A stretch of DNA of 64,000 nt, taken from positions 1 through 64,000 of the IMG/VR virus record IMGVR_UViG_3300007735_000784; one strand, written 5' to 3'. This document shows positions 1 to 64,000 of this stretch, piece after piece (the stretch's first letter is position 1; the number at the start of each line of letters is the position of its first letter). A program made the position numbers and the translations under genes. Source of the stretch: a virus. The notes under the pieces are model-generated. The model was not told the DNA's origin and did no database searches. It worked only from the letters and a program-made list of their open reading frames with translations.

Positions 1-3000
1 AAGAAGCCTGGAGTTAGCCAAGCTAGAACCAAGATAGCATCAGCCGAAGAAGGCGTTTCAGAAGAAGTTAAAAGTAAATTCTCCTTAACTTATCTCAGGG
101 ATAGCATTAAAAATATGACCCAATCAGCCAATGATATTTGGACTGATATAAAAGAGGAGGTAGAAAAGAATGGAGGCACAAGGGAAGATGCAATAGAAGC
201 AGCAGAAAAAGCTATCATGGATCTTAACTTTAAAATGAGAATTAGCCAAAGGGGAGCATTATCGCTTATTATTGCAAAGCAGCTACATGGATTAAGAGGT
301 AAAGAAGGCATTACACTAGATCAAATAGCAGACTATGATTATAGGGCCGACAAACTATTAAATGCCGTAGCAGATATTCTAACAGAATCAGCACAAACAT
401 TATCCACATTAGGTAAGTTTATGACTGATTATTTAATGGCATATCCAGAGAACATTATTGAAGAAGCAAAAAAGACCATAGATAAAATTAACGATAAGAA
501 GGCTCCAATATCTGATGAAAGTGTAATGTCTTTGACAGAAATGGTTGAAGAAATATTATCTAATCCAGAAGGAGTTGCTGAATTAGAAGCTAGGGGATAT
601 GGTAAGCAAAGTGAAAGAATTTCTAAAAAATATACCAATAAAAAAGCAGCACTTAAATCTGGTTATGATAAATTCTTAGATGATTTCGATGAGTCATATA
701 AAGGTATGATGATGTCAACGCCTATTTCTCCAGCTTTATTTAAGGCTGGCGTAAAGGCTATGGCACAAGCTCACATGAAGTTGCTTGATATAGCCCAAGC
801 GGTTGAATTAGCAATAGCTAAGATGAAAGAATTAAGTCAAGATCCGTTTGATGAGGCTAAGGCTAGGGCTAACTTAAAATATGTGTATAAGAAAATTGAC
901 GAGGAGGCACAACAGGATTTAGAATCCCAGAACAAAAATAAGATAGCTGCCTTTGGTAAACTATTCTCGCAGCCGATCCCTAAGGATAAAAAGGAAGTCA
1001 AATCTAAGCAAGAGAAGATAAACGAGTTAGCCAAAGAACTTGATGCTATTTTCGGAACAGATGAGTATTCTAAGTTAGCAGAAGGTTTTGAATCTTTAAA
1101 AGAAGCTGAAAATCAAAAGAAAGTAGCTGAAAGAGAAAAGAAAATACAGGATAAACTTGATAAAATTGCTGAGAGAGAGAAGGAAAAAGCAGAAGCTAAG
1201 GCTAAAAAGAAAGCCGAGCTAGAAGAAAAAATAAAGCAGAAGTTAGCAGAACAATTAGAGAAAAAGAAGCAAAAAGAAGCTGAAAAAAAAGCTGCATACG
1301 AGGCTAAATTAAAAGAATCCCAAGATGCTAAGACGGCTAAAATTGGTGAGAAGGATAGAATTAAAAAGGCAATGGAAGCCATGAATGATGCTCTAGCCGA
1401 ATTAGATAAAGCCAAGAAGGAAAGAATGAGATTCCAGGAAGGATTAAAAAATCTTACCGGATTAAAACTAAAGAAATTTGCAGAGAAGATTACCCAAGAG
1501 TATATGTCAGGAAGAAATAATTTAACACCTTCTGATATAAAGAGAGCCTATCAAGCGGCCAATGGTGGAATATCTCTAACCCAAAAGGAGTTGCAAATAG
1601 TTGATAATAGCGCAAAAATAATAACACAAGGGTTAGCGGCTATTAACTCAGGCACATTAACACCCGTACAGATTAGGATATTATCAAACAATATGGCGCA
1701 AGCCTCTACAAAGATTACTGATATTTTAAATCCTAGAAGATGGAGGGATCTAGTAGAAGCCTCAATGATTGGTAACTATTTCTCAGTACCCACAATATTA
1801 GCCAATGCAGTATCAAATGCTATTAAAAAGGCTTATGAACGTACCGGTGGTGTAATCTTAAATATGGTTGACGTTTTATTTGAGCCAGGAATGGCTAATT
1901 TAAGAGGAGAAAACTATGTTCAAAGAGTAAAGAGAAGGTTTGATGAGAGATATGGCAAAAGAGGAGTAGCTGCTTCAATAGCTCAAATAGAAATGTTAGT
2001 TCCGGCACTTAAAATGGCAGGAAAAGCAATAAAGGAAGGTGGCGTTAGTTCTGATGAATTAGGAAAGGTTGGTGCTAAATATCAGGCAAAACCATTCGAT
2101 GCTTGGAAAAATATAAGCGATAATATTTCAAAGCAAACCACTACCTTTAATAAAGTCAATGAAGGGCTTAAATCTGTTTATGAAGGAACAGCCGGAGTAT
2201 TCCCTACATTCTTTTTAAGAGCATTAGTAGCAGGTGATATAGCAGCAAGAGTTCCAGAACAAGCTAAGATAGAGCAGCAAATAGCAAATATGCTAGGAGT
2301 GCCTGTTGAAGTTTTGTTGACTAATGATAATTACTCAGAGTGGAGGGAAACGGCTAAAGAATTAGCTAGATTTAGCGTTTTCCAACAAAATAACGTAATA
2401 AGTTGGTTATATGGTAAAGCCACAGCACCGGCAGAAACTTCATGGGGAGAAGTAAGAAAGTGGATAGCCTTATTAGCAATGATGCCAATAGCACCATTTA
2501 AGGGAACGCCAGTTAACGTTGTATATGAATTAATGAAATTTATCCCATTAGTTCAAGCCCCTGAGTTAATTTACAGAATAACCCAATCTAATAATAAGGA
2601 ATTAACGGCAGCAGAAAGATATAAGCATAGCCGCAGGGCGCAATCAGACATGAAAAAGTTAGTTGCAAGCGTTCCTATGTATTTTGCCGTATCAGCCTTA
2701 TTGAAGGCAGGAGTATTAATTGTTGGATATGAATTACCAGATGATGAAAAAGAGAGAACCTATAAGAGGCAGAATTTAGGATCACCTTTAAGGCTTACTA
2801 TCAACATAGAAGGAATAGATCAATATACTTTTGATGCCCAAAGACTAGGACCTATATTCTCATACATAACTTTAGTAGATTCATTTAATAAAAGTTGGAA
2901 GGAATCTGGAGGCGATCCATACCTAGCCACAGAAGAATTATTAGGTACCATGAAGAAAACTATATTAGAACAAACGTTTTTAACAGGTATTAATAATTTA

Positions 3001-3729
3001 GTTAAGGCAATGGAAAGCGAAACTAGATTAAGAAATCTATTAATTGATACTTACGGAAACGCCTACTTTAACGCATTAATGCCAGCCACATTCACTAATA
3101 TTACCAAAATGATGGATGATGACAAATATGTTAGGGTAATGAAAGATGAATCATTCTTAAAAGAACTTTACAATAAAACCATCGTTAAGCGTTTAGGATT
3201 TTTAAATATACCAGGTGCTAAGATGGAGGAGTTGAAACCTGCTTATAGTTTGTGGGGACAACCTATAAAAACAGATAACTCTAGCCAAATAGATGTAATT
3301 CACTATTTATTTGACTTTACAAGATCGGAAGATATGACCGACTTCTCATCTGCTAATAAGTCTAATGAAATTATATTTAAGAAGTTTGTAGATTCCAAGA
3401 ATAAAGAGTGGATTCCTCCAATGGCACCAAGAGATGAGAATTTCGATAAGGGATCTTATAAATATACAACTACTGATGATAAAGAAGTTGAAGGAACTTA
3501 TGATCCTATTGGGAATATAAAACTAACTCCTGATTTAAGGAATGAGTATCAGAAGATACTTGGTGAGCAAAGCCAATACGAGGTAAATAAAATGAATGGC
3601 GGCCAAGGTGTTTTAGAAACGACAACCGTTGAACAGATTACAATAGTCTATGAAAAAGCTAAAAAAAGAGCCAAAAAAATATTCTACCATCAAAATAAAG
3701 AGGCTTTAACGAAAAGAGCATCTAAATAG
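1..3729 (+). CDS. Very large internal virion (ejection/cargo) protein, 5'-truncated by the window edge
   Basis: The reading frame is open from base 1, with no stop before the ATG at 115, so the gene starts outside the window. The visible part is 1242 codons. About residues 368-483 form a long charged coiled coil rich in Lys, Glu and Ala. The C-terminal half is mostly helical, with a hydrophobic stretch near residues 886-912. No catalytic motif was recognised. Size, coiled coil and a position at the end of the morphogenetic block (if the genome is circular it follows the gene ending at 63964) fit the large internal virion proteins that podoviruses carry in the capsid or eject with the DNA. That role is inference. 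A promoter and a structural gene follow. Confidence 0.6.
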   Translation, partial: KKPGVSQARTKIASAEEGVSEEVKSKFSLTYLRDSIKNMTQSANDIWTDIKEEVEKNGGTREDAIEAAEKAIMDLNFKMRISQRGALSLIIAKQLHGLRGKEGITLDQIADYDYRADKLLNAVADILTESAQTLSTLGKFMTDYLMAYPENIIEEAKKTIDKINDKKAPISDESVMSLTEMVEEILSNPEGVAELEARGYGKQSERISKKYTNKKAALKSGYDKFLDDFDESYKGMMMSTPISPALFKAGVKAMAQAHMKLLDIAQAVELAIAKMKELSQDPFDEAKARANLKYVYKKIDEEAQQDLESQNKNKIAAFGKLFSQPIPKDKKEVKSKQEKINELAKELDAIFGTDEYSKLAEGFESLKEAENQKKVAEREKKIQDKLDKIAEREKEKAEAKAKKKAELEEKIKQKLAEQLEKKKQKEAEKKAAYEAKLKESQDAKTAKIGEKDRIKKAMEAMNDALAELDKAKKERMRFQEGLKNLTGLKLKKFAEKITQEYMSGRNNLTPSDIKRAYQAANGGISLTQKELQIVDNSAKIITQGLAAINSGTLTPVQIRILSNNMAQASTKITDILNPRRWRDLVEASMIGNYFSVPTILANAVSNAIKKAYERTGGVILNMVDVLFEPGMANLRGENYVQRVKRRFDERYGKRGVAASIAQIEMLVPALKMAGKAIKEGGVSSDELGKVGAKYQAKPFDAWKNISDNISKQTTTFNKVNEGLKSVYEGTAGVFPTFFLRALVAGDIAARVPEQAKIEQQIANMLGVPVEVLLTNDNYSEWRETAKELARFSVFQQNNVISWLYGKATAPAETSWGEVRKWIALLAMMPIAPFKGTPVNVVYELMKFIPLVQAPELIYRITQSNNKELTAAERYKHSRRAQSDMKKLVASVPMYFAVSALLKAGVLIVGYELPDDEKERTYKRQNLGSPLRLTINIEGIDQYTFDAQRLGPIFSYITLVDSFNKSWKESGGDPYLATEELLGTMKKTILEQTFLTGINNLVKAMESETRLRNLLIDTYGNAYFNALMPATFTNITKMMDDDKYVRVMKDESFLKELYNKTIVKRLGFLNIPGAKMEELKPAYSLWGQPIKTDNSSQIDVIHYLFDFTRSEDMTDFSSANKSNEIIFKKFVDSKNKEWIPPMAPRDENFDKGSYKYTTTDDKEVEGTYDPIGNIKLTPDLRNEYQKILGEQSQYEVNKMNGGQGVLETTTVEQITIVYEKAKKRAKKIFYHQNKEALTKRASK

Positions 3730-3759
3730 TTGCAGTTTAGTATAAAAACTTTATATTTG
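3730..3759 (+). promoter_or_regulatory. Bacteroidota-type promoter for the 3781 gene
   Basis: TTG at 3730-3732, 19 bp spacer, then TATATTTG at 3752-3759. This matches the Bacteroidota -33/-7 consensus (TTG, then TAnnTTTG) and lies 21 bp before the ATG at 3781. Confidence 0.65.
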
Positions 3760-3780
3760 TAAGCAATTAAAGTTTTTTAC

Positions 3781-4791
3781 ATGAACGTATTAATATTAAA
3801 CGTCCTACGGAAAGGAAGTGTTGACTTTCCATCAGGCAAACAGTTTTTATTTAATGCAGCAGCATTAGGTAATCCAACGCCAGGACTAACCAACCAAACA
3901 CGTATCCCCTTCACTCCAGACTTGCGCTGGCAGGGAAACTCAGAGATGCTTATTGTAGATGGAGATTATCAATCTATCCAAAACTCATTAGGCGGTACTT
4001 CTGACGTTTCAGCAACTATCACCATCACTCCAGCTAAAGTAAATGGAGTAACAAACACCCAACCAAGAACCGTAAGGATTTCTGACATTGGATATGGTGT
4101 TGCAGATGGTTCAAACATTCTTTTATTTGTTTCAAGAGCAGGACGAGTAGACCCTGAGAAATGGCAGATTAATTCAACAACCTTGGAAGCCTACATGACT
4201 GTATTAAATCAGGCAACGGCTAACATTAATTTCACTGGTACCTTTGGTGCTTGTGCGACTTCTACCCAAGCGTTTACTTACAGCGTTAATCAGGCAGTTA
4301 CATTGGTTTTACAAGTATTCAACGGTTCAGTATGGGCAGATGTTGACACTAAATCTGTTTCGGCAGGATCAAGTTCAACCACCTTCTCATTCTCTGCTGG
4401 AGATTTGGTATCTGGAGATGCTATGCAAGTTACAGCCCTTTATGGTTCTAACTATGTTGGCGTTGCACAGGGAACTTTCCAATGTACTGGTGGATCTGCT
4501 TCTGGTTCTGGAACAAGCGGTGATTGTAATATGTACGCTTACTTTGACGGTGAGAGATGGAGTAACGAAACTGACACTCTTAATTGGGGTGCTACTTGTA
4601 CTACCGGATACCATCTACAAGTATCTACATCAAGTGATTTCACAGATACTTCAAGTATTGTTGTGGACATTGAAACTACAGTTACCATCCTTCCTTTGGA
4701 AGAACTTGCAAATGGAACGTACTATGCAAGAGTGGCAAACGTATCGGGAGCAACCCGTTACTCACCTACACTTACATTTACGAAGTCATAA
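3781..4791 (+). CDS. Structural protein with C-terminal Ig/Fn3-like repeats
   Basis: 336 aa, not assigned to a family. The N-terminal 140 residues are unrecognised. The rest is Thr/Ser/Val-rich beta-type sequence with two successive Ig-like or fibronectin-like segments, about residues 150-235 and 250-336, separated by a Gly/Ser linker near 236-246. The last segment has the Trp and Tyr spacing of an Fn3-like sandwich. Such modules are common in virion surface proteins and fibres. It has its own promoter and is closed by a strong terminator at 4823, so it is a single-gene transcription unit, as expected of an abundant virion protein. The exact virion location is unknown. Confidence 0.5.
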   Translation: MNVLILNVLRKGSVDFPSGKQFLFNAAALGNPTPGLTNQTRIPFTPDLRWQGNSEMLIVDGDYQSIQNSLGGTSDVSATITITPAKVNGVTNTQPRTVRISDIGYGVADGSNILLFVSRAGRVDPEKWQINSTTLEAYMTVLNQATANINFTGTFGACATSTQAFTYSVNQAVTLVLQVFNGSVWADVDTKSVSAGSSSTTFSFSAGDLVSGDAMQVTALYGSNYVGVAQGTFQCTGGSASGSGTSGDCNMYAYFDGERWSNETDTLNWGATCTTGYHLQVSTSSDFTDTSSIVVDIETTVTILPLEELANGTYYARVANVSGATRYSPTLTFTKS

Positions 4792-4822
4792 AGAGCTTCT
4801 TTTCCCCGAAGTGTGTTCTGAT

Positions 4823-4856
4823 AGCCCCCTCCTAAAAAAAGGGGGTTATTTTTTGT
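4823..4856 (+). terminator. Rho-independent terminator after the 3781 gene
   Basis: CCCCC at 4825-4829 pairs with GGGGG at 4841-4845, extended by flanking A-T and G-T pairs, followed by a T-rich tract to about 4854. It lies about 30 bp after the stop codon. Confidence 0.75.
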
Positions 4857-4862
4857 ACTAAA

Positions 4863-4894
4863 TTTGTATAATTAAAAAGTTCTATATATCTTTG
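4863..4894 (+). promoter_or_regulatory. Promoter of the methyltransferase/glycosyltransferase operon
   Basis: TTTG at 4863-4866, 20 bp spacer, TATCTTTG at 4887-4894, then ATG at 4911. Near-perfect Bacteroidota promoter. It probably drives the closely packed genes from 4911 to about 12105, which overlap or nearly touch. Confidence 0.7.
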
Positions 4895-4910
4895 AGCAAA
4901 TCTTAGATAT

Positions 4911-5546
4911 ATGAACTATTTAGAGGAAATCGAAATGCTAATACCTGGGCTACCTGGATGGTCAACGGTAAAGAAATCTCAAACATTATTTAATTTAATA
5001 ACTGAAATAAAGCCAAATATAACGGTTGATATTGGCGTTTTTGGGGGACGTTCAACTATTGCTATGGCATTTGCGCATAAAGAAGTTGGTGGATATGTTG
5101 TAGGAATAGATCCTTGGACTGCTGCCGCTTGTTTGGAAGGAGAAAATGATGCAGCTAATGATGATTGGTGGAGCAAATTGGATTACGAAGCCCTATATCG
5201 TGGGTTTATTATTCAATTACTAGCTCACGACCTAACGGATGTAACTAATATCCTTAGAATGAAATCAGAGCAGGTGCATACAATATACCGGAATAGCGTT
5301 ATTGGGCTTGTGCATTTAGATGGGAACCACTCTGAATTACTATCATGTAGGGATGTAGAATTATGGGCACCATTGGTAGCTGAAAATGGCTATATCCTAT
5401 TTGATGATAGTTCTTGGCCAACAACACAGGCGGCGCAACAACTATTGCTTAATTATGGATTTATAGAGGTTGAAAGAGTAAAGGAAAATGATGGAGGAGG
5501 AGAAGTAGAATGGACAATCTATAAAAAAATAGCACAGGCAAGATAA
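4911..5546 (+). CDS. Class I SAM-dependent methyltransferase (Methyltransf_24-like)
   Basis: 211 aa. A Rossmann-type SAM-binding motif is visible near residues 39-50 (VDIGVFGGRSTIAMAF). An acidic residue ends the next strand (GIDPW), and a later strand carries LVHLDGNHS, typical of Methyltransf_24 enzymes that modify sugars or small molecules. No DNA-methylase motif IV (NPPY/DPPY) is present, so a DNA target is unlikely. It is first in an operon with glycosyltransferases, which suggests methylation of a glycan or glycosylated virion component. The stop overlaps the next ATG. The substrate is inferred from context only. Confidence 0.7.
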   Translation: MNYLEEIEMLIPGLPGWSTVKKSQTLFNLITEIKPNITVDIGVFGGRSTIAMAFAHKEVGGYVVGIDPWTAAACLEGENDAANDDWWSKLDYEALYRGFIIQLLAHDLTDVTNILRMKSEQVHTIYRNSVIGLVHLDGNHSELLSCRDVELWAPLVAENGYILFDDSSWPTTQAAQQLLLNYGFIEVERVKENDGGGEVEWTIYKKIAQAR

Positions 5547-5776
5547 TGGAAGAAGCAAAAGTAAAGCACGTAGGGAAGATTAGAGTAACGCCAGGATTAA
5601 CATTATGGCAGTTAGACTCAGAAGGTAACGTATCAAAGGCAGAGTTGGAAATACATTCTATTCCTGACCTTAAAGGTGGCGTTTCAGAAAAAAAATCAAT
5701 GATCCAAAAAGAAGGATATAGATATTGTCAAGCATTAAACATTAAGAACGCTAAAAGGAAATTTGGAGCATGGTAA
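5546..5776 (+). CDS. Small hypothetical protein
   Basis: 76 aa, basic, no recognised domain. The ATG overlaps the previous stop by one base and its own stop overlaps the next ATG in an ATGGTAA arrangement, so it is translated within the operon. Its central part contains Gly-Gly-Val-Ser, encoded by a partial copy of the phage-wide GGCGTTTC motif. Confidence 0.6.
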   Translation: MEEAKVKHVGKIRVTPGLTLWQLDSEGNVSKAELEIHSIPDLKGGVSEKKSMIQKEGYRYCQALNIKNAKRKFGAW

Positions 5777-6723
5777 CTATATGTTATTTAACAAACCGAG
5801 ATAATCCTAGATTTGAATGGTTTAGACAATCATTTAATCGGCAGTATAATAATGAGGTAAAAGCCGAGATAGTTGTAATAAACGGCTCAAATAAATCTGT
5901 TGATACATGGTATAAGGATGGTGATAAATGCGAGATAACTGAGTACCGCCCAAAACCAACACCTTGGCAGGGGCCGCATAGAATAACTAAAGATAATTGG
6001 TTTGCAGCCTCCAATGCTAGGAATACTGGAATTATTTATGCCAATGGCACCTATATTGTTTACGTAGATGATTTAAGCGTTTTATGTCCTACCTGGTGGC
6101 AATCGGTAGTTAAGGCTTATAATGACCAAATAATAATCTTAGGGGCTTATAAAAAGGTAAAGGATTTAACAGTAGAGGATGGCCGGATATTGCACTATGA
6201 GGAAACGCCAAATGGCAATGACCATAGATTAAATTATGGCAGTAGATGGGCAGGAGGAAGTTGGTTGTATGGCTGTAGCTGCGGATTCCCTATCGAATAC
6301 TTATTAGAGGTAAATGGATGGGATGAGATTAACGATGGTATAAGCTATGAAGATGTGCAGTTAGGTGTTAGGCTAGAAAAAAAAGGGCATCGTATGTATT
6401 ATAATACAGATATGCTAACCTTAGAATGTGAAGAATGTCATTCAGAGGGTATTTCTTTCCGCAGAGAGGACCCATTATTAACCCCACAGCAATATGAGGA
6501 GTGCCGGAATAGAATGGGAATAACCGGATGGCATGAAAAAGGAGGCAGAACTGATACAAGTCATTTGTTAATGGATATGGTAAATACTAGAACTAGGCCA
6601 GATAACTTTTGGACCTGGGGAAATCATTTTAACCTAAGAAAATTAAAGGCAAGTAAGGCGTTTCAACTACCAACTGGTGATGAATTGTTTTGGCCAAACC
6701 TACAACCAATTAAAAATATATAG
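5770..6723 (+). CDS. GT-A fold glycosyltransferase (GT2-like)
   Basis: 317 aa. The N-terminus begins with the beta strand MVTICYLTNRDN typical of GT2 nucleotide-sugar enzymes. An ASNARNTGI segment near residue 80 is the usual GT2 SxARNxG motif. VYVDDLS near residue 98 supplies the DxD metal/nucleotide site. A later GWDE and SYEDVQLGVR segment (about 183-200) matches the GT2 ED motif of the catalytic base. The gene overlaps its neighbours on both sides. Acceptor unknown; likely targets are a virion protein or a host surface glycan. Confidence 0.75.
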   Translation: MVTICYLTNRDNPRFEWFRQSFNRQYNNEVKAEIVVINGSNKSVDTWYKDGDKCEITEYRPKPTPWQGPHRITKDNWFAASNARNTGIIYANGTYIVYVDDLSVLCPTWWQSVVKAYNDQIIILGAYKKVKDLTVEDGRILHYEETPNGNDHRLNYGSRWAGGSWLYGCSCGFPIEYLLEVNGWDEINDGISYEDVQLGVRLEKKGHRMYYNTDMLTLECEECHSEGISFRREDPLLTPQQYEECRNRMGITGWHEKGGRTDTSHLLMDMVNTRTRPDNFWTWGNHFNLRKLKASKAFQLPTGDELFWPNLQPIKNI

Positions 6724-6724
6724 C

Positions 6725-7387
6725 ATGAGAGTAGCTAATTACGATATAAAACCAATACTACTATACTTGCCAGATGAAGATTTTTGGTATAATGAGTGGC
6801 AAGTAGCAAGAAACTATTTAATATCAATAGGCATAACAGATACCCATGAGATAGCAGGAATACATTATAATTGGGGAGTAGCCGGAAGGCATATCTATTT
6901 AGCTGATGGTAAGCCGGAGCAGCAATATTACATCGGAGATAAGAAAGTAGCAGGAAACCTATCACAATACCTTTGCTTCTCAGTAATGAACGGCATGGAC
7001 CATACTCATTTTATGTTTATGGAAGGTGATGTAAGATTTGTAGATGGATGGGAGGCGAGATTAGAGCAGGCCATGAAAGACGTGCCAGAGGATTTCGATT
7101 GGTTATTTGTAGGTAGTTGTTGTGCAGCAGATAAAGAGCCGGTACACGTTAAGGGAGATATTTATGAATTTCCATATAGAGGTCCTGAGAAATGGAACTA
7201 CTACCCACAATGCTCACATTGTTTTATTGTAGCAAAGAAGGCGTTGCAACTACTAATTGACACAAATAGAGATGTAGCCTCTCCAAGTGATGTATCAGTA
7301 ATTATAAATTCCTTCCCAAGTATGAAGGTATATGCAGTGCTACCAAGAATAGCGGATCAAGGAGAAAAAACATTTTTAAGCGAATAA
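6725..7387 (+). CDS. Putative glycosyltransferase, GT-A-like (GT25-type?)
   Basis: The start is set at the ATG at 6725, one base after the previous stop; the frame is open to 6677 but that would overlap the upstream gene. The 220-aa product has a hydrophobic strand followed by FMEGDVRF near residue 100, which looks like the acidic metal-binding site of a GT-A enzyme, and a later CFIVAKKALQLLI segment typical of GT25/GT32-like enzymes. The family is not certain. It sits between a GT2 enzyme and a methyltransferase, which supports a role in glycan synthesis. Confidence 0.5.
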   Translation: MRVANYDIKPILLYLPDEDFWYNEWQVARNYLISIGITDTHEIAGIHYNWGVAGRHIYLADGKPEQQYYIGDKKVAGNLSQYLCFSVMNGMDHTHFMFMEGDVRFVDGWEARLEQAMKDVPEDFDWLFVGSCCAADKEPVHVKGDIYEFPYRGPEKWNYYPQCSHCFIVAKKALQLLIDTNRDVASPSDVSVIINSFPSMKVYAVLPRIADQGEKTFLSE

Positions 7388-7388
7388 T

Positions 7389-8033
7389 ATGACAATAGAA
7401 GAACAATTAACCCTAGACGATGGCCATAGATTTCAGAAGAAATTAGGCGAACTAATAGCTGAAAATGGCTATAAACTAATAATGGAAACAGGAAGTGGCG
7501 TTTCAAGTATTTACGCATTAAAAGCTATGGACAACGCAAACATTGATGGCGTTTTATATTCCATAGACCCTGCCATGTGGTATCCCCACCCAATAGAACA
7601 CCCTAAATTCGTATCTATTAAGAAGAAAAGTATTGACGCTATTATTCCATTATATTTAGAAACAGGGGCATTTGATGTATGTGTAACAGATGGGGACCAT
7701 GAGATATTAGCCCAAACCTATGAATATGAAATGCTATACCGGATGCTAAAACCTGGGGGATGGTTAATTTGTGATGATGTTGGTTGGAATAATAACGGAG
7801 CTTGGACTAATTTCTTAGACCGATACGATTTCGTAGAGGAGTTTTTTGGAGATGCAAGATGTATTCATAAGCCATTAGGAGAGCCTGTACTAGGATTTGA
7901 AGTAACAGAATTTGGCAGCTCAATGGATAAGGTAGCCGTTCAGAGATTTCACGATGAATGGTTAGACTATTGCACTAACTTAGAAAAAGAATGGCTAGCA
8001 GCCGGTAATCAAAAACATCCTGCCTTCCAATGA
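7389..8033 (+). CDS. Class I SAM-dependent methyltransferase
   Basis: 214 aa. Motif I is visible as METGSGVSSIYALK near residues 31-44. SIDPA is the acidic end of the second strand. VCVTDGDHE (about 97-105) and MLKPGGWLICDD (about 118-129) are the motif IV and V strands of Methyltransf_24-type enzymes. Its logic parallels the 4911 methyltransferase, though the two are not close copies. The stop overlaps the next ATG by four bases (ATGA). A second methyltransferase in one glycan operon suggests two distinct methylations. Confidence 0.65.
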   Translation: MTIEEQLTLDDGHRFQKKLGELIAENGYKLIMETGSGVSSIYALKAMDNANIDGVLYSIDPAMWYPHPIEHPKFVSIKKKSIDAIIPLYLETGAFDVCVTDGDHEILAQTYEYEMLYRMLKPGGWLICDDVGWNNNGAWTNFLDRYDFVEEFFGDARCIHKPLGEPVLGFEVTEFGSSMDKVAVQRFHDEWLDYCTNLEKEWLAAGNQKHPAFQ

Positions 8034-8308
8034 GAAAGTACGGAGTAGAAGATAAGCCCAGATTTAGCGTTAAATGGCCTAATGGGGAGATAGAACGTTT
8101 TGGGACGTGCAATCCAGATGATCCAGATAGATCCTATATAACACAAATACAGGATAACATCTACCTTATTAAAGTAGGTAAAACAGGCGTTGTAGAACCA
8201 ATATTACTAAATGACCTAGTACAGGTAACAAATGGGTTTTATGACCACGAACATACCGGATGGATAACTCCAAAACAATTTTTAATCCAATTCAATGAAG
8301 GCACTTAA
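8030..8308 (+). CDS. Hypothetical protein in the glycan operon
   Basis: 92 aa, no recognised domain. It starts with an ATGA overlap to the upstream methyltransferase and overlaps the next gene by 14 bp, indicating coupled translation. The sequence is mixed charge with beta propensity and no membrane segment. Confidence 0.6.
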   Translation: MRKYGVEDKPRFSVKWPNGEIERFGTCNPDDPDRSYITQIQDNIYLIKVGKTGVVEPILLNDLVQVTNGFYDHEHTGWITPKQFLIQFNEGT

Positions 8309-9977
8309 ATACAGAATACTATCATTAGGGGACATCCCTGATAGCAAAGGAGGACTATATAATCCTGGTGTTTTAAAAGAATGTAATAATCGTATATTCA
8401 TAGTAAGACATGAACAAGATTATAAATTCACAAACGATGTACAGACAACGCTATTTTTAGGCAACAAAGAAGATTTAAAGCAGGGTAAATATGAGAGTTA
8501 TCATGTTTTAAGAAAAAAAGGATTTCCTGAGCAATGCCGAATAGAAGATTATAGACTATTTACATACCAAGATGAGGTATATGCTAGTCATACAATGGTT
8601 GTTACCCCAAGAGGATGGAAAGAAGCCTCTGTTATAAAGCCGGTAATATCAAAAATCAACCTAAAGGATAATATTATAGAGTATTTTGACTTTATGGACC
8701 TTCCTGTGAAGATGAACCGGTTTGAAAAGAATTGGCTATTGTGGGAGTGGAATGGTGAATTATACTGTATCTATAATATAGATCCTTTAGTAATATTTAA
8801 ACTAGAAGGTTTTTCTTGGAGAATATTAAAGAATGAGGAAAATGGCATAGGTCATTATATTAAAACGCAACTTCCAGGTGCAGGTTATATTTCATTATCT
8901 GCAATAACCCAATTAAATGAAACGCAAATGTTGGCGTTTTGGCATACTATCCACGAAGGATTATATAAGCAGGGAATGTTTGTATTAGATATGCCAACAC
9001 TAGACATAGTTAATCTAACCGAGCCTGTATTGCAGGGAGGAGATTTACAGGGATATAAGCCAAACTGCCTATATGTATCAGGATTAGTAATTGATAATGA
9101 TAAGCTAGAAATTTGGGCAGGGGAAGCGGATGCCCATACCTGCATGATTGAAATGGATTTAACAGAGGTAAAAGACTTATTGGCCAAATACCCATTCCAT
9201 AAAATCACCCCAACTAAATTCTTATTTAGGGACTTTGGATTAGGAGATTATATTTGTATGTCCTACGCATTACAAGGCTACGTAAATAAGTATCCGTATA
9301 AGAAGGTGAAGTTATATGTAGAAAAGCATTTTGAACTTTCCTCGGCCCTAAGAATGAAGGGAGTGCAAATACACCTATGGAACGGAGAGAAGGCAGATGT
9401 TGATTTAACATCTAACTTGGACGATAAGGAATACAAGGAGAAGCTAAAAGGCTCGTTTAAGGAATGGTATAAGGAGAAGATTGAAAAGTTCACAGGAGAA
9501 GAAGCTAACTTTAGCGTTCCAAATACAGACCACATAAAAGCCAATGACAAGTACGAAGGATATATCATAGTAGCTCCTTATGCAGCATGGGAAGATAGAA
9601 CCTGGAGTATAAAGTATTGGACTTTATTAACAGAGATACTAACCCTAATGGGAGAAAAGGTATTGATTATAGACCCACATACAAACCGATGCGCACATTT
9701 AAAAGGAGAATTGCACTGTGAGAGATCAATCATTGATGACTTTAGAGCAATTAAGGCAGCCAAATGTGTTATCAGTAATGAAAGTGGAATAGCTCATGCA
9801 GCAGGCTTATTAGGAACGCCAACTTTAGTGATATGCGGTGCATTGACCAAAGACGGAGATCCAAGGCCAGAGAAGATTTACGACCTCACTAAAAACGAGT
9901 GGATATACAAAAAGAAACTACAGGAAGTAACAGTAGATGACGTTATTGATAAACTTAAACAAATGGAGATTTTATGA
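8295..9977 (+). CDS. Beta-propeller (GH130/GH43-like) fused to a GT9 heptosyltransferase-like domain
   Basis: 560 aa with two parts. Residues 1-300 read as a five-bladed glycoside-hydrolase-like propeller: an early GLYNPGV, a central KNWLLWEWNGELYCIYN, and a late GLVIDNDKLEIWAGEADAH resemble GH130/GH43-type blades. Residues 310-560 read as a GT-B enzyme of the GT9 family: FRDFGLGDYICMSYAL at the start, APYAAWEDRTWSIKYW and CVISNESGIAHAAGLLG (sugar-nucleotide site) near residues 490-510. The fusion suggests combined glycan recognition or trimming with glycosyl transfer. It overlaps genes on both sides. The GT9 half is confident; the propeller assignment less so. Confidence 0.65.
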   Translation: MKALKYRILSLGDIPDSKGGLYNPGVLKECNNRIFIVRHEQDYKFTNDVQTTLFLGNKEDLKQGKYESYHVLRKKGFPEQCRIEDYRLFTYQDEVYASHTMVVTPRGWKEASVIKPVISKINLKDNIIEYFDFMDLPVKMNRFEKNWLLWEWNGELYCIYNIDPLVIFKLEGFSWRILKNEENGIGHYIKTQLPGAGYISLSAITQLNETQMLAFWHTIHEGLYKQGMFVLDMPTLDIVNLTEPVLQGGDLQGYKPNCLYVSGLVIDNDKLEIWAGEADAHTCMIEMDLTEVKDLLAKYPFHKITPTKFLFRDFGLGDYICMSYALQGYVNKYPYKKVKLYVEKHFELSSALRMKGVQIHLWNGEKADVDLTSNLDDKEYKEKLKGSFKEWYKEKIEKFTGEEANFSVPNTDHIKANDKYEGYIIVAPYAAWEDRTWSIKYWTLLTEILTLMGEKVLIIDPHTNRCAHLKGELHCERSIIDDFRAIKAAKCVISNESGIAHAAGLLGTPTLVICGALTKDGDPRPEKIYDLTKNEWIYKKKLQEVTVDDVIDKLKQMEIL

Positions 9978-10582
9978 GAAGTTATGATGAAATAAAGAAG
10001 CAAGTAATGAGTAAAGGATATACATGGTTTTCAAAGCCACTATCCCTTAACTTTATCTGGGAGAGAACAAGCTATAAAGCTACAAATATTTTTGATGATT
10101 GGCTCCATGTATGTTATTTAGATGATAAGGGAGATAAGAAAGTAGTATCCCTTCATGCTACTACAAAGCCAGGATTAAAAGGATCATTGTTAGAACCGGT
10201 AATTGTAGAAGGAATAAGAGGAACCGCTATTATCGAAGCAGGACAATACCGAGAAGCATGGCAATTTAGGGATACCGATAAGGAGTTTTCAAAATGCCCA
10301 TATTTTAGGCAGATTGGGAAACTTAACTATTATAGGGACGGAAATAAGGATAGGATAATTGACAAGGTAAATAGGCAGGTAGCTAAGTTATTTGGCACCC
10401 ATTGGCATAGAATGAGTAATAACAATACGTATGGATCTGGGCAGGTTAATAATTGGTCGCTAGGATGTCTTGGAGTTCCGCATCCTGAGTGGGTATTATT
10501 ATTCCCTATAGTGAGAGAATCGGTTGAAAGATATGGTGATAAATTTACAGGAACGATTATAGATGATTTTCCCCAAGCGTAA
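9974..10582 (+). CDS. Putative cell-wall enzyme with H-x-n-WSLGC motif
   Basis: 202 aa, starting in an ATGA overlap with the upstream gene. The C-terminal half contains THWHRMSN (about residue 138) followed by NNWSLGCLGV (about 157), an arrangement of His and Ser-x-Gly-Cys that recalls YkuD-like and related catalytic Cys enzymes found as putative endolysins in phages. The N-terminal half has beta-rich YREAWQFRDTDKEF sequence. No signal peptide is visible. Lysis or peptidoglycan modification is inferred. It overlaps a second putative wall enzyme by 20 bp. Confidence 0.4.
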   Translation: MRSYDEIKKQVMSKGYTWFSKPLSLNFIWERTSYKATNIFDDWLHVCYLDDKGDKKVVSLHATTKPGLKGSLLEPVIVEGIRGTAIIEAGQYREAWQFRDTDKEFSKCPYFRQIGKLNYYRDGNKDRIIDKVNRQVAKLFGTHWHRMSNNNTYGSGQVNNWSLGCLGVPHPEWVLLFPIVRESVERYGDKFTGTIIDDFPQA

Positions 10583-11507
10583 TTTAATAACAACCTCTAG
10601 AAGGGAAGTAGGAGAGTATATCAAGATGCACGCAGAATCTAGTTATGCTAGAGCCGCTATGTGGGCATTTTTTAACTGGCTATCCCAAAGAAGATTGGAT
10701 AAGAATTACGAATTAGAAATGGAGTTGTTCAGCTATTTTGAGATCCAAAACCTGCATAGTAATAAAGTACCAAAATTAGCAGCCGAAAGATTAGAACGCC
10801 TATTTAAGCGTAAGAAAAAAACGATGTATGATAGGGTGTTTAGGTGGAGGACCGTTAATCAGATGATGAAGAAGATTGAGATACCTGATTCACATGGATT
10901 AGAGTGTAGAGCTACAAATGGCGTTTTAATTGCAGGAGATAAAATATATAATGGCACCTCACAATCACTATGGGATATAGCTAAATTCTTAGATGTAGAA
11001 AATAGTCCTAGGTACAAGGCGATAATCCAAAATGAAAAACTATCAGTATGTATGGATAGATACTATGCTGCTGACTTTGCAAGACTATGTAAGGCGTATA
11101 TACCCCTCTATTGGTGGACACCACCGGCACTGTTAAAACTCCTATCACATGGAGTAGTCAAACCAATAGTAGGGGATACGCTTTATAAGATGTCAACAAA
11201 TGATATAGTTCATTGGTTTATGGAATACTCCCATTTTTTTGGATGGAGCAGGGTATATGACACAAAGGAAGCACAGAAATTAGCAGGTAAGGGAAAATTT
11301 GTGGTAATGATGTCATACAGAAAATATCAAAGGGGAAGAATAACAGTAGTGATGAATAATGCAGGTGGACATCCAAAAGCAACGGAGGCACATATACCAT
11401 TGCAAAGTTACGCATGGCAAAAGAATAAAAAGAGTGATAGATTAGAATGGTGGACAAGCAGATCTATGAAGTATTCTAGCTTGGCAATATACGTACATAA
11501 CGCATGA
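10563..11507 (+). CDS. Hypothetical protein, possible CHAP/amidase-like C-terminal domain
   Basis: 314 aa. The N-terminal 110 residues are basic and helical. A C-terminal block (about residues 215-265) has GWSRV, an AQKLAGKGKFVVMMSYR segment and GRITVVMNN, which weakly resembles the context of phage CHAP-type hydrolases (Ala-Asn-Gln-Gly, then Gly-His-Val). The expected catalytic Cys/His pair is not clear, so the call is weak. Placement directly after another possible wall enzyme supports a lysis-related role. Confidence 0.3.
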   Translation: MIFPKRNLITTSRREVGEYIKMHAESSYARAAMWAFFNWLSQRRLDKNYELEMELFSYFEIQNLHSNKVPKLAAERLERLFKRKKKTMYDRVFRWRTVNQMMKKIEIPDSHGLECRATNGVLIAGDKIYNGTSQSLWDIAKFLDVENSPRYKAIIQNEKLSVCMDRYYAADFARLCKAYIPLYWWTPPALLKLLSHGVVKPIVGDTLYKMSTNDIVHWFMEYSHFFGWSRVYDTKEAQKLAGKGKFVVMMSYRKYQRGRITVVMNNAGGHPKATEAHIPLQSYAWQKNKKSDRLEWWTSRSMKYSSLAIYVHNA

Positions 11508-11896
11508 ATTATCAGGATTATAAGATATTGATAGATAACCTTAATAAAGGTAGTAAAAACGCCAAAGTTAGCGTTCCAGCTACAAAAGGAGGAGATAAGG
11601 CTAAAACTCAAATGGAGTTTGTGATAAAATCAATGTTTCCTGATTATGTAACTGAGTTTAAATTCTTGGACAATAGGAAGTTTAAATTTGACTTTTACAT
11701 CCCATCAGCAAGAACAGGAATAGAATACGATGGAATGTTCTCAGCTAAGAGCCGGCACCTAACAGTAACGGGATTTAGCAAAGACTGTGAAAAAACAAAC
11801 CTAGCCCAATTAAACGGGTATAAGGTATTACGATATACACAATTAACATATAGTGATTTGCAAAAAGATTTAGAATTATTAAAAAGTAAATTATGA
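11504..11896 (+). CDS. PD-(D/E)XK-type small endonuclease
   Basis: 130 aa, ATGA overlap with the upstream gene. The core reads EFKF, then FKFDFYIPSARTGIEYDG (about residues 62-80), with the D...E-x-D spacing of PD-(D/E)XK and Vsr/DUF559-like nucleases. It is followed by SRH and a KTNLAQLNGYKVLRYT strand-helix, also typical. Members act as resolvases or nicking enzymes in replication and recombination. Residues NAKVSV near the N-terminus are encoded by a palindromic copy of the phage motif at 11558. Confidence 0.65.
   Translation: MNYQDYKILIDNLNKGSKNAKVSVPATKGGDKAKTQMEFVIKSMFPDYVTEFKFLDNRKFKFDFYIPSARTGIEYDGMFSAKSRHLTVTGFSKDCEKTNLAQLNGYKVLRYTQLTYSDLQKDLELLKSKL
11558..11575. repeat. Palindromic copy of the phage-wide motif
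   Basis: AACGCCAAAGTTAGCGTT: two inverted 8-bp halves around AG with one mismatch, inside the nuclease gene. Confidence 0.7.
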
Positions 11897-12105
11897 GCAG
11901 GAAGAAACAGGTAATGAGCCAAAGCGATAAGATTGTTGGCGGTAAAATTACAAAGAAAGTGGAGGCATACATTGAGGAGGTATCAAGTAAGCCTAAATTT
12001 GCAAAATTATTAAAGGTATCCAGAGGCACTTTAAACACTAGGTTAGAGAAGCATAACTGGACGGAAACTGAAAAATATTTACTCAGAGAACGAAACATTA
12101 TTTGA
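11893..12105 (+). CDS. Small HTH-like protein
   Basis: 70 aa, basic. Residues 33-55 (FAKLLKVSRGTLNTRLEKH) have the helix-turn-helix pattern of small phage regulators, in which a helix is followed by SRGTLNTRL as the recognition helix. It starts in an ATGA overlap with the nuclease gene. A DNA-binding regulatory role is inferred. Confidence 0.5.
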   Translation: MSRKKQVMSQSDKIVGGKITKKVEAYIEEVSSKPKFAKLLKVSRGTLNTRLEKHNWTETEKYLLRERNII

Positions 12106-12132
12106 ACAATATCAGTTTAATTAATATCTTTG
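12101..12132 (+). promoter_or_regulatory. Promoter upstream of the 12145 gene
   Basis: TTTG at 12101-12104, 20 bp spacer, TATCTTTG at 12125-12132, ATG at 12145. It overlaps the 3' end of the preceding gene and could drive the recombination module. Confidence 0.7.
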
Positions 12133-12144
12133 TAAAAAACATAT

Positions 12145-12810
12145 ATGACATACACATTTAAGAAGGGAAATCACTATCCTAATTTATTTCAGAGGATACT
12201 TAACTTTGGCGTTTTTACATCAAAGAAACACATCTGGTCATTCAAAATACCAAAAGAAACATGGTATAAGATACCAAGTAATCCTGATGGATATGATACC
12301 AATAAACTATTTGGGATAACTGGATTGCTGAGTAAGAAGAAGTCAATAAGAATATCCTGGCTACCTGATAAGAAAGAAGGCCATTTTAACATCTTTGCTT
12401 ATTTCTACATAGATGGTAAACCAACCAATAAGTATATGTTTACTTGTGAGGGGGGAAAGGCTTATGAAATAGAGTATAAGCGCAAATCATGGGTAGGAAC
12501 AGAAGTATTGAGTGTATCCGTAAATTGGGCAGATCAGCCCTATGAAACTATTATCGCAAATTATCCTAAAATAGGATGGTACCATCAGCCTTATCATGGA
12601 GGAGATTTAACAGCCCCACAAGATTATGAGCTATATGTAAGCCGGAAACGCAAACTTTCGCCAATAATTAAATGGATTGTGATGATTCTTATTTTGGGTT
12701 TACTAATAAACTATACAGACTCAATCGTATTTAAGGTTATGCTGCTAGTAATAATGGCGTTTCTATTCATGCTTGTAATCTATTCATTTATAAACCTGAG
12801 AAAGAAGTAA
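12145..12810 (+). CDS. Membrane-anchored hypothetical protein
   Basis: 221 aa. Residues 1-170 are soluble and aromatic-rich with no recognised domain. The C-terminus has two hydrophobic segments, about residues 175-190 and 195-216, ending in a basic LRKK tail, so the protein is probably a C-tail-anchored hairpin in the inner membrane. A holin is possible but the long soluble head is unusual. It heads a unit followed by the exonuclease. Confidence 0.55.
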   Translation: MTYTFKKGNHYPNLFQRILNFGVFTSKKHIWSFKIPKETWYKIPSNPDGYDTNKLFGITGLLSKKKSIRISWLPDKKEGHFNIFAYFYIDGKPTNKYMFTCEGGKAYEIEYKRKSWVGTEVLSVSVNWADQPYETIIANYPKIGWYHQPYHGGDLTAPQDYELYVSRKRKLSPIIKWIVMILILGLLINYTDSIVFKVMLLVIMAFLFMLVIYSFINLRKK

Positions 12811-12811
12811 T

Positions 12812-13810
12812 ATGATGAAATTCCACGAAGTAATACCAAACACAGAGGAGTGGCACGAATTTAGAAAGACAGGGATAGGGGCATCTGAGGCTGCAACTGT
12901 TTGTGGAATTAATGAATATGACAGTGCTGTAAGGCTATTCCATGAGAAGGTGGGAACTCAAAAATCAACCTTCATGGGAAACGAAAGAACATTCTGGGGA
13001 TCATACATGGAACCGCTAATTTTAGATATGTGGCAATATTGGGATGGTAAAGATTTCATCACTAACTACAATCTAAAGAACGTAGTAAGGACGCATAAGA
13101 TACCAAACGGAGTATATACCAACACAGACTACCCTTGGCTATTTTACACCCCAGATGCCATAATTAATGCCGGGCAATTAGATTTATATGGAAATCCATT
13201 AGACAAAGATTGTCCTTTAGAGTGTAAGTGTATAGATAAATTAGCCTATCAGAATTACGGAGGATTGCCTAGACGTTATCTATACCAAATTCACCATGAA
13301 ATGATAGTAATGGATGTGCAGTATGCAGAGTTTGTATATCATGTAGGAGGTAATGAATTTAAGGTGCAGGCAATAGAGATGGATATGGATATTGCCAACG
13401 AGATACTTGAAAAGACTTATTTATTTTGGTATAAGAGAGTACAAGCGGCCAAAGACCAACCTATTGAAATAGTGCAGCAATTAGAGCCGGAGCCGGATGG
13501 AACAGAATCTTATACCGACTTCCAAAAAGAACGTTTCCAAAAAAGGAACGAGAAGATAATGGGATCGGCTGAGATGTATAACAGGTTGGTCCAGCGTGAA
13601 TATCTATTAGGCTATATTAGCTTATTAGATGAGCAAGCTACTAAAATTAAGAACGAAGTATTACAATTACACGTACACGAAGGGGTATATAAAATTGATT
13701 GGGGAATTAGAGGTAAAAGCACCAAAACCTCCAGACACGTTATATCTCTTAAAAATAAACCAAAAAAAGAGTTACTAATTAAAAATCTATTGGAGTTAAA
13801 ACTATGGTAG
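12812..13810 (+). CDS. YqaJ/lambda-Exo-like phage recombination exonuclease
   Basis: 332 aa. The N-terminal WHEFRKTGIGASEAATVCG (about residues 15-35) is the hallmark of YqaJ-type viral recombinases. Catalytic acidic positions follow in the DxxLECKC-type strand (DCPLECKC, about 131-138) and in YQIHHEM (about 155), as in PD-(D/E)XK exonucleases. The enzyme degrades one strand of dsDNA to give a tail for the annealing protein. Downstream SSB-like and ERF genes complete the pathway. The second Met (12815) is an equally good start. The C-terminal 80 residues are a charged extension. Confidence 0.85.
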   Translation: MMKFHEVIPNTEEWHEFRKTGIGASEAATVCGINEYDSAVRLFHEKVGTQKSTFMGNERTFWGSYMEPLILDMWQYWDGKDFITNYNLKNVVRTHKIPNGVYTNTDYPWLFYTPDAIINAGQLDLYGNPLDKDCPLECKCIDKLAYQNYGGLPRRYLYQIHHEMIVMDVQYAEFVYHVGGNEFKVQAIEMDMDIANEILEKTYLFWYKRVQAAKDQPIEIVQQLEPEPDGTESYTDFQKERFQKRNEKIMGSAEMYNRLVQREYLLGYISLLDEQATKIKNEVLQLHVHEGVYKIDWGIRGKSTKTSRHVISLKNKPKKELLIKNLLELKLW

Positions 13811-14151
13811 CACAAAGAGCAGATCTTCCAGTATCAGAGATTCCTATTTACAAAATAGATAGGCTAAAGCAGGCTTATTATAATACAACTTCTATGGGAC
13901 ATATAAATAACATAGGATATTCTATGGGCCTTAGTAAAAAGGAAATAGATGATATTATAGCTGTTAAGTTTACCAAGGCAAGGAAGCCAATCAAAATTTC
14001 AACAGAAGATTTTAAAAGAGATGTGCCTGTAGAGGATAGATGCCCAACTAAAATATGGCAAGAGTGGGATAAAACGCTAACTTTAAATCAAGTTAAACGG
14101 GGCGTTTGGAAAGATAATCATGTAATAGGCAATGTAATATGCGAGTTCTAA
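13804..14151 (+). CDS. Hypothetical protein in the recombination module
   Basis: 115 aa. Residues 25-50 (HINNIGYSMGLSKKEIDDII) look like a small helix-turn-helix segment. It overlaps the exonuclease by 7 bp and the next gene by 13 bp, so it belongs to the same translation-coupled unit. Function unknown. Confidence 0.6.
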   Translation: MVAQRADLPVSEIPIYKIDRLKQAYYNTTSMGHINNIGYSMGLSKKEIDDIIAVKFTKARKPIKISTEDFKRDVPVEDRCPTKIWQEWDKTLTLNQVKRGVWKDNHVIGNVICEF

Positions 14152-14468
14152 ACGAATTTGGAATAGAAATAGAATTAGAATCAGGAGATTTGTTCTATAA
14201 AGTAGATAAGGAAACGTTCTTAATCTATAATGAGGTGCTAACTAATTTTTTTGAGGCAGATGATAAGTTTGTATATTATGCCACAGAATTAGCAGCTAAG
14301 AACTATGTCTATTGGAATAAGCCCGTTTACAGCAGATTAATCACTAACCTTAGCGTTTCAGTATTCAATTTAGAAAATACCAACTGTACAGCTTGTTTAG
14401 GATGTGGGGTATCGGTATGTAATGGATTCTGCTTATGTGAAAAATGCAATCAAACAGTAAATAATTAA
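14139..14468 (+). CDS. Hypothetical protein with a Cys-rich C-terminus
   Basis: 109 aa. The C-terminal 30 residues contain seven cysteines in CTACLGCGVSVC and CLCEKC, a probable metal-binding (zinc) knuckle. The N-terminal part is acidic. It lies between the exonuclease and the SSB-like gene, so a nucleic-acid-related role is plausible, but no family was recognised. Confidence 0.6.
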   Translation: MRVLNEFGIEIELESGDLFYKVDKETFLIYNEVLTNFFEADDKFVYYATELAAKNYVYWNKPVYSRLITNLSVSVFNLENTNCTACLGCGVSVCNGFCLCEKCNQTVNN

Positions 14469-14478
14469 ACACGAATAT

Positions 14479-15210
14479 ATGGCAAGAGAAACAACAAGTA
14501 CAGGATCAGGAAAGCACTTCTACGTGAAGGCTAAGAACCTAAAACCAGGCATTGATGCCTACCCAACCCTTGAATTACAACAGAAGAACCCATCAACGGG
14601 TGCCTATGAAGTAGTCCAAGAAGTAACGGCACTATCAGGATGGATAACATCCATTGAGAAGGTAGATAAGCCTAAATCTGACAAGCACAAGCGTATCAGG
14701 GGAGTTAAATTCACCATGACCGACCCAAAGACAAGCGAGAACTATCACTTTGACCTCACCTATTCCAACCCCGTAAGAGAGCTGTTAAACAGAATGGCCG
14801 GACTAGGATCATTTGAAGATGAGCTAAGGATAGCGTTTTACCGAGGAGATAAGGGATACGCAGGAGCATCATTAAAAAAGACCTCATTAGGACAATCTAC
14901 AAAGGTGGAAATTAAGTACAGCTACAAAGAGCATATTGAGCCTAGAATCAAAAAGGTGGTGCTTAATGGAGAAACGCAATCCGACTATGAGAAGGTGGAT
15001 GAGTTTTTTGACAGCCTTATAGAGAAGGTTCTAGTGGCTTATAAAACGCAAAGGTTAGATGGAACTTATATTCCTGCATCACAGGGAGAAAGTGAGTTTA
15101 CACCCGACACTGAGCCGGCTGTACCATTGTATGAGAGATACGATAGTGATGGTACTAAAAAGCCAGAAGTATTTAATAATAACGATGATACAATGGGGCT
15201 TCCATTTTAA
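14479..15210 (+). CDS. Putative single-stranded DNA-binding protein
   Basis: 243 aa. No OB-fold signature is provable by eye, but the C-terminal tail is acidic and ends DDTMGLPF, which matches the conserved acidic tip (DD...LPF) used by SSB proteins to recruit partners. The gene sits two bases before the ERF annealing gene and after the exonuclease, the usual place for an SSB. The central region is beta-rich and basic. Confidence 0.6.
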   Translation: MARETTSTGSGKHFYVKAKNLKPGIDAYPTLELQQKNPSTGAYEVVQEVTALSGWITSIEKVDKPKSDKHKRIRGVKFTMTDPKTSENYHFDLTYSNPVRELLNRMAGLGSFEDELRIAFYRGDKGYAGASLKKTSLGQSTKVEIKYSYKEHIEPRIKKVVLNGETQSDYEKVDEFFDSLIEKVLVAYKTQRLDGTYIPASQGESEFTPDTEPAVPLYERYDSDGTKKPEVFNNNDDTMGLPF

Positions 15211-15212
15211 GC

Positions 15213-16433
15213 ATGAGCATATACAAGAAACTAGCTGAGATTCGCAAGGCGTTACCTCAGTTCACCAAGGATCAGCAGATTAATGGTGTTAAATTTATCG
15301 GAGATGAGCAGCTAAAAAATGCGCTTTTGCCGCTATTAAATGAGCATAGGGTATTGGTTATACCCCATGCCTCAGCAGATAGAGATACCTTTGATTTAAC
15401 GCTAGAATTTGTTGACTTGGATTCGGGAGATAAGATACAATCAAATATGGTATTCCCTATACATGAAAGGGACTATCAATTTGGGGGTACCATCACATTA
15501 ACTTACAAATATATCCTGTTAATATTATTTAACGTTAATACTGGTGAGGAAAATAGCCTACATAAGGCGATTAATGGGTATAAAGCTCTTGAAACGCCAA
15601 AGTTATGTGATATTGTAAAGCAGGAAATAAAGGACAAAACACCTGATTATGACCTTAGTTATGATTCTATAAAGGCATTAGAGGATGAAAAGCCCACAAT
15701 AAAGGAAAGTCCAGATTTTCAATTAAAAGAAGAACCTAAAGTTAGCGTTTCAGAAAATACCTTCGGAGCATTATTCACAGAGGAGAAAGAGATCCCTACA
15801 TTGCCATCCATACTAGAAACAGTAGAGGAAGATAATATAGAGATACCGGAAGTAGAAATCCCAGAAACAGCAGCCGCACCTATCATTAAGCCTAATTCAA
15901 GCAATCTTGATGTTAAATATCAAGCCCTAGAGAATAGAATCTTTGATGATCCAATTTTAAACGACCTACCATGCCATCCCAAGTACATATTTGAGATGCA
16001 GAAGGGAAAGAGAAGGACAAATAAGACCTATAGGGAGCTAATAATAGCGTTTCTAACAGGAGGAGAGCCAGAATTTAGAGCCATGCTCATCCAGAAGTAC
16101 CAATTAACACCGGAGGACGTAATAGACTATGCAAATAGGACAATCGCCACTAGAGAGTTAATACCAGAGGTGTTACAGAACAATAAGAAAGGTGTTGAAA
16201 TAGACATCCCAAATAAAACCCCAAGAGAAACATCACAGTATTTTAAGATTGTGGAAGGGCTGCAACAATTAGAAATATCTGAAACGCAAATTTTAGATGC
16301 CATACATTTATTGCAGGATACCGGTAAAATGGAGGATAAATATAGGTTTGAGAATAAAGTTCACGTACCTACATTTTTAGTAAATGCTACTAAATCTGAA
16401 ATTTTATTGGTATTAAATGAAACAAAACGCTAA
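15213..16433 (+). CDS. ERF-family single-strand annealing protein
   Basis: 406 aa. Residues 1-130 fit the ERF superfamily (Rad52-like annealing proteins): an N-terminal helix, a strand with NEHRVLVIPHA, then FPIHERDYQFGGTITLTYKYILL, where ERF proteins have the conserved G-x-x-x-T-Y-x-x-R/K block. The rest is an acidic linker (about 150-245) and a C-terminal helical domain. It anneals the ssDNA made by the upstream exonuclease. The stop codon lies inside a perfect palindromic copy of the phage motif at 16426. Confidence 0.7.
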   Translation: MSIYKKLAEIRKALPQFTKDQQINGVKFIGDEQLKNALLPLLNEHRVLVIPHASADRDTFDLTLEFVDLDSGDKIQSNMVFPIHERDYQFGGTITLTYKYILLILFNVNTGEENSLHKAINGYKALETPKLCDIVKQEIKDKTPDYDLSYDSIKALEDEKPTIKESPDFQLKEEPKVSVSENTFGALFTEEKEIPTLPSILETVEEDNIEIPEVEIPETAAAPIIKPNSSNLDVKYQALENRIFDDPILNDLPCHPKYIFEMQKGKRRTNKTYRELIIAFLTGGEPEFRAMLIQKYQLTPEDVIDYANRTIATRELIPEVLQNNKKGVEIDIPNKTPRETSQYFKIVEGLQQLEISETQILDAIHLLQDTGKMEDKYRFENKVHVPTFLVNATKSEILLVLNETKR

Positions 16434-16443
16434 AGTTAGCGTT
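16426..16443. repeat. Perfect palindromic copy of the phage-wide motif
   Basis: AACGCTAAAGTTAGCGTT: the outer 8 bp on each side are exact inverted repeats separated by AG. It spans the stop codon of the ERF gene. Confidence 0.8.
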
Positions 16444-16474
16444 ATAATTAGTGGTTATTAATAAGTGGTTATGA

Positions 16475-16512
16475 TTCCCCTTCATAAAGAAATTTTTGGA
16501 GGGGTTTCTTTT
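16475..16512 (+). terminator. Terminator after the recombination module
   Basis: CCCC near 16477-16480 pairs with GGGG near 16501-16504 around an A/T-rich loop, followed by a TTTCTTTTTTT tract. The TTTG of the next promoter lies in the loop. Confidence 0.6.
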
Positions 16513-16524
16513 TTTGTATATTTG
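16495..16524 (+). promoter_or_regulatory. Promoter nested in the terminator, for the tail/fibre operon
   Basis: TTTG at 16495-16498 in the terminator loop, 18 bp spacer, TATATTTG at 16517-16524, ATG at 16541. It probably drives the closely packed genes 16541-22431. Confidence 0.7.
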
Positions 16525-16540
16525 AGCAAAATATTTTATT

Positions 16541-17158
16541 ATGCCTCAATTAAATGCTTCAAATGGAAAATGCGCATTAGCAACACAAGTAGCTGCTGTT
16601 GGTGCCGTATCAGTTTTTACAGTAGCTACATACCAATTTTACAGAGTTATAGTAAATGCGACAAATGGCTATGTTAAACTACAATTAAGAGCAGGAAATA
16701 ATGGCATCTATCAAGGCGAGTTTAAGACATTTGTAACTCCTTATAATACAAGTGCTGCTATTACCGCAACTGCATTAGCAGCCTTAATCACTGCCGACAC
16801 ATCACTTGTAAATATAACCATTACTGACTTGTCAAATGGCACCTTTACTATTGAATCTGATACCCCGTCTAATGGGGTTCAAGTTAAAGGAGAATTTGGA
16901 TGTGAGGTTAAGAGGGATAGAGAGGCCTTTAACCTACAAACCTACGAAGGAGATGCTTATTTTTTAGCTAAAGTTAGCGGTGGTAATATAAGATATACAG
17001 AAAACCCTATTTTAGGATTATCCCCTACTACATCGGTAGGAATCTTAATTGAGAATGGTGGTTGGTTTGATATTATAGGTAAAAATAACATTTTAAAATC
17101 TGCATTTATAGAGGAAACGGCTGATGCTGTAATTGATTACCAAATATATATTGCATGA
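16541..17158 (+). CDS. Hypothetical virion/fibre protein
   Basis: 205 aa, Ala/Thr/Asn-rich beta-type sequence without Lys-rich or membrane segments, typical of phage structural proteins. No domain was recognised. It overlaps the next gene by four bases (ATGA) and opens the fibre operon behind a strong promoter, so it is probably a fibre or baseplate component. Confidence 0.5.
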   Translation: MPQLNASNGKCALATQVAAVGAVSVFTVATYQFYRVIVNATNGYVKLQLRAGNNGIYQGEFKTFVTPYNTSAAITATALAALITADTSLVNITITDLSNGTFTIESDTPSNGVQVKGEFGCEVKRDREAFNLQTYEGDAYFLAKVSGGNIRYTENPILGLSPTTSVGILIENGGWFDIIGKNNILKSAFIEETADAVIDYQIYIA

Positions 17159-17925
17159 GTTTAGGTTTAAGGAAAAATCGACCATTATCTAAAAATGCCT
17201 TTGTAAGAGGTAGGGAGGGTATTGGTAATCTTGGATGCCCTACTATTACAATAGGCGATAATCAAGAAAGTGGGATTGTATTTATTGATGAAGGTGGAGG
17301 ATTGCTTGCTTTAATTAATGGAGGTGAACCAGTTTATACAATAGGAACTATAACAGGTACAGTTCCATCAGGATTTAATTTAGATATTACTGAAATAGAC
17401 GGAGAATATTATGTATATTTTGATTTAAAGGCTGATACATTTGGTTCTTATACATTTTCAGTAACAGTATTAGATACTAATAACTGTGAAAGTGCTGCTA
17501 AGACATTTACTATTGAAGTATGGGCACAGTTTGCTAATAAAACTACACAGGTTGTAACTATTGGAGATGCTTTTTTAATAGCTGTATCTGGACTCCCCCT
17601 TTATGGCTCGGGTGTAGCTTTAGATTCTATCACTTTGAATTATGCAAGTGCTGTCGGGTCATTTCCTAATATAGAAGATCCAAACGGTGATTTCACGGCT
17701 GATTTATACGGGACAGCACCAACAGGGAATGTTACTGATGCTGTAATTTATGATATAACTGAGGCATATCCACCATTTGCAACAGGATCAACTCCATACA
17801 CAGGATCATTTATTTCTGGATCAGATGGTTTTAGTGAATTTGATGGATCAGTTGCTAATGGAGATTGGAAATTTCGTGGGGTGAACGGCACAATTAATTC
17901 AGTATCGCTAGTATTTAAACCATAA
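17155..17925 (+). CDS. Fibre protein with Ig-like domain
   Basis: 256 aa. Residues 50-125 read as an Ig-like (cadherin/PKD-type) beta sandwich: FNLDITEIDGEYYVYFDLKA followed by GSYTFSVTVLDTNNC and FTIEVW. The C-terminal portion (about 130-256) ends with a NGDWKFRGVNG segment that recalls the P-domain jelly roll of some proteases and adhesins. A carbohydrate- or surface-binding role is inferred. Confidence 0.5.
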   Translation: MSLGLRKNRPLSKNAFVRGREGIGNLGCPTITIGDNQESGIVFIDEGGGLLALINGGEPVYTIGTITGTVPSGFNLDITEIDGEYYVYFDLKADTFGSYTFSVTVLDTNNCESAAKTFTIEVWAQFANKTTQVVTIGDAFLIAVSGLPLYGSGVALDSITLNYASAVGSFPNIEDPNGDFTADLYGTAPTGNVTDAVIYDITEAYPPFATGSTPYTGSFISGSDGFSEFDGSVANGDWKFRGVNGTINSVSLVFKP

Positions 17926-17927
17926 AA

Positions 17928-18484
17928 ATGATAGGAAGTTTAAAAAATAAACCAAATAATTTATTAGCACTATTCTTTATATTAGTGTTTATGCTAATTT
18001 TAATACTATCTTCATGCGCAACAAGGGAGAAATGCAATCAATTATTTCCTCCATCTACAAAGGATAGTATTGTTTATATCACTAAAGATAGCGTTTCGTA
18101 TAGAGATACTACCATATATATACCAGGTAATACAATAACTCTAAGAGATACAATAGTAGATTGTGCAGACTTTGAAAAGGAGCTAGAAGATGCCCGAACA
18201 AAACTAAGAATAATAGTAAGAAAAGGAAGATTAACAGCCACTTGTGAATGTAAGGAGCTAGAGGTTAAATTTAGGGTTTATGAGCATTGGCATACATTAG
18301 TAAAAAGCCATGATAGATTAGAATTAAGAACAGCCGCTACAAAACGCAAACATTGGCTATCTTTTTGGGAGTCATGGGCTGCTATTGGGCTATTAATTGT
18401 ATTTATTGGAGGCTTTATATTTAAAAAAATAGGGCTAAAGTTGGCGTTTACCATTACACCCCCATTTATTACAATAGTAAAGAG

Positions 18485-18488
<4 letters not shown>
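17928..18488 (+). CDS. Lipobox plus C-terminal TM protein; candidate unimolecular spanin
   Basis: 186 aa. The N-terminus has a hydrophobic signal (residues 11-26) ending in a lipobox LSSC, with the acylated Cys at position 30. A periplasmic region with coiled-coil character (about 70-100) follows. A C-terminal hydrophobic segment (about 150-170) would span the inner membrane. An outer-membrane lipoprotein end and an inner-membrane end in one chain is the architecture of u-spanins, which fuse the membranes in the last lysis step. Position among fibre genes is unusual. Membrane topology is well supported; the spanin function is inferred. Confidence 0.5.
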
Positions 18489-20064
<1,576 letters not shown>

Positions 20065-20081
20065 TTTAAAAAATCAATAAT

Positions 20082-20537
20082 ATGGCATCAGTACCTTTAT
20101 TAGGAGCAACACCCAAGACAACCTATTGTACTTGGCTTCCAGCAACAACAGCAAATACTAAATCAGATGGTTCTGGAACTATAGGAACAGATATTTTACT
20201 TGCCTGTACAGCAGGTTCTAATGGAGCATGGATAGACAGAATACGTCTTATGCCTGTAGGGACAACAGCAGCAACATCAACAGCAACAACAGCTACAGTA
20301 GCTAGAATATTTGTATCTACTCAAACATCTGGAGCTACCACAAACCTAAATACTCACTCATGGCAAGAGATGTCGTGTCCTGCTCAAACAGTAAATCAAG
20401 CTACAGTATCTATTAGCCCAGTAGATGTTCCTGCCGGTTTTAGATTAGAAGCCGGAGAAAGTATTTTATTTTCTATGTATCATGTAGCAGCAGCTAATAC
20501 AGCATGGGAATGTACAGTTTTTTCAACAGATTACTAA
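20082..20537 (+). CDS. Hypothetical virion protein
   Basis: 151 aa, Thr/Ala-rich beta-type sequence with no membrane segment. The C-terminal segment (SPVDVPAGFRLEAGESILFSMY) has the look of a phage surface jelly-roll. It lies between the collagen fibre and the poly-glycine proteins, so a decoration or fibre role is likely. No family was recognised. Confidence 0.5.
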   Translation: MASVPLLGATPKTTYCTWLPATTANTKSDGSGTIGTDILLACTAGSNGAWIDRIRLMPVGTTAATSTATTATVARIFVSTQTSGATTNLNTHSWQEMSCPAQTVNQATVSISPVDVPAGFRLEAGESILFSMYHVAAANTAWECTVFSTDY

Positions 20538-20547
20538 AATCTAGTCT

Positions 20548-21480
20548 ATGAGTTATATAGAAGGAGGAGAAAACGAATTATATAAGAATACTTGTAGAGT
20601 AAGCACTTTTAGACCGTTACAACAAAGGGGTTCAAGTATTGAAAGATGGCAAACTTGGCAACCAACACCTCAAGAAACCATGGCCTATTTTTTATGTATA
20701 GGTGGTGGTGGTGGTGGTGGAGGAGGATTCTCAGGACTTACACTAACAGCTAGAGGTGGAGGAGGTGGTGGAGGTTCCGCAGGTCAAACAAGAGGATTAA
20801 TACCTTTAATGTTCTTACCTAAAATATTATATATCTCAGTAGCAGTAGGTGGTGCAGGAGGAACCGCAGGAGTAAGTGGTGGAACTGCAAGTAGAAGTTA
20901 TATATCTGTAGCTCCTAATAGCACTGCGGGAAATCGTGTTATGTCATCTGCTGGATCTTCTAATGGAGCTACTGGTGGAGCTGCTGGTACAGCCGCAGGT
21001 GCATCTGCTGGTGGTAATGGAGAAGCAGCAGGTGCTTTCACTGACCAGATGGTAGGTCAATGGGGAATATTTCAGTTTTTAGCAGGTAAGAATGGAGCTG
21101 CGGCTGGTGCTTTAGGATTAGCAGGAGGATCCAATACATTATATACTACAGGTTGTTCTAATGGAGGTAGTGGTGGTGGAAGCACTACAGCACTTAATGT
21201 TGCAGGAGCAGGAGGTGCCCAAACTGGAGTTGGTATTTGGGATAGCATACCAGGAGGTGCTGTAGCAGGACCAATAGATGGATCTACAGGATATAATACT
21301 AGATTTGAAATGATACTTCCTTATGGGGGAAGCGGAGGAGCATCAGGAACAACAGGAATAGGAGGTAATGGTGGTGATGGAGGATTCCCAGGTGGAGGTG
21401 GCGGAGGAGGTGGAGGAGGAACTACAGGAGGAGCTGGTGGTAATGGAGGTGATGGAATAGTAATGATTATATCATGGTAA
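20548..21480 (+). CDS. Poly-glycine virion protein, copy 1 (adhesin candidate)
   Basis: 310 aa. After a conserved 45-residue head (WQTWQPTPQETMAYFLCIGG), long glycine runs alternate with short hydrophobic motifs: about residues 50-60, 72-80, 205-215, 255-290. Glycine runs bordered by loops resemble the polyglycine sandwich of T-even tail-tip adhesins (gp38), which carry receptor-binding loops; that is analogy, not demonstrated homology. A paralogue follows immediately. Receptor binding is inferred. Confidence 0.55.
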   Translation: MSYIEGGENELYKNTCRVSTFRPLQQRGSSIERWQTWQPTPQETMAYFLCIGGGGGGGGGFSGLTLTARGGGGGGGSAGQTRGLIPLMFLPKILYISVAVGGAGGTAGVSGGTASRSYISVAPNSTAGNRVMSSAGSSNGATGGAAGTAAGASAGGNGEAAGAFTDQMVGQWGIFQFLAGKNGAAAGALGLAGGSNTLYTTGCSNGGSGGGSTTALNVAGAGGAQTGVGIWDSIPGGAVAGPIDGSTGYNTRFEMILPYGGSGGASGTTGIGGNGGDGGFPGGGGGGGGGGTTGGAGGNGGDGIVMIISW

Positions 21481-21495
21481 TTAAAATTTTAAGTT

Positions 21496-22431
21496 ATGTA
21501 TATTGAACCAGGAGATAACAGTCTTAATAGAACTAGAAATAGAGTAAGTATGTTTACTACTATGGGAGGTGCTGTAGGTACTTCATGGCAAACATGGCAA
21601 CCTAATCCAGATGAAACTATGGCTTACATTATATGTGTAGGAGGAGGAGGTTCTGGAGCAGGCGGCTTCTCCGGTCTAGCAGGTTCTATCCGTGGTGGTG
21701 GAGGTGGTGGAGGTGCAGCAGGACAGACTAGATGTATAATCCCTTTAATGTTTTTACCTAAGATTCTTTATATTTCACCCGGAGCAGGAGGAGCATCAGT
21801 AGCCGCTTCTACAAATGGTAATCCTGGAACTTTATCTTATGTATGTGTTGCACCTAATACTACAGCAGCTAATGTTATTGTTCAATCTGGAGCCGCAAGA
21901 GCTTCTAACACAGTAGCAACAGCAGGATCAGGAACAACAGCAGGAGCAGGTGGTACAGCAGAAACTATTAGCACTGTATTATTATGTGTAGTGGGACAGT
22001 GGGGACTATTACAGTTTCTTGCCGGTAAAGCAGGAGCAGCCGCAGGAGCCGTTACGGGAGCCGCAGGAGGATCTAATACATTATATACAGCAGGTTGTTC
22101 TAATGGTGGAGCTGGTGGAGCTAGTACTCCAGCAGCTAATACTAACTTTGCAGGAGGTGCCCAAACAGGTGCAGGTATATGGCCTACTATGCCAGGTGGT
22201 ACAGCAGGAGGTAATCCTGGATCAGGGGCTACGGGTTATAATAATATGTTTGAAATGATTTTGCCTTATGGAGGTACAGGTGGTGGTACTGGAGGTACAG
22301 CACTTACTGTAGCAGGAAATGGTGGTGATGGAGGCTTTCCTGGTGGTGGAGGTGGTGGCGGTGGTGGTGGTGTTACTGGAGGGAGAGGTGGTAAAGGTGG
22401 TGATGGTTGCGTATGGATAATCTCATGGTAA
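21496..22431 (+). CDS. Poly-glycine virion protein, copy 2 (paralogue of the 20548 gene)
   Basis: 311 aa, collinear with the preceding gene: same head (TWQPNPDETMAYIICVGGGG), same LIPLMFLPKILYIS segment, same NTLYTAGCSNGG, same FEMILPYGG block and same glycine-rich tail ending in IISW. The segments between glycine runs differ most, as expected if they are receptor-facing loops. The stop overlaps the next ATG (ATGGTAA). The pair probably arose by tandem duplication. Confidence 0.6.
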   Translation: MYIEPGDNSLNRTRNRVSMFTTMGGAVGTSWQTWQPNPDETMAYIICVGGGGSGAGGFSGLAGSIRGGGGGGGAAGQTRCIIPLMFLPKILYISPGAGGASVAASTNGNPGTLSYVCVAPNTTAANVIVQSGAARASNTVATAGSGTTAGAGGTAETISTVLLCVVGQWGLLQFLAGKAGAAAGAVTGAAGGSNTLYTAGCSNGGAGGASTPAANTNFAGGAQTGAGIWPTMPGGTAGGNPGSGATGYNNMFEMILPYGGTGGGTGGTALTVAGNGGDGGFPGGGGGGGGGGVTGGRGGKGGDGCVWIISW

Positions 22432-24125
22432 AATTTGATGTAGTCCTCATAGCTAGAAACGAAGATAAAACACTTCCTCGTTTATTAAAATCACTTAATG
22501 AGTTTAAATCATTAGGTGGTAAAGTATATATATTAGATACAGGTTCAAAAGATAATACAGTCCAAGTGGCTAAACAATGGGGATGCCACGTAGAAGAAGT
22601 AGGTGATAAGTTTAGAATCACAATTAATAAAGAACTTGCCAACCAAATAAATGCGTTTACAGGAACACAAATAGTAAAAGACGGTGATAGTGTATTTGAC
22701 TACGCATCTGCCCGTAACTACATAGCTAACTTCGCTACCCATGACATGATAGCCACTCCTGATTGTGATGAAATATGGACAAAATTTAATATAGATAAGA
22801 TAAATCAAGCCGTAGAACAAGCCGATCAATTAGAATATAACTTCGTATTTGCTCACGACGAGAACGGCAAAGAACTCGTAAAATTCCTACACTCTAAATT
22901 CTACAACAGAAATAAAATGAAATGGGTAGGCATTATCCATGAAGTATTACAAGGAGAAGGTAAGCGATTATTCCTAGATGAGAGTATAATTAAACTCGAA
23001 CATTGGCAAAATCCAGAAACAAATAGAAGCGGATACCTACCTGGACTTGCTATTGATTGTTATACAAACCAAGATAATGACAGGAACGCCCACTACTTTG
23101 GTAGAGAGTTAATGTATCATGGATATTTTGAAGCAGCTATAAAACAGTTAGAACGACATATAGCTATGGATAAGTGGCCTACTGAAAGATCACAAAGCAT
23201 GATATTTATAGGGGACTGTTTGCAATACATGAATAAATTTGATGCGTCATGGTATTTAAAAGCGTTTGATCTAGAACCAAACCGCAGGGAACCTCTAATG
23301 AAACTTGCTGAATATTACTATCAGCAGGGCAAAAAAGAGCAAACCAGAGCCTATGGTGAAGCCGCACTAACCATCCAAGGCAATAATTTCTACGCAAATT
23401 ACCAACCTTATTATGAAGATCGGCCACATGAACTATTGTATTGGGCATGGGATGGCATAGATAAAGCAAAATCGGATTATCATTGGGATCAAGCATATAA
23501 GTTTAACCCACATAACACTAAAACATTATCAGGAGCCTCATATAGGTTTAATCTACCAAAAGTTAGTATTATAATACCACAGCTAGGTAGAGAAGAAGGA
23601 TTAAAAAGATGCTTAGACTCTATAAAAAACCTTGACTACCCAAACGCTTTAATAGAAACCATCGTTGTTGAGGGAGAAGAAACAGTGCCTATCAAGGTTC
23701 AAAAAGGACTAGAAAAGTCTACCGGAGAATATATATGTTATGCTGCCAACGACGTAGAATTTACACCAGATAGCCTTAAAATAGCTATCCAAGACTCTAT
23801 TAAACTAAACAAAGGACTTGTTTCATTTACAAGTGGATCACTATTGCCGGACAATGGCAATATTTGTGAGCACTTTATAATTAAGCGAGAACTTATTGAT
23901 AAGCTAGAAGCTAGACAAATATTCTCTACCGACTTTAATCACGTAGGAGTAGATAATTGGCTATGGGCACAGGCTACTAAGTTAGATACATCATATAGAT
24001 CAACAGCGTTTATACACCACTACCACTTCTCAAAAGGAGCTGAATTAGATAATGTTTATAAAAGGGGATGGGATAAAGTAATGAGAGATAGAGAAATTTT
24101 ACAAAATAAATTAAGTAAATTATAA
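22425..24125 (+). CDS. Double GT2 glycosyltransferase with a TPR-like middle
   Basis: 566 aa; start set at the ATG overlapping the previous stop. Residues 1-190 are a GT2 domain of the WaaE/SunS type: FDVVLIARNEDKTLPRLLKSL, then DYASARNY and ATPDCDEIW (DxD). Residues 200-330 are helical TPR-like repeats (ERHIAMDKWPTERSQSMIFI and following). Residues about 375-480 start again with KVSIIIPQLGREEGLKRCLD, a second GT2 fold including STGEYICYAANDVEFTPDS. It comes after the adhesin genes, so it may glycosylate virion fibres or host-surface components. Acceptor unknown. Confidence 0.75.
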   Translation: MVKFDVVLIARNEDKTLPRLLKSLNEFKSLGGKVYILDTGSKDNTVQVAKQWGCHVEEVGDKFRITINKELANQINAFTGTQIVKDGDSVFDYASARNYIANFATHDMIATPDCDEIWTKFNIDKINQAVEQADQLEYNFVFAHDENGKELVKFLHSKFYNRNKMKWVGIIHEVLQGEGKRLFLDESIIKLEHWQNPETNRSGYLPGLAIDCYTNQDNDRNAHYFGRELMYHGYFEAAIKQLERHIAMDKWPTERSQSMIFIGDCLQYMNKFDASWYLKAFDLEPNRREPLMKLAEYYYQQGKKEQTRAYGEAALTIQGNNFYANYQPYYEDRPHELLYWAWDGIDKAKSDYHWDQAYKFNPHNTKTLSGASYRFNLPKVSIIIPQLGREEGLKRCLDSIKNLDYPNALIETIVVEGEETVPIKVQKGLEKSTGEYICYAANDVEFTPDSLKIAIQDSIKLNKGLVSFTSGSLLPDNGNICEHFIIKRELIDKLEARQIFSTDFNHVGVDNWLWAQATKLDTSYRSTAFIHHYHFSKGAELDNVYKRGWDKVMRDREILQNKLSKL

Positions 24126-24132
24126 TATTTCT

Positions 24133-24140
24133 TATATTTG
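24133..24140 (+). promoter_or_regulatory. Promoter -7 element before the small membrane genes
   Basis: TATATTTG, 15 bp before the ATG at 24156. No convincing -33 TTG was found, so the call is weaker than for the other promoters. Confidence 0.4.
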
Positions 24141-24155
24141 ACAAACTATTTATCT

Positions 24156-24356
24156 ATGTGGAAGCGATATTTAAGCCCAACGCCTGCTAATGTAGCAAGA
24201 ATAATGCTAATAATCAAAGGTGGATTAGCGATATTTATAGGATCAGAGATAGCAACTCACGATTATCGGATGGCAACTTATGGTGCCATAGTAGGTTTTA
24301 TACTACAGGAGCTTGCTAATTTCCTAACTGAGAAACCTAAAGACGATGCTAATTAA
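24156..24356 (+). CDS. Small membrane protein, holin candidate
   Basis: 66 aa from ATG 24156; the in-frame TTG at 24138 lies in the promoter and is not used as the start here. Two hydrophobic segments, about residues 16-30 and 40-56, are separated by a short polar turn and followed by a charged tail. Size and topology match phage holins. Two more small membrane genes follow directly, consistent with a lysis cassette. Confidence 0.55.
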   Translation: MWKRYLSPTPANVARIMLIIKGGLAIFIGSEIATHDYRMATYGAIVGFILQELANFLTEKPKDDAN

Positions 24357-24483
24357 TGTATTAATAATAGCTATAGTTGGCGTTTCTACAATCATAACCC
24401 TTATATTATATAAGACAAGAGATAGAAAGTTTAATCAAAAGCATAGGAAGAATACCATTAAAGACCGAAGATATGATAAGTAA
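24346..24483 (+). CDS. 45-aa single-TM protein
   Basis: A short ORF in the otherwise unexplained gap, overlapping the preceding gene by 11 bp and the next by 11 bp. Residues 3-21 are hydrophobic (NVLIIAIVGVSTIITLILY), followed by a strongly basic tail, giving an N-terminal inner-membrane anchor. It could be an antiholin or i-spanin-like accessory. Overlaps on both sides support translation. Confidence 0.5.
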   Translation: MLINVLIIAIVGVSTIITLILYKTRDRKFNQKHRKNTIKDRRYDK

Positions 24484-24760
24484 TGAGATCTACACAGTAA
24501 TAGGCTTATGTATAGGGATGGCAGGAATATTAAGTGCCGTTATTGGAGCCTGGATAAACATAAAAACAAAATTAGCGTCTATGGAAGTAAAGATGCTTGA
24601 ATTAGAAAAGGACATCCGAAAGACAGACGAAGATGTAAAGGATCACAAGTCAGAGGTTAAAGTTTACATGGATAAGGTAGATAAGAAGCTAGGCAATATC
24701 CACGAAGGTATCAATGATATTAAGGTTACGTTGGCTAATAAGCAGGACAGGAAGGGTTAA
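24473..24760 (+). CDS. TM plus coiled-coil protein (XhlA/i-spanin-like)
   Basis: 95 aa. Residues 8-30 form an N-terminal membrane segment, followed by a heptad-patterned coiled coil to the C-terminus (KLASMEVKMLELEKDI...KKLGNIHEGINDIKV). This resembles XhlA-type holin partners or inner-membrane spanins. Its 3' end overlaps the stop of the leftward gene at 24757 by four bases, so the two transcription units converge here. Confidence 0.5.
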   Translation: MISNEIYTVIGLCIGMAGILSAVIGAWINIKTKLASMEVKMLELEKDIRKTDEDVKDHKSEVKVYMDKVDKKLGNIHEGINDIKVTLANKQDRKG

Positions 24761-24999
24761 AGCTCTTTATCCATTAGTTTTAAAACCTGCGTCCATACCT
24801 CTTTAGTTTTATAAGACGTTTCAATAAGAACTCCACCAGAAAGATAGATGTCTAATCCATATAGCTTAGTATCGTCTTTAAATGCGTAGTATCCCTTAAA
24901 ATCTATTTGATTAAATGATACCATTACAATTCCATCTATGTAGATTTTTACTCTACCGTTGTAGATGTCTAGGGTGTAGGTGTGTTGATCGTTATTCAT
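24757..24999 (-). CDS. Hypothetical protein, last gene of the leftward cluster
   Basis: 80 aa, no recognised domain. Beta-rich with IKIYIDG- and GGVLIETSYK-like strands. The stop overlaps that of the convergent rightward gene by four bases; no terminator hairpin separates them. Confidence 0.5.
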   Translation of the reverse strand: MNNDQHTYTLDIYNGRVKIYIDGIVMVSFNQIDFKGYYAFKDDTKLYGLDIYLSGGVLIETSYKTKEVWTQVLKLMDKEL

Positions 25000-25008
25000 G
25001 TTTATTTT

Positions 25009-25503
25009 TTACGTTAATTTAAGGTAAAGGTTGCGTTCTATTTCATATAATTTCTCGATCCTACTTACATTCTTATTATAAATGAGCATCTTGGTTCTAT
25101 CTTGGAACTCCCATTTTTCGTGGCAGCCGTTGGTTCCTAATCCACAGCAGAGTATATTGTGATTCAGAGGGTGAAACGCCAACTTTGGGTGTGCCCCTCT
25201 GGTGAGTATATGGCTTACATAACTATGGCTAAATTCTTTTAGCTCCATCCCACATTCTTCGCATTTACATATCCCCTGTTTATTGGCCGACAATAACCAC
25301 ATAGCCTGATAGTATTCCATTTTCTTGGCCGATTTAGCCTTGGTTTTATCTGAGGGCTTATACGAAAGTTTGCGTTTTGTCTTATTTTTAATAGCCTTGA
25401 AATGCGTTTCACATATCCTAGAGCAAACAGATTGAAGTGGTCTAATAGGCATAAAATCCAACTTACAATACTTGCACTTCTTTATTTTAAGGATGGGATT
25501 CAT
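25009..25503 (-). CDS. Zinc-finger/HNH-like protein (NinG-like)
   Basis: 164 aa; the start at 25503 gives an ATGA overlap with the upstream stop and is preferred over 25515. The N-terminus has CKYCKLDFMP and a later CSRIC pair (zinc knuckle), a basic middle, then CKCEECG, HILTRGAHP and NILCCGLGTNGCHEKWE. The last block has the His-containing, Asn/His-type layout of HNH-like nucleases as in phage NinG/Rap recombination proteins. A Holliday-junction or nicking role is inferred. Confidence 0.55.
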   Translation of the reverse strand: MNPILKIKKCKYCKLDFMPIRPLQSVCSRICETHFKAIKNKTKRKLSYKPSDKTKAKSAKKMEYYQAMWLLSANKQGICKCEECGMELKEFSHSYVSHILTRGAHPKLAFHPLNHNILCCGLGTNGCHEKWEFQDRTKMLIYNKNVSRIEKLYEIERNLYLKLT

Positions 25504-25718
25504 ATAGATTTCCAATTTAATGAAGGCTTAAACTCCCTAAATCTAATCACCGGATCTATATTCAATAGATGACAAGCCTCAATATACTCATTGAGTGTGA
25601 GTTTCTCCAGGCGAATATTAATTCTCTCATAGCTCCAGCCTGTCATCTGACAAAACTGCTTCATAGTTATCTTTCGCTTTTTTAATTCAGCCTTTAATGC
25701 TAATACAAAATTGTTCAT
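25500..25718 (-). CDS. Small HTH regulator-like protein
   Basis: 72 aa. The start is placed at 25718 because a promoter -7 element (TATATTTG on the minus strand) occupies 25735-25742; the longer in-frame start at 25748 would lie upstream of it. Residues 15-40 (KKRKITMKQFCQMTGWSYERI) fit an Xre-type helix-turn-helix. It may be an early regulator. Confidence 0.55.
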   Translation of the reverse strand: MNNFVLALKAELKKRKITMKQFCQMTGWSYERINIRLEKLTLNEYIEACHLLNIDPVIRFREFKPSLNWKSI

Positions 25719-25734
25719 AGTGTCTAATTTTGTA

Positions 25735-25765
25735 CAAATATAGTGCAATTATATGAAACGCCAAA
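25735..25765 (-). promoter_or_regulatory. Leftward Bacteroidota promoter
   Basis: On the minus strand TTTG (25762-25765), 19 bp spacer, TATATTTG (25735-25742). The -33 TTTG is part of the palindromic phage motif at 25757-25774, so a protein bound there could control the promoter. Confidence 0.65.
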
Positions 25766-25774
25766 GTTAGCGTT
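25757..25774. repeat. Palindromic copy of the phage-wide motif at a promoter
   Basis: AACGCCAAAGTTAGCGTT, intergenic, overlapping the -33 element of the leftward promoter. Confidence 0.7.
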
Positions 25775-25778
25775 GTAA

Positions 25779-26156
25779 TTAATACATCTCTGGGTTCTTA
25801 TATACCCATACACATTCTAGTATAGGAGCATCACCTGAGAATATAAGTTTTGATGGCTTATCTATGAACTCTACCCCGTTCCATTTATATACAGCAGGGT
25901 GCCTTACATAAGCTATTCCAGATGGTGTGTGTATCTTTGTAGCAAAGCAGGTTGTTACTCTTAAAATGCTGCTATTAGGGAATGAGAATAGGTTTCCATA
26001 AACGTCTGTGGTCTTAATAAAGCCCGTATATTGGCCTCTGGTGTCCATATCATTAATGATGTCTAATGCAAGTATAGTTAGCGTTTCGGTCTTAATTTCA
26101 GCCACTATAATAGGCAAATATGCCCTAGTCTTTTCAATATTAATCTTAAACTTCAT
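25779..26156 (-). CDS. Hypothetical protein
   Basis: 125 aa; start at 26156 chosen for the ATGA overlap with the upstream gene (the frame is open to 26222 but would overlap it by 70 bp). Beta-rich with a GQYTGFIKTTDVYGN segment and an ATKIHTPSGIAYVRHPAVY segment. No family recognised. Confidence 0.5.
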   Translation of the reverse strand: MKFKINIEKTRAYLPIIVAEIKTETLTILALDIINDMDTRGQYTGFIKTTDVYGNLFSFPNSSILRVTTCFATKIHTPSGIAYVRHPAVYKWNGVEFIDKPSKLIFSGDAPILECVWVYKNPEMY

Positions 26157-26374
26157 GCCGGTCTTATCTCTGTTTTTAATAATGGATTCAAACGCTTTTC
26201 TAAATTCTGTTTCCATTTGCATAGTTTATAGGCTCCTGTTATAATAGTGCTGCCATCACGAGTATTGATGAGGGCATACTTTTTTGGAACGCTATCTTTG
26301 CCTTCTGTGGGTTTCTTTTTAAGGGGATCTTCTCCCGTCTTTTTGGCTATTGCAGCTCGTTGATATTCATTCAT
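26153..26374 (-). CDS. Small basic hypothetical protein
   Basis: 73 aa, Lys-rich, with PKKYALINTRDGSTIITGAYK in the middle. Possible small DNA- or RNA-binding protein. It sits just left of three TGCTTTTT repeats that may act as its upstream control region. Confidence 0.5.
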   Translation of the reverse strand: MNEYQRAAIAKKTGEDPLKKKPTEGKDSVPKKYALINTRDGSTIITGAYKLCKWKQNLEKRLNPLLKTEIRPA

Positions 26375-26375
26375 A

Positions 26376-26430
26376 GTTTTACAATCGCTTTTTAAAAATA
26401 ATGCTTTTTGAAAACGCTTTTTAAAATTGC
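26376..26430 (-). promoter_or_regulatory. Cluster of three CTTTTT/AAAAAG repeats upstream of a leftward gene
   Basis: Three near-copies of YGCTTTTTRAAAA within 55 bp, directly 5' of the leftward gene starting at 26374. The same element occurs near 26985, 27010 and 27398 before other leftward genes. Confidence 0.45.
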
Positions 26431-26452
26431 ATATTAAGCCCTGGAACCGCTA

Positions 26453-26646
26453 TTATATATTATGTATAGTTTGCGTTTCAGATGCTATTAATGCCGTTCT
26501 AAGGGGTTCTGTTCTTATGGGTTTCTTACCTGCGTTACTATTATTCCTGTCCCAATAAGCCGGTTCACTATCTGTGAATAGCTTAATTTTGTGGTGAGTG
26601 TGTGCTGGTGGTTTGCCCGTCTTAAAATAAAGGTTTTATATCTCAT
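26453..26646 (-). pseudogene. Small leftward gene interrupted by a one-base deletion in an A-run
   Basis: The ATG at 26646 is followed after four codons by an A4 run. Reading on, the frame changes, and a coherent frame (KTGKPPAHTHHKIKLF, then FTDSEPAYWDRNNS) runs to the stop at 26453. Adding one A gives a 64-aa protein. The segment is 194 bp, one short of a multiple of three. Either a sequencing or assembly error in the homopolymer or a real decay event; programmed slippage is also possible. Confidence 0.45.
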
Positions 26647-26672
26647 AGGTTAGTTATTTAAAGTTAGCGTTT

Positions 26673-26912
26673 CTAATAGTTATACTCTACACTAATAGCC
26701 CGTTCAAAATTATACATATTGTCCAGGGCTGCCAAATATTGATAGGTGGCTAGTTCGTTGTCCATCTCGGTCCATTCTTTTGTAAATTCTGGGCTGTTAT
26801 TAAATAGCAGGTTCCCCCAATCAATCAAATGATTGTAGAATAATTCTGTGGGATATATGGACCTTAGCCAATTTTGGCGTTTCTCCAAGTGGTTTGGCAT
26901 ATTTATTTGCAT
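26673..26912 (-). CDS. Small hypothetical protein
   Basis: 79 aa, rich in Trp, Tyr and Asn; possible alternative start five codons in (MPNHLEK). No domain recognised. A 14-bp motif copy (26660-26673) overlaps its stop codon. Confidence 0.5.
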   Translation of the reverse strand: MQINMPNHLEKRQNWLRSIYPTELFYNHLIDWGNLLFNNSPEFTKEWTEMDNELATYQYLAALDNMYNFERAISVEYNY

Positions 26913-27000
26913 AACTATTAAGGTATAAAATTGATATTATTAATAGAGTGAATGTTATTATAAGCCAAACAAGGCCGCTAAAATTATGCTTTTTAATCAT
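26821..27000 (-). CDS. 59-aa single-TM ORF overlapping the next gene
   Basis: Open frame with an N-terminal basic segment and one membrane helix at residues 10-27 (LVWLIITFTLLIISILYL). Its second half overlaps the 26912 gene in another frame by 92 bp, which is long. Supported by position (it fills an otherwise empty gap) and by the membrane segment. Could be spurious. Confidence 0.35.
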   Translation of the reverse strand: MIKKHNFSGLVWLIITFTLLIISILYLNSYANKYAKPLGETPKLAKVHISHRIILQSFD

Positions 27001-27022
27001 TGGTTAGAATGCTTTTTGAAAA

Positions 27023-27055
27023 TATACCCGTTTTAAGCGTTTGCAAACGGGTATA
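27023..27055. promoter_or_regulatory. 11-bp perfect inverted repeat between leftward genes
   Basis: TATACCCGTTT (27023-27033) and AAACGGGTATA (27045-27055) around an 11-nt loop. A perfect 12-bp palindrome CGTTTGCAAACG (27038-27049) sits partly inside it. On the minus strand the stem is followed by TTTTC, so it may be a weak terminator, or an operator. Confidence 0.55.
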
Positions 27056-27080
27056 ATATTAGTAATGAGCTAGTTGTAAA

Positions 27081-27371
27081 TTACCCAAAAATTGATTTAG
27101 GTAGGTTCTTGTACATCTCTTGCATTTCAATAACATAAGTACAATAAACTAAAGTATCTTCTAGCTGCTTAATGTAATAAATAGCTGCTTTTTCGTCTTT
27201 TAGTTTTAGATATTCTTCTATTTCATCTAAAACTTCATAGGAGCAATCTCTTTGCACTCTCATATCATCATGAAATTGATCGAAAATAGGAGTATCTGCG
27301 TCTAATTCATTATACTTTAAGCTAATTTGATTAACAAAAGTACAAGCGGCCTTTAACAAGTTCTTCTTCAT
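27081..27371 (-). CDS. Small acidic hypothetical protein
   Basis: 96 aa, helical and acidic, with a Cys pair pattern but no recognised domain. Its start is preceded by the shared leader CCACTAAATTAA also found before two larger leftward genes. Early host-takeover function is possible but unsupported. Confidence 0.55.
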   Translation of the reverse strand: MKKNLLKAACTFVNQISLKYNELDADTPIFDQFHDDMRVQRDCSYEVLDEIEEYLKLKDEKAAIYYIKQLEDTLVYCTYVIEMQEMYKNLPKSIFG

Positions 27372-27410
27372 GGCTATTAATTTAGTGGTTTATAAAAAAT
27401 GCTTTTTAAA
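27372..27410 (-). promoter_or_regulatory. Shared 5' leader of leftward genes, copy 1
   Basis: Minus strand reads CCACTAAATTAATAGCC directly before the ATG at 27371, followed upstream by an AAAAAGCATTT element. Near-identical leaders precede the starts at 28468 and 29142. Confidence 0.55.
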
Positions 27411-27459
27411 ATTATGGTATTAATGTAGGTGCGTTATTTAACAGATAATATTGGCGTTT

Positions 27460-27615
27460 CTAGTTAAAGCTATCTAGCTTTTCCTTCCACTTATGGAATA
27501 GGAGTGCTTGTCCTTGTGGTTCTTTATAGTTTAATATCATTCGTTTGCATGGTTCTAGCTGATCCGGTAATTTACAGGACTCAATGCATCTGGCAATAAA
27601 AAAAAAGGAGTTCAT
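27460..27615 (-). CDS. 51-aa hypothetical protein
   Basis: Short ORF filling the gap between 27371 and 27629. Residues 1-8 are hydrophobic (MNSFFFIA), then a charged body with CIESCKLPDQLEPCKR, containing three cysteines. It starts with ATG and ends at TAG inside a copy of the phage motif. Function unknown; probably real because of position and coding-like composition. Confidence 0.45.
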   Translation of the reverse strand: MNSFFFIARCIESCKLPDQLEPCKRMILNYKEPQGQALLFHKWKEKLDSFN

Positions 27616-27628
27616 GGTTTTACGGGTT

Positions 27629-27826
27629 TTAAGGTTTGCATTTTATTTTTCTTAAATTGTACGGGGTTGCATCTAAATAATAATCAAAAGTATAGCCTAA
27701 TTTATTTAGCTTCTTTAATAGTTTATCAGATAACATATATGTATCACAGTCGCCAAAATTATCTATAATATTCCTAACTTTTTTAGGTAATAATTCAGGG
27801 CGTTCAAAAAAATCTATATTTGTCAT
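27629..27826 (-). CDS. Small hypothetical protein
   Basis: 65 aa with an acidic N-terminal half and basic C-terminus (LRKIKCKP). No recognised domain. An AAAGTTTGCGTTTT motif copy (27834-27847) lies immediately upstream of its start. Confidence 0.5.
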   Translation of the reverse strand: MTNIDFFERPELLPKKVRNIIDNFGDCDTYMLSDKLLKKLNKLGYTFDYYLDATPYNLRKIKCKP

Positions 27827-27850
27827 ATTAATTAAAGTTTGCGTTTTATA

Positions 27851-28468
27851 TTATTCGTAAATTTCAATGTTAAACAGGTCCTGAGTTATACATTCTGCAT
27901 CAATTACTCTTTTAAAGTCAAAATACACGTTACCTCCGCATTCAATTTCTTCATAGGTGTTTGTTTCCTCTGCTGCGTCTTTATATATGCTCCAAAGGTC
28001 GTTGCCTTCTTTTACTTCAATATCATTAGCGGCAAATTTCTTTTTGATGAGGTCTAAAAAATCCCTTTCTCCAAAGTTATTCCAGGCTTCTTCTATTAGT
28101 TCCTGCTCTACTTCGCTGCAATCTTCATCATCTATGCACGGGTAATTATATAGGGCCGTTAAAGTTTCTATTATTTCCTCGTTGTCACATTGGCCGTTTA
28201 TATATATTATCTCGCTGTTGTATGCTCCATTAATTTTAATTACGTTTGGATCGTCTTTGAATAGGTCCATAAATATACGTACATTGGACCTTTCTACATG
28301 GTAACTATTATCATAGTCTCCAAAAGATAGTAATTTGCATTGGAACCAGTCGTTGTTCTTGTTTGCGCTGGCCTGGTGTGCTGCGTATTGGCTTGGGCGG
28401 CCTTCTTCGTCCTTTACCCAACTATCATAGCTTTTAAATTCGTCGAATAATGTGGTTTTGTTTTGCAT
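27851..28468 (-). CDS. Acidic hypothetical protein (DNA-mimic-like charge)
   Basis: 205 aa, strongly acidic: clusters such as CIDDEDCSEVEQELIEEAW and many isolated Asp/Glu, few Lys/Arg after residue 90. Acidic early phage proteins are sometimes DNA mimics or anti-restriction factors, but no Ard or Ocr family motif was recognised. It carries the shared CCACTAAA leader upstream. Confidence 0.5.
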   Translation of the reverse strand: MQNKTTLFDEFKSYDSWVKDEEGRPSQYAAHQASANKNNDWFQCKLLSFGDYDNSYHVERSNVRIFMDLFKDDPNVIKINGAYNSEIIYINGQCDNEEIIETLTALYNYPCIDDEDCSEVEQELIEEAWNNFGERDFLDLIKKKFAANDIEVKEGNDLWSIYKDAAEETNTYEEIECGGNVYFDFKRVIDAECITQDLFNIEIYE

Positions 28469-28498
28469 GGTCGTTTTATTTTAGTGGTTATTAATTAG
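28469..28498 (-). promoter_or_regulatory. Shared 5' leader of leftward genes, copy 2
   Basis: Minus strand CCACTAAAATAAAACGACC immediately before the ATG at 28468, matching the leaders at 27372 and 29143. Confidence 0.55.
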
Positions 28499-28502
28499 TT
28501 TC

Positions 28503-28548
28503 ACCAGGTTTAGCCGGTCCCGTTTTTAGTGGGTGCCGGCGGCCTGGT
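28503..28548 (-). terminator. GC-rich hairpin between two leftward genes
   Basis: ACCAGG (28503-28508) pairs with CCTGGT (28543-28548) and an inner GCCGG/CCGGC stem forms around an 18-20 nt loop. There is no clean T-tract on the minus strand, so it could be a transcript-processing or attenuating structure rather than a true terminator. Confidence 0.45.
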
Positions 28549-28566
28549 TTGTTTTGGATTTAATTT

Positions 28567-29142
28567 TTAATAAATTTCTCCGTCCTCTGTAAATTCATAT
28601 TTATTAGCTTCTATTGTTTCACTAATATATTCGTCTGAGTCCATCCAGTCAAAGTCCTTTTCAGCTATTTCCTCATAACTTGGTATCTCTAGGTCTAAGT
28701 TAGTGGTATGCTTGTCTGGATTCCGTAAAAAATCAATGATAGGTTGTAAAAAGTCAAAGTCATAACATACTCCCGTTAGTGGGCAGTTGTCCAGGTTATT
28801 AGTTTTGAATACTTTTGATAATCTAACCTTTACCGGATTATCATATTTATACTGAAAATAGGAGTTTTTAATTTTCCCGTCTGCGTGTTTGCTTATCCGG
28901 TTTGTATCGGTCCAAAGGTGGCTTAAATTATTTTGGATCCATGCAACAAGTCTGGCGCCTTTAATTTCCTCCTGTATGTGTCTGAGGTCTTTATATATCT
29001 TCTCTGCGGCCTTGTAACTTGCAAGCCTATCAGGTCCCCAAAAGTCATCATTGTCCTGGTACCTGTAGTTATTTATTGCAGTCTGTTTAGCTTCTTCGCT
29101 GAGTTCAGCAAATTTGTATAATTTAATTTCGATGGTTTTCAT
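28567..29142 (-). CDS. Conserved phage hypothetical protein (FxELSEEAKQTAINNYR type)
   Basis: 191 aa. The N-terminal YKFAELSEEAKQTAINNYRY (residues 9-28) is a motif I recognise from many phage and plasmid proteins of unknown function that start with a short strand and this helix. The rest is helical, with an acidic C-terminus. Its ATG is preceded by the shared leader. Function unknown. Confidence 0.6.
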   Translation of the reverse strand: MKTIEIKLYKFAELSEEAKQTAINNYRYQDNDDFWGPDRLASYKAAEKIYKDLRHIQEEIKGARLVAWIQNNLSHLWTDTNRISKHADGKIKNSYFQYKYDNPVKVRLSKVFKTNNLDNCPLTGVCYDFDFLQPIIDFLRNPDKHTTNLDLEIPSYEEIAEKDFDWMDSDEYISETIEANKYEFTEDGEIY

Positions 29143-29170
29143 GGTCGTTAATTTAGTGGTTATTAATTAA
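29143..29170 (-). promoter_or_regulatory. Shared 5' leader of leftward genes, copy 3
   Basis: Minus strand CCACTAAATTAACGACC directly upstream of the ATG at 29142, followed by a copy of the phage motif (29169-29182). Confidence 0.55.
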
Positions 29171-29185
29171 AGTTTGCGTTTCGTA

Positions 29186-29281
29186 TTATAGTAGCGTTTT
29201 AATTTTATCTTCTGCCTCTTGTTGACTATTAGCGTATACAATATATGTACTTCGGTCAATTATTATTCTATATTGTTTCAT
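29186..29281 (-). CDS. 31-aa leftward micro-ORF
   Basis: Encodes a 31-aa peptide starting MKQYRIIIDRSTYIVYANSQ and ending KTLL. Its start overlaps the stop of the upstream micro-ORF (ATGA), a coupling that favours real translation. No domain recognised. Confidence 0.4.
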   Translation of the reverse strand: MKQYRIIIDRSTYIVYANSQQEAEDKIKTLL

Positions 29282-29379
29282 AGTATATAAGCTATTAAAT
29301 TAATAATATAAACTATACCGGCTAGCCATAGCATCCAGCCGTAAATTAGTAGGTCTTTAATGAGTGTTTTAAATTTCAT
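29278..29379 (-). CDS. 33-aa single-TM leftward micro-ORF
   Basis: A basic N-terminus (MKFKTLIKD) followed by a membrane segment covering residues 10-32. Coupled by ATGA overlap to the 31-aa ORF downstream. Small membrane peptides are common in early phage regions. No homologue claimed. Confidence 0.4.
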   Translation of the reverse strand: MKFKTLIKDLLIYGWMLWLAGIVYIINLIAYIL

Positions 29380-30360
29380 GGTTTCAATTATTGGTTACGT
29401 CTATATAAACGGTAGCTAATTATTAATGTTTCATTTATTATGCTATATTTGTATAATTATTTACTAATTAGTAGCTAACTTGCTTATAATCAATGAGTAT
29501 AAATTAATCAGGAAATAAGGGTTAAAATAAGCTATTTAAGCGGCTAATTAGTATAGTGTTGAGTATTAATACTATAACCGTTTGTAAGCGTTTAATTCTA
29601 TTAGGTATATGGGCTGCTTATTATCTAAAGTTGGCGTTTTATATATAAGCCTCTCCCCTATATATAACATAAGCCTATAACCACTTCTGGACCTTACCTA
29701 AAAATTAAGGAGAAAATTAAAAATAAGGCGGGGGTGTTGGTTCTTTACTCCAGGTCAATGGCTGCTGCCGGTCCTCATTTCCTTTTATGATTGCTTTATT
29801 TGTGTGCCTTTCAACATGTCTTTAATTAGTCTTATAATATTTATTATGTTAAGTAGCTATTTTAGTGGGCTTATTCTTCTGCTTCTGCTATGTTGTTGCA
29901 TCAGCCCCTCCCCTACTCTATCATGTTTGCTTTATTTATTATTATTCATTGGCTTAATTAGCTTTATCCCTTTGTTTATGGGGGTTGCCAGTGAGTGATG
30001 GTCCCTTTTATATTGGGTTTTGGTTTTGATCTTGCGTCTGGGGGGTGGGTTTCGGGATTAATTTCCCTTTGGACCACCCCCACCCGTCAATTTTTAACGG
30101 TAACTCCCCCTTCCCACCTATAAAAATTTTATTTTTTATTTTTTTTAATTTTAGTGGGGGTTAATTAGTGAAATTAGTGGTATAAAAATGAAACTTTAAA
30201 TTAGTGGCTGCGTTAAATAGGGTAAATTAGTTATTTTTGGCGATAAATGGGTGATATTTTAGAATGTAATATATTGATAATCAATAGTGGGTTATAAAAA
30301 TCACCGAGCCGAGCCAAAATAAAAAAAGCGACAAAATAGTAATTAATTAAAATAAGGGAT
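29380..30360. other. Gene-poor divergent region rich in hairpins (possible origin/control region)
   Basis: It separates the leftward genes from the rightward genes at 30361. It holds a rightward TATATTTG (29444-29451) without a clear -33, a copy of the phage motif (29627-29640), and from 30000 G- and C-runs forming several hairpins. One very hydrophobic ORF (29816-29998, 60 aa, Leu/Ile/Ser-rich) is open but its composition follows the T-rich strand and I do not call it. Divergent genes around a structured, low-coding stretch is typical of a replication origin or master control region; this is inference. Confidence 0.5.
30041..30081. other. GC-rich hairpin in the divergent region
   Basis: GGGGGTGG (30041-30048) pairs exactly with CCACCCCC (30074-30081), with CGGGA/TCCC pairing inside the loop. 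A small CCGT/ACGG hairpin (30084-30100) and a TAAC-CCCCC/GGGGGTTA pairing across 30101-30163 follow. Confidence 0.55.
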
Positions 30361-30639
30361 ATGTTATTAATAAATCCAGATTTAGAGTTTCCGAAAAGAT
30401 CGGATAATATTTTTAAGCCGATGACTGCTGCCTCTGCGGCTAAAATAACGCATGAGGCTAACATAAAAGGGTTAGAGCAGGACATTGCTACTATAGCTAG
30501 GCTGATATATGAGGCAGCGAATGGAGGTCTTAATTTTATAGTAAGGGAGAAGGTGATGAAAGATGTACTAGATTATTATAAGGGATTAGGATATATAGTA
30601 AGTGTTGATAGTAATGGAGATTGGAGAATAGAGTGGTAA
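30361..30639 (+). CDS. Hypothetical protein, first rightward early gene
   Basis: 92 aa, helical with a C-terminal YYKGLGYIVSVDSNGDWRIEW strand segment that recalls small phage proteins with a winged or beta-hairpin C-terminus. No clear promoter directly upstream; a possible -7 TATTTTTG lies at 30232-30239. Function unknown. Confidence 0.55.
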   Translation: MLLINPDLEFPKRSDNIFKPMTAASAAKITHEANIKGLEQDIATIARLIYEAANGGLNFIVREKVMKDVLDYYKGLGYIVSVDSNGDWRIEW

Positions 30640-30670
30640 TTTACGAAACGCAAACTTTAGATAAGCAGTT

Positions 30671-31060
30671 ATGGAAATAGCAGAATTAAGGATAGGTAAC
30701 CTATATAAATCCACTAAATTTAGATTACCGGTTACTTGCAAGTTGTCGGATTTAGTTGAGATATACCACATGGCTGATGGGGCCGAGGTTGATAAGTACC
30801 ATGTGTTAAGTGTGTTTGCGCCTATACCTATTACGGAAGATTGGGTGATAGCTTTTGGATTTAAGAAGCATGAACTATGTATCCCTGATATGTATATTAA
30901 GGATGGTTGTGGGTTTTCTATTAAGTATAGGAAAGAAAATGGTTTTACTGTTGGGTATAGGTATGGCTATGTTTATTTAAAGTATGTCCATCAGTTGCAG
31001 GATCTTTATTTTGCTTTAATGGGGAGTGAGCTTATTTATGAAACGCAAATTATATTTTAA
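30671..31060 (+). CDS. Conserved Bacteroidota phage hypothetical protein (ELRIGN...VHQLQDLYFAL)
   Basis: 129 aa. The pattern AELRIGNLY at the start, PIPITEDWVIAFGF in the middle and YVHQLQDLYFALMGSEL near the C-terminus is one I recognise from many Bacteroidota phages and prophages, where it is annotated as hypothetical. Its stop is followed immediately by the next ATG (TAATGG overlap). Function unknown. Confidence 0.65.
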   Translation: MEIAELRIGNLYKSTKFRLPVTCKLSDLVEIYHMADGAEVDKYHVLSVFAPIPITEDWVIAFGFKKHELCIPDMYIKDGCGFSIKYRKENGFTVGYRYGYVYLKYVHQLQDLYFALMGSELIYETQIIF

Positions 31061-31269
31061 TGGAAATATTAGTTAACAATCAACCGGCCATAAGAATTAG
31101 TGGCAAGGTGATTAAGGTGTACAAGGATAACTTCACGAAGAAGGTAAGCCGGTTATGTGATTGTGATGGGGATAAGGTGTGGTTCCCTGGGAGTAGTGTT
31201 AGGGATAATGATGATGGGACTATTGATATACAGGAGTGGATATACTATAAGAAGTTTCCAAATGGTTAA
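31060..31269 (+). CDS. Small hypothetical protein
   Basis: 69 aa, beta-rich and mixed charge (SGKVIKVYKDNFTKKVSRLC, then IQEWIYYKKFPNG). It looks like a small KTSC/SH3-like fold but no family is claimed. Overlaps genes on both sides. Confidence 0.55.
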   Translation: MEILVNNQPAIRISGKVIKVYKDNFTKKVSRLCDCDGDKVWFPGSSVRDNDDGTIDIQEWIYYKKFPNG

Positions 31270-31465
31270 AACGCAAACTTTAGATAAGATGAGAGATTTA
31301 GATTTAGCAGCTTCTCCCCCATTGGGAAAGAGAAAGAGTAGTGATTGGCACAGAGGAGTAAAAGTGCTAATGCTATATTGGGAAAAGATGAGAGAGTATA
31401 GAGAGATAGAAGATAGATTTAATAGCAACGCCAAAGTTAGCGTTTCCGCACATGGTTCCAGATAA
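31262..31465 (+). CDS. Small hypothetical protein
   Basis: 67 aa from the ATG overlapping the previous stop (the frame is open further upstream but would overlap a full gene). Helical and basic. Its first codons and its NAKVSV segment are both encoded by copies of the phage motif (31268-31281 and 31427-31444), so the gene is bracketed by them. Confidence 0.5.
   Translation: MVKTQTLDKMRDLDLAASPPLGKRKSSDWHRGVKVLMLYWEKMREYREIEDRFNSNAKVSVSAHGSR
31427..31444. repeat. Palindromic copy of the phage-wide motif
   Basis: AACGCCAAAGTTAGCGTT, just before the start of the 31452 gene. Confidence 0.7.
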
Positions 31466-31973
31466 AAAAATAGCAGCCGCACAGCATTGGATTGACATAA
31501 TGTATCCAGGCATCACCGACCCTATTAAAATAGAGAAGTTAAAGAAGGAGTATTTCTCCATGACCAAGAACGTGGCAGTCCGGCCAAAGAAGTACCCAAA
31601 GAAAAAGAAAATAGTGGTTCGGTATAAGTACAAAATCACCACTAGAAACTTCCTCACACTAATTAAGGCTGAGAGAAACCACATCTTTAAAAGATTAAGG
31701 GAGTTTGGGGTGAAGCTCAGTTATGTGCAGCTTAGGTATTTAATCCTTATTACTTATGAGCAGCTATATGACTATCCGCTTAAAGTATCACTAAAGAGGA
31801 TGGGGATTAATCGTATTAAAACGCAAACCTTAGAGGATCAGGGAGTCCTAAAAGACGGGGAATTAACCGACCTTGGTAAAATAGTTTACAACGAATGTAT
31901 TAATGTAGTGGTTACTAGGAGTGGGTTTGAGGTGAAAGAAAGTAGTTTTAGGTATTGGATTTTTGAACAATAA
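31452..31973 (+). CDS. Hypothetical basic protein
   Basis: 173 aa. The N-terminal half is Lys-rich (RPKKYPKKKKIVVRYKYK); the C-terminal half looks helical with a winged-helix-like ERMGINRIKTQTLEDQGV-type arrangement (here LKRMGINRIKTQTLEDQGV). A DNA-binding role is plausible. It overlaps the preceding gene by 14 bp. Confidence 0.5.
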   Translation: MVPDKKIAAAQHWIDIMYPGITDPIKIEKLKKEYFSMTKNVAVRPKKYPKKKKIVVRYKYKITTRNFLTLIKAERNHIFKRLREFGVKLSYVQLRYLILITYEQLYDYPLKVSLKRMGINRIKTQTLEDQGVLKDGELTDLGKIVYNECINVVVTRSGFEVKESSFRYWIFEQ

Positions 31974-32004
31974 TTGTATAATTTGTAACTTTAATTTATC
32001 TTTG
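31974..32004 (+). promoter_or_regulatory. Promoter upstream of the cassette array
   Basis: TTG at 31974-31976, 20 bp spacer, TATCTTTG at 31997-32004, ATG at 32021. It is the nearest strong promoter to the cassette array, so it probably transcribes the first cassettes. Confidence 0.65.
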
Positions 32005-32020
32005 GCGTTAAATAACATAT

Positions 32021-32239
32021 ATGGAAGAAACTAAAGTTGGCGTTTCGACAGAACGTAAAACAGGATACTACTGGATAGTATATAAGAGAAGAAAATGGAT
32101 CTTCTATTATAATAAGGATAAGGAAGAATGGTATGACGTTCTTAATTATAAGCGGTATTATGATTATGACTTTGATAAAATATACGAAACGCAACTTTTA
32201 GCTCCGGCTAATGAACCTAGTGAAAACTATAAGTGGTAG
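32021..32239 (+). CDS. Small hypothetical protein at the left edge of the cassette array
   Basis: 72 aa, aromatic-rich (YYWIVYKRRKWIFYYNKDKE). It begins with a full copy of the phage motif (32033-32046). Its stop codon is one base before the first attC-like site, so it marks the left boundary of the array. Function unknown. Confidence 0.5.
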   Translation: MEETKVGVSTERKTGYYWIVYKRRKWIFYYNKDKEEWYDVLNYKRYYDYDFDKIYETQLLAPANEPSENYKW

Positions 32240-32240
32240 A

Positions 32241-32373
32241 CCGCTAACGTTTTGCGTGTATAAGAAGTGGCGGAATTAAAGCATAAAATTAACTTGAAAG
32301 CAATGCAGTTGAATATAACACTAATGTTTCTAAATGGCACAAAACCCGCCATTTTTTATACACGCTGTTATGT
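32241..32373 (+). other. attC-like site 1
   Basis: Half-core CGCTAACG (32242-32249); arms GCGTGTATAAGAAGTGGCGG (32254-32273) and CCGCCATTTTTTATACACGC (32346-32365) pair nearly completely; terminal half-core GTTATGT (32367-32373). Total 133 bp, central loop about 70 nt. Confidence 0.8.
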
Positions 32374-32400
32374 GTATGTGGCGGTTTAAATAACGAAAAT

Positions 32401-32649
32401 ATGAAGATAAAAGCAATTTACATTAAGAACTTAAAAATGAGTGAAGGCAAAGTTGCTGCACAAGTGGCACACGCTGTTAAGAATTTAGGAATAACGCCAA
32501 CTGATTGTGATATAATAGTTTTAGGTGTTTCAACCACTAAGTTTAATGAATTAACAGCACAGCACGAATGTTACATTCAACGAGATAAAGGATTAACAGA
32601 AGTAGAAAGTGGTACAGCAACAGCAGCGGCTTGGATAGATGTTCCGTAG
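32401..32649 (+). CDS. PTH2-type peptidyl-tRNA hydrolase (cassette 1)
   Basis: 82 aa. Residues 12-27 (KMSEGKVAAQVAHAV) match the signature of the PTH2 family (Bit1-like peptidyl-tRNA hydrolase), with its K-x-x-x-Q-x-x-H core. Family members recycle stalled peptidyl-tRNAs; here the domain is short (usual length about 115 aa) but has the complete N-terminal active-site helix. It is carried as a gene cassette, starting about 28 bp after attC 1. Whether it still hydrolyses peptidyl-tRNA cannot be told. Confidence 0.7.
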   Translation: MKIKAIYIKNLKMSEGKVAAQVAHAVKNLGITPTDCDIIVLGVSTTKFNELTAQHECYIQRDKGLTEVESGTATAAAWIDVP

Positions 32650-32690
32650 CCATTACATGTAACGAACAAGTATTTTAGTAGTGCGATTAA
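32649..32690 (+). other. Degenerate attC half (remnant)
   Basis: GCCATTACATGTAACG (32649-32664) resembles a cassette 3' end and half-core and is partly complementary to the start of cassette 1 (GTTATGTG). No matching second arm is seen, so it is probably the left half of a deleted or fused attC. Confidence 0.45.
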
Positions 32691-32713
32691 TAGCAGAAAG
32701 TAACAATGAAACA

Positions 32714-32806
32714 AGAATAACGGGTTGCGGCTTTGCGAAGTTGCTTAAAACACATAATATGGAAAAATACAGATTGATACAATTTTGCAAAGCCGCTGTT
32801 AGCAGT
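32714..32806 (+). other. attC-like site 2
   Basis: Half-core AATAACG (32716-32722); arms GCGGCTTTGCGAAGTTGC (32727-32744) and GCAAAGCCGC (32787-32796) with flanking TTTT pair with small bulges; terminal half-core GTTAGCA (32798-32804). Confidence 0.75.
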
Positions 32807-32914
32807 AGGTTCGTACCTATTCGCTATTACTTAATAGAGTTTTTCTGTTGGGTAATTTGCGGAATTGATTTTTACAAAAATTATCAAAGGTTCTATAAAC
32901 GAACTTACCGCTAA
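32759..32914 (+). CDS. 51-aa single-TM protein (cassette 2), start inside attC 2
   Basis: The ATG at 32759 lies in the loop of attC 2, so residues 2-16 (EKYRLIQFCKAAVSS) are encoded by the attC right arm. A hydrophobic segment covers about residues 23-38 (YYLIEFFCWVICGIDF), followed by a basic aromatic tail. The stop TAA is in the next half-core CGCTAACG. Probable small membrane protein, function unknown. Confidence 0.5.
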   Translation: MEKYRLIQFCKAAVSSRFVPIRYYLIEFFCWVICGIDFYKNYQRFYKRTYR

Positions 32915-33041
32915 CGTTTTCGGGCTTTGTGTCCGTTGGCGAATTAAACCACAAATGTTAAATTAAAAACAAATATTGATTATGAGCAAAAAAGTTGAAT
33001 TGAAAGACAAAACCGCCAATGGCACAAAAACCGTGTTAGGC
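32906..33041 (+). other. attC-like site 3
   Basis: Half-core CCGCTAACG (32908-32916); arm around GGCTTTGTGTCCGTTGGCG (32924-32942) pairs with CGCCAATGGCACAAAAACCG (33014-33033); terminal half-core GTTAGGC (33035-33041), a perfect GTTRRRY. Confidence 0.8.
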
Positions 33042-33263
33042 GTAGGTTTTTATCGCTGTGGCCACTGTGGGCAACCGACAGATAAAGATGGTGAGCCGTT
33101 GGATTTAGAAGCGTGTAAAACATGGCAAGCAGATAAAGCAGAGTTAGTGCATGGAAATTGTTGCGTGCATGAACTACGCCAACGGCAGACAATTATAGTA
33201 ACGAGGGATATGGCTATTGATGCAGGAGATATGTCGCTGGAGGGTCAGGAGTGGGTTTGGTAA
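32982..33263 (+). CDS. Zinc-ribbon-like protein (cassette 3), start inside attC 3
   Basis: 93 aa. The ATG lies in the attC 3 loop, so residues 2-20 (SKKVELKDKTANGTKTVLG) are attC-encoded. YRCGHCGQPTD (about 25-35) supplies a CxxC knuckle, and later CC near residue 61 may complete a metal site. The C-terminal half is helical. No family was recognised. Confidence 0.6.
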   Translation: MSKKVELKDKTANGTKTVLGVGFYRCGHCGQPTDKDGEPLDLEACKTWQADKAELVHGNCCVHELRQRQTIIVTRDMAIDAGDMSLEGQEWVW

Positions 33264-33267
33264 ACTT

Positions 33268-33363
33268 ACGCCTAACGTTTTGCGTATATGAGAAGTGGCA
33301 CTTGTAGAATGTTGATGTTTAGCACAAATGTTTATGTGCAATTTCTTATATACGCTGTTATGT
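33268..33363 (+). other. attC-like site 4
   Basis: Half-core GCCTAACG (33270-33277), which fits RYYYAAC; arms GCGTATATGAGAAGTGGCAC and GTGCAATTTCTTATATACGC pair around a 40-nt loop; terminal half-core GTTATGT (33357-33363). Confidence 0.8.
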
Positions 33364-33465
33364 TCTCGTTGCGGTTTATTAACTAAAAACTTAAATCGAA
33401 TCACAGAAGTAGTATTTATTTTTTTGTGCGGTGGCAAAAATTAATTTGAAAAATTAAAAAGAATT

Positions 33466-34224
33466 ATGAGTAAGAATATAGAATTAGACAAGTTTTATAC
33501 ACCAAAAGAAACGGCAAGACAATGTATTGAATTGTTTTTTGAAACATTTACTGATACGACTGAAATAATTGAACCAAGCGCAGGAAATGGTAATTTCAGT
33601 TTACAAATACCAAACTGTATTGCTTATGATTTAGAACCCGAACACGAAAGTATAATAAGGCAAGATTTTCTTAAACTGGATTTACCTTACAAGAAAGGTA
33701 GAGCATTTATTGGAAACCCACCTTTCGGAGATAGAAACAATCTTGCGAGAAGTTTTTACAAACACGCTTGTAAAATGGGTGATATGATTGGTTTTATACT
33801 CCCAATAAGCCAACTCGAAAATAGTGATAGTTTATATCATTTTGACTTGATTAAAAGTGTTGATTTAGGTGTATTAGAATATAGTAATATGAAAGTACAT
33901 TGCTGTTTCAATTTGTACAAAAGACCAAAGAATGGTAAACTAAATAGTAAGCCTAAATTAAGTAGTGAATTATTTACAATACATAGAGACGACCAAGATG
34001 GTTATAATGAACTTGATTATGATTTATGTATATTTAGGCGAGGTGCAAGTAGTGGTAAAGAAAAATTTACTGACTTACATACACAAACATATAAGATTGT
34101 TGTAAATGATAAAACCAATGTTGAGTATGTTAGAAATACTATATTGAAATTTGATTGGCAGAATTACAAGAAACACCAATCAGCACCAAGTATTAGTAAA
34201 AATGATATTTATAGACTTTTTTAA
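33466..34224 (+). CDS. N6-adenine DNA methyltransferase (cassette 4)
   Basis: 252 aa. SAM-binding motif I EPSAGNGNFS (about residues 36-45) and catalytic motif IV GNPPFG (about 84-89) identify an m6A-type amino-methyltransferase with motif I before IV. The C-terminal part (about 130-252) would be the target-recognition region. It is smaller than restriction-associated methylases and has no nuclease partner, so it is probably a stand-alone protective methylase. It starts 103 bp after the attC 4 core, outside the attC. Confidence 0.85.
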   Translation: MSKNIELDKFYTPKETARQCIELFFETFTDTTEIIEPSAGNGNFSLQIPNCIAYDLEPEHESIIRQDFLKLDLPYKKGRAFIGNPPFGDRNNLARSFYKHACKMGDMIGFILPISQLENSDSLYHFDLIKSVDLGVLEYSNMKVHCCFNLYKRPKNGKLNSKPKLSSELFTIHRDDQDGYNELDYDLCIFRRGASSGKEKFTDLHTQTYKIVVNDKTNVEYVRNTILKFDWQNYKKHQSAPSISKNDIYRLF

Positions 34225-34297
34225 AAAGCGAGGGAAGAAAAAATAAATACGGTATGATACCACAAAACTATAATCGAAGCACAATTGTAGCAATGGA
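34225..34297 (+). other. Cassette 4 3' untranslated segment
   Basis: 73 bp between the methylase stop and attC 5; no gene or promoter seen. Its last 15 bases (GCAATGGAGCATAAC) are roughly complementary to the cassette start (GTTATGTTCTCGTTGC). Confidence 0.4.
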
Positions 34298-34392
34298 GCA
34301 TAACGTATGGTGCTATGAGAAGGTTTGCCTTGCAGAAATGTTCAAATTACCTAAAATGTTATTGGCAAACTTGCTTATAGCACGTGTTACAT
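34298..34392 (+). other. attC-like site 5
   Basis: Half-core AGCATAACG (34298-34304 region); arms GGTGCTATGAGAAGGTTTGCC and GGCAAACTTGCTTATAGCAC pair around a short loop; terminal half-core GTTACAT (34386-34392). Confidence 0.75.
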
Positions 34393-34435
34393 GCAGTTTT
34401 TGTGCGTTGGATTAGTAAAAAATTAAAAGTAAAAT

Positions 34436-35041
34436 ATGAAGAAAGTATTGAATTTATTTGCAGGAATTGGGGGCAACAGAAAACATTGGAAAGATGTAGA
34501 AGTAACCGCAATAGAATACAATGAGGAAATTGCCAATGTTTATAAGCAATTACATCCAAACGACAATGTTATCGTTGCTGATGCACACGAATATTTGACT
34601 AAACATTGGAGAGAGTTTGATTTTATATGGAGTAGCCCACCATGCCAAAGCCACAGCAAAGTTAGAATGATGGCAAGTAAAGGTGGAAGTTATGATGCTG
34701 TAATGCCTGATATGAGATTGTGGGCTGAAATAATCTTTTTGCAGAACTTTACAAAGAATACGGATATAAAGTTTGTGGTTGAAAATGTAAAACCATACTA
34801 CGAACCATTTGTAAAACCAACAACAAAACTTGGTAGGCACTTATTTTGGGCAAACTTTGAAATACCACAAACTGAAATTAAAGACGGACTTACACACAAT
34901 GAAAGAGGAAGTTCTGAAAAAGGTTATTTCGATTTGCGACCATATAAAATGGAACACAGGAAAGACCAGATTATTCGTAATTGCGTTGACCCCAATGTCG
35001 GAGATTACGTTCTTCGGTGTGCGTTGGGAAATTGCACATAA
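34436..35041 (+). CDS. C5-cytosine DNA methyltransferase, short (cassette 5)
   Basis: 201 aa. Motif I NLFAGIGGNRKHW (about 6-18), catalytic motif IV WSSPPCQSHSK (about 64-74) with the PCQ cysteine, and motif VI VVENVKPYY (about 113-121) are clear. Typical Dcm enzymes exceed 300 aa; here the target-recognition region and motifs IX-X are reduced or missing. The last residues (GNCT) and the stop are encoded by the cassette end entering attC 6. It may be a minimal enzyme or be truncated. Confidence 0.8.
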   Translation: MKKVLNLFAGIGGNRKHWKDVEVTAIEYNEEIANVYKQLHPNDNVIVADAHEYLTKHWREFDFIWSSPPCQSHSKVRMMASKGGSYDAVMPDMRLWAEIIFLQNFTKNTDIKFVVENVKPYYEPFVKPTTKLGRHLFWANFEIPQTEIKDGLTHNERGSSEKGYFDLRPYKMEHRKDQIIRNCVDPNVGDYVLRCALGNCT

Positions 35042-35101
35042 CGAACAGGGCTATACGCTCGGTTTGTTTTTCACAAACTGGCGTTATAGCCCATGTTACC
35101 T
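35036..35101 (+). other. attC-like site 6 (short form)
   Basis: Half-core CATAACG (35036-35042); arms GGGCTATACGCTCGGTTTGT (35048-35067) and ACAAACTGGCGTTATAGCCC (35073-35092) pair almost fully around a 5-nt loop; terminal half-core GTTACCT (35095-35101). About 66 bp. Confidence 0.85.
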
Positions 35102-35158
35102 GTCTGGTTTGTTTTTAATTTTTGTGGAAAGGAAGTCACGCTTAAACGTATAATAGAT

Positions 35159-35509
35159 ATGAAAACTAACAAAGAAGAAAAAGAATACATAGAAAAATGC
35201 CTTGATGCCTACCAAAATGGAGGTGTGCTGTGGCTTATTGAAAGGACTGATACAAATGAGTTCTGCTATAAAGAATTGAAGATGTGGCAAAGCAATAAGC
35301 CCGAAACGTGGAGAGATACATTATTGTGGTCAAAAGACATTTCATTTTTCCATGTATTCTTTTTAACCAAAGAAGATGCTGAAAAGGAATTGCAAGAAAA
35401 TATGTTTATGCAATTTACAGAAGGAGGTTGCCCTTGTTGTGGACACGGCTCAACTGAAATACCAATTGCAATTACTGAACACGAATTTGTGCGGATGGGG
35501 AAAAAATAA
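35159..35509 (+). CDS. Hypothetical protein with CPCCGHG motif (cassette 6)
   Basis: 116 aa from ATG 35159 (the frame is open upstream to 35093 but those 22 residues lie in attC and the intergenic start). The C-terminal GGCPCCGHGSTE has a CxCC-x-H metal-site look. The middle has YKELKMWQSNKPETW. No family recognised. Confidence 0.55.
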   Translation: MKTNKEEKEYIEKCLDAYQNGGVLWLIERTDTNEFCYKELKMWQSNKPETWRDTLLWSKDISFFHVFFLTKEDAEKELQENMFMQFTEGGCPCCGHGSTEIPIAITEHEFVRMGKK

Positions 35510-35520
35510 AAACAAACTTG

Positions 35521-35633
35521 CAGGTAACGGTTCGGGTATTGCCGTTCGCTGTGTTCACAAATTAGATGCGTTCATGATTCGTGAACAGATGAAAATAATG
35601 AACAGCCACAATGACGGTAATACCATGTTATAA
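35521..35633 (+). other. attC-like site 7
   Basis: Half-core CAGGTAACG (35521-35529); arms GGGTATTGCCGTTCGCTGTG and CACAATGACGGTAATACC pair, with additional GTTCA/TGAAC pairing inside; terminal half-core GTTATAA (35627-35633). Confidence 0.75.
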
Positions 35634-35738
35634 GATGGAGGTGGCGAGAAAAAAGGTTTGTAGTATCGGTTGGAAATCTGAAACCTTGAAATACCCATTA
35701 AGCTCGACAGTAGCCAACCATAGCCACCTCTTTCTTAT
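35627..35738 (+). other. Cassette 7: no convincing gene
   Basis: The shortest cassette body. Its ends, GTTATAAGATGGAGGTGGC (35627-35645) and GCCACCTCTTTCTTATAAC (about 35723-35741), are 17/19 complementary. Internal GGTTGG/CCAACC and GGTTT/AAACC pairs allow an extended folded RNA. The only ORF is on the minus strand (65-70 aa, hydrophobic) and would run out of the cassette into attC 8, so it is not called. Possible structured non-coding RNA or regulatory cassette. Confidence 0.5.
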
Positions 35739-35853
35739 AACGTTGGGTATTGGCGTTGTTGCCTCACAAATGTTTAATTGAAATACTAAATTTAATATTA
35801 TGAAAAAAGATAAATTGAAACACGAAAGCAATAACGCCAATGTGCTGTTATGT
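35735..35853 (+). other. attC-like site 8
   Basis: Half-core TATAACG (35736-35742); arms GGGTATTGGCGTTGTTGC and GCAATAACGCCAATGTGC pair; terminal half-core GTTATGT (35847-35853). Confidence 0.75.
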
Positions 35854-36066
35854 GCTGATAATTTTACGGGTTACTTCGATGATGCTAACAAACCAATTTT
35901 TGTTGGTGATAAATTGAAAAGCGAATGGAACTATGAAGTTATTGTTGTAAAAGACGAAGATGGTGATTACAGTGGAAAATTGGTTTGTGATAATAACCAT
36001 AGTTGCAAAAACATTCCTTATGCTTTAAATAAAGGTAAAGGTTATAGTAAAATTATTTGCACATAA
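35800..36066 (+). CDS. YopX-like small protein (cassette 8), start inside attC 8
   Basis: 88 aa. The ATG is in the attC 8 loop, so residues 2-19 (KKDKLKHESNNANVLLCA) are attC-encoded. Residues 22-45 (FTGYFDDANKPIFVGDKLKS) followed by YEVIVVKDEDGDY weakly match the fold pattern of phage YopX proteins. The stop TAA is in the next half-core CATAACG. YopX assignment is tentative. Confidence 0.5.
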   Translation: MKKDKLKHESNNANVLLCADNFTGYFDDANKPIFVGDKLKSEWNYEVIVVKDEDGDYSGKLVCDNNHSCKNIPYALNKGKGYSKIICT

Positions 36067-36184
36067 CGTATGGGTATTGGCGAAGTTGCCGAACCGAAAG
36101 CTAAATTGAAAAACAAAAGTTGAAATTATGGACGAAAGTTTAATTGAAAAACAGAACGGCAATTTTGCCAATACCGTGTTAGGT
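36062..36184 (+). other. attC-like site 9
   Basis: Half-core ACATAACG (36061-36068); arms GGTATTGGCGAAGTTGCCG (36073-36091) and CGGCAATTTTGCCAATACC (36157-36175) pair with one bulge; terminal half-core GTTAGGT (36178-36184), a perfect GTTRRRY. Confidence 0.85.
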
Positions 36185-36811
36185 GCAGTGCCTTCTGTGG
36201 TGTATAATGAGGATTGTGTAGAGGCTTTAAAACGCTTTGACGATAACTACTTTGATATTGCTATTGTAGACCCACCTTATGGGCTTGGGAATAGATTAAG
36301 CGATGGAGGTGGCAAGCTAAAAAATACTCCTATGGCTGTGCTTTACAGAGATAAAGATTGGGATGTATTACCAACAGCCGAATATTGGGAGCAGTTGTTT
36401 AGAGTAAGCAAAAATCAAATGGTTTTTGGGGCTAATTACTTTCTTGAATATTTGCCGAGCAGTAGAGGTATAATTTGTTGGGATAAAAAACAAGATATGC
36501 CAACGCTTTCGGCTTGGGAATTAGTTTGGACATCATTTGATAAGCCGAGCAAAATATACAAGAAAGTAAGCACAGATTTAGACCGCTTTCATCCAACCCA
36601 AAAACCTATTGGCGTTTATGATTTTTGCTTACATTTTGCAAAAGCACAGCCACAAATGAAAATGCTTGACACCCACGTTGGAAGTGGAAGTAGCAGAATA
36701 GCTGCCCATAAGATGGGGCTACAATACACAGGATTTGAAATTGATACAGAATATTATGAGAAACAAGAAAAGCGTTTTAAAGACTTCAAATCACAATTAC
36801 GGTTGTTTTAG
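36128..36811 (+). CDS. Amino-DNA methyltransferase, DPPY type (cassette 9), start inside attC 9
   Basis: 227 aa. Catalytic motif IV VDPPYG (about residues 54-59) precedes RFHPTQKPIGVYDF and motif I LDTHVGSGSSRIAAHKMG (about 181-198), so the order is IV...I as in beta-type N6-adenine/N4-cytosine methylases (PF01555-like). Residues 2-22 (DESLIEKQNGNFANTVLGA) are encoded by the attC 9 right arm. No restriction partner is present. The gene ends a few bases before a truncated final half-core at 36831. Confidence 0.85.
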   Translation: MDESLIEKQNGNFANTVLGAVPSVVYNEDCVEALKRFDDNYFDIAIVDPPYGLGNRLSDGGGKLKNTPMAVLYRDKDWDVLPTAEYWEQLFRVSKNQMVFGANYFLEYLPSSRGIICWDKKQDMPTLSAWELVWTSFDKPSKIYKKVSTDLDRFHPTQKPIGVYDFCLHFAKAQPQMKMLDTHVGSGSSRIAAHKMGLQYTGFEIDTEYYEKQEKRFKDFKSQLRLF

Positions 36812-36821
36812 CGGTGTCGGT

Positions 36822-36836
36822 GGCATTGCACCTAAC
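36822..36836 (+). other. Truncated final half-core (right edge of the array)
   Basis: GGCATTGCACCTAAC is complementary to the start of cassette 9 (GTTAGGTGCAGTGCC, 36178-36192) with one mismatch. No second arm or GTT half-core follows; ordinary phage sequence resumes. The last attC is therefore lost. Confidence 0.65.
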
Positions 36837-36864
36837 TACTGTATATAAGCAATAAAACTAAAGC

Positions 36865-37092
36865 ATGAAGATAACACTATCAAATATTTATGTACTAAAA
36901 TGGCAGTTAAAAGACAACCCACAATACAAATGGACCTTATGCGGTAAATGTATTAACACTAAAACTGGTCGTGAAATAAAAAAGACTATTTGTGGAAGAT
37001 CCATTGGATACTGCATTAAAGGCAAATTTGTATCAGCAAATACACTTAGGAAAGAATTAGAAACAATAAAAGAAATAGAATGTCCATTTTAA
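36865..37092 (+). CDS. Small hypothetical protein
   Basis: 75 aa, basic, with CGKCINTKTGREIKKTICGR (possible CxxC metal or RNA-binding site). First phage gene right of the cassette array. It has the look of small phage replication-region proteins; no family recognised. Confidence 0.5.
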   Translation: MKITLSNIYVLKWQLKDNPQYKWTLCGKCINTKTGREIKKTICGRSIGYCIKGKFVSANTLRKELETIKEIECPF

Positions 37093-37102
37093 CTACAACA
37101 AT

Positions 37103-37345
37103 ATGACATTACCAGAAGCACTAGATTACGTATTATCCAATATGGAATACGGGGAAGAAAATTGGCTGAGTAAGGATGATATTAAGGAGCTTGTTCAGCG
37201 AGAATTAGGATACAGACCTAGACCAGGACACTTTGAGGAGGCTTTTATTATTAGCAGGGTTAAGTATGATGTTATATATAAGAATGATAGAGGATGGATT
37301 AGGATTAAGAGGAATAAACTTGTCGAAACGCAAACTATAGACTAA
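37103..37345 (+). CDS. Small hypothetical protein (replication region)
   Basis: 80 aa, acidic then basic, with a helix-turn-helix-like LSKDDIKELVQRELGYRP segment (about 22-39). Its stop overlaps the next ATG by one base. Could be a small DNA-binding accessory of the primase-helicase. Confidence 0.5.
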   Translation: MTLPEALDYVLSNMEYGEENWLSKDDIKELVQRELGYRPRPGHFEEAFIISRVKYDVIYKNDRGWIRIKRNKLVETQTID

Positions 37346-37749
37346 TGGAAAACATAATTAAGGAACTACAAAATCAGATTGCTGCCCTAAATGAAAGACT
37401 AACCGCCTTAGAGAATAAGAATAAGCGGTCATCGACAAAATTAGAGCCGGCAGAATGGAGAACTAACTTTGGCGTTTATAAAAAAGAACTAGACTTAGCA
37501 TTTAAAACGCTATCTTTGGATACTAATTTCATAGCAGAACAAGAAAGGTTTAATCCTAATCTCGATATTAAACTATCAATGGAGAAGGCAGTAGTAAACT
37601 TCTGGGGAACGGAAGCCGGATGGAAATATAAGAAGAAGTCAAAAACCAATGACCTTGATTGGAAGCGCACACTCACAAATGCAATAGACATGAATAAAGT
37701 TTATAAGCAGAAAGGTCAATTAAATAACCCTTCAACTATGGTGTATTAA
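37345..37749 (+). CDS. Coiled-coil hypothetical protein before the primase-helicase
   Basis: 134 aa. Residues 1-30 are a heptad coiled coil (IIKELQNQIAALNERLTALE). The rest is a basic domain with AVVNFWGTEAGWKYKKKSK. It directly abuts the primase-helicase (one-base overlap), so a replication accessory role (loader or primosome partner) is likely but unproven. Confidence 0.5.
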   Translation: MENIIKELQNQIAALNERLTALENKNKRSSTKLEPAEWRTNFGVYKKELDLAFKTLSLDTNFIAEQERFNPNLDIKLSMEKAVVNFWGTEAGWKYKKKSKTNDLDWKRTLTNAIDMNKVYKQKGQLNNPSTMVY

Positions 37750-39548
37750 TGCTAGTTATCAACCTAGAAGATAAGTCCGAGCACGAAATAGAGGTAACGA
37801 GGGATGGGGAAAACGCCATGCCTTGCCCTGTATGCTCCAAAGACCGGAAGAAAGAAAGGATTAAATGCTTCTCTTTTAACTATGCTAAAAAAGCAGGCAG
37901 GTGCAATCATTGTGGGATAGTGCTGGTGGAGAAGCGAGAATACATAGAGCCTGTTAAATATAAGAGGCCGGTATTTAAGCAAGAAGCATCTTACCTATCA
38001 CAGAATGTTATTTCTTGGTTTGCATCCAGGTCCATATCTATTAAAACGCTAAGTTTATTTAAGATTACAGAAGGCAAAGAATGGATGCCACAGGTAGGAG
38101 CCGAAAGAAACACTATCCAATTTAATTATTTCAGAAACGGGGAATTAATCAATACCAAGTTTAGGGATGGCGAGAAGAATTTTAAATTAGTATCGGAGGC
38201 CGAGCTTATTCCTTATAATTTAGATGCAGTCATTAATGGTAAGCAGGTAATATGGGTAGAGGGGGAAATGGATTGCTTATCTGTGCATGAATCAGGGCTT
38301 CATAATGTAATTAGCGTTCCAAACGGAGCCACAGTAGGGAAAAACAACCTAACCTACCTTGATAATTGCATAGATTTATTCTCAGAAGATACTGAGCATA
38401 TCCTAGCCTTTGATAATGACTTAGCCGGTAACGCACTTAGGGATGAATTTGTAAGAAGGCTTGGGGCCGAGAAATGTAGTAAGGTTACGTTCTTAGATTG
38501 CAAAGATGCCAATGAGTGCTTAGTGAAGTACGGAAGGGATGCTGTTAAAAACGCTATACTTAGCAAGCAGGAGTTTCCGGTAACAGGGATATTTACCGCC
38601 AAAGATATTAATGATGACATTGATGACTATTTTTATAATGGGCTACCGGAAGGATCAGATATTGGGCTGCCTTATTTTGACGAGTTATTAAAGTTCCACC
38701 CAGGTTACATCACTACCATCACCGGTATCCCTTCGCATGGTAAGTCAGAGTTCTTGGATTTTATAATGACTAGCTTAAATATAAGGCATAAATGGTCATT
38801 TGGCATTTACTCCCCAGAGAACTATCCATTGCAGCTACATTTTAGTAAGATAGCGGAGAAGCTATTAGGTAAGTCGTTTAGTGTTATGAACGAAGCCGAA
38901 CTTGGCGTTGCAAAAAAATACTTCAATGACAACTTCCACTTCATCAAGCCGGAGGAGAATAATAAACTAGAGAACATACTAGAGAAAACAAAATACCTTG
39001 TAAGGAAGAAAGGCATACGGGCATTTATAATAGATGCTTGGAATAAGCTAGAACATGATTGGCAAGGATCTGAAACGCAATACATATCTAAGGAGTTAGA
39101 TAAACTTGCAACCTTCTGTGAAAGAAACGGGGTGCATCTATTTTTAGTAGCGCATCCGACCAAGATTAGCAAGGATAAACAGACAGGGCTATATGAAGTG
39201 CCTAATTTATATTCAATAAGCGGATCTGCCAATTTTTTTAATAAGACACATAATGGTATTTCGGTGTATAGGAATTTTACCACTAACCGGACAGAGATAT
39301 ACGTACAGAAGGTAAAGTTTAAGCATTGGGGTAAGCATGGGATGGTAGAATTAGAGTGGAACCCTGCTAATGGAAGATACCACAAGTACACACCGGATTC
39401 TGTTAATTGGATTACAGGGCAGAGCAGACAAGTAGAGTTTGTAGAGGAAAACGCCAAAGTTAGCGTTCCAACAGAACGAAAATTAATACCTTTAGCAGAA
39501 GCATTAAGTAAAAATATTCCCACAGGGGACGAAGAACCACCATTTTAA
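37749..39548 (+). CDS. T7 gp4-like primase-helicase
   Basis: 599 aa. Zinc-binding domain with CPVC (26-29) and CNHC (52-55). TOPRIM primase domain with VIWVEGEMDCLSVHESG (about 167-185) and FDNDLAGNAL (about 219). RecA/DnaB-type helicase domain with Walker A TGIPSHGKSEFLDFI (about 325-339), AFIIDAWNKLEHD (about 427, Walker B) and an LVAHPTK-like motif (about 466). Length and domain order match T7 gp4-type enzymes that prime and unwind at the phage fork. Near the C-terminus NAKVSV is encoded by a palindromic motif copy (39450). Confidence 0.9.
   Translation: MLVINLEDKSEHEIEVTRDGENAMPCPVCSKDRKKERIKCFSFNYAKKAGRCNHCGIVLVEKREYIEPVKYKRPVFKQEASYLSQNVISWFASRSISIKTLSLFKITEGKEWMPQVGAERNTIQFNYFRNGELINTKFRDGEKNFKLVSEAELIPYNLDAVINGKQVIWVEGEMDCLSVHESGLHNVISVPNGATVGKNNLTYLDNCIDLFSEDTEHILAFDNDLAGNALRDEFVRRLGAEKCSKVTFLDCKDANECLVKYGRDAVKNAILSKQEFPVTGIFTAKDINDDIDDYFYNGLPEGSDIGLPYFDELLKFHPGYITTITGIPSHGKSEFLDFIMTSLNIRHKWSFGIYSPENYPLQLHFSKIAEKLLGKSFSVMNEAELGVAKKYFNDNFHFIKPEENNKLENILEKTKYLVRKKGIRAFIIDAWNKLEHDWQGSETQYISKELDKLATFCERNGVHLFLVAHPTKISKDKQTGLYEVPNLYSISGSANFFNKTHNGISVYRNFTTNRTEIYVQKVKFKHWGKHGMVELEWNPANGRYHKYTPDSVNWITGQSRQVEFVEENAKVSVPTERKLIPLAEALSKNIPTGDEEPPF
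39450..39467. repeat. Palindromic copy of the phage-wide motif
   Basis: AACGCCAAAGTTAGCGTT within the primase-helicase gene. Confidence 0.7.
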
Positions 39549-39557
39549 AATAGATAT

Positions 39558-39737
39558 ATGGAAGAATTTGTAAAAGAACTTGAAAGATACGTACAGGAAA
39601 TTAAATTAAGAGCATTACCTGGACAAACAAGGGAGGAAACGGAGAATTTCGCTAAAAAAGTAGCGGCTGCATTTCCTAATAAAAATATAGTATTAGAATT
39701 TAATGATTCTTTACTAACAATAAAATCAGTAAATTAG
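39558..39737 (+). CDS. 59-aa hypothetical protein
   Basis: Short ORF between the primase-helicase and the GroES-like gene. It starts MEEFVKELERYVQEIKLRAL, a helical segment, followed by FAKKVAAAFPNKNIVLEFND. It fills a 195-bp gap with little space on either side. Function unknown. Confidence 0.5.
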   Translation: MEEFVKELERYVQEIKLRALPGQTREETENFAKKVAAAFPNKNIVLEFNDSLLTIKSVN

Positions 39738-39743
39738 AAACAC

Positions 39744-40496
39744 ATGATAGAATCAATTAAACCAATTAACAACCAAGTCTTAATAAGACTAACCAGAAGG
39801 GGAGATGAGATAGAATTATCTAACGGCCACAAACTACACCTTGACACTTCTTATAATGAAGAAGAACACCGGCCAGTAGTAGGAGAGGTAATAGCTGTAC
39901 CTGCAAAACTTAAATTCGTGGATGGGGATTTATCCTCAATGCCTTGGAAAACAGAAATGCAGCTACAAAAGGGAGATATTGTAATTATAAGGAGGCCGGC
40001 AGTATCAAGCTGCTTTATACAGAACTCAGGAAGAATTATAGAACAAGATGGGGAGCAGTACCTATTTATAAAGTATAGCGACATCATTTTGGCAAAACGC
40101 CAACTTTCACGAGATACCGAAAACTTCCAAACAGTAGAAGTGGATGGAAATAAGATGGCAGTGATTATGCTAAACGGATTTATGCTATTGGAGCCTGATG
40201 AGGAAGAATACAAAACTTTCCTAGAACTACCAAAATCAGTAAGGAGATTATCTAAATTAACCGGTACAGTAAGATTTATAGGTATGCCAAACTTGGCGTA
40301 TCAAAAAATGGTAGATGCCACAAGCCAAGATACCACATTACCACCCGACTATTACTTTGACGTACAACCTGGAGATAGGGTAGTATTCCACAAAGCAGCC
40401 GATATACCATTGGAGCAGGATCTACACCAATCATTTGAAGGTAGGGATAAGAAGTATTTTAGATGCCAAAGGCACAAGTTATTAGCGAAACTTTAA
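39744..40496 (+). CDS. Tandem GroES-like co-chaperonin
   Basis: 250 aa, about twice the length of GroES. Residues 5-115 have the co-chaperonin pattern: INNQVLIRLTRRGDEIELSNG, GEVIAVPAKL, LQKGDIVIIRR, and YLFIKYSDIILAKR. A second repeat (about 125-250) follows: MAVIMLNGFMLLEPDEEE, GTVRFIGMPN, VQPGDRVVFHKAADIPL and a final KYFRCQRHKLLAKL. Both halves keep the beta-barrel core and the glycine-containing roof loop. Phage co-chaperonins (as T4 gp31) help the host GroEL fold the capsid protein, which fits its place before the terminase and capsid genes. Confidence 0.65.
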   Translation: MIESIKPINNQVLIRLTRRGDEIELSNGHKLHLDTSYNEEEHRPVVGEVIAVPAKLKFVDGDLSSMPWKTEMQLQKGDIVIIRRPAVSSCFIQNSGRIIEQDGEQYLFIKYSDIILAKRQLSRDTENFQTVEVDGNKMAVIMLNGFMLLEPDEEEYKTFLELPKSVRRLSKLTGTVRFIGMPNLAYQKMVDATSQDTTLPPDYYFDVQPGDRVVFHKAADIPLEQDLHQSFEGRDKKYFRCQRHKLLAKL

Positions 40497-40504
40497 TATC
40501 TTTG
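40497..40504 (+). promoter_or_regulatory. Promoter -7 element before the terminase genes
   Basis: TATCTTTG, 17 bp before the ATG at 40522. No clear -33 TTG; transcription from upstream may also contribute. Confidence 0.4.
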
Positions 40505-40521
40505 TGTAGAACACACAATAT

Positions 40522-41187
40522 ATGCTAGAGTATCCAAAAGAGGAAATGAAGAAGGCCATTCTGGATTTATACGAACTTCCAGAAGAAACAGACCTATTAA
40601 AAACGTTTCCAATACTTCAATCAATACAAGGGTTTAATTACGACTTTAAAGATTTTAAAGCCCCCAACCAAGTAAGGAATAGCACCATCAGGTACATTAA
40701 CTATGTTTATTCAGCAGGGCTTACTATTATTAAAGGTAGGTATCCTGATTATTTGAAACGCAAAGTTGAGTGTGCTAGGTTAGCCGGATTCCACTACGAT
40801 CAGCATACCGGCAAATTCAACCCGAAGATTGAGGAGATATTAAGCTGCAAAAATAAGCAGACAAACCAAATGATTATAGGCTTCTTACGCTATAACTATT
40901 CGGATAAATATGCCACGATGCAGATTACAAGGGATAGATATTATAGGTCCTTGGCCGCAGACTACGATCAGCCGATGGAGGATTTTGGGGAGGAAAAAAA
41001 GAGGATTGTCTTATTGCAGGAGATAGAGAAGATGGAGCATGAATATTTGCAGGGAGATAAAACAACAGAGCTAACTGTGGCGTTGATACAAAATATCGAA
41101 GCCGAAGCATTAGGCTTAAAACCAGAAGATATAGCATCAAGACTAAGAGAAGGCCGTTCACCAATAGACTTTGATCCCTATTTATGA
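40522..41187 (+). CDS. Putative small terminase subunit
   Basis: 221 aa, helical, directly upstream of the large terminase (four-base ATGA overlap), the usual place for TerS. The N-terminal PKEEMKKAILDLYELPEETDL may be the DNA-binding part, the acidic C-terminus (RIVLLQEIEKMEHEYLQ) an oligomerisation helix. No conserved TerS motif is strong enough to be sure. Confidence 0.55.
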   Translation: MLEYPKEEMKKAILDLYELPEETDLLKTFPILQSIQGFNYDFKDFKAPNQVRNSTIRYINYVYSAGLTIIKGRYPDYLKRKVECARLAGFHYDQHTGKFNPKIEEILSCKNKQTNQMIIGFLRYNYSDKYATMQITRDRYYRSLAADYDQPMEDFGEEKKRIVLLQEIEKMEHEYLQGDKTTELTVALIQNIEAEALGLKPEDIASRLREGRSPIDFDPYL

Positions 41188-43598
41188 AGCCCGACACCCA
41201 CTTCTGGATAAACGACAACGATAAGGACTTAAAGCCTATCAAAATAGACATAGCCAAAGTAATAGAGAAGAACTATCTATTTTGGAACCCATCACATGAA
41301 GGCCCCATCCCTATATTAGAGCCGGACTTCCATAAAATAAAAAACGCCACTAAGAGAAAAGAGGACCAAGTATGGGTGAGGGAAGAATACCCCGAAAAGC
41401 TATCTAAACTAGAGAAGCAATACTCAGGAGATCCCAAAAGGATATGGGATTTCCTAACCAAGAACCAAAAGGAGTACAAGCAAGAAATACGTTTCATAAA
41501 AAAACAATGGTACCACAGGCTGTATGGAGAATGGATATGGATAGGCGGTAAACCAACCTGGATAAGCCCATACCATTGGATGTTTTTAAATTGGTGGAAA
41601 GGAGATTATCAATCTATTGACCGAAAGACTGGCAAGAGAGTATCAAGGCAATATCCCGATTACAGGGACAGGGATAGAAGAAAGTTCATCTTTATTAATT
41701 ACGCTTATACCTGCACAGAAACATTTGAGAAAGTAGATGACTATGGAGTGGCCATACCTGAGAAAGACGGCACCTATAATATGATAGATGTTAACTACCG
41801 GATATGTTTTGGAATTAACTATGCCAAGCATCGAAGGGATGGAGCCACGCAAAACTGCCTCAGTATATTATATCAGGTAGGATCACAAATAGAGGAGGGT
41901 TACAGCAGTATTACAGCCAACACCCCCAACACCCAAAAGAAACACTTTGACACTAAATTAGTGCCGGCATGGAGAAGGATGCCATTCTTTTTTAAGCCAA
42001 TACACGAAGGAACAGATAGACCAAAAAGGGCTATTAATTTTATTTCAGCAGCTAATAAACAAAAAGATGGTGAGCTATCATTTAATATGGATGGTGAGCT
42101 AAATAGCGTTATTGACTTTGCGGAAATGGTGGATAGGGCTTATTATGACCACGCCAAAATTACCGGAGTATTGTTAGGTGATGAAATGGGTAAGACCCTG
42201 GCAATAGATGTTTACGAAGGTTGGAACATAATTAAGCCTACCATGTCGCAGGGAGGGGAGAGTACAATTAACCCTTATGCCTTAGCATTACACCCATCCA
42301 CAGTAGAGGAAATGGAAGAAGGGGGAGGATACAATTTTAAGCTGATATGTGATGCTTCTGATTTCTACCAAAGAAAGAAGAACGGGCAAACGCAGTCGGG
42401 GCTATTTAATATGTTTATACCTGCATGGGATGGACTAGAGAACTTTATAGGTCCGTATGGGGAATCCGTTATTGAAACGCCAACTTTAGAACAACAGAAA
42501 TTCATAGGCCGGAACTATGGGGCCAAAGAATATATTAAGCAAACCAAGGCTCAGTTATTAGCAGAGAATAGCCCAAAATCATTAAAAGCATTGGCTCAGT
42601 TTAGCCGGATGCACCCCGAATGTTGGGCTGATTGTTGGAAGATGCAGGGAGGGGATTTAGGCTTTAACCAAGAGAAGCTAGATAAGCGGATGGAAGAATT
42701 GAACAGGTTAATGGCAGAACGTAAAGACCCTAGAACAAGGGGTAATTTTGTATGGGTGGTGGGGCATGAAAAACTATCAGCAGCCCAATACAGACAAAGG
42801 AAATTACACCTGCACCATGATCCTAGCCATTACGTTGAATGGGAAGATAGCGAAGAAGGGCGTTTCCTCATATCAAAAAAACTAACAAGAGGCAATGCTA
42901 GTAGAAGGATATGGGATTCTGATATGGAATATTGGATGCCGGAAGGAGAGGAGCCTTTTATTGGATGTGCTGACCCCGTTGGCTATCATAATAAGATGCA
43001 GTCTAAAATGAGGGAGGATAAGGCTAAAACATCTTATGCTGCCTGTGGCGTTTTCTATGATTATGATGAAAGAATAGATGGAGATAAGCCTATAGATGAA
43101 TGGGCGAGTAATAGGTTTGTATGTAGCTATATGCACAAAACGCAAGACTTAGATGAGTATTGCGAGGAGTCATTAATGATGTGTATTTATTTTAATGCCT
43201 TAATGTTCCCAGAGGGTAACAGGGATGGTATCATTAAATATTTCGAGGAAAGAGATCATGGGGGATATTTTAAATATGCCTATGAGATTGAAAATAAGAG
43301 TTTCAGAGATAAGCCAGGGTTTGACACCGGATCTGGAATAGGATCTAAGAGTAACCTATTTAGCTGCATTAGAGATTATATTGAAATGCACCTATTTAAG
43401 GAAGATCACTATGAGTTTATAGAACAATGGAAAAGAATTAAGGCCGTAGAGGAAATGACTAAGTATGACTTGTTTACGGTATCGGCAGGGTGCTTATTAG
43501 GGCAGCGATTCTCATTTAAGGAGGCCCCTGATTTTGTGAATGAGGAAAAGAGGAATGGTGATATTAACATTCATCATTGGTTTGGTAATCCCCATTAA
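41184..43598 (+). CDS. terL: Large terminase (crAss-like)
   Basis: 804 aa. A long N-terminal extension precedes the ATPase: ICFGINYAKHRRDGATQNCLS (about residues 208-228) is a Walker-A-like loop of crAss-type terminases, and GVLLGDEMGKT (about 327-337) is the Walker B with catalytic glutamate. The nuclease domain shows IGCADPVGYH (about 591-600), where terminases have the first metal-binding Asp, and TGSGIGSKSNL later. It packages DNA into the prohead through the portal. Length and these motifs fit crAss-like/Cellulophaga-type phages. Confidence 0.85.
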   Translation: MKPDTHFWINDNDKDLKPIKIDIAKVIEKNYLFWNPSHEGPIPILEPDFHKIKNATKRKEDQVWVREEYPEKLSKLEKQYSGDPKRIWDFLTKNQKEYKQEIRFIKKQWYHRLYGEWIWIGGKPTWISPYHWMFLNWWKGDYQSIDRKTGKRVSRQYPDYRDRDRRKFIFINYAYTCTETFEKVDDYGVAIPEKDGTYNMIDVNYRICFGINYAKHRRDGATQNCLSILYQVGSQIEEGYSSITANTPNTQKKHFDTKLVPAWRRMPFFFKPIHEGTDRPKRAINFISAANKQKDGELSFNMDGELNSVIDFAEMVDRAYYDHAKITGVLLGDEMGKTLAIDVYEGWNIIKPTMSQGGESTINPYALALHPSTVEEMEEGGGYNFKLICDASDFYQRKKNGQTQSGLFNMFIPAWDGLENFIGPYGESVIETPTLEQQKFIGRNYGAKEYIKQTKAQLLAENSPKSLKALAQFSRMHPECWADCWKMQGGDLGFNQEKLDKRMEELNRLMAERKDPRTRGNFVWVVGHEKLSAAQYRQRKLHLHHDPSHYVEWEDSEEGRFLISKKLTRGNASRRIWDSDMEYWMPEGEEPFIGCADPVGYHNKMQSKMREDKAKTSYAACGVFYDYDERIDGDKPIDEWASNRFVCSYMHKTQDLDEYCEESLMMCIYFNALMFPEGNRDGIIKYFEERDHGGYFKYAYEIENKSFRDKPGFDTGSGIGSKSNLFSCIRDYIEMHLFKEDHYEFIEQWKRIKAVEEMTKYDLFTVSAGCLLGQRFSFKEAPDFVNEEKRNGDINIHHWFGNPH

Positions 43599-43619
43599 GG
43601 GATTGTTAAATGGGTAAAG

Positions 43620-43653
43620 TTTGCGTTTTGTATTAGTTATTTTAATATATTTG
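43620..43653 (+). promoter_or_regulatory. Promoter upstream of the 43674 gene
   Basis: TTTG at 43620-43623 (inside a phage motif copy, 43616-43629), 22 bp spacer, TATATTTG at 43646-43653, ATG at 43674. A second TTTG at 43627-43630 is an alternative with a shorter spacer. Confidence 0.55.
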
Positions 43654-43673
43654 TTAACCGTAAAAAACTCATA

Positions 43674-44681
43674 ATGGCAGGAATAAAACAAACAATCGCA
43701 GGAAAATTAGCAGAACAATTATGTAAAGATTTTCCCAAAAAAGGAACATTAACACTAGCAAAAATACTTTACGGCAAATATCCTGAAGCCTTTAAAAATG
43801 TAGAGGCCGCAAGGTCAATGATAAGAGGTTATAGGGGAGAGTTAAAACGTGGTATTCGTGATAAGTCAAAGGTTACTCCACAATCAACTCCTAAGACCCT
43901 TAACCCATTTTCAATGCCAGATAGCCATGTATTCAAAAAAGAGGCTTTCATATTACCTAAATCAAGCAAGAAAATATTATTATTAAGCGACATACATATT
44001 CCATATCACGATATAGAAGCGATTGAAGGGGCTGTTGAATACGGAATAAAAGAGGGTGTGGATACTATTTATCTAAATGGAGATATACTTGATTTTTTTG
44101 GCTGTTCATTCCACGAAAAAGATGCTAGGAAGCGTCCCAGAATGAGTGAGGAACTAGATATGGGTAGACAATGGCTAGATTGGTTAAGGCACAAGTTTCC
44201 TACCCAACAAATTTACTTCATCCCAGGAAACCATGAACATAGATTAGAACGGTATTTAATTGTTAAAGCTCCAGAGTTATTAGGCATTGAAGAATTTAAT
44301 CTAGCCACGCTATTAAGGCTTGGTGAAAAAAGAATCCATTGGTTAGAACATAAGAGTAAGGTTTATTTTGGTAAACTATTAGTTGAGCATGGGGATAAAA
44401 TGAAAGGATCTGGAGGCATTAATCCGGCAAAGACATTATTAGACAGATTTAAACGGCCAACAATTTGTGGGCATTTTCACAGAACATCATCTGCAAATGA
44501 CAAAATATATGATGATAATGGCAATATATTAATGGCTTGGTCCACAGGATGCCTTTGTGATTTGGAACCAGAATATATGGAGCAAAACAAGCACAATCAT
44601 GGAGCCGCTATAATTAATATTGAAGAAAACGGCAAGTTTAGAGTACATAATTTCCCAATTATTAACGGTAAAGTTTATTAA
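43674..44681 (+). CDS. Metallophosphoesterase with N-terminal DNA-binding-like region
   Basis: 335 aa. The calcineurin-like active site motifs are all present: LLLSDIHIPY (about 103), YLNGDILDFFG (about 134), FIPGNHEHR (about 183), VEHGDKMKG (about 240) and CGHFHR (about 264). Such proteins hydrolyse phosphodiesters or nucleotides. The basic N-terminal 80 residues resemble a small HTH (KILYGKYPEAFKNVEAARSM). Placement between terminase and portal is typical of crAss-like phages, where it may have a role in recombination or DNA repair (inferred). Confidence 0.85.
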   Translation: MAGIKQTIAGKLAEQLCKDFPKKGTLTLAKILYGKYPEAFKNVEAARSMIRGYRGELKRGIRDKSKVTPQSTPKTLNPFSMPDSHVFKKEAFILPKSSKKILLLSDIHIPYHDIEAIEGAVEYGIKEGVDTIYLNGDILDFFGCSFHEKDARKRPRMSEELDMGRQWLDWLRHKFPTQQIYFIPGNHEHRLERYLIVKAPELLGIEEFNLATLLRLGEKRIHWLEHKSKVYFGKLLVEHGDKMKGSGGINPAKTLLDRFKRPTICGHFHRTSSANDKIYDDNGNILMAWSTGCLCDLEPEYMEQNKHNHGAAIINIEENGKFRVHNFPIINGKVY

Positions 44682-44683
44682 TT

Positions 44684-44923
44684 ATGCAGGTATCTATATC
44701 TTGGGATCTGTCAGACGAGAAGGAAGCAGAATCTCACCAACACGCATCCAATGGTAGATTGTATTATGATTCGATGTCAGACTTTGCTAAATATTTGTCT
44801 GAGTTAGAAGGCGGCACTCTTAATAAGAGCCAAACTGTACTACTATATAAAATAAGGCATCAGTTTTTTAAGTGTATGGCTGATAATAATTTAGATGTGC
44901 AGTTTGAAATACCGGAAGGCTAA
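44684..44923 (+). CDS. Small acidic hypothetical protein
   Basis: 79 aa, two bases after the phosphoesterase. Helical with QTVLLYKIRHQFFKCMADNN near the C-terminus. No family recognised. Probably co-transcribed with the phosphoesterase gene. Confidence 0.5.
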   Translation: MQVSISWDLSDEKEAESHQHASNGRLYYDSMSDFAKYLSELEGGTLNKSQTVLLYKIRHQFFKCMADNNLDVQFEIPEG

Positions 44924-44926
44924 TTA

Positions 44927-44983
44927 TACCTTGTCGGGTATAGATTGTATTAAATCAGACCATATCGTACCATGTCGGGTATA
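44927..44983 (+). repeat. Two direct repeats of TACCNTGTCGGGTATA
   Basis: TACCTTGTCGGGTATA (44927-44942) and TACCATGTCGGGTATA (44968-44983), 41 bp apart, in the intergenic region before a terminator. A further CATATCGCATATCGC stretch follows. Possible protein-binding iterons. Confidence 0.5.
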
Positions 44984-45020
44984 AATATCGCATATCGCAA
45001 TATAAAAATTGTGTTAGAAA

Positions 45021-45058
45021 AAAAAGACCCCTATGTTTTGCAAAGGGGATCTTTTTTA
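45021..45058 (+). terminator. Terminator with nested promoter element
   Basis: AAAAGACCCCT pairs with AGGGGATCTTTT around the loop; T-run to 45057. The loop contains the TTTG of the next promoter. Confidence 0.75.
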
Positions 45059-45067
45059 ATATATTTG
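45037..45067 (+). promoter_or_regulatory. Promoter of the 45084 gene
   Basis: TTTG 45037-45040 (in the terminator loop), 19 bp spacer, TATATTTG 45060-45067, ATG at 45084. Confidence 0.75.
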
Positions 45068-45083
45068 TTCCGTCAAGATAAAT

Positions 45084-45749
45084 ATGTCAGCAAATATAAA
45101 ACATATAATTGAATTAAGAAAGAAAAAACAACTCAAATATTGGGTTACTTATCTTAAAATCAAAAAATTCTGTAAGGGTTCTGGATATATTTCAAGAGCA
45201 AACACCCGAAAATGCTGTGTTACAAAGTATTCTACATTTATTAACCACGTAAACCAAATGATAAAATTAGGGTGGATGAGCAAGTCTAAAAATGGATACA
45301 GGCTCACCTCCTACCATAAATTCACCGGATTATTAAGATTAACAATAACCGGAGAATCAGTAGATGAATTAATAGCTAATGCTGCATTTTACGCTTGGGA
45401 AGATAGTGTAATCAAGCAGATTTGTAAAATAACGGATTGTAAGAAAGGTCCAAAACGTAACCTACTCAAATTAAAAAGGCAAGGGATAGGGTTTTGGAAT
45501 TATTCAGTATCAGTGCGTTGGTTTTCTAATCTAATGGGTTACAAATCAGCCACAAGTGGCAGTAGAATCGAAAAGCTAATGAAACAGTTTGAACTTATAA
45601 CCATTCAACACAAGAGTAGATACTTATTTGATTTTAACGACAAGGCTGGATGGACAGCACTTAGTCGTTCAGATTTAGGTAATAGATTCTTTATTAAAGG
45701 AGATAAGGTTTATGAAAGACTGCAAAATGTGTTAATCCCTGTATTATAA
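45084..45749 (+). CDS. Basic hypothetical protein (replication- or host-interaction-type)
   Basis: 221 aa, strongly basic with several Lys/Arg clusters. The N-terminal 100 residues may contain a winged helix: YISRANTRKCCVTKYSTF-INHVNQMIKLGWMSKSKNGY resembles a recognition helix and wing, so a DNA-binding role is plausible. Own promoter and an isolated position between the phosphoesterase unit and the portal operon. No family claimed. Confidence 0.5.
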   Translation: MSANIKHIIELRKKKQLKYWVTYLKIKKFCKGSGYISRANTRKCCVTKYSTFINHVNQMIKLGWMSKSKNGYRLTSYHKFTGLLRLTITGESVDELIANAAFYAWEDSVIKQICKITDCKKGPKRNLLKLKRQGIGFWNYSVSVRWFSNLMGYKSATSGSRIEKLMKQFELITIQHKSRYLFDFNDKAGWTALSRSDLGNRFFIKGDKVYERLQNVLIPVL

Positions 45750-45874
45750 TTGGCGTTCCAAATTAGTGTACAACCATTAAAGGCTTTATTCATTATAGCT
45801 AACGAAAGAGAAAAGAAAACTAAAGAGAGAAGATAAAAGAGAGGGATAATATACAACTTATTAATTAAATTTAG

Positions 45875-45882
45875 TATTTTTG
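45875..45882 (+). promoter_or_regulatory. Promoter -7 element before the portal gene
   Basis: TATTTTTG fits TAnnTTTG, 17 bp before the ATG at 45899. No good -33 found. Confidence 0.4.
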
Positions 45883-45898
45883 AAAAAAATATTTGTAA

Positions 45899-48256
45899 AT
45901 GATTGACGTAGAAAAATACCAAAGGTACGCATTTGGATTCCCTGCACATGATATAGACCCCAAGCAGAAAGAGAAGAAAGATTACTGCATGGCCTTTTGT
46001 AAAGCCTTCTACTCATCATACGTCAGGAACGAGCTATACACCAACTTCACAATACGTAGAAACGAGATCTTTGTTTTAAGGAGATACGGAGTTGGGGACC
46101 AATCACAGGATATTTATTTGCAGCTATGTTATGGGAATAACAATCAAGGGGAAATTATAAGAAAGGGGTGGATGAATGTTAACTGGAATATCTTAAAGAT
46201 AGCAGTTAAGTATAGAAACGCCTTCCTTGGTATGTTTTTAGATGTCGATTTCGATGCCCAGGCCAATTCTCAGGATAAATTTGCTAAGAAAGAGAAAGAA
46301 GATAAGGCATATAAGCTATACATACAGAAGAAATTAAGACCATTATTGCAACAGGCCGGAATACAGCAGCCAGAATCAGAGATGCCGGAGCCAGATTCAT
46401 TGAAGGAATTAGAGATATACGAGCAACTTGGCGTTTTCAAAAATAAGGCAGAATTAGCCTATGAGAAATTTATAAAGGAAAGTTTCGATACATTCTCAAA
46501 TTGGGAACTAGAAACCAAGAGAATGATTTTAGAAGATTTTTGGGATATAGGGGAAGTATGTTTAAAAGACTACGTAGATAGAAATACGCAGAAGATAAAA
46601 GTTAAATACTGTGATCCTGCCAATATTATTATACGTAAAGACCACGAAGGCCGTATTTTAGATGGAGGAGTAATCGAAATTAAGAGTATTGCTGATGTAA
46701 GGGCAGAAATGAAAAATTGCGGTGTAAACGTTAGTGAAGAAGAATTAGCTAAATGTGCCGTTGCATATAAAGGCTATTTTAACAATCCAAATACATGGTT
46801 TACAGACAGAGATGATGAACTATATAAGCCTAATAACTTCGGGATATACAGATATGACGATTGGAAAATTGCCGTTTTAGATTGTGAATACAGAACCGAA
46901 GATGATAACTACTATAAGAAAGTAAAAGGAGAAGAAGGCGATAAATACTATAAGGAACACTACGGCAAAGTATATAAGAATAGCAAAAATAAGGAAACAA
47001 TCGTAAAAGCCCGTATTAATTATTACAGAGCAAAATGGGTAGTAGGTAGCGAAGATTTAATCTATGACTATGGACAACAGTACGATGTGCCAAGGCCAAA
47101 TAAGTCAGAAGCATTAAGCTCCTTCCATTACGTTAAAATACCAGGGCCATCACCAGTAAAAATGTGCAGAGAAATCTTCGATCAAGTGCAGTTAGCATGG
47201 TTGAAGTTTCAAAACGCATGGGCCAAGGCTAGACCCGATGGATACGCCTACGATGAAACAGTATTAGTAAATAGCACCATTGGTAGTAAATTATTGCCAG
47301 AGGAGATAGTATCCATGTCGGAGCAGACCGGTAGATTATTCTTTAAATCAGTAAATAAAAGGAATCACCCAACAATGGCTCCAAATGCAGGGATGCCAAT
47401 ATTCCCAATGCCAGGAGGAATCGGAAACGCCCTTAATGAGTTTGTGGCTACATGGAATCTGATGATCTCAATGTTACAGGAGATTACGGGAATGACACCG
47501 CAGGCAACAGCAAGTCCGTTGGCACCAGATACAGGTAAAGCAGTAAGTGAGATACAATTAGCAGCAACAAGTAATGTGTTGAAGCCAGTGGTGAATGAAT
47601 ATAAGAGAATTAAGAACTCAGTATCTAAAACGCTACTTTTACGTGGCCAGATAGTATTTAGGCACAATGAGGAAATCGCAAAAGACTATATAGACGTATT
47701 AGGAGAAGAAACGGTAAAGATATTACAGGAATCAGCTAAATCAGCGCAGCAATACGGAATTAACTTAGTGCAGCGAACCACAGGAGAAATCAGGGCCAAG
47801 TTAGAACAAGCGGCATTAGCATCCCTACAATCAGGTAGAAATGGTATGCCAGGAATCACATTGCCTCAATATACAATGTTGACAATGATGATTAGCTCCG
47901 GTTATAATCCGAAGTACATATATGCTATTTTAGCTAAGATGGAATCTGAAACCGAGCAGAAGCAACAAGCCTATCAGCAGCAGAATATAGCGGCACAAGG
48001 ACAGCAGCAGCAACAGTTGGCCGTAGTTCAGAACCAATCATTAAAAGATGTAGAGGCGTTTAAGTCTACGTTAAAAATTAATGAGGAAAGTGCCAAAGCA
48101 ATTATACAGGCAGCCCTAGAGGAGCATAAAGCAAAATTAGGCACAGAGTCGCAAATGACCACTGAAACCACATCACTATTGATGCAGAATCTTATAGCAC
48201 AACTAATGCCAAAGCAAGGAGGAGCCGCACCTGGACCTGCTTCACCTGCACAATAG
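45899..48256 (+). CDS. Portal protein (crAss-like)
   Basis: 785 aa. The N-terminal third contains WMNVNWNILKIAVKYRNAFLGMFLDVDFD, followed by a long wing region and the crown/stem with helices. The C-terminal 100 residues are Gln-rich (QQAYQQQNIAAQGQQQQ) coiled coil, typical of podovirus portal barrels. The gene lies directly before the scaffold-like and capsid genes, as usual. It forms the dodecameric DNA port. Portal identity is inferred from size, order and composition. Confidence 0.7.
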   Translation: MIDVEKYQRYAFGFPAHDIDPKQKEKKDYCMAFCKAFYSSYVRNELYTNFTIRRNEIFVLRRYGVGDQSQDIYLQLCYGNNNQGEIIRKGWMNVNWNILKIAVKYRNAFLGMFLDVDFDAQANSQDKFAKKEKEDKAYKLYIQKKLRPLLQQAGIQQPESEMPEPDSLKELEIYEQLGVFKNKAELAYEKFIKESFDTFSNWELETKRMILEDFWDIGEVCLKDYVDRNTQKIKVKYCDPANIIIRKDHEGRILDGGVIEIKSIADVRAEMKNCGVNVSEEELAKCAVAYKGYFNNPNTWFTDRDDELYKPNNFGIYRYDDWKIAVLDCEYRTEDDNYYKKVKGEEGDKYYKEHYGKVYKNSKNKETIVKARINYYRAKWVVGSEDLIYDYGQQYDVPRPNKSEALSSFHYVKIPGPSPVKMCREIFDQVQLAWLKFQNAWAKARPDGYAYDETVLVNSTIGSKLLPEEIVSMSEQTGRLFFKSVNKRNHPTMAPNAGMPIFPMPGGIGNALNEFVATWNLMISMLQEITGMTPQATASPLAPDTGKAVSEIQLAATSNVLKPVVNEYKRIKNSVSKTLLLRGQIVFRHNEEIAKDYIDVLGEETVKILQESAKSAQQYGINLVQRTTGEIRAKLEQAALASLQSGRNGMPGITLPQYTMLTMMISSGYNPKYIYAILAKMESETEQKQQAYQQQNIAAQGQQQQQLAVVQNQSLKDVEAFKSTLKINEESAKAIIQAALEEHKAKLGTESQMTTETTSLLMQNLIAQLMPKQGGAAPGPASPAQ

Positions 48257-48268
48257 TTATAGGATTAT

Positions 48269-48300
48269 TTTGCAGATATTGTAAAATAATAGTACATTTG
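48269..48300 (+). promoter_or_regulatory. Promoter of the scaffold/capsid unit
   Basis: TTTG 48269-48272, 20 bp spacer, TACATTTG 48293-48300, ATG at 48318. Confidence 0.65.
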
Positions 48301-48317
48301 ACAAAACATATTTTATT

Positions 48318-49370
48318 ATGGCAGAAGAAGTAATTGATAATACTAGAAGTATTTTTAGTCAAGCAGCAGCAGTAGCGGCAGTTGAATCAGAGGAAACGCC
48401 AATTATAGAGGCAGGTGTAGAAGGAGAAGAAGGTAAAGTTGGCGTTTCAGATAATACCCCAGAGGTAGAACTAACACCTTGGTATAAAGAGTTAGAGTTT
48501 GATGACGAAACCACAGCAAAGGAATTTGTAAGGAAGTATAAAAACTTCCAACCAGAAGTTCCTAAACCTAAATTTGCAGCACCGGAAGTAGAGAAATACA
48601 ATAAGTTTGTAGAAGCTACAGGTATAAATGATTTTGGAACCTTCCAAACAGTATCTAAGTTTTCAGAGGTAGAAAACCCCAACGAAGATCAAATGATTGA
48701 TGCTATTATAGCAAAGAAGATTTATGACGATCCAGAGTTAAAAGGAGATGAAGCCTATTTAAAGCAGCGATTAATGAAGCAGTATAAATTAGATGTGGAT
48801 TTAGACTATGCAGACGATGATGAGAAGTACGATGTGAAAGAATCAAAAAGAGCCTTGAAGAAAGAATTTGAAAGTTCAGCAGGGTTTTTTAAAGAAATAA
48901 GTGGCAAATTAGAAGTAGCACCTGTTGATAACGCAAAAATTGAGGCCAACCAAAAAACGTGGGAAGCCGAGTTAGCAAAGGATAAGCCGGAAGAATTTAA
49001 GATAGATATTCCCGTGTTGAAAAAAAATGACAAAGGAGAACTTGTTGCTACTGAGGAAATTGAAAAAAGTATTATTTTTGACAAGCCGATGCACGATGCT
49101 TACGTAAGAAATTACAAGGCATTGTTAAACGCAAAAGGTTGGCCGGAGCTTGAAAGCGGTGTCGCACAAGAAGCAAAAAGCATAGCCGCAGGTTTAACAC
49201 TGGCAGAAAATATTTATAAGATATATGGTGATGCGGTTTCGCATGGCTATAGTAAGGCCGTAAAGGACTATCATATAGATACTGAAAACCCATCAGCAGT
49301 AGGTACACACAGGAAGATTGCGGATACAGGCGATAAATCAGACACATCAGCCGGTATTTTCAAAAGATAA
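48318..49370 (+). CDS. Scaffold-like protein
   Basis: 350 aa, acidic N-terminus with repeated Glu-Val-Glu segments and many Lys-Glu helices (e.g. KEFVRKYKNFQPEVPKPK), ending in a helical, alanine-rich region. Acidic helical proteins between portal and major capsid genes are normally scaffolds that guide prohead assembly. Near residues 41-46 GKVGVS is encoded by a motif copy (48435-48448). No protease motif seen. Confidence 0.6.
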   Translation: MAEEVIDNTRSIFSQAAAVAAVESEETPIIEAGVEGEEGKVGVSDNTPEVELTPWYKELEFDDETTAKEFVRKYKNFQPEVPKPKFAAPEVEKYNKFVEATGINDFGTFQTVSKFSEVENPNEDQMIDAIIAKKIYDDPELKGDEAYLKQRLMKQYKLDVDLDYADDDEKYDVKESKRALKKEFESSAGFFKEISGKLEVAPVDNAKIEANQKTWEAELAKDKPEEFKIDIPVLKKNDKGELVATEEIEKSIIFDKPMHDAYVRNYKALLNAKGWPELESGVAQEAKSIAAGLTLAENIYKIYGDAVSHGYSKAVKDYHIDTENPSAVGTHRKIADTGDKSDTSAGIFKR

Positions 49371-49422
49371 AAGGGGAGTAAGAAGATTAAAATTAAATAT
49401 TAATCTTTAAACTCAAAAAATT

Positions 49423-50814
49423 ATGGCACTAGCCGACTTAGCGAGAGGTTACTCTCAGGATTATATCTCCACACTTGATCCATTATTGGAGAAGTACGAT
49501 ATTTCAAAAGAAATTTATCGTTCTTATGGCGATCAAAGATACAATAGCTACATGGCTATTAAAGAACTTGGTTTACAAGAGCCGATTGCTCAGATTCAAG
49601 GTCATCACTTTGAAGAAGAAAGAAAGCTACAAACCTTAGAGGTTGAAAGCAATGCTTCTGGAGCAGCCGGAGCAGATGTTGTAGTTCCTTTAACAGCAGC
49701 TATGTTTACCAATGGTAAAACTTATGCTCGTAAATGGTTTAACGTTATCTTCCCAGACTACGGACAAGCAACCATTACTGACATTGATACCGTTAACGAA
49801 ACTATCACTTTAACTCCAAAATCTAGCACTTATGCTATTAGCGTAACAGCAGGAGATGAGTTAGTAATCGGTGATTCTAACTTCGGTGAGGGTACAACTC
49901 AGCCAGAAGGTATCATTAGAGGTTTCATTATCCGTAACTTCTACACTCAGATTTTGAAAGAGGCTTACAGAGCATCCGGTACTGCAATGACCAATGAGGC
50001 ATCAGTAGATGTTAAGCGTTTAGCTGATTATATCAAAAATACACCTGAGTTAGGAAATACATTGGTAGCAATGTGCCAGGCAGATGTTGACTTCCGTATG
50101 ACCGTACAGTTGAGTAATCAAATGTTATGGGGTACTGAAAACACCAACACATCAGCTTTATCTGATCCAGATACAGCAGCTATGGACGGTTCAATTTGGG
50201 CAACCAAAGGATTAAATGCCGTTACTGATGCGTTGGGACAAACATACCCATATACAGTAGGTACACTTTCATTGACTGACTTCTATGCTATTACCGATTT
50301 ATTGGATCAGCAATTAGTTAGCCCAATGAAACCAATCTGGTGGTTATGTGGTCGTAAGCAGAAAAACGAGTTTGACCAATTATTAATGGCAAACAACGCA
50401 ATCCAATATCAAACTTCTTACACTAAAGATATGGTTAGAAATGACATCTTTGGTAGAGAATCAAAAGAAGTGTTCATTGATTTCTCTGGATTACAATTAG
50501 GAGGTTACTCATTCGCTTGTAACGTGGATTACACATTCACAGATCCAAAAGGAATGGGAGCAGCCGGATATAACACCCCTAACCTTGGATTTATGATTCC
50601 ATTGGCAGAAGGTAAAGATCCAAAAACAGGTAAGCCAGTAGATTCTATTAAGGCCCGTTACAAAAAATTGGGAACTTACAATAGAATGTTTGAAACCTGG
50701 ACTAGAGATTGGAACCAAACTAACTACGACATCAGAGAGTGGGAATTACGTTGTAACGTAGGATACCAATTCTTTGGAGCCAACAGGTTTGTGAAACTAG
50801 AAGGTCAATCATAA
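49423..50814 (+). CDS. Major capsid protein
   Basis: 463 aa directly after the scaffold gene. The sequence mixes beta strands and helices of the HK97 type; the N-terminal helix (ALADLARGYSQDYISTLDPLLEK) and the repeated SYMAIKELG-like motif are reminiscent of crAss-like capsid proteins. Codons are consistently optimised-looking (many ATT/ATC, GGA, GCA). A strong terminator follows at 50852. The HK97 fold is family knowledge, not provable by eye. Confidence 0.75.
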   Translation: MALADLARGYSQDYISTLDPLLEKYDISKEIYRSYGDQRYNSYMAIKELGLQEPIAQIQGHHFEEERKLQTLEVESNASGAAGADVVVPLTAAMFTNGKTYARKWFNVIFPDYGQATITDIDTVNETITLTPKSSTYAISVTAGDELVIGDSNFGEGTTQPEGIIRGFIIRNFYTQILKEAYRASGTAMTNEASVDVKRLADYIKNTPELGNTLVAMCQADVDFRMTVQLSNQMLWGTENTNTSALSDPDTAAMDGSIWATKGLNAVTDALGQTYPYTVGTLSLTDFYAITDLLDQQLVSPMKPIWWLCGRKQKNEFDQLLMANNAIQYQTSYTKDMVRNDIFGRESKEVFIDFSGLQLGGYSFACNVDYTFTDPKGMGAAGYNTPNLGFMIPLAEGKDPKTGKPVDSIKARYKKLGTYNRMFETWTRDWNQTNYDIREWELRCNVGYQFFGANRFVKLEGQS

Positions 50815-50851
50815 GAAGTTCTTTTCGAGTTTTTTCATATATGGTTTGTAA

Positions 50852-50884
50852 AAGAGCCTCACTTAATTGTGGGGCTTTTTTTTG
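50852..50884 (+). terminator. Terminator after the capsid gene with nested promoter element
   Basis: AGCCTCAC pairs with GTGGGGCT around a TTAATT loop, followed by a T-run to about 50883. The T-run merges with the TTTG of the next promoter. Confidence 0.75.
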
Positions 50885-50911
50885 TTTATTTCAAAACTAT
50901 CTGTATATTTG
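50881..50911 (+). promoter_or_regulatory. Promoter downstream of the capsid terminator
   Basis: TTTG 50881-50884, 19 bp spacer, TATATTTG 50904-50911, ATG at 50939. Confidence 0.75.
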
Positions 50912-50938
50912 CCATAAATAGTTCAAAAATTATATAGC

Positions 50939-52084
50939 ATGATTTACGTTAATAATGAAAAAGCACAACTACCACAAGCCTTGATTTCGGCACTACGTAA
51001 GGAGTTAGAGGGAGGGGTTCAGTTGAAATATCCTAAAAAATACAGGTCAGAATCAAAGACAGATAAGGGAAAGAATATTATTGAATGGCCGGCAGCCAGG
51101 GTTGTTCGATATGTAGATTCTGTTAATTTGGATTTAGATACAATGTTGCCTGCTAATAAAAATTCGGCTAGGGCGCAGCAGGTACAAGTAAGATGGGCAA
51201 TCGGCACATCATTTAATTCACAGACAAAGCAGGACGAGTATAAGCCTATTGCTCTGGATAAATTAAAGACTTTGCATCCAGAGGATTATGAAGAATTTTG
51301 GTTCTTAAAATATTGTTCACGTTTCGTAGAAGGAGGACACAATGCAAAGGCGAATAACTCTAAAAACTACTCTATTATTTTATATAACCCAGAGGCCGAA
51401 GCAATAGAAGAAGAAAGCAAGAAGCGTAATTATTATAGAGTAAATGCACTTATTTATAATAGCGACAAAGAGGGAGGGTTATCAGAACCACAACTAAGGG
51501 ATATTGCAGCAGCATTTAATGTAGGAAAGGCTATGGAAATGTCATTGCCTGCATTAAGACTTAAATTAGAATCGGCAGTATCACAAGATCAGGCAAAGGG
51601 AGCCGTATCAGGAGATGCCGGATTAAAAGGAGAGAAGTATTTTCTACATCTAATTGACCAAAAAGTAGACCTTACACTTAAAACAACTATTAGAAGGGCA
51701 ATCGACCTTGGCGTTGTAAAATATGACACAGCAAGATCAGCTTGGTTTTATTTAAGTGAAAAAGAAGGTGGAAAACAAGTCTTAACTGAAAGGATTGTTA
51801 ATTGTGAAAAAAATGTAGCAAATAAAGAAAACGTTTTATTTAATCACTTTGAGAGAAAAGCAGAAGAAAAAGCAGATTTTTTAAAGAGAGTTTCAGCCGG
51901 AAGTAAAGAGGAGGTAGATAGCAAATTAGAGGTTGATACTTTAAAAATGGAAGCAGAAGCAGCTAAAGCAGAAGGAGATGTAAAAAAATATTACGATATT
52001 TGGGAAAAGATAGTTGCCATAGCTCCAACTCAAAAACATCAGAGAGAGCTTGCAAAAGCGGAGGGTTTATTGAACGAAGTGTAG
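50939..52084 (+). CDS. Head-associated or structural hypothetical protein
   Basis: 381 aa. Acidic/basic alternating sequence, strongly helical C-terminus (residues 300-375, ERKAEEKADFLKRVSAGSKE and following) suggesting a coiled-coil tail. N-terminal half has no recognised domain. Position after the capsid gene points to a head decoration or completion protein. Own promoter and terminator suggest a separate unit. Confidence 0.5.
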   Translation: MIYVNNEKAQLPQALISALRKELEGGVQLKYPKKYRSESKTDKGKNIIEWPAARVVRYVDSVNLDLDTMLPANKNSARAQQVQVRWAIGTSFNSQTKQDEYKPIALDKLKTLHPEDYEEFWFLKYCSRFVEGGHNAKANNSKNYSIILYNPEAEAIEEESKKRNYYRVNALIYNSDKEGGLSEPQLRDIAAAFNVGKAMEMSLPALRLKLESAVSQDQAKGAVSGDAGLKGEKYFLHLIDQKVDLTLKTTIRRAIDLGVVKYDTARSAWFYLSEKEGGKQVLTERIVNCEKNVANKENVLFNHFERKAEEKADFLKRVSAGSKEEVDSKLEVDTLKMEAEAAKAEGDVKKYYDIWEKIVAIAPTQKHQRELAKAEGLLNEV

Positions 52085-52111
52085 GTTTTTCATTTATGTT
52101 TATTTTGTTTA

Positions 52112-52142
52112 GAGGGGGTATATTTAATATCCCCTTTTTTTT
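52112..52142 (+). terminator. Terminator after the 50939 gene
   Basis: AGGGGGTAT pairs with ATATCCCCT (about 52112-52135), followed by a T-run to 52142. Confidence 0.7.
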
Positions 52143-52177
52143 GTTGGGAATTATTTATATTTTTGAAAAAAATTGTC

Positions 52178-54190
52178 ATGTCTACACCAACAATATCTAA
52201 TTCTGTTTTATTTAATCTAAATAACGAACAGTTAACATTTTCGGATAATACCAATTATTCAAGTTATGGGATAGCCCTTACCGATGTGAATGGTAATTTA
52301 AGGGTAACTGGACCATCTGGTATATTCTATAATAATACATCATGGGTAACGCCAAGTATAGTATTAAATACAGGAAATACGAAAGTGGTTAATTTGCCAT
52401 TAAATACAGCAGGAGATGTTTTAGCTGGCAACTATGACTTCGTTTATACGGTAAGAGTAAATTGGGGGTTTTCAATATATGCCAGTACCGGTGGATTAGG
52501 GTTTAATGTTTTAGGGAATCAAACGGCTATTTTTACAGCAAACTCAGATTTTACTATTGTTGGAGGTCCCAATGCCGGAACATATAGTGTTATAAGTTCA
52601 ACATATAACTCATTGACGGGGTTGACATATATTCTTGTAAACGAATCTATCGCTGATCCAAACTCATTACAGGGATCTATAGAAATTGATTCGGATTATA
52701 CAAATTCATTTACACGATATTTTTCATGCACACTTCCTGTGGTTGATATACAAGCAGAGGTGGAATGTGATTGTGGTCAAATAACAAGTACCGACTTAAC
52801 TAACTATGGTATAACCGTAGATGGAACTTATATATATCCTACAATAGCTAGGACTCATGTTGTTTATCCTCCTCTTAGCCCATCAACAGGGCAGAGAGTA
52901 GACGGAACAACAACCTCTAGTTCGGCTACAATTATTCTTAGCCCAATATGGACAAATGACTATATTACAACTATAAGTAGCGTTTTAACTTATGCTTATG
53001 CAGATGATTTTACAGTAATAGTAACTGTAACAGGATCGGAAACATATACTGTAGAGTGTACATCTGAGCTATGTTGTGTATATAGCTGTTTAGCAAATAT
53101 CTTTGAAACATGGAAAGATTATAAGCAAACAAATTTAGTAAGAGCAAAAGAATGGGAAGCAAAATTAATCCAAGCCTATGGAGCCTGGATGCTGTATTCT
53201 ATTGCTAAAACTTGTGGGCAATCAACAAGTGCAGAAACATATCTAGCACAAATTATAACATTAGCGCAAAGCTCAGGTTGTACTTGTTGCACAGGTAATT
53301 CAGCAGAGCCGGCACAAGTTATACCTATCTGTGGTAATGTTTCAACATCAAATGGATCAGGAACCGGAGGAAACGTTGTAATTACTACTTGTGGAAACGG
53401 AATCATAGTATCGGCAAATACCGTAGGAATCACAACCACCTATACATTATGTGTAGATGAGCAAATTATTTATGGTATTGTTGCAGATTACTTAGCCGAC
53501 AACCCATTATCATTAAACGACCTTGCTGATGTAGATACTACCGGATATGGTTCTGGTAGCCTATTAAGGTTTAACGGACAAAATTGGGTATCGGTAGATT
53601 CTATTAGCTTAGATCAGATAACCGAATTTAGCGTTTCAAATCCACTTGTAGGACAGGTTTTGACTTGGAACGGAAGTAATTGGGTTAACCAAAGTAATAC
53701 CGGAAACATTATAGCTATTGAGCAAAACACTTATACATCAAGTGGAAGTGCCGTTCAAACATTAAAGTCAGTTACAATCCCTGCCGGTACATTAGTGCAA
53801 ACAGGAGATTATTTAGATATAGATTGTGAGTATTTGCTTACATCATCATCTACCCCTAAAAGAGTTTTGGTGGGAATGACAGGTAATGATTCATTTACTA
53901 CGGCTTGGTTAAATACAGCAGCAATAAGAAGAACAATAGTAAGTATTCGATTCATAAGAGTAAGTTCAACTACTGTTAGGCAGCAATACCGATATGATTC
54001 TTATAACAACTTTGGCCCAGGATACGCCTATCCTCCTTATGGAGTTCCGGTTGTATTCTCTGATCCAACAACCTACGCTGTAAATAACCTAGACATAGCA
54101 TCTAATACCGTACAATTTAGGTATGACCCAACAGTATCAAGTACATCAGGTTCATTAGTGAACTATACTATAAAATTATTTAAACTTTAA
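52178..54190 (+). CDS. Large virion fibre/head-fibre-like protein
   Basis: 670 aa from ATG 52178 (an upstream TTG is in frame but lies in the promoter region; a possible -7 TATTTTTG is at 52158-52165). Beta-rich with many Thr/Ser/Asn; residues about 290-420 hold a helical segment TWKDYKQTNLVRAKEWEAKL and a Cys-rich stretch (SSGCTCCTGNSAEP). The segment SLNDLADVDTTGYGSGSLLRF followed by GQVLTWNGSNW repeats a fibre-type motif. A surface fibre or head-fibre trimer is inferred. Confidence 0.55.
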   Translation: MSTPTISNSVLFNLNNEQLTFSDNTNYSSYGIALTDVNGNLRVTGPSGIFYNNTSWVTPSIVLNTGNTKVVNLPLNTAGDVLAGNYDFVYTVRVNWGFSIYASTGGLGFNVLGNQTAIFTANSDFTIVGGPNAGTYSVISSTYNSLTGLTYILVNESIADPNSLQGSIEIDSDYTNSFTRYFSCTLPVVDIQAEVECDCGQITSTDLTNYGITVDGTYIYPTIARTHVVYPPLSPSTGQRVDGTTTSSSATIILSPIWTNDYITTISSVLTYAYADDFTVIVTVTGSETYTVECTSELCCVYSCLANIFETWKDYKQTNLVRAKEWEAKLIQAYGAWMLYSIAKTCGQSTSAETYLAQIITLAQSSGCTCCTGNSAEPAQVIPICGNVSTSNGSGTGGNVVITTCGNGIIVSANTVGITTTYTLCVDEQIIYGIVADYLADNPLSLNDLADVDTTGYGSGSLLRFNGQNWVSVDSISLDQITEFSVSNPLVGQVLTWNGSNWVNQSNTGNIIAIEQNTYTSSGSAVQTLKSVTIPAGTLVQTGDYLDIDCEYLLTSSSTPKRVLVGMTGNDSFTTAWLNTAAIRRTIVSIRFIRVSSTTVRQQYRYDSYNNFGPGYAYPPYGVPVVFSDPTTYAVNNLDIASNTVQFRYDPTVSSTSGSLVNYTIKLFKL

Positions 54191-54192
54191 AA

Positions 54193-55047
54193 ATGGGACT
54201 ATATAAAACAATATCAGTTGGGGCATCCACACTATCAGTAGATGGATCATCGGTAGGAGCTACATACGATATACCGTTGGGAGATCCAGCATTATATCTT
54301 AATGATGAAGTGGCGTTTTTTGTAGTAGAAGGAAATTCTACCACATTAGTTACATCATTATCAATAACATCTACCTATACTCCAATAGCTCCACTTGTCT
54401 ATAAATTTATGTTTGATGGGGGAGTGGTTTTAGGTGCCAATAATTTCTCATTTTTTGGAACGCAATTAACAGCAGTACAGGCATTGTATCCGGCAGTAAT
54501 TGAAGCGTGGTGGACAGGATCAGCATGGAATGTAGTTGTTTGTAGGGTTGAAGTTAGAACAACCGGATTACCTAATAGCCAATTAGCAAATATGGCACCC
54601 CAGACGGTGAAGATGAACAGTGGGTTAAGTGCCGGAGTTCCGCAAGATGTAACGTATGATGGTTTAAGAAGCCAAATTGGATTAAACAAGTACGTTTATC
54701 ATGTGCCAATTTCATTTAATTCTGGAGAGCAGGGATATAATACAATTATGGCTCCTGTTGTTGGTGAAATAACTAGAATAGGGTATGTCGTAACTAAAAA
54801 AATCGCAGGAACAGATGATGCTACGATTGATGTAGGAATTACAAATTTTTGGCCAGTTCCGGTTAGTAATTATATTGTAACAATTCCAGCAGATACGCCT
54901 GTAAATACAGGTGGAATATTAAATACAACAGGGCAAGGTTTAGATTTACCTGCATTAACTGTAAATAGTAATTATATTGGACTAGATGCAGCAAAAACTA
55001 CATGGGGTGGTTCAGCGTTATTATCTATTGAAATTACATTAGCATAA
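54193..55047 (+). CDS. Virion surface/fibre protein
   Basis: 284 aa, beta-rich, two bases after the preceding gene. The central part (NMAPQTVKMNSGLSAGVPQDV) and C-terminal jelly-roll-like strands (IDVGITNFWPVPVSNYIVTI) suggest a fibre tip or trimeric fibre protein. No family recognised; partner of the preceding fibre gene is likely. Confidence 0.5.
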   Translation: MGLYKTISVGASTLSVDGSSVGATYDIPLGDPALYLNDEVAFFVVEGNSTTLVTSLSITSTYTPIAPLVYKFMFDGGVVLGANNFSFFGTQLTAVQALYPAVIEAWWTGSAWNVVVCRVEVRTTGLPNSQLANMAPQTVKMNSGLSAGVPQDVTYDGLRSQIGLNKYVYHVPISFNSGEQGYNTIMAPVVGEITRIGYVVTKKIAGTDDATIDVGITNFWPVPVSNYIVTIPADTPVNTGGILNTTGQGLDLPALTVNSNYIGLDAAKTTWGGSALLSIEITLA

Positions 55048-55048
55048 T

Positions 55049-55849
55049 ATGACACTACAGGATATATGGGATCATATATATAGCAGGACAAATAAGGACC
55101 AATCTGGGAATACTTATAATCCGGAACGTTTTAATGTTGACCTTAAAACGGCCAATATTGAAATGTTTTCTAAAATGTATGGTTTACCCACAGATTATTC
55201 ACCTGGAGTAGCTATCCCAAGAGTTGCCTATTCGGTAACTCAAAGAGTAAAAGATGATTTACGTCATTTAGTGGTAAATATGGGTGGAGTTGCAGCAGGT
55301 GATCCAGGTCCATTAGAAGTAAATTCGGATGGTATTGCTTATTTACCAGAGGACTATATTCACGTTTCAGCAATGAATTATACCTATGTGGATGGTAATT
55401 GCAACCAAAAAATAAAATACCCCAAGTTTGACGTTTTAACAGATCAACAATGGAGTGAAGCAATAGGAAATGTTACTATGAATTATAGAGTAGCAGAATT
55501 TCCATATTGCACATTTAGAAAAAATTATATAGAAGTAAGACCCAAAACAATACAGCATATTAATTTCGTTTACCTAAGAACTCCGATTACACCGGTTTAT
55601 GATTATTACGTAGACTCAAATGATGCTATCATATATTTACCGCCTGGGACAAGATATAATTTACAGCCAGGAGAAACAGGATCAGCAGGACAAACTAACG
55701 TGCAAGTTCAATCAAATAGTGTAGAATTAGAATGGCCGGTAGAGGTGCATCCTGATATTTGCAACTTACTATTATCGTATGTAGCAGATAATTTGAGAAG
55801 CCAAGAATTAAAACAAAGTGCAGAAATGCGTAAAGCAAGCGGATACTAA
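55049..55849 (+). CDS. Connector (ring-like) protein 1
   Basis: 266 aa. The N-terminal helix and the segment LPEDYIHVSAMNYTYVDG resemble crAss-like ring/connector proteins that stack below the portal. The 56740 gene has the same LPEDY pattern, so the two are probably related. Directly followed by other small connector genes. Confidence 0.6.
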   Translation: MTLQDIWDHIYSRTNKDQSGNTYNPERFNVDLKTANIEMFSKMYGLPTDYSPGVAIPRVAYSVTQRVKDDLRHLVVNMGGVAAGDPGPLEVNSDGIAYLPEDYIHVSAMNYTYVDGNCNQKIKYPKFDVLTDQQWSEAIGNVTMNYRVAEFPYCTFRKNYIEVRPKTIQHINFVYLRTPITPVYDYYVDSNDAIIYLPPGTRYNLQPGETGSAGQTNVQVQSNSVELEWPVEVHPDICNLLLSYVADNLRSQELKQSAEMRKASGY

Positions 55850-56493
55850 TGTTAACCAAAGTCGAATATAGAGAATCGGTATTATACCAACTGGCAGGGG
55901 GAATCCCCGTAGCTGACCTATTAGGTAGATATTCGCCAATGTTGGTTGACAGAGTTATTGGAGAGTGCTATGATGCCCTTTTAGCCAATGCTTATAGGCA
56001 ATCATCAGCCGCTAGAGGTACAAGTGATTTAGCAATGCTAGATGCCTATACAAAAGCCTTCCCTAATGTTAGCGTTTCGTATAACACAGACAGGGAAGAA
56101 TATTACTCATCATTGCCGGCTCCAATAATTATACTGCCAGAAGGAATGGGAATAAGGTTTATATCTTGGATGAAAGATCAAGCCACACAATTTATTCCAA
56201 TTACAAACAATGCGCTATCTGTATTTGATGAGTTAGAAGTTAGCAAAACGTCAACTTTACCTACTTATTACATAGAGGCAAATACGGTATATTTTAATTT
56301 CTTAGGTGAGCCTTTGAGTAATGTATTAATGAAATTAGTACCTTCGTACTTCTACCTTAATGATGAAGATTATGTGGGTGATCCACAAATCGTAGGAAAG
56401 GGAGGGTTTGTAACAGTAACGGATATGGTAAGGCAGAAATTATTAACCATGCCGCCAGAAGATACGGCAAATGATAACGTAGAAAGACAATGA
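55849..56493 (+). CDS. Connector/tail protein
   Basis: 214 aa between two ring-like genes and overlapping them by a few bases. Mixed alpha/beta; LPTYYIEANTVYFNFLG in the middle has the strand pattern of tail adaptor proteins. Function inferred from position. Confidence 0.5.
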   Translation: MLTKVEYRESVLYQLAGGIPVADLLGRYSPMLVDRVIGECYDALLANAYRQSSAARGTSDLAMLDAYTKAFPNVSVSYNTDREEYYSSLPAPIIILPEGMGIRFISWMKDQATQFIPITNNALSVFDELEVSKTSTLPTYYIEANTVYFNFLGEPLSNVLMKLVPSYFYLNDEDYVGDPQIVGKGGFVTVTDMVRQKLLTMPPEDTANDNVERQ

Positions 56494-56738
56494 GTGCAAG
56501 AAACATAGCTACCGGATTTATGAACCTATGGCGAGAGCATATAGGTATAGCAGATGATAAGGTTGAGAAATTAGCCAAAGTCAGGGGAGAGATATGTTTA
56601 GCTTGCCCATCAGTATTAAAAAGAGGAAACCCATCGGAAAAAAATACAGATATTAGAGTAGGTTGTGGGGAATGTGGATGTAGTGTAGCGGCAAAAATTA
56701 GAGTGAAGGCTGAGAAATGTCCCTTAAATAAATGGTAA
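56490..56738 (+). CDS. Small zinc-binding-like protein between connector genes
   Basis: 82 aa. CLACPSVLKRGNP and CGECGCSVAAKIR supply several Cys pairs plus CPLNKW at the C-terminus, a likely treble-clef or zinc knuckle. Genes of this kind occur between ring-protein genes in crAss-like phages. It overlaps the previous gene by four bases (ATGA). Confidence 0.6.
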   Translation: MSARNIATGFMNLWREHIGIADDKVEKLAKVRGEICLACPSVLKRGNPSEKNTDIRVGCGECGCSVAAKIRVKAEKCPLNKW

Positions 56739-56739
56739 G

Positions 56740-57537
56740 ATGGCAGTAACTAGAGCAAACCCATTAAAAGCATCAGGCACCGTTTCGGTTAGATATATCG
56801 TACAAAATATAAAGAACCGTAGGAAAGAGTATTCTGCAACAGATTATAAGCACATTGAGCAGCTTGTAATAGATGCTATTGGGTATTTGAATATATTTAC
56901 CCTTGATACTATTGAAGTATCTTATATAGATGTGGATTCAACCGGAGTGATTGAGTTGCCAGAGGACTATGTAGATTACACTAAAATTGGCGTTGTAGAT
57001 AGAAATATGAAACTATGGACGCTAACCCTAGATAAATCATTAGTAAGACTTCCAGTAGAAGAATGTGGATTGCCATTAGATAGAGTGCTTACCGGCCATG
57101 CGGATTTTAACCGTACCGCCTTTCCATACCCAACCACAGGTTACTTCTGGTCCCCTCACTTTCATTATGGAAATTTCATAGATAACTATTATGGAATGGG
57201 GGGTGGATTTAACCGAGGCTATTACAATATTGATAGAGCAGGAAGAAGATTATTAACTAGAGGGCTTCCAGCAGGAACCACAGTTGTATTAGAATATAAG
57301 TCTAGCGGAGTTGGAGTAAGTGCTGGCACGTATGTTCCTAGACAAGCATTAGAGGCTATTATAGCTAAGGTGATGTGGGTGGAAACCGAGTATAGCGTTT
57401 TACCAGGAAATCCTCAGTATTGGGAAAAAAGATTTTACGATGAAGAAAATATGTTAATTAACCTAGAGTACACAAGGACAATGCAAGAACACCTTGATTC
57501 TCTATATGCAGTTTGGACACAAGGACCTAAGAGATAA
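56740..57537 (+). CDS. Connector (ring-like) protein 2
   Basis: 265 aa. GVIELPEDYVDYTKIGVVDRN shares the LPEDY segment with the 55049 protein. An aromatic, Gly-rich loop region (HFHYGNFIDNYYGMGGGFNRG) and a C-terminal helical part follow. It lies before the large muzzle-like gene, so it is probably part of the neck/tail. Confidence 0.6.
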   Translation: MAVTRANPLKASGTVSVRYIVQNIKNRRKEYSATDYKHIEQLVIDAIGYLNIFTLDTIEVSYIDVDSTGVIELPEDYVDYTKIGVVDRNMKLWTLTLDKSLVRLPVEECGLPLDRVLTGHADFNRTAFPYPTTGYFWSPHFHYGNFIDNYYGMGGGFNRGYYNIDRAGRRLLTRGLPAGTTVVLEYKSSGVGVSAGTYVPRQALEAIIAKVMWVETEYSVLPGNPQYWEKRFYDEENMLINLEYTRTMQEHLDSLYAVWTQGPKR

Positions 57538-60500
57538 TGACAGCTAACCAACCGATAGACTTTAGAGGAACCGGACTTGACACAGATAGTGATATTCGTG
57601 CCATGCAACCAGGCGATTCAGATTCTCGCTTGAATTGCTATTACGACTCCTCAGATGAAAGTAATTGGGGTAATATCATTAACGTAAAAGGTAATTTAAG
57701 GCCAACGGATAATCCGGTATTGCCATCAGGGGTAAACGAGGTGATAGGATCATGCGAAGATTTAGCTAATAGTGGCGTTATATATTTTATTTGGAACTCA
57801 GAGCAAAAACATCAAATAAGAAGATGGTTCTCAAAAACCAATGCAGTACAAATAATATTAGAATCACCTGTACTTAATTTCAAAAGAGATTATCCTATTT
57901 ACCATTCAAACGTAATAGGAGATATATTGACTTGGACCGATGGCTACCAAAATCCAAGTAATGAAACAGATTATAATGGTCCACGATCAATAAGCATAAG
58001 TAAAAGTTTAGGCTATATGGCAGCATTGCCTTGGCCATCAGGATATACCGCAATTACCCAACAAGTGTTAGATGCAATCCGATACCCACCGGTACTACAA
58101 CCTGGGGCTTCATTGATGGATATACCTGGGGTTCAGAGTTTATTTGCAGGTAAGTATATGCAATTTTGCTATCAATACGTATATTTCGATAATAGTAAGT
58201 CAGTATTTTCTCCATTAACGGAGCTATTGGTTAGTCAAAATGAAGATGGAGATGGTAATTTTGTATATGATATTGACAACGCTGTAGATATTAACGTAAA
58301 AACAGGTCCCGAAATTGTAAGTAAAATTAACATTTGCGTTAAAGTAAATGGTAAATTCCATTACATTGTAGAAACTATTGAAAAATATGACGAAAGTGGG
58401 GCATTAAACCCAGGTATAGCTAATAATAGTAATTACAATTATATTTACTTAGGAGATAAAATTATTAATGAAGTCGATCCGGCAGAGGTAAATAAGCCTT
58501 ATGACTTTGTTCCGCAAACGGCAGCTTGTCAAGAAGTAGTTGAAGGAAACACTCTCGTTTATGCAAACGTAAGGGAGGGATATAAAACGCCAACTACCGA
58601 CTTAGCAGCATCTTGCGAAATTATAAAAGCAACAAACGATGCCCCAATATTTGACTCACTAGATTTTGGTAAAAACATTAACTACAGGTCATTATCATTT
58701 AAGAGAGGTGGCATATACCGACTAGGGATTATCTTTAGAGATTTTGGGGGTAGAACTTCATTTGTAAGCAGTTCTGATCTTTCACAGGTACAAATACCTT
58801 CATTATACGTAACTCCAGCAACACCTGGGGATGAATGGGAATTTTCTTTAAATCAAAAGCCAAAGATAACTTGGACGTTAACCGACAATACATTAATACC
58901 AGAATGGGCAGAGTCCTATGAAATAGTATGCACTAAAGATATAAGGGACTTAGAAAGAACGTTCTATTTTACCCAATGGGGGGCTTGCTTAGGGGATGAA
59001 GATGCAATCTATCAGAATGATAAGACAACGTTATTAATCCCAAGCACAGTAGGGTATTCATATCAAAGCGGAGATAGGTTGCGTTTAGTTTCACAATATA
59101 CAAGGGCATCAGAAATAACTAGCTCAGATTTAGGAGAAATCGTTGCCCCAACAGCACCAGGAGCATTTGGAAATGGGAGATATCCGCAAAAAAACATAGA
59201 TACATATAATGTAGATGGCTCAAATGATATTATTTATGATTTTGTAATTCAAAGTTTTAATGAGCAGACGGGAAGAATATCATTCTCAGGAGAGGTTACG
59301 GGAATTTTGCCAACCAATGCCTATGTATGGGAGATTTATAACCCAACAAGAACAACTACTGAATCTGAAATATTTTATGGAGTAGGGCAATCTTATATAA
59401 TAGAAAATGCTCGCCAACCAAATAGATCCTACTATCTTAGCCAAAACACTATTGATGGGATAGACATATTCCACAGGTGGAAGAAAATCGTATGGAAACC
59501 GCAAAGAGTTAAATTTAGGGTAAATCAAGTATGTATTCCCGTTAACCCTGGACCAGGTATTACGTGGCCAAGAAATACAAATGTTGCCTTAAATGGAATA
59601 GACCTATCAACAGTATTATTTTTACAATTCCCAAAATCTGTTTCAACAGTAGCACCGCCTGTATTAAGCAATTTGGCCGATGCCAATACAAGTGCAAAAA
59701 TAATTGGATTTAAGGATGAAAAATATGGTACATCATTAAATGGTAATTGGAGTTCGTTTAATATGTATTATGAGCCAGGGGTTTACCCTTTAAATCCATC
59801 CACCATGATAAACATATTATCTGGTAATATTTTAAATCAAAATAGTTGGGCAGTATTAAGTACAATTTTCAATCCACACGATATAGTTCCCTTAGATGCT
59901 CTAGGCATAATTATAACAGCAGGGCAAACGCACGCTTTAATGGCTGCTTCCGATGATATGACGATTGAGTTTGATACTAACAATAATCCTGCATACGTTC
60001 CATTATTTACAATAGGTGGTGGACTTCCTGTTGATTTAGAATTATTGCAGAAGGAAACAGACCCATCATTTGACATTTATCTACTCTGTGAAGATCACTC
60101 ACTATCTGATTTTTATGAATCAAATATGGATAGTGTTGGAAAACCATACGTAGAAAATATAAATGCAGAACGTAGACATTACATAGCAAAAATAAGAAAC
60201 GGAGGCCGCTACTTTGACAATAGTTTTATTAATCAGCTATTTTCATTTGATTCAAAAGCGCAAGAGTCATTACAGAAAAGATTTAATGAAATTACCAGAA
60301 TAAGAGAAGTGGGATTTACCCTAAAAGTGCATCAGAGAAACAAAATGACGGCTATTTATATAGGCAGGACAGAGATTTATGATTCACAAGGAGCAAGTCA
60401 ACTATCCCTTACCGACAATATACTAGGAAGCAAAAATCCGGCAGATGAATACTATGGTAGTTATTCGCCAGGTGCCGATGTGAAATCAATAAGAAACATC

Positions 60501-61283
60501 TACTTTGCCGACCTAACTAACGGTTGTATCGTAAGAGATGCAGGAAATACACCTGTTTCCATATCAGGAAACAAAGAAACGGTAGCTGATCCATATAGAA
60601 TGAGCAGATATTTTAGAAACCTGTTTAAATTCATAAGGGATAACGGAGATGAAAACTTTAAAATAAGAGCCATGTGGGATGAATACTCTGGCTGTTATTA
60701 TTTTACTGTAAAAGACAATAGAAAAAGAGTTGATGGACAGGAAGATATAAGTGTAACTTTGGCGTTTCACGAAGCAAGTAACAGGTGGAAATCATTTTGG
60801 TCATTTGTACCGGAGTGGTATGAGAGAAGCGGAACCAATATGGTATCATTTAAGGACGGAGATATATGGGTACACTATACCAATGACGTTAGAAATAACT
60901 TCTACGGAAATCAATATACCACAAAACATAACGTAATCTGCAACCTATCTTACAATACCATGAAGGTATTTAATAATATAGATGTGGATTCAAATAAGGC
61001 ATGGGAGGCCACTAATGTTAGCGTTGCCCCAAATGCCATATATCCACAAGGAATGAGATCAAGAATAAAGAAAGGCAAGTTTGTAAACAAGGAAGGAAAG
61101 TTCCATGCAGCCTTTATGAGAGATATGCTAACACCTGGGATAAACAACCAATCACTAGCATTAGTAAACGGTAGAGCATTAAGAGGAGAGGCTGTAACAG
61201 TAACATTAGAGAATGATGATACGAGCTTGGTATGGACAAGGCAAGTAATAATTTACGTTACCCCTAGTGAACTAACAAGTTAA
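57537..61283 (+). CDS. Very large tail protein (muzzle-like)
   Basis: 1248 aa, beta-rich with many Asn/Ser/Gly and regular blade-like stretches; no catalytic motif recognised. In crAss-like phages a protein of about this size (the muzzle) forms the tail tube/tip downstream of the ring genes, and the present gene occupies that position. Late motifs YYFTVKDNRKRVDGQEDISV and QEDISVTLAFHEASNRWKSF resemble blades of tail-hub proteins. The call rests on size and context. Confidence 0.6.
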   Translation: MTANQPIDFRGTGLDTDSDIRAMQPGDSDSRLNCYYDSSDESNWGNIINVKGNLRPTDNPVLPSGVNEVIGSCEDLANSGVIYFIWNSEQKHQIRRWFSKTNAVQIILESPVLNFKRDYPIYHSNVIGDILTWTDGYQNPSNETDYNGPRSISISKSLGYMAALPWPSGYTAITQQVLDAIRYPPVLQPGASLMDIPGVQSLFAGKYMQFCYQYVYFDNSKSVFSPLTELLVSQNEDGDGNFVYDIDNAVDINVKTGPEIVSKINICVKVNGKFHYIVETIEKYDESGALNPGIANNSNYNYIYLGDKIINEVDPAEVNKPYDFVPQTAACQEVVEGNTLVYANVREGYKTPTTDLAASCEIIKATNDAPIFDSLDFGKNINYRSLSFKRGGIYRLGIIFRDFGGRTSFVSSSDLSQVQIPSLYVTPATPGDEWEFSLNQKPKITWTLTDNTLIPEWAESYEIVCTKDIRDLERTFYFTQWGACLGDEDAIYQNDKTTLLIPSTVGYSYQSGDRLRLVSQYTRASEITSSDLGEIVAPTAPGAFGNGRYPQKNIDTYNVDGSNDIIYDFVIQSFNEQTGRISFSGEVTGILPTNAYVWEIYNPTRTTTESEIFYGVGQSYIIENARQPNRSYYLSQNTIDGIDIFHRWKKIVWKPQRVKFRVNQVCIPVNPGPGITWPRNTNVALNGIDLSTVLFLQFPKSVSTVAPPVLSNLADANTSAKIIGFKDEKYGTSLNGNWSSFNMYYEPGVYPLNPSTMINILSGNILNQNSWAVLSTIFNPHDIVPLDALGIIITAGQTHALMAASDDMTIEFDTNNNPAYVPLFTIGGGLPVDLELLQKETDPSFDIYLLCEDHSLSDFYESNMDSVGKPYVENINAERRHYIAKIRNGGRYFDNSFINQLFSFDSKAQESLQKRFNEITRIREVGFTLKVHQRNKMTAIYIGRTEIYDSQGASQLSLTDNILGSKNPADEYYGSYSPGADVKSIRNIYFADLTNGCIVRDAGNTPVSISGNKETVADPYRMSRYFRNLFKFIRDNGDENFKIRAMWDEYSGCYYFTVKDNRKRVDGQEDISVTLAFHEASNRWKSFWSFVPEWYERSGTNMVSFKDGDIWVHYTNDVRNNFYGNQYTTKHNVICNLSYNTMKVFNNIDVDSNKAWEATNVSVAPNAIYPQGMRSRIKKGKFVNKEGKFHAAFMRDMLTPGINNQSLALVNGRALRGEAVTVTLENDDTSLVWTRQVIIYVTPSELTS

Positions 61284-61288
61284 TTTAA

Positions 61289-61296
61289 TATATTTG
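61289..61296 (+). promoter_or_regulatory. Promoter -7 element before the 61312 gene
   Basis: TATATTTG, 15 bp before the ATG at 61312. No clear -33 TTG. Confidence 0.45.
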
Positions 61297-61311
61297 TAAA
61301 AATAATTCAAT

Positions 61312-62160
61312 ATGCCAACAGGAGCAATTACAGGAGCAACAGCAGGATACCAAGCAGGAACTCAGGGCATGAATCAAGCGATGTCAGGATTATCCGGTAT
61401 TAGTGGTATGCTTCCATTTATAGGCCCAATGGTTCAAGGAGGTATAGGTTTATTTCAAGGACTAAGTAATTTATTTGCTCCTAAAGCTGAGAGGCCAGTA
61501 CAGGAAGTACCGGAATCAATGCGACAAGCAACAGCCAATGCAGAGAGGTTAGCATCCATGAAAGAAATGCCAGGTTACGCTAATTTAGTGGGGCAAATAG
61601 ATACATCAGTAGGTACCGGTTTAAATACATTAAAAGAATCCCAAGGGGGTAATGCAGATATAGCACAGTCGGTAGCTGATTTAGTTGGTAAGAAAAATGA
61701 GGCTTTAATTGGGTTAGGAACGCAAAACGCAAACTTTAATATGGGTGCTAATCAAGCCTTACAAGCACAATTAAACGCCCAAGCCCAACAAGAGCAAGCG
61801 GCCTTTGATTATAACGAGAAAGACCTATACGATAGTGAAGCAGCAGCAGAATCAGCAATGACACAAGCTAGTACAAGTAATTTATTTAATGCAGCTAACA
61901 CCGCAGCCGGAGTAGGAGCATATAATAATTTAGCCAAAATGTACGGGCAACAGAATAATACTTATAACCCATTTGGAAACTTACTAGGACAAGCAAATAA
62001 CCAATCAGCTAACAATGGCGTTTCAAATACATCACAAGGAAACACATTTAATCCAAATTCAACCTTTCAAGGAGGGCGATTTGGAGGATTCAATATACCA
62101 GGAATGTTTACTGGCCAATATGGTGTAATGCCAACTTTTAACATTCCAAAATTATTTTAA
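61312..62160 (+). CDS. Internal virion protein with an amphipathic N-terminus
   Basis: 282 aa, rich in Gly, Ala, Gln and Asn. Residues 1-55 are glycine-rich and hydrophobic (MLPFIGPMVQGGIGLFQGLSNLF), typical of phage pilot or ejection proteins that insert into the host membrane. The C-terminal 80 residues are Asn/Gln-rich and low in charge. An ejection role is inferred from this and from the neighbouring large virion genes. Confidence 0.5.
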   Translation: MPTGAITGATAGYQAGTQGMNQAMSGLSGISGMLPFIGPMVQGGIGLFQGLSNLFAPKAERPVQEVPESMRQATANAERLASMKEMPGYANLVGQIDTSVGTGLNTLKESQGGNADIAQSVADLVGKKNEALIGLGTQNANFNMGANQALQAQLNAQAQQEQAAFDYNEKDLYDSEAAAESAMTQASTSNLFNAANTAAGVGAYNNLAKMYGQQNNTYNPFGNLLGQANNQSANNGVSNTSQGNTFNPNSTFQGGRFGGFNIPGMFTGQYGVMPTFNIPKLF

Positions 62161-62164
62161 ATAG

Positions 62165-63964
62165 ATGGCTGGAGCAAATGAAGTATTCTTAAAGCAAGCC
62201 GGAACGGGAGCCGCATGGATGGGTCCCCAAAGCTCTTTTGACCCTGTATTATTTGCAAGGGAAGCCGCTTATGCTAAAATTGGAGCAGAGCAAGGGAAGA
62301 AAGATGAGGAGAATAAGGCAAAAGCAGCGTTTCTAAAAGGACTAAAAATAAACCCAGAGCAGATATTAGCTAATGATGCAATGGAGGGGCAGCAGAGAGA
62401 ATTGACTAACCTCGATAATTATTTAGCTAAAATAATAAATACTAATGTAGGTTGGACACCCGAAATTCAGCAAAAAGCACAATATGAGGTTAGCCAGGTA
62501 GAAAACCTAATTAAAACATGGAAAGCCCAAGAGCAAGAGTTTTTGAAATTTCGTGAATTACAGAAGGATCAAAACCTATTACCGGAGGATATGAGTAAAA
62601 ATGGAGAAATGTGGTATGCTCCAGAACTTCATTTAGACGATCCAGAATTTCAGCCTTATAGACAGGAATTTGAAGATATACTAGAAAATGTTACTTCTAC
62701 ATCACCGAGGTATAAAGATGACCCCGTAGCCGCAACAACCAAGGCTAGAACAATATTTAGAGATAGACACAGGGAGTTTTTAAATCCTATCCAAAAACCA
62801 AAAGATATTGCTGTTTTATGGAATGGAGTAAGAGATTTAGTTACCAATAATATTAAACAAGTAACTGGATCTGACTATAATACTAAGACAGATGAATACG
62901 CTGATTGGGATAATGATGTAGAAATAACATTAAATAATGGCGAGAAGAAAACAATTAAGTCTATAAAATCTAATGCAATAAATTATTATAATGGATCTCC
63001 CGATGCGCAATATTCAGCACAATATGGTTTAAGTAAACAGCCACAAGAGATTAAAGATAAGTATGCTAATTCTACAAATCCAGGGTTAGATTATTTCTTA
63101 GATCAAGTTAGGGGGTATAACCAAGACGTTATCACAAGCAATGCAACAAAAACGCCTGGTGGCGGAAATTCTATAAATTTTGGTGGCTATAGTACAACAT
63201 CAGATTGGACTCCAACACCATTGTCATCTACAATTACAACAACCAGGGATGCTGCTAATAATATTTATGGGGAAACAGATATTGATGGATTTAGTGTTAA
63301 TAAGGGCGAAAATCAATTAAACTTAGATAAAGTTGTTACGGCACCAATATATTATAAGTCTAATGACGCTACTCAAAACGCAGTTCCTTCAAATGCCACA
63401 AGTATAACACTTGCAGGGGTAAAACCATTTATGGCTCCTACATTTAGCGAAGATATTACATGGACTGATTTTGAGAAGGAATTAAGAAAAATCGAATATG
63501 ATACCCCAATTAAAAAGAAAACAGGTGAAATTATAGATAATGCCTATGAGGATTTTTTGTATGATTTTGGTAAAAGATATGCAAATGCTAAAAAAGAGGG
63601 CAAAATGGGTGGCATAATTTTAACTAAGGGGGAGCAGAAATTCTTAAAGAAAATTGGATTACAGAAATATATCGTTGGAGGCAAATTCGTGTCAGGAGAA
63701 ATGTCTTGGACCGAAACCAATGAGGATGGCGACCAAATTTTAAAGAAAGAACCAGCCGCAATAATTCCTTTATCTTATGTAAATACTGATATACAGTCAG
63801 TTACAAATATTGATTTTAACAAAGCACTTAATAAATATAAGGAAAAGTATAATGGCAATGTAACTGATTTTGAATATTTAAAGCCACAAGAAGATAAAAC
63901 CAATACCAAAGGTTCAAATACAGATAAAAAGAACCCAAGCGTTGACGAAGCAATAAATTATTAA
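62165..63964 (+). CDS. Internal virion protein with N-terminal helical part
   Basis: 599 aa, starting four bases after the previous stop. Helical N-terminal half (QKAQYEVSQVENLIKTWKAQEQEF), a Thr/Ser-rich middle, and a basic C-terminal region with KTNTKGSNTDKKN. No enzymatic motif. It is probably followed, in a circular genome, by the very large gene truncated at base 1. Cargo or ejection role is inferred from position. Confidence 0.5.
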   Translation: MAGANEVFLKQAGTGAAWMGPQSSFDPVLFAREAAYAKIGAEQGKKDEENKAKAAFLKGLKINPEQILANDAMEGQQRELTNLDNYLAKIINTNVGWTPEIQQKAQYEVSQVENLIKTWKAQEQEFLKFRELQKDQNLLPEDMSKNGEMWYAPELHLDDPEFQPYRQEFEDILENVTSTSPRYKDDPVAATTKARTIFRDRHREFLNPIQKPKDIAVLWNGVRDLVTNNIKQVTGSDYNTKTDEYADWDNDVEITLNNGEKKTIKSIKSNAINYYNGSPDAQYSAQYGLSKQPQEIKDKYANSTNPGLDYFLDQVRGYNQDVITSNATKTPGGGNSINFGGYSTTSDWTPTPLSSTITTTRDAANNIYGETDIDGFSVNKGENQLNLDKVVTAPIYYKSNDATQNAVPSNATSITLAGVKPFMAPTFSEDITWTDFEKELRKIEYDTPIKKKTGEIIDNAYEDFLYDFGKRYANAKKEGKMGGIILTKGEQKFLKKIGLQKYIVGGKFVSGEMSWTETNEDGDQILKKEPAAIIPLSYVNTDIQSVTNIDFNKALNKYKEKYNGNVTDFEYLKPQEDKTNTKGSNTDKKNPSVDEAINY

Positions 63965-63983
63965 ATATTTGAAACTTTTGCCT

Positions 63984-63997
63984 AAAGTTGGCGTTTA
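63984..63997 (+). repeat. Full copy of the phage-wide motif after the last gene
   Basis: AAAGTTGGCGTTTA, intergenic, 20 bp after the stop at 63964, near the end of the window. Other strong copies: 15738, 18437, 26660, 29169, 32033, 43616, 48435 (forward) and 12645, 25173, 30645, 42474 (reverse). Confidence 0.6.
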
Positions 63998-64000
63998 ATA

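Follow-up and report, generated by a model that had tools for sequence, protein, structure and literature searches.

Integrons are regarded as bacterial tools for resistance and, lately, for phage defence. A sedentary chromosomal integron combines an integrase, IntI, with an attI site and an array of cassettes in which an open reading frame (ORF) is followed by its attC. In the cleaved box of a classical attC, a G follows AAC (Bouvier 2009, PMC2727003). According to IntegronFinder 2.0, an extra domain is what distinguishes IntI, and Bacteroidetes proper hold one complete integron, in Salinibacter. Arrays of attC sites without an integrase (CALINs) were reported in virulent phages, including Polaribacter phage P12002L, by Qi et al. 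2023 (PMC9892861), who found that IntI1 recombined five of the six phage sites they tested into attI1; the kind of element described here is therefore already known. Our own covariance model finds only two sites in P12002L, both weak. The array that we analyse resembles those phage CALINs in having attC sites without an integrase and a methyltransferase cargo. What sets it apart is that its nine sites lie at an attI-like site, that its genes run in reverse with respect to attC, that phages otherwise nearly identical differ in precise ways, and that its partner is probably not an IntI. With sedentary chromosomal integrons the system shares attI, the R and L boxes of attC, unit cassettes and a junction at G/TT (a slash marks the cut). 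Unlike them, the phage array lacks an integrase and has reversed genes, and the recombinase of the corresponding Bacteroidia chromosomal loci lacks the IntI-specific segment. Judged against the open-licence literature, the reversed polarity, the attI-like docking, the turnover among isolates and the non-IntI partner family appear to be new.

The window, the whole stretch of 64,000 nucleotides analysed, comprises positions 1–64000 of a 71,237-base virus record. It encodes a primase-helicase, a terminase, a portal, structural proteins and a RecE-like exonuclease; the terminase is distantly related to those of Cellulophaga and Flavobacterium phages (about 25% identity). The array sits between phage ORFs 32021–32239 and 36865–37092, just upstream of the primase-helicase gene. 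Its parts are as follows, from left to right; E values marked CM R1 come from the covariance model described below.

32242–32373, plus strand: attC 1 (CM R1, E=1.7e-20), which opens the array on its left side and immediately follows phage ORF 32021–32239
32401–32649, plus strand: cassette gene, peptidyl-tRNA hydrolase PTH2-like (Pfam PF01981, E=1.2e-6)
32715–32804, plus strand: attC 2 (CM R1, E=6.9e-11)
32759–32914, plus strand: cassette ORF of 51 amino acids, ATG within attC 2
32909–33041, plus strand: attC 3 (CM R1, E=1.9e-17)
32982–33263, plus strand: cassette ORF with no assigned function, start within attC 3
33270–33363, plus strand: attC 4 (CM R1, E=7.6e-11)
33466–34224, plus strand: cassette ORF, probable adenine methyltransferase (NPPFG motif by eye; Pfam search without match)
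34298–34392, plus strand: attC 5 (CM R1, E=1.3e-8)
34436–35041, plus strand: cassette gene, C5-cytosine DNA methyltransferase (Pfam PF00145, E=2e-11)
35036–35101, plus strand: attC 6, short form of 66 nt (scanner, DNA folding z=-7.2; missed by CM R1)
35159–35509, plus strand: cassette ORF with no assigned function (ORF list and Pfam search)
35522–35633, plus strand: attC 7 (CM R1, E=0.014)
35627–35741, plus strand: cassette without a long ORF, with a structured, pseudoknotted RNA (RNA fold z=-4.6)
35735–35853, plus strand: attC 8 (CM R1, E=5.2e-11)
35800–36066, plus strand: cassette ORF with no assigned function, start within attC 8
36061–36184, plus strand: attC 9 (CM R1, E=4.1e-14)
36128–36811, plus strand: cassette gene, N6/N4 DNA methyltransferase (Pfam PF01555, E=4.1e-10), start within attC 9
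36834–36853, minus strand: attI-like docking site ATTGCTTATATACAGTA/GTT (chromosomal attI matrix), the right end of the array

The 51-residue ORF has a relative in a sister phage (81% identity over 42 amino acids). The core of the RNA cassette is common to 23 viral contigs, with a covariation reached in 0 of 500 shuffles, and a tRNA identity was rejected, as a tRNA search gave none. Rfam gave no meaningful family at the gathering threshold or at E≤10.

A preliminary description of this DNA had proposed nine sites in one direction, each with a 5′ TAACG, a long imperfect inverted repeat and a 3′ GTTR. All nine were confirmed, on the plus strand between 32242 and 36184, by tests that drew on shuffled sequence, bacterial chromosomes and folding. 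When 12 shuffled windows were searched with a scanner for attC geometry, zero matches passed its working threshold. CM R1 was built from 35 sites of bacterial chromosomal arrays and holds no phage sequence; these sites had been located by a scanner designed on the window, so the discovery was not blind. This host-derived model, a covariance check of the kind that had been proposed, recovered eight of the nine window sites, all on the plus strand, with E values from 1.7e-20 to 0.014. Similar hairpins at unrelated places in the phage, which would have spoken against attC, did not appear: nothing else in the 64 kb reached E<1, and the best match elsewhere had E=3.5. CM R1 found dozens of sites in related arrays and zero in stretches from eight other sister phages. 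Folded as single-stranded DNA, all nine sites were better than shuffled sequence, and the plus strand folded better than the minus strand in eight. The sites have the R″ and R′ boxes of attC (RYYYAAC and GTTRRRY), inverted L arms and an unpaired spacer. Most R boxes match in part, the spacers measure 5 and 1–3 nt, and two conserved G.T / A.C mismatches stand where the L″ arm of attC would have clear extrahelical bases, those by which the strand is selected. The arms are alike between some sites.

A CALIN has at least two neighbouring attC sites and no integrase nearby. Our model and scanner place nine sites in 4 kb, and a search with PF00589 for tyrosine integrases returned zero matches across the whole 71,237-base record, extending to that record the earlier statement that the window has no integrase gene. 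A complete integron has an attI adjoining an integrase gene; the phage has only an attI-like docking core. The array end had been placed correctly at 36836, as the last cassette finishes in GGCATTGCACCTAAC, with AAC at 36834–36836. The matches to the chromosomal model, the correlated cassette ends and the whole-cassette differences support what had been proposed: a phage genome that holds an integron-like array of cassettes but no integrase.

The bases that follow the GTT of one site are complementary to those that precede the AAC of the next, which form the other end of the same cassette. In the window, an average of 8.4 of 11 positions pair, a value that 0 of 20,000 permutations reached; with permuted partners it is 5.1. 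The corresponding values are 8.7 versus 4.9 for 58 phage cassettes and 8.7 versus 4.8 for 21 chromosomal cassettes, and the same stretches flanking one single site pair at chance level. Matched ends are expected if cassettes circularise and recombine at G/TT. An integron cassette has matched ends and comes and goes as a whole, and this is what the end pairing and the comparisons of sister phages and isolates reveal.

Phage contigs and cultured Flavobacterium phages that are 99–100% identical differ by whole cassettes cut exactly at AA/C, often at the right end of the array, at the site resembling bacterial attI. A group of sister phages, whose primase is about 62% identical to that of the window, has arrays at one shared locus. 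Contigs L087 and L104 have three cassettes there; L086 has the same three (99.8–100%) plus one of 190 bp, and L090 has them (100%) plus two methyltransferase cassettes of 824 and 821 bp. The extra cassettes of L086 and L090 start CACTAA/C and end before the common flank CTACTCGACTTGCG, which is abutted by about ten different cassettes in different contigs. L302 and L303 have an identical distal 311-bp cassette, beyond which they diverge. A search of the sister group for an empty docking site gave none.

Cultured phages show the same pattern. Flavobacterium phages hemulen6-1 and filifjonk9-1 each have about ten sites, and these share their strand with the genes. Phage snork6-2 is 100.0% identical to snork6-1 over 5,381 nt, up to TTGCTTATAAC, after which snork6-1 has one extra 342-bp cassette and then the common flank TACAATATTACATG. 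Between hemulen6-1 and stinky9-1 the difference is exactly two cassettes (1,181 bp, with flanks of 99.7% and 100%), and lillamy9-6 and morran9-1 differ by 794 bp with the same kind of junction. The difference in each pair fits a gain or a loss alike. The genomes of these isolates were published by Nilsson et al. 2020 (PMC7077304), and the main text of that paper makes no mention of integrons or attC. Because cultured, sequenced phages carry the same kind of array, a chimeric assembly with host DNA is excluded for the class. Given these exact cassette gains or losses between near-identical phages, the phages appear, from their sequences, to draw on a shared cassette library.

The AACG of the window sites lies on the gene-stop side, the opposite of the usual arrangement. 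Phage genes start at, or inside, their attC, whereas in Bacteroidia chromosomes the same sites end each gene. The ratio of reversed to canonical polarity is 65:8 at phage loci and 1:29 at chromosomal loci (Fisher p=3e-17), and 18:0 for phage-type contigs binned with genomes. Integron cassettes have attC at the 3′ end of the gene, and those of the phages do not. A reading of the phage array as gene then attC was rejected, as attC comes first and a bare AAC last; it is also contradicted by start codons inside attC sites and by the opposite run of the chromosomal loci. The idea of an ordinary integron-like array thus stands as to the array but not as to its polarity, since the genes run backwards relative to attC. 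In 26 of 113 phage cassettes the ATG of the gene lies within attC, so attC can supply the translation start, and the reversed arrangement would keep a leader with its gene when the cassette moves. The eight phage sites of canonical polarity rest mostly on short ORFs (45–60 amino acids), which are probably chance.

A pattern search found the same type of site in Bacteroidota genomes. In a Crocinitomicaceae metagenome-assembled genome, a tyrosine recombinase, P0001, is followed by an array in which genes end at attC as in ordinary integrons. Relatives of P0001 (E≤1e-50) occur in 143 of 295 genomes of the class (presumed to be Bacteroidia), and many of them are located at the end of a contig. About 100 nt beyond the stop codon of the recombinase, 17 of 20 loci have a conserved TATAWANWAG/TTRR, at which the first cassette starts; two contigs stop at, or soon after, this motif. 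The arrays downstream of this attI have up to seven sites in a single orientation. P0001 and its relatives score 195–210 bits against the integron-integrase model TIGR02249, whose cut-off is 265, and lack the IntI-specific domain: between aligned blocks P0001 has about 26 residues and IntI4 (2A3V) about 68, that is, about 42 fewer. This domain, which has no counterpart in the P0001 type, is held to be necessary for folded-strand recombination by IntI. In a phylum-wide sample, 105 of 395 genomes have a true IntI above the cut-off; in the class it is 1 of 395. The Bacteroidia recombinases resemble NCBIfam NF040815 (recomb_XerA_Arch), scoring 208–234 bits against a cut-off of 220. The name of that family, 'site-specific tyrosine recombinase/integron integrase', is sequence-derived, and we found no report of attI/attC arrays beside it in the open-licence literature. 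Judging by this genomic neighbourhood, the enzyme acting on the phage arrays is most likely of the P0001 type, without the IntI-specific domain.

On the canonical strand, sites such as GCGTATATTTACTA/GTT stand at the start of the phage arrays. When a matrix of 17 chromosomal attI sites is used for scoring, the docking site of the window lies above 99.4% of GTTR sites, and for 16 of the 18 docking sites in phages the attI score is within the top 7%. Those of L101 and of the L015 group bear no strong resemblance to attI, being equalled by 12% and 20% of random GTTR sites.

Among the 83 distinct phage cassette proteins, 13 match N6/N4 methyltransferases, nine C5 methyltransferases, two Mom, two D12 methyltransferases and one the Thoeris inhibitor Tad3; about a third are DNA methyltransferases or other anti-restriction proteins. 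The window itself carries one C5 and one N6/N4 methyltransferase and a probable third methyltransferase. These DNA-modifying genes probably protect the phage by defeating restriction. Nilsson et al. 2020 (PMC7077304) describe LMO9 phages that plate poorly on strain LMO6 and are without one methyltransferase; hemulen and snork carry a methyltransferase cassette that stinky, lillamy and morran lack. The plating deficit together with this pattern suggests that cassette content may help explain host range.

Comparison across phages and chromosomes shows the sites, the cassettes as units and their exact gain or loss, together with the polarity, the place of docking and the partner locus in chromosomes. 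We consider it highly probable that they reflect an integrase-less array carried by a tailed phage of Bacteroidia, in which reversed cassettes of attC plus gene are exchanged by a host tyrosine recombinase at an attI-like site. The array would be docked at its right end, on the minus strand, at TTATATACAGTA/GTT. Each cassette would consist of an attC and a gene reversed relative to it, compared with canonical cassettes, so that gene and phage transcription run in the same direction and attC lies at, or supplies, the translation start. The host recombinase would insert and excise cassettes during infection; we infer that its substrate is a folded single strand, the plus strand, cut at G/TT of the minus strand (AA/C of the plus strand). 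The likely enzyme belongs to the family, without the IntI-specific domain, whose genes adjoin attC arrays of this type in Bacteroidia chromosomes. In this way the phage population would have access to a common pool in which DNA methyltransferases and other anti-restriction genes abound.

Array and exchange could be the same and the enzyme a classical IntI, from a rarer host or a mobile integron. One genome with nif genes and an IntI above the cut-off does have same-type sites within 7 kb, and in E. coli IntI1 recombines attC sites from phages, one of them from P12002L (PMC9892861). The single IntI-bearing genome among 395 of the class, and the P0001 relatives directly before attI and arrays in a set where 143 of 295 genomes have them, make a classical IntI unlikely. 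The proposal of a host integrase as inserter accordingly survives in part: a host enzyme is still favoured, but it is likely not classical IntI. The accompanying suggestion that a phage could carry cassettes is borne out and is not new, such phages having been reported by Qi et al. 2023 (PMC9892861).

Alternatively, the main route of exchange might be homologous recombination in which repeated arms of attC pair up, for instance through the RecE-like exonuclease that the phage encodes, with no site-specific recombinase involved. Some sites do share similar arms, and whole-cassette differences would be predicted here too. However, exchange within arms would unmatch the cassette ends, which match beyond the arms while partners within a site do not, and the gains at the docking site have unrelated arms and an exact AA/C junction; we regard this route as very unlikely. 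That the hairpins are transcription or translation RNA elements between phage genes, merely resembling attC, would fit the better folding of the plus strand, the start codons inside 26 of 113 sites and the structured RNA in the loop of some sites. It leaves unexplained the paired cassette ends, the exact whole-cassette differences and the same sites beside a chromosomal recombinase and attI with genes the opposite way, and is strongly disfavoured, to the point of being highly improbable. We therefore retain exchange of reversed cassettes by a host tyrosine recombinase.

These comparisons make it reasonably likely that Bacteroidia have their own, separate class of integron, with a recombinase lacking the IntI-specific domain, and that their phages have evolved a dedicated pool of reversed cassettes whose attC doubles as a translation start. 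At an attI-like site the host enzyme would shuffle these cassettes, which together would form an anti-restriction library common to the phages. The chromosomal loci suggest that the integrons of Bacteroidia were missed because detectors require the IntI domain. As cultured Flavobacterium phages and hosts carry arrays, the exchange is directly testable. An integron exchange system here appears to serve phages, with a cargo that could overcome host restriction.

The cassette between attC 7 and attC 8 of the phage array has no long open reading frame and contains the following feature:

35627–35741, + strand: small structured RNA with two interleaved helices that form a pseudoknot

The helices show covariation, with 95.8% paired cells and 0/500 shuffles, and the RNA corresponds to no family in Rfam 15. 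Its core is present in 23 viral contigs (L309–L331), seven of which place it in an attC loop, and is also carried by KVP40-like Vibrio phages (KVP40 itself being L299), where it is located in the tRNA gene cluster.

At 32657–32715, where the cassette for the PTH2-like peptidyl-tRNA hydrolase ends, a degenerate half-site, TGTAACG, lies around 55 nt upstream of attC 2 and is perhaps a decayed tenth site of the array. A phage-type array, with genes reversed relative to attC polarity, was seen on a 44-kb contig (L196 and L270–L271) binned in G006, a MAG whose title names the archaeon Candidatus Nitrosotalea; this is probably a misbinned phage contig.

Among the compared chromosomal sequences, we identified:

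L257, L279, L281, L282, L289, L295 and L297: integron-like loci, Bacteroidia chromosomes

The tyrosine recombinase that these loci encode does not have the segment specific to IntI, and the loci contain attC arrays as well as a conserved attI roughly 100 nt past the recombinase stop codon. Many of the Bacteroidia recombinase genes lie at contig ends, their 3′ ends facing the break.

In two further compared stretches, L015 (1657–1920) and L099, coding sequence for lipoprotein-like signal peptides (for example, MSNRKTNGFFAYVLLAVVLSSCGEE) spans the attC junction, so that recombination at GTT would split these signal peptides.
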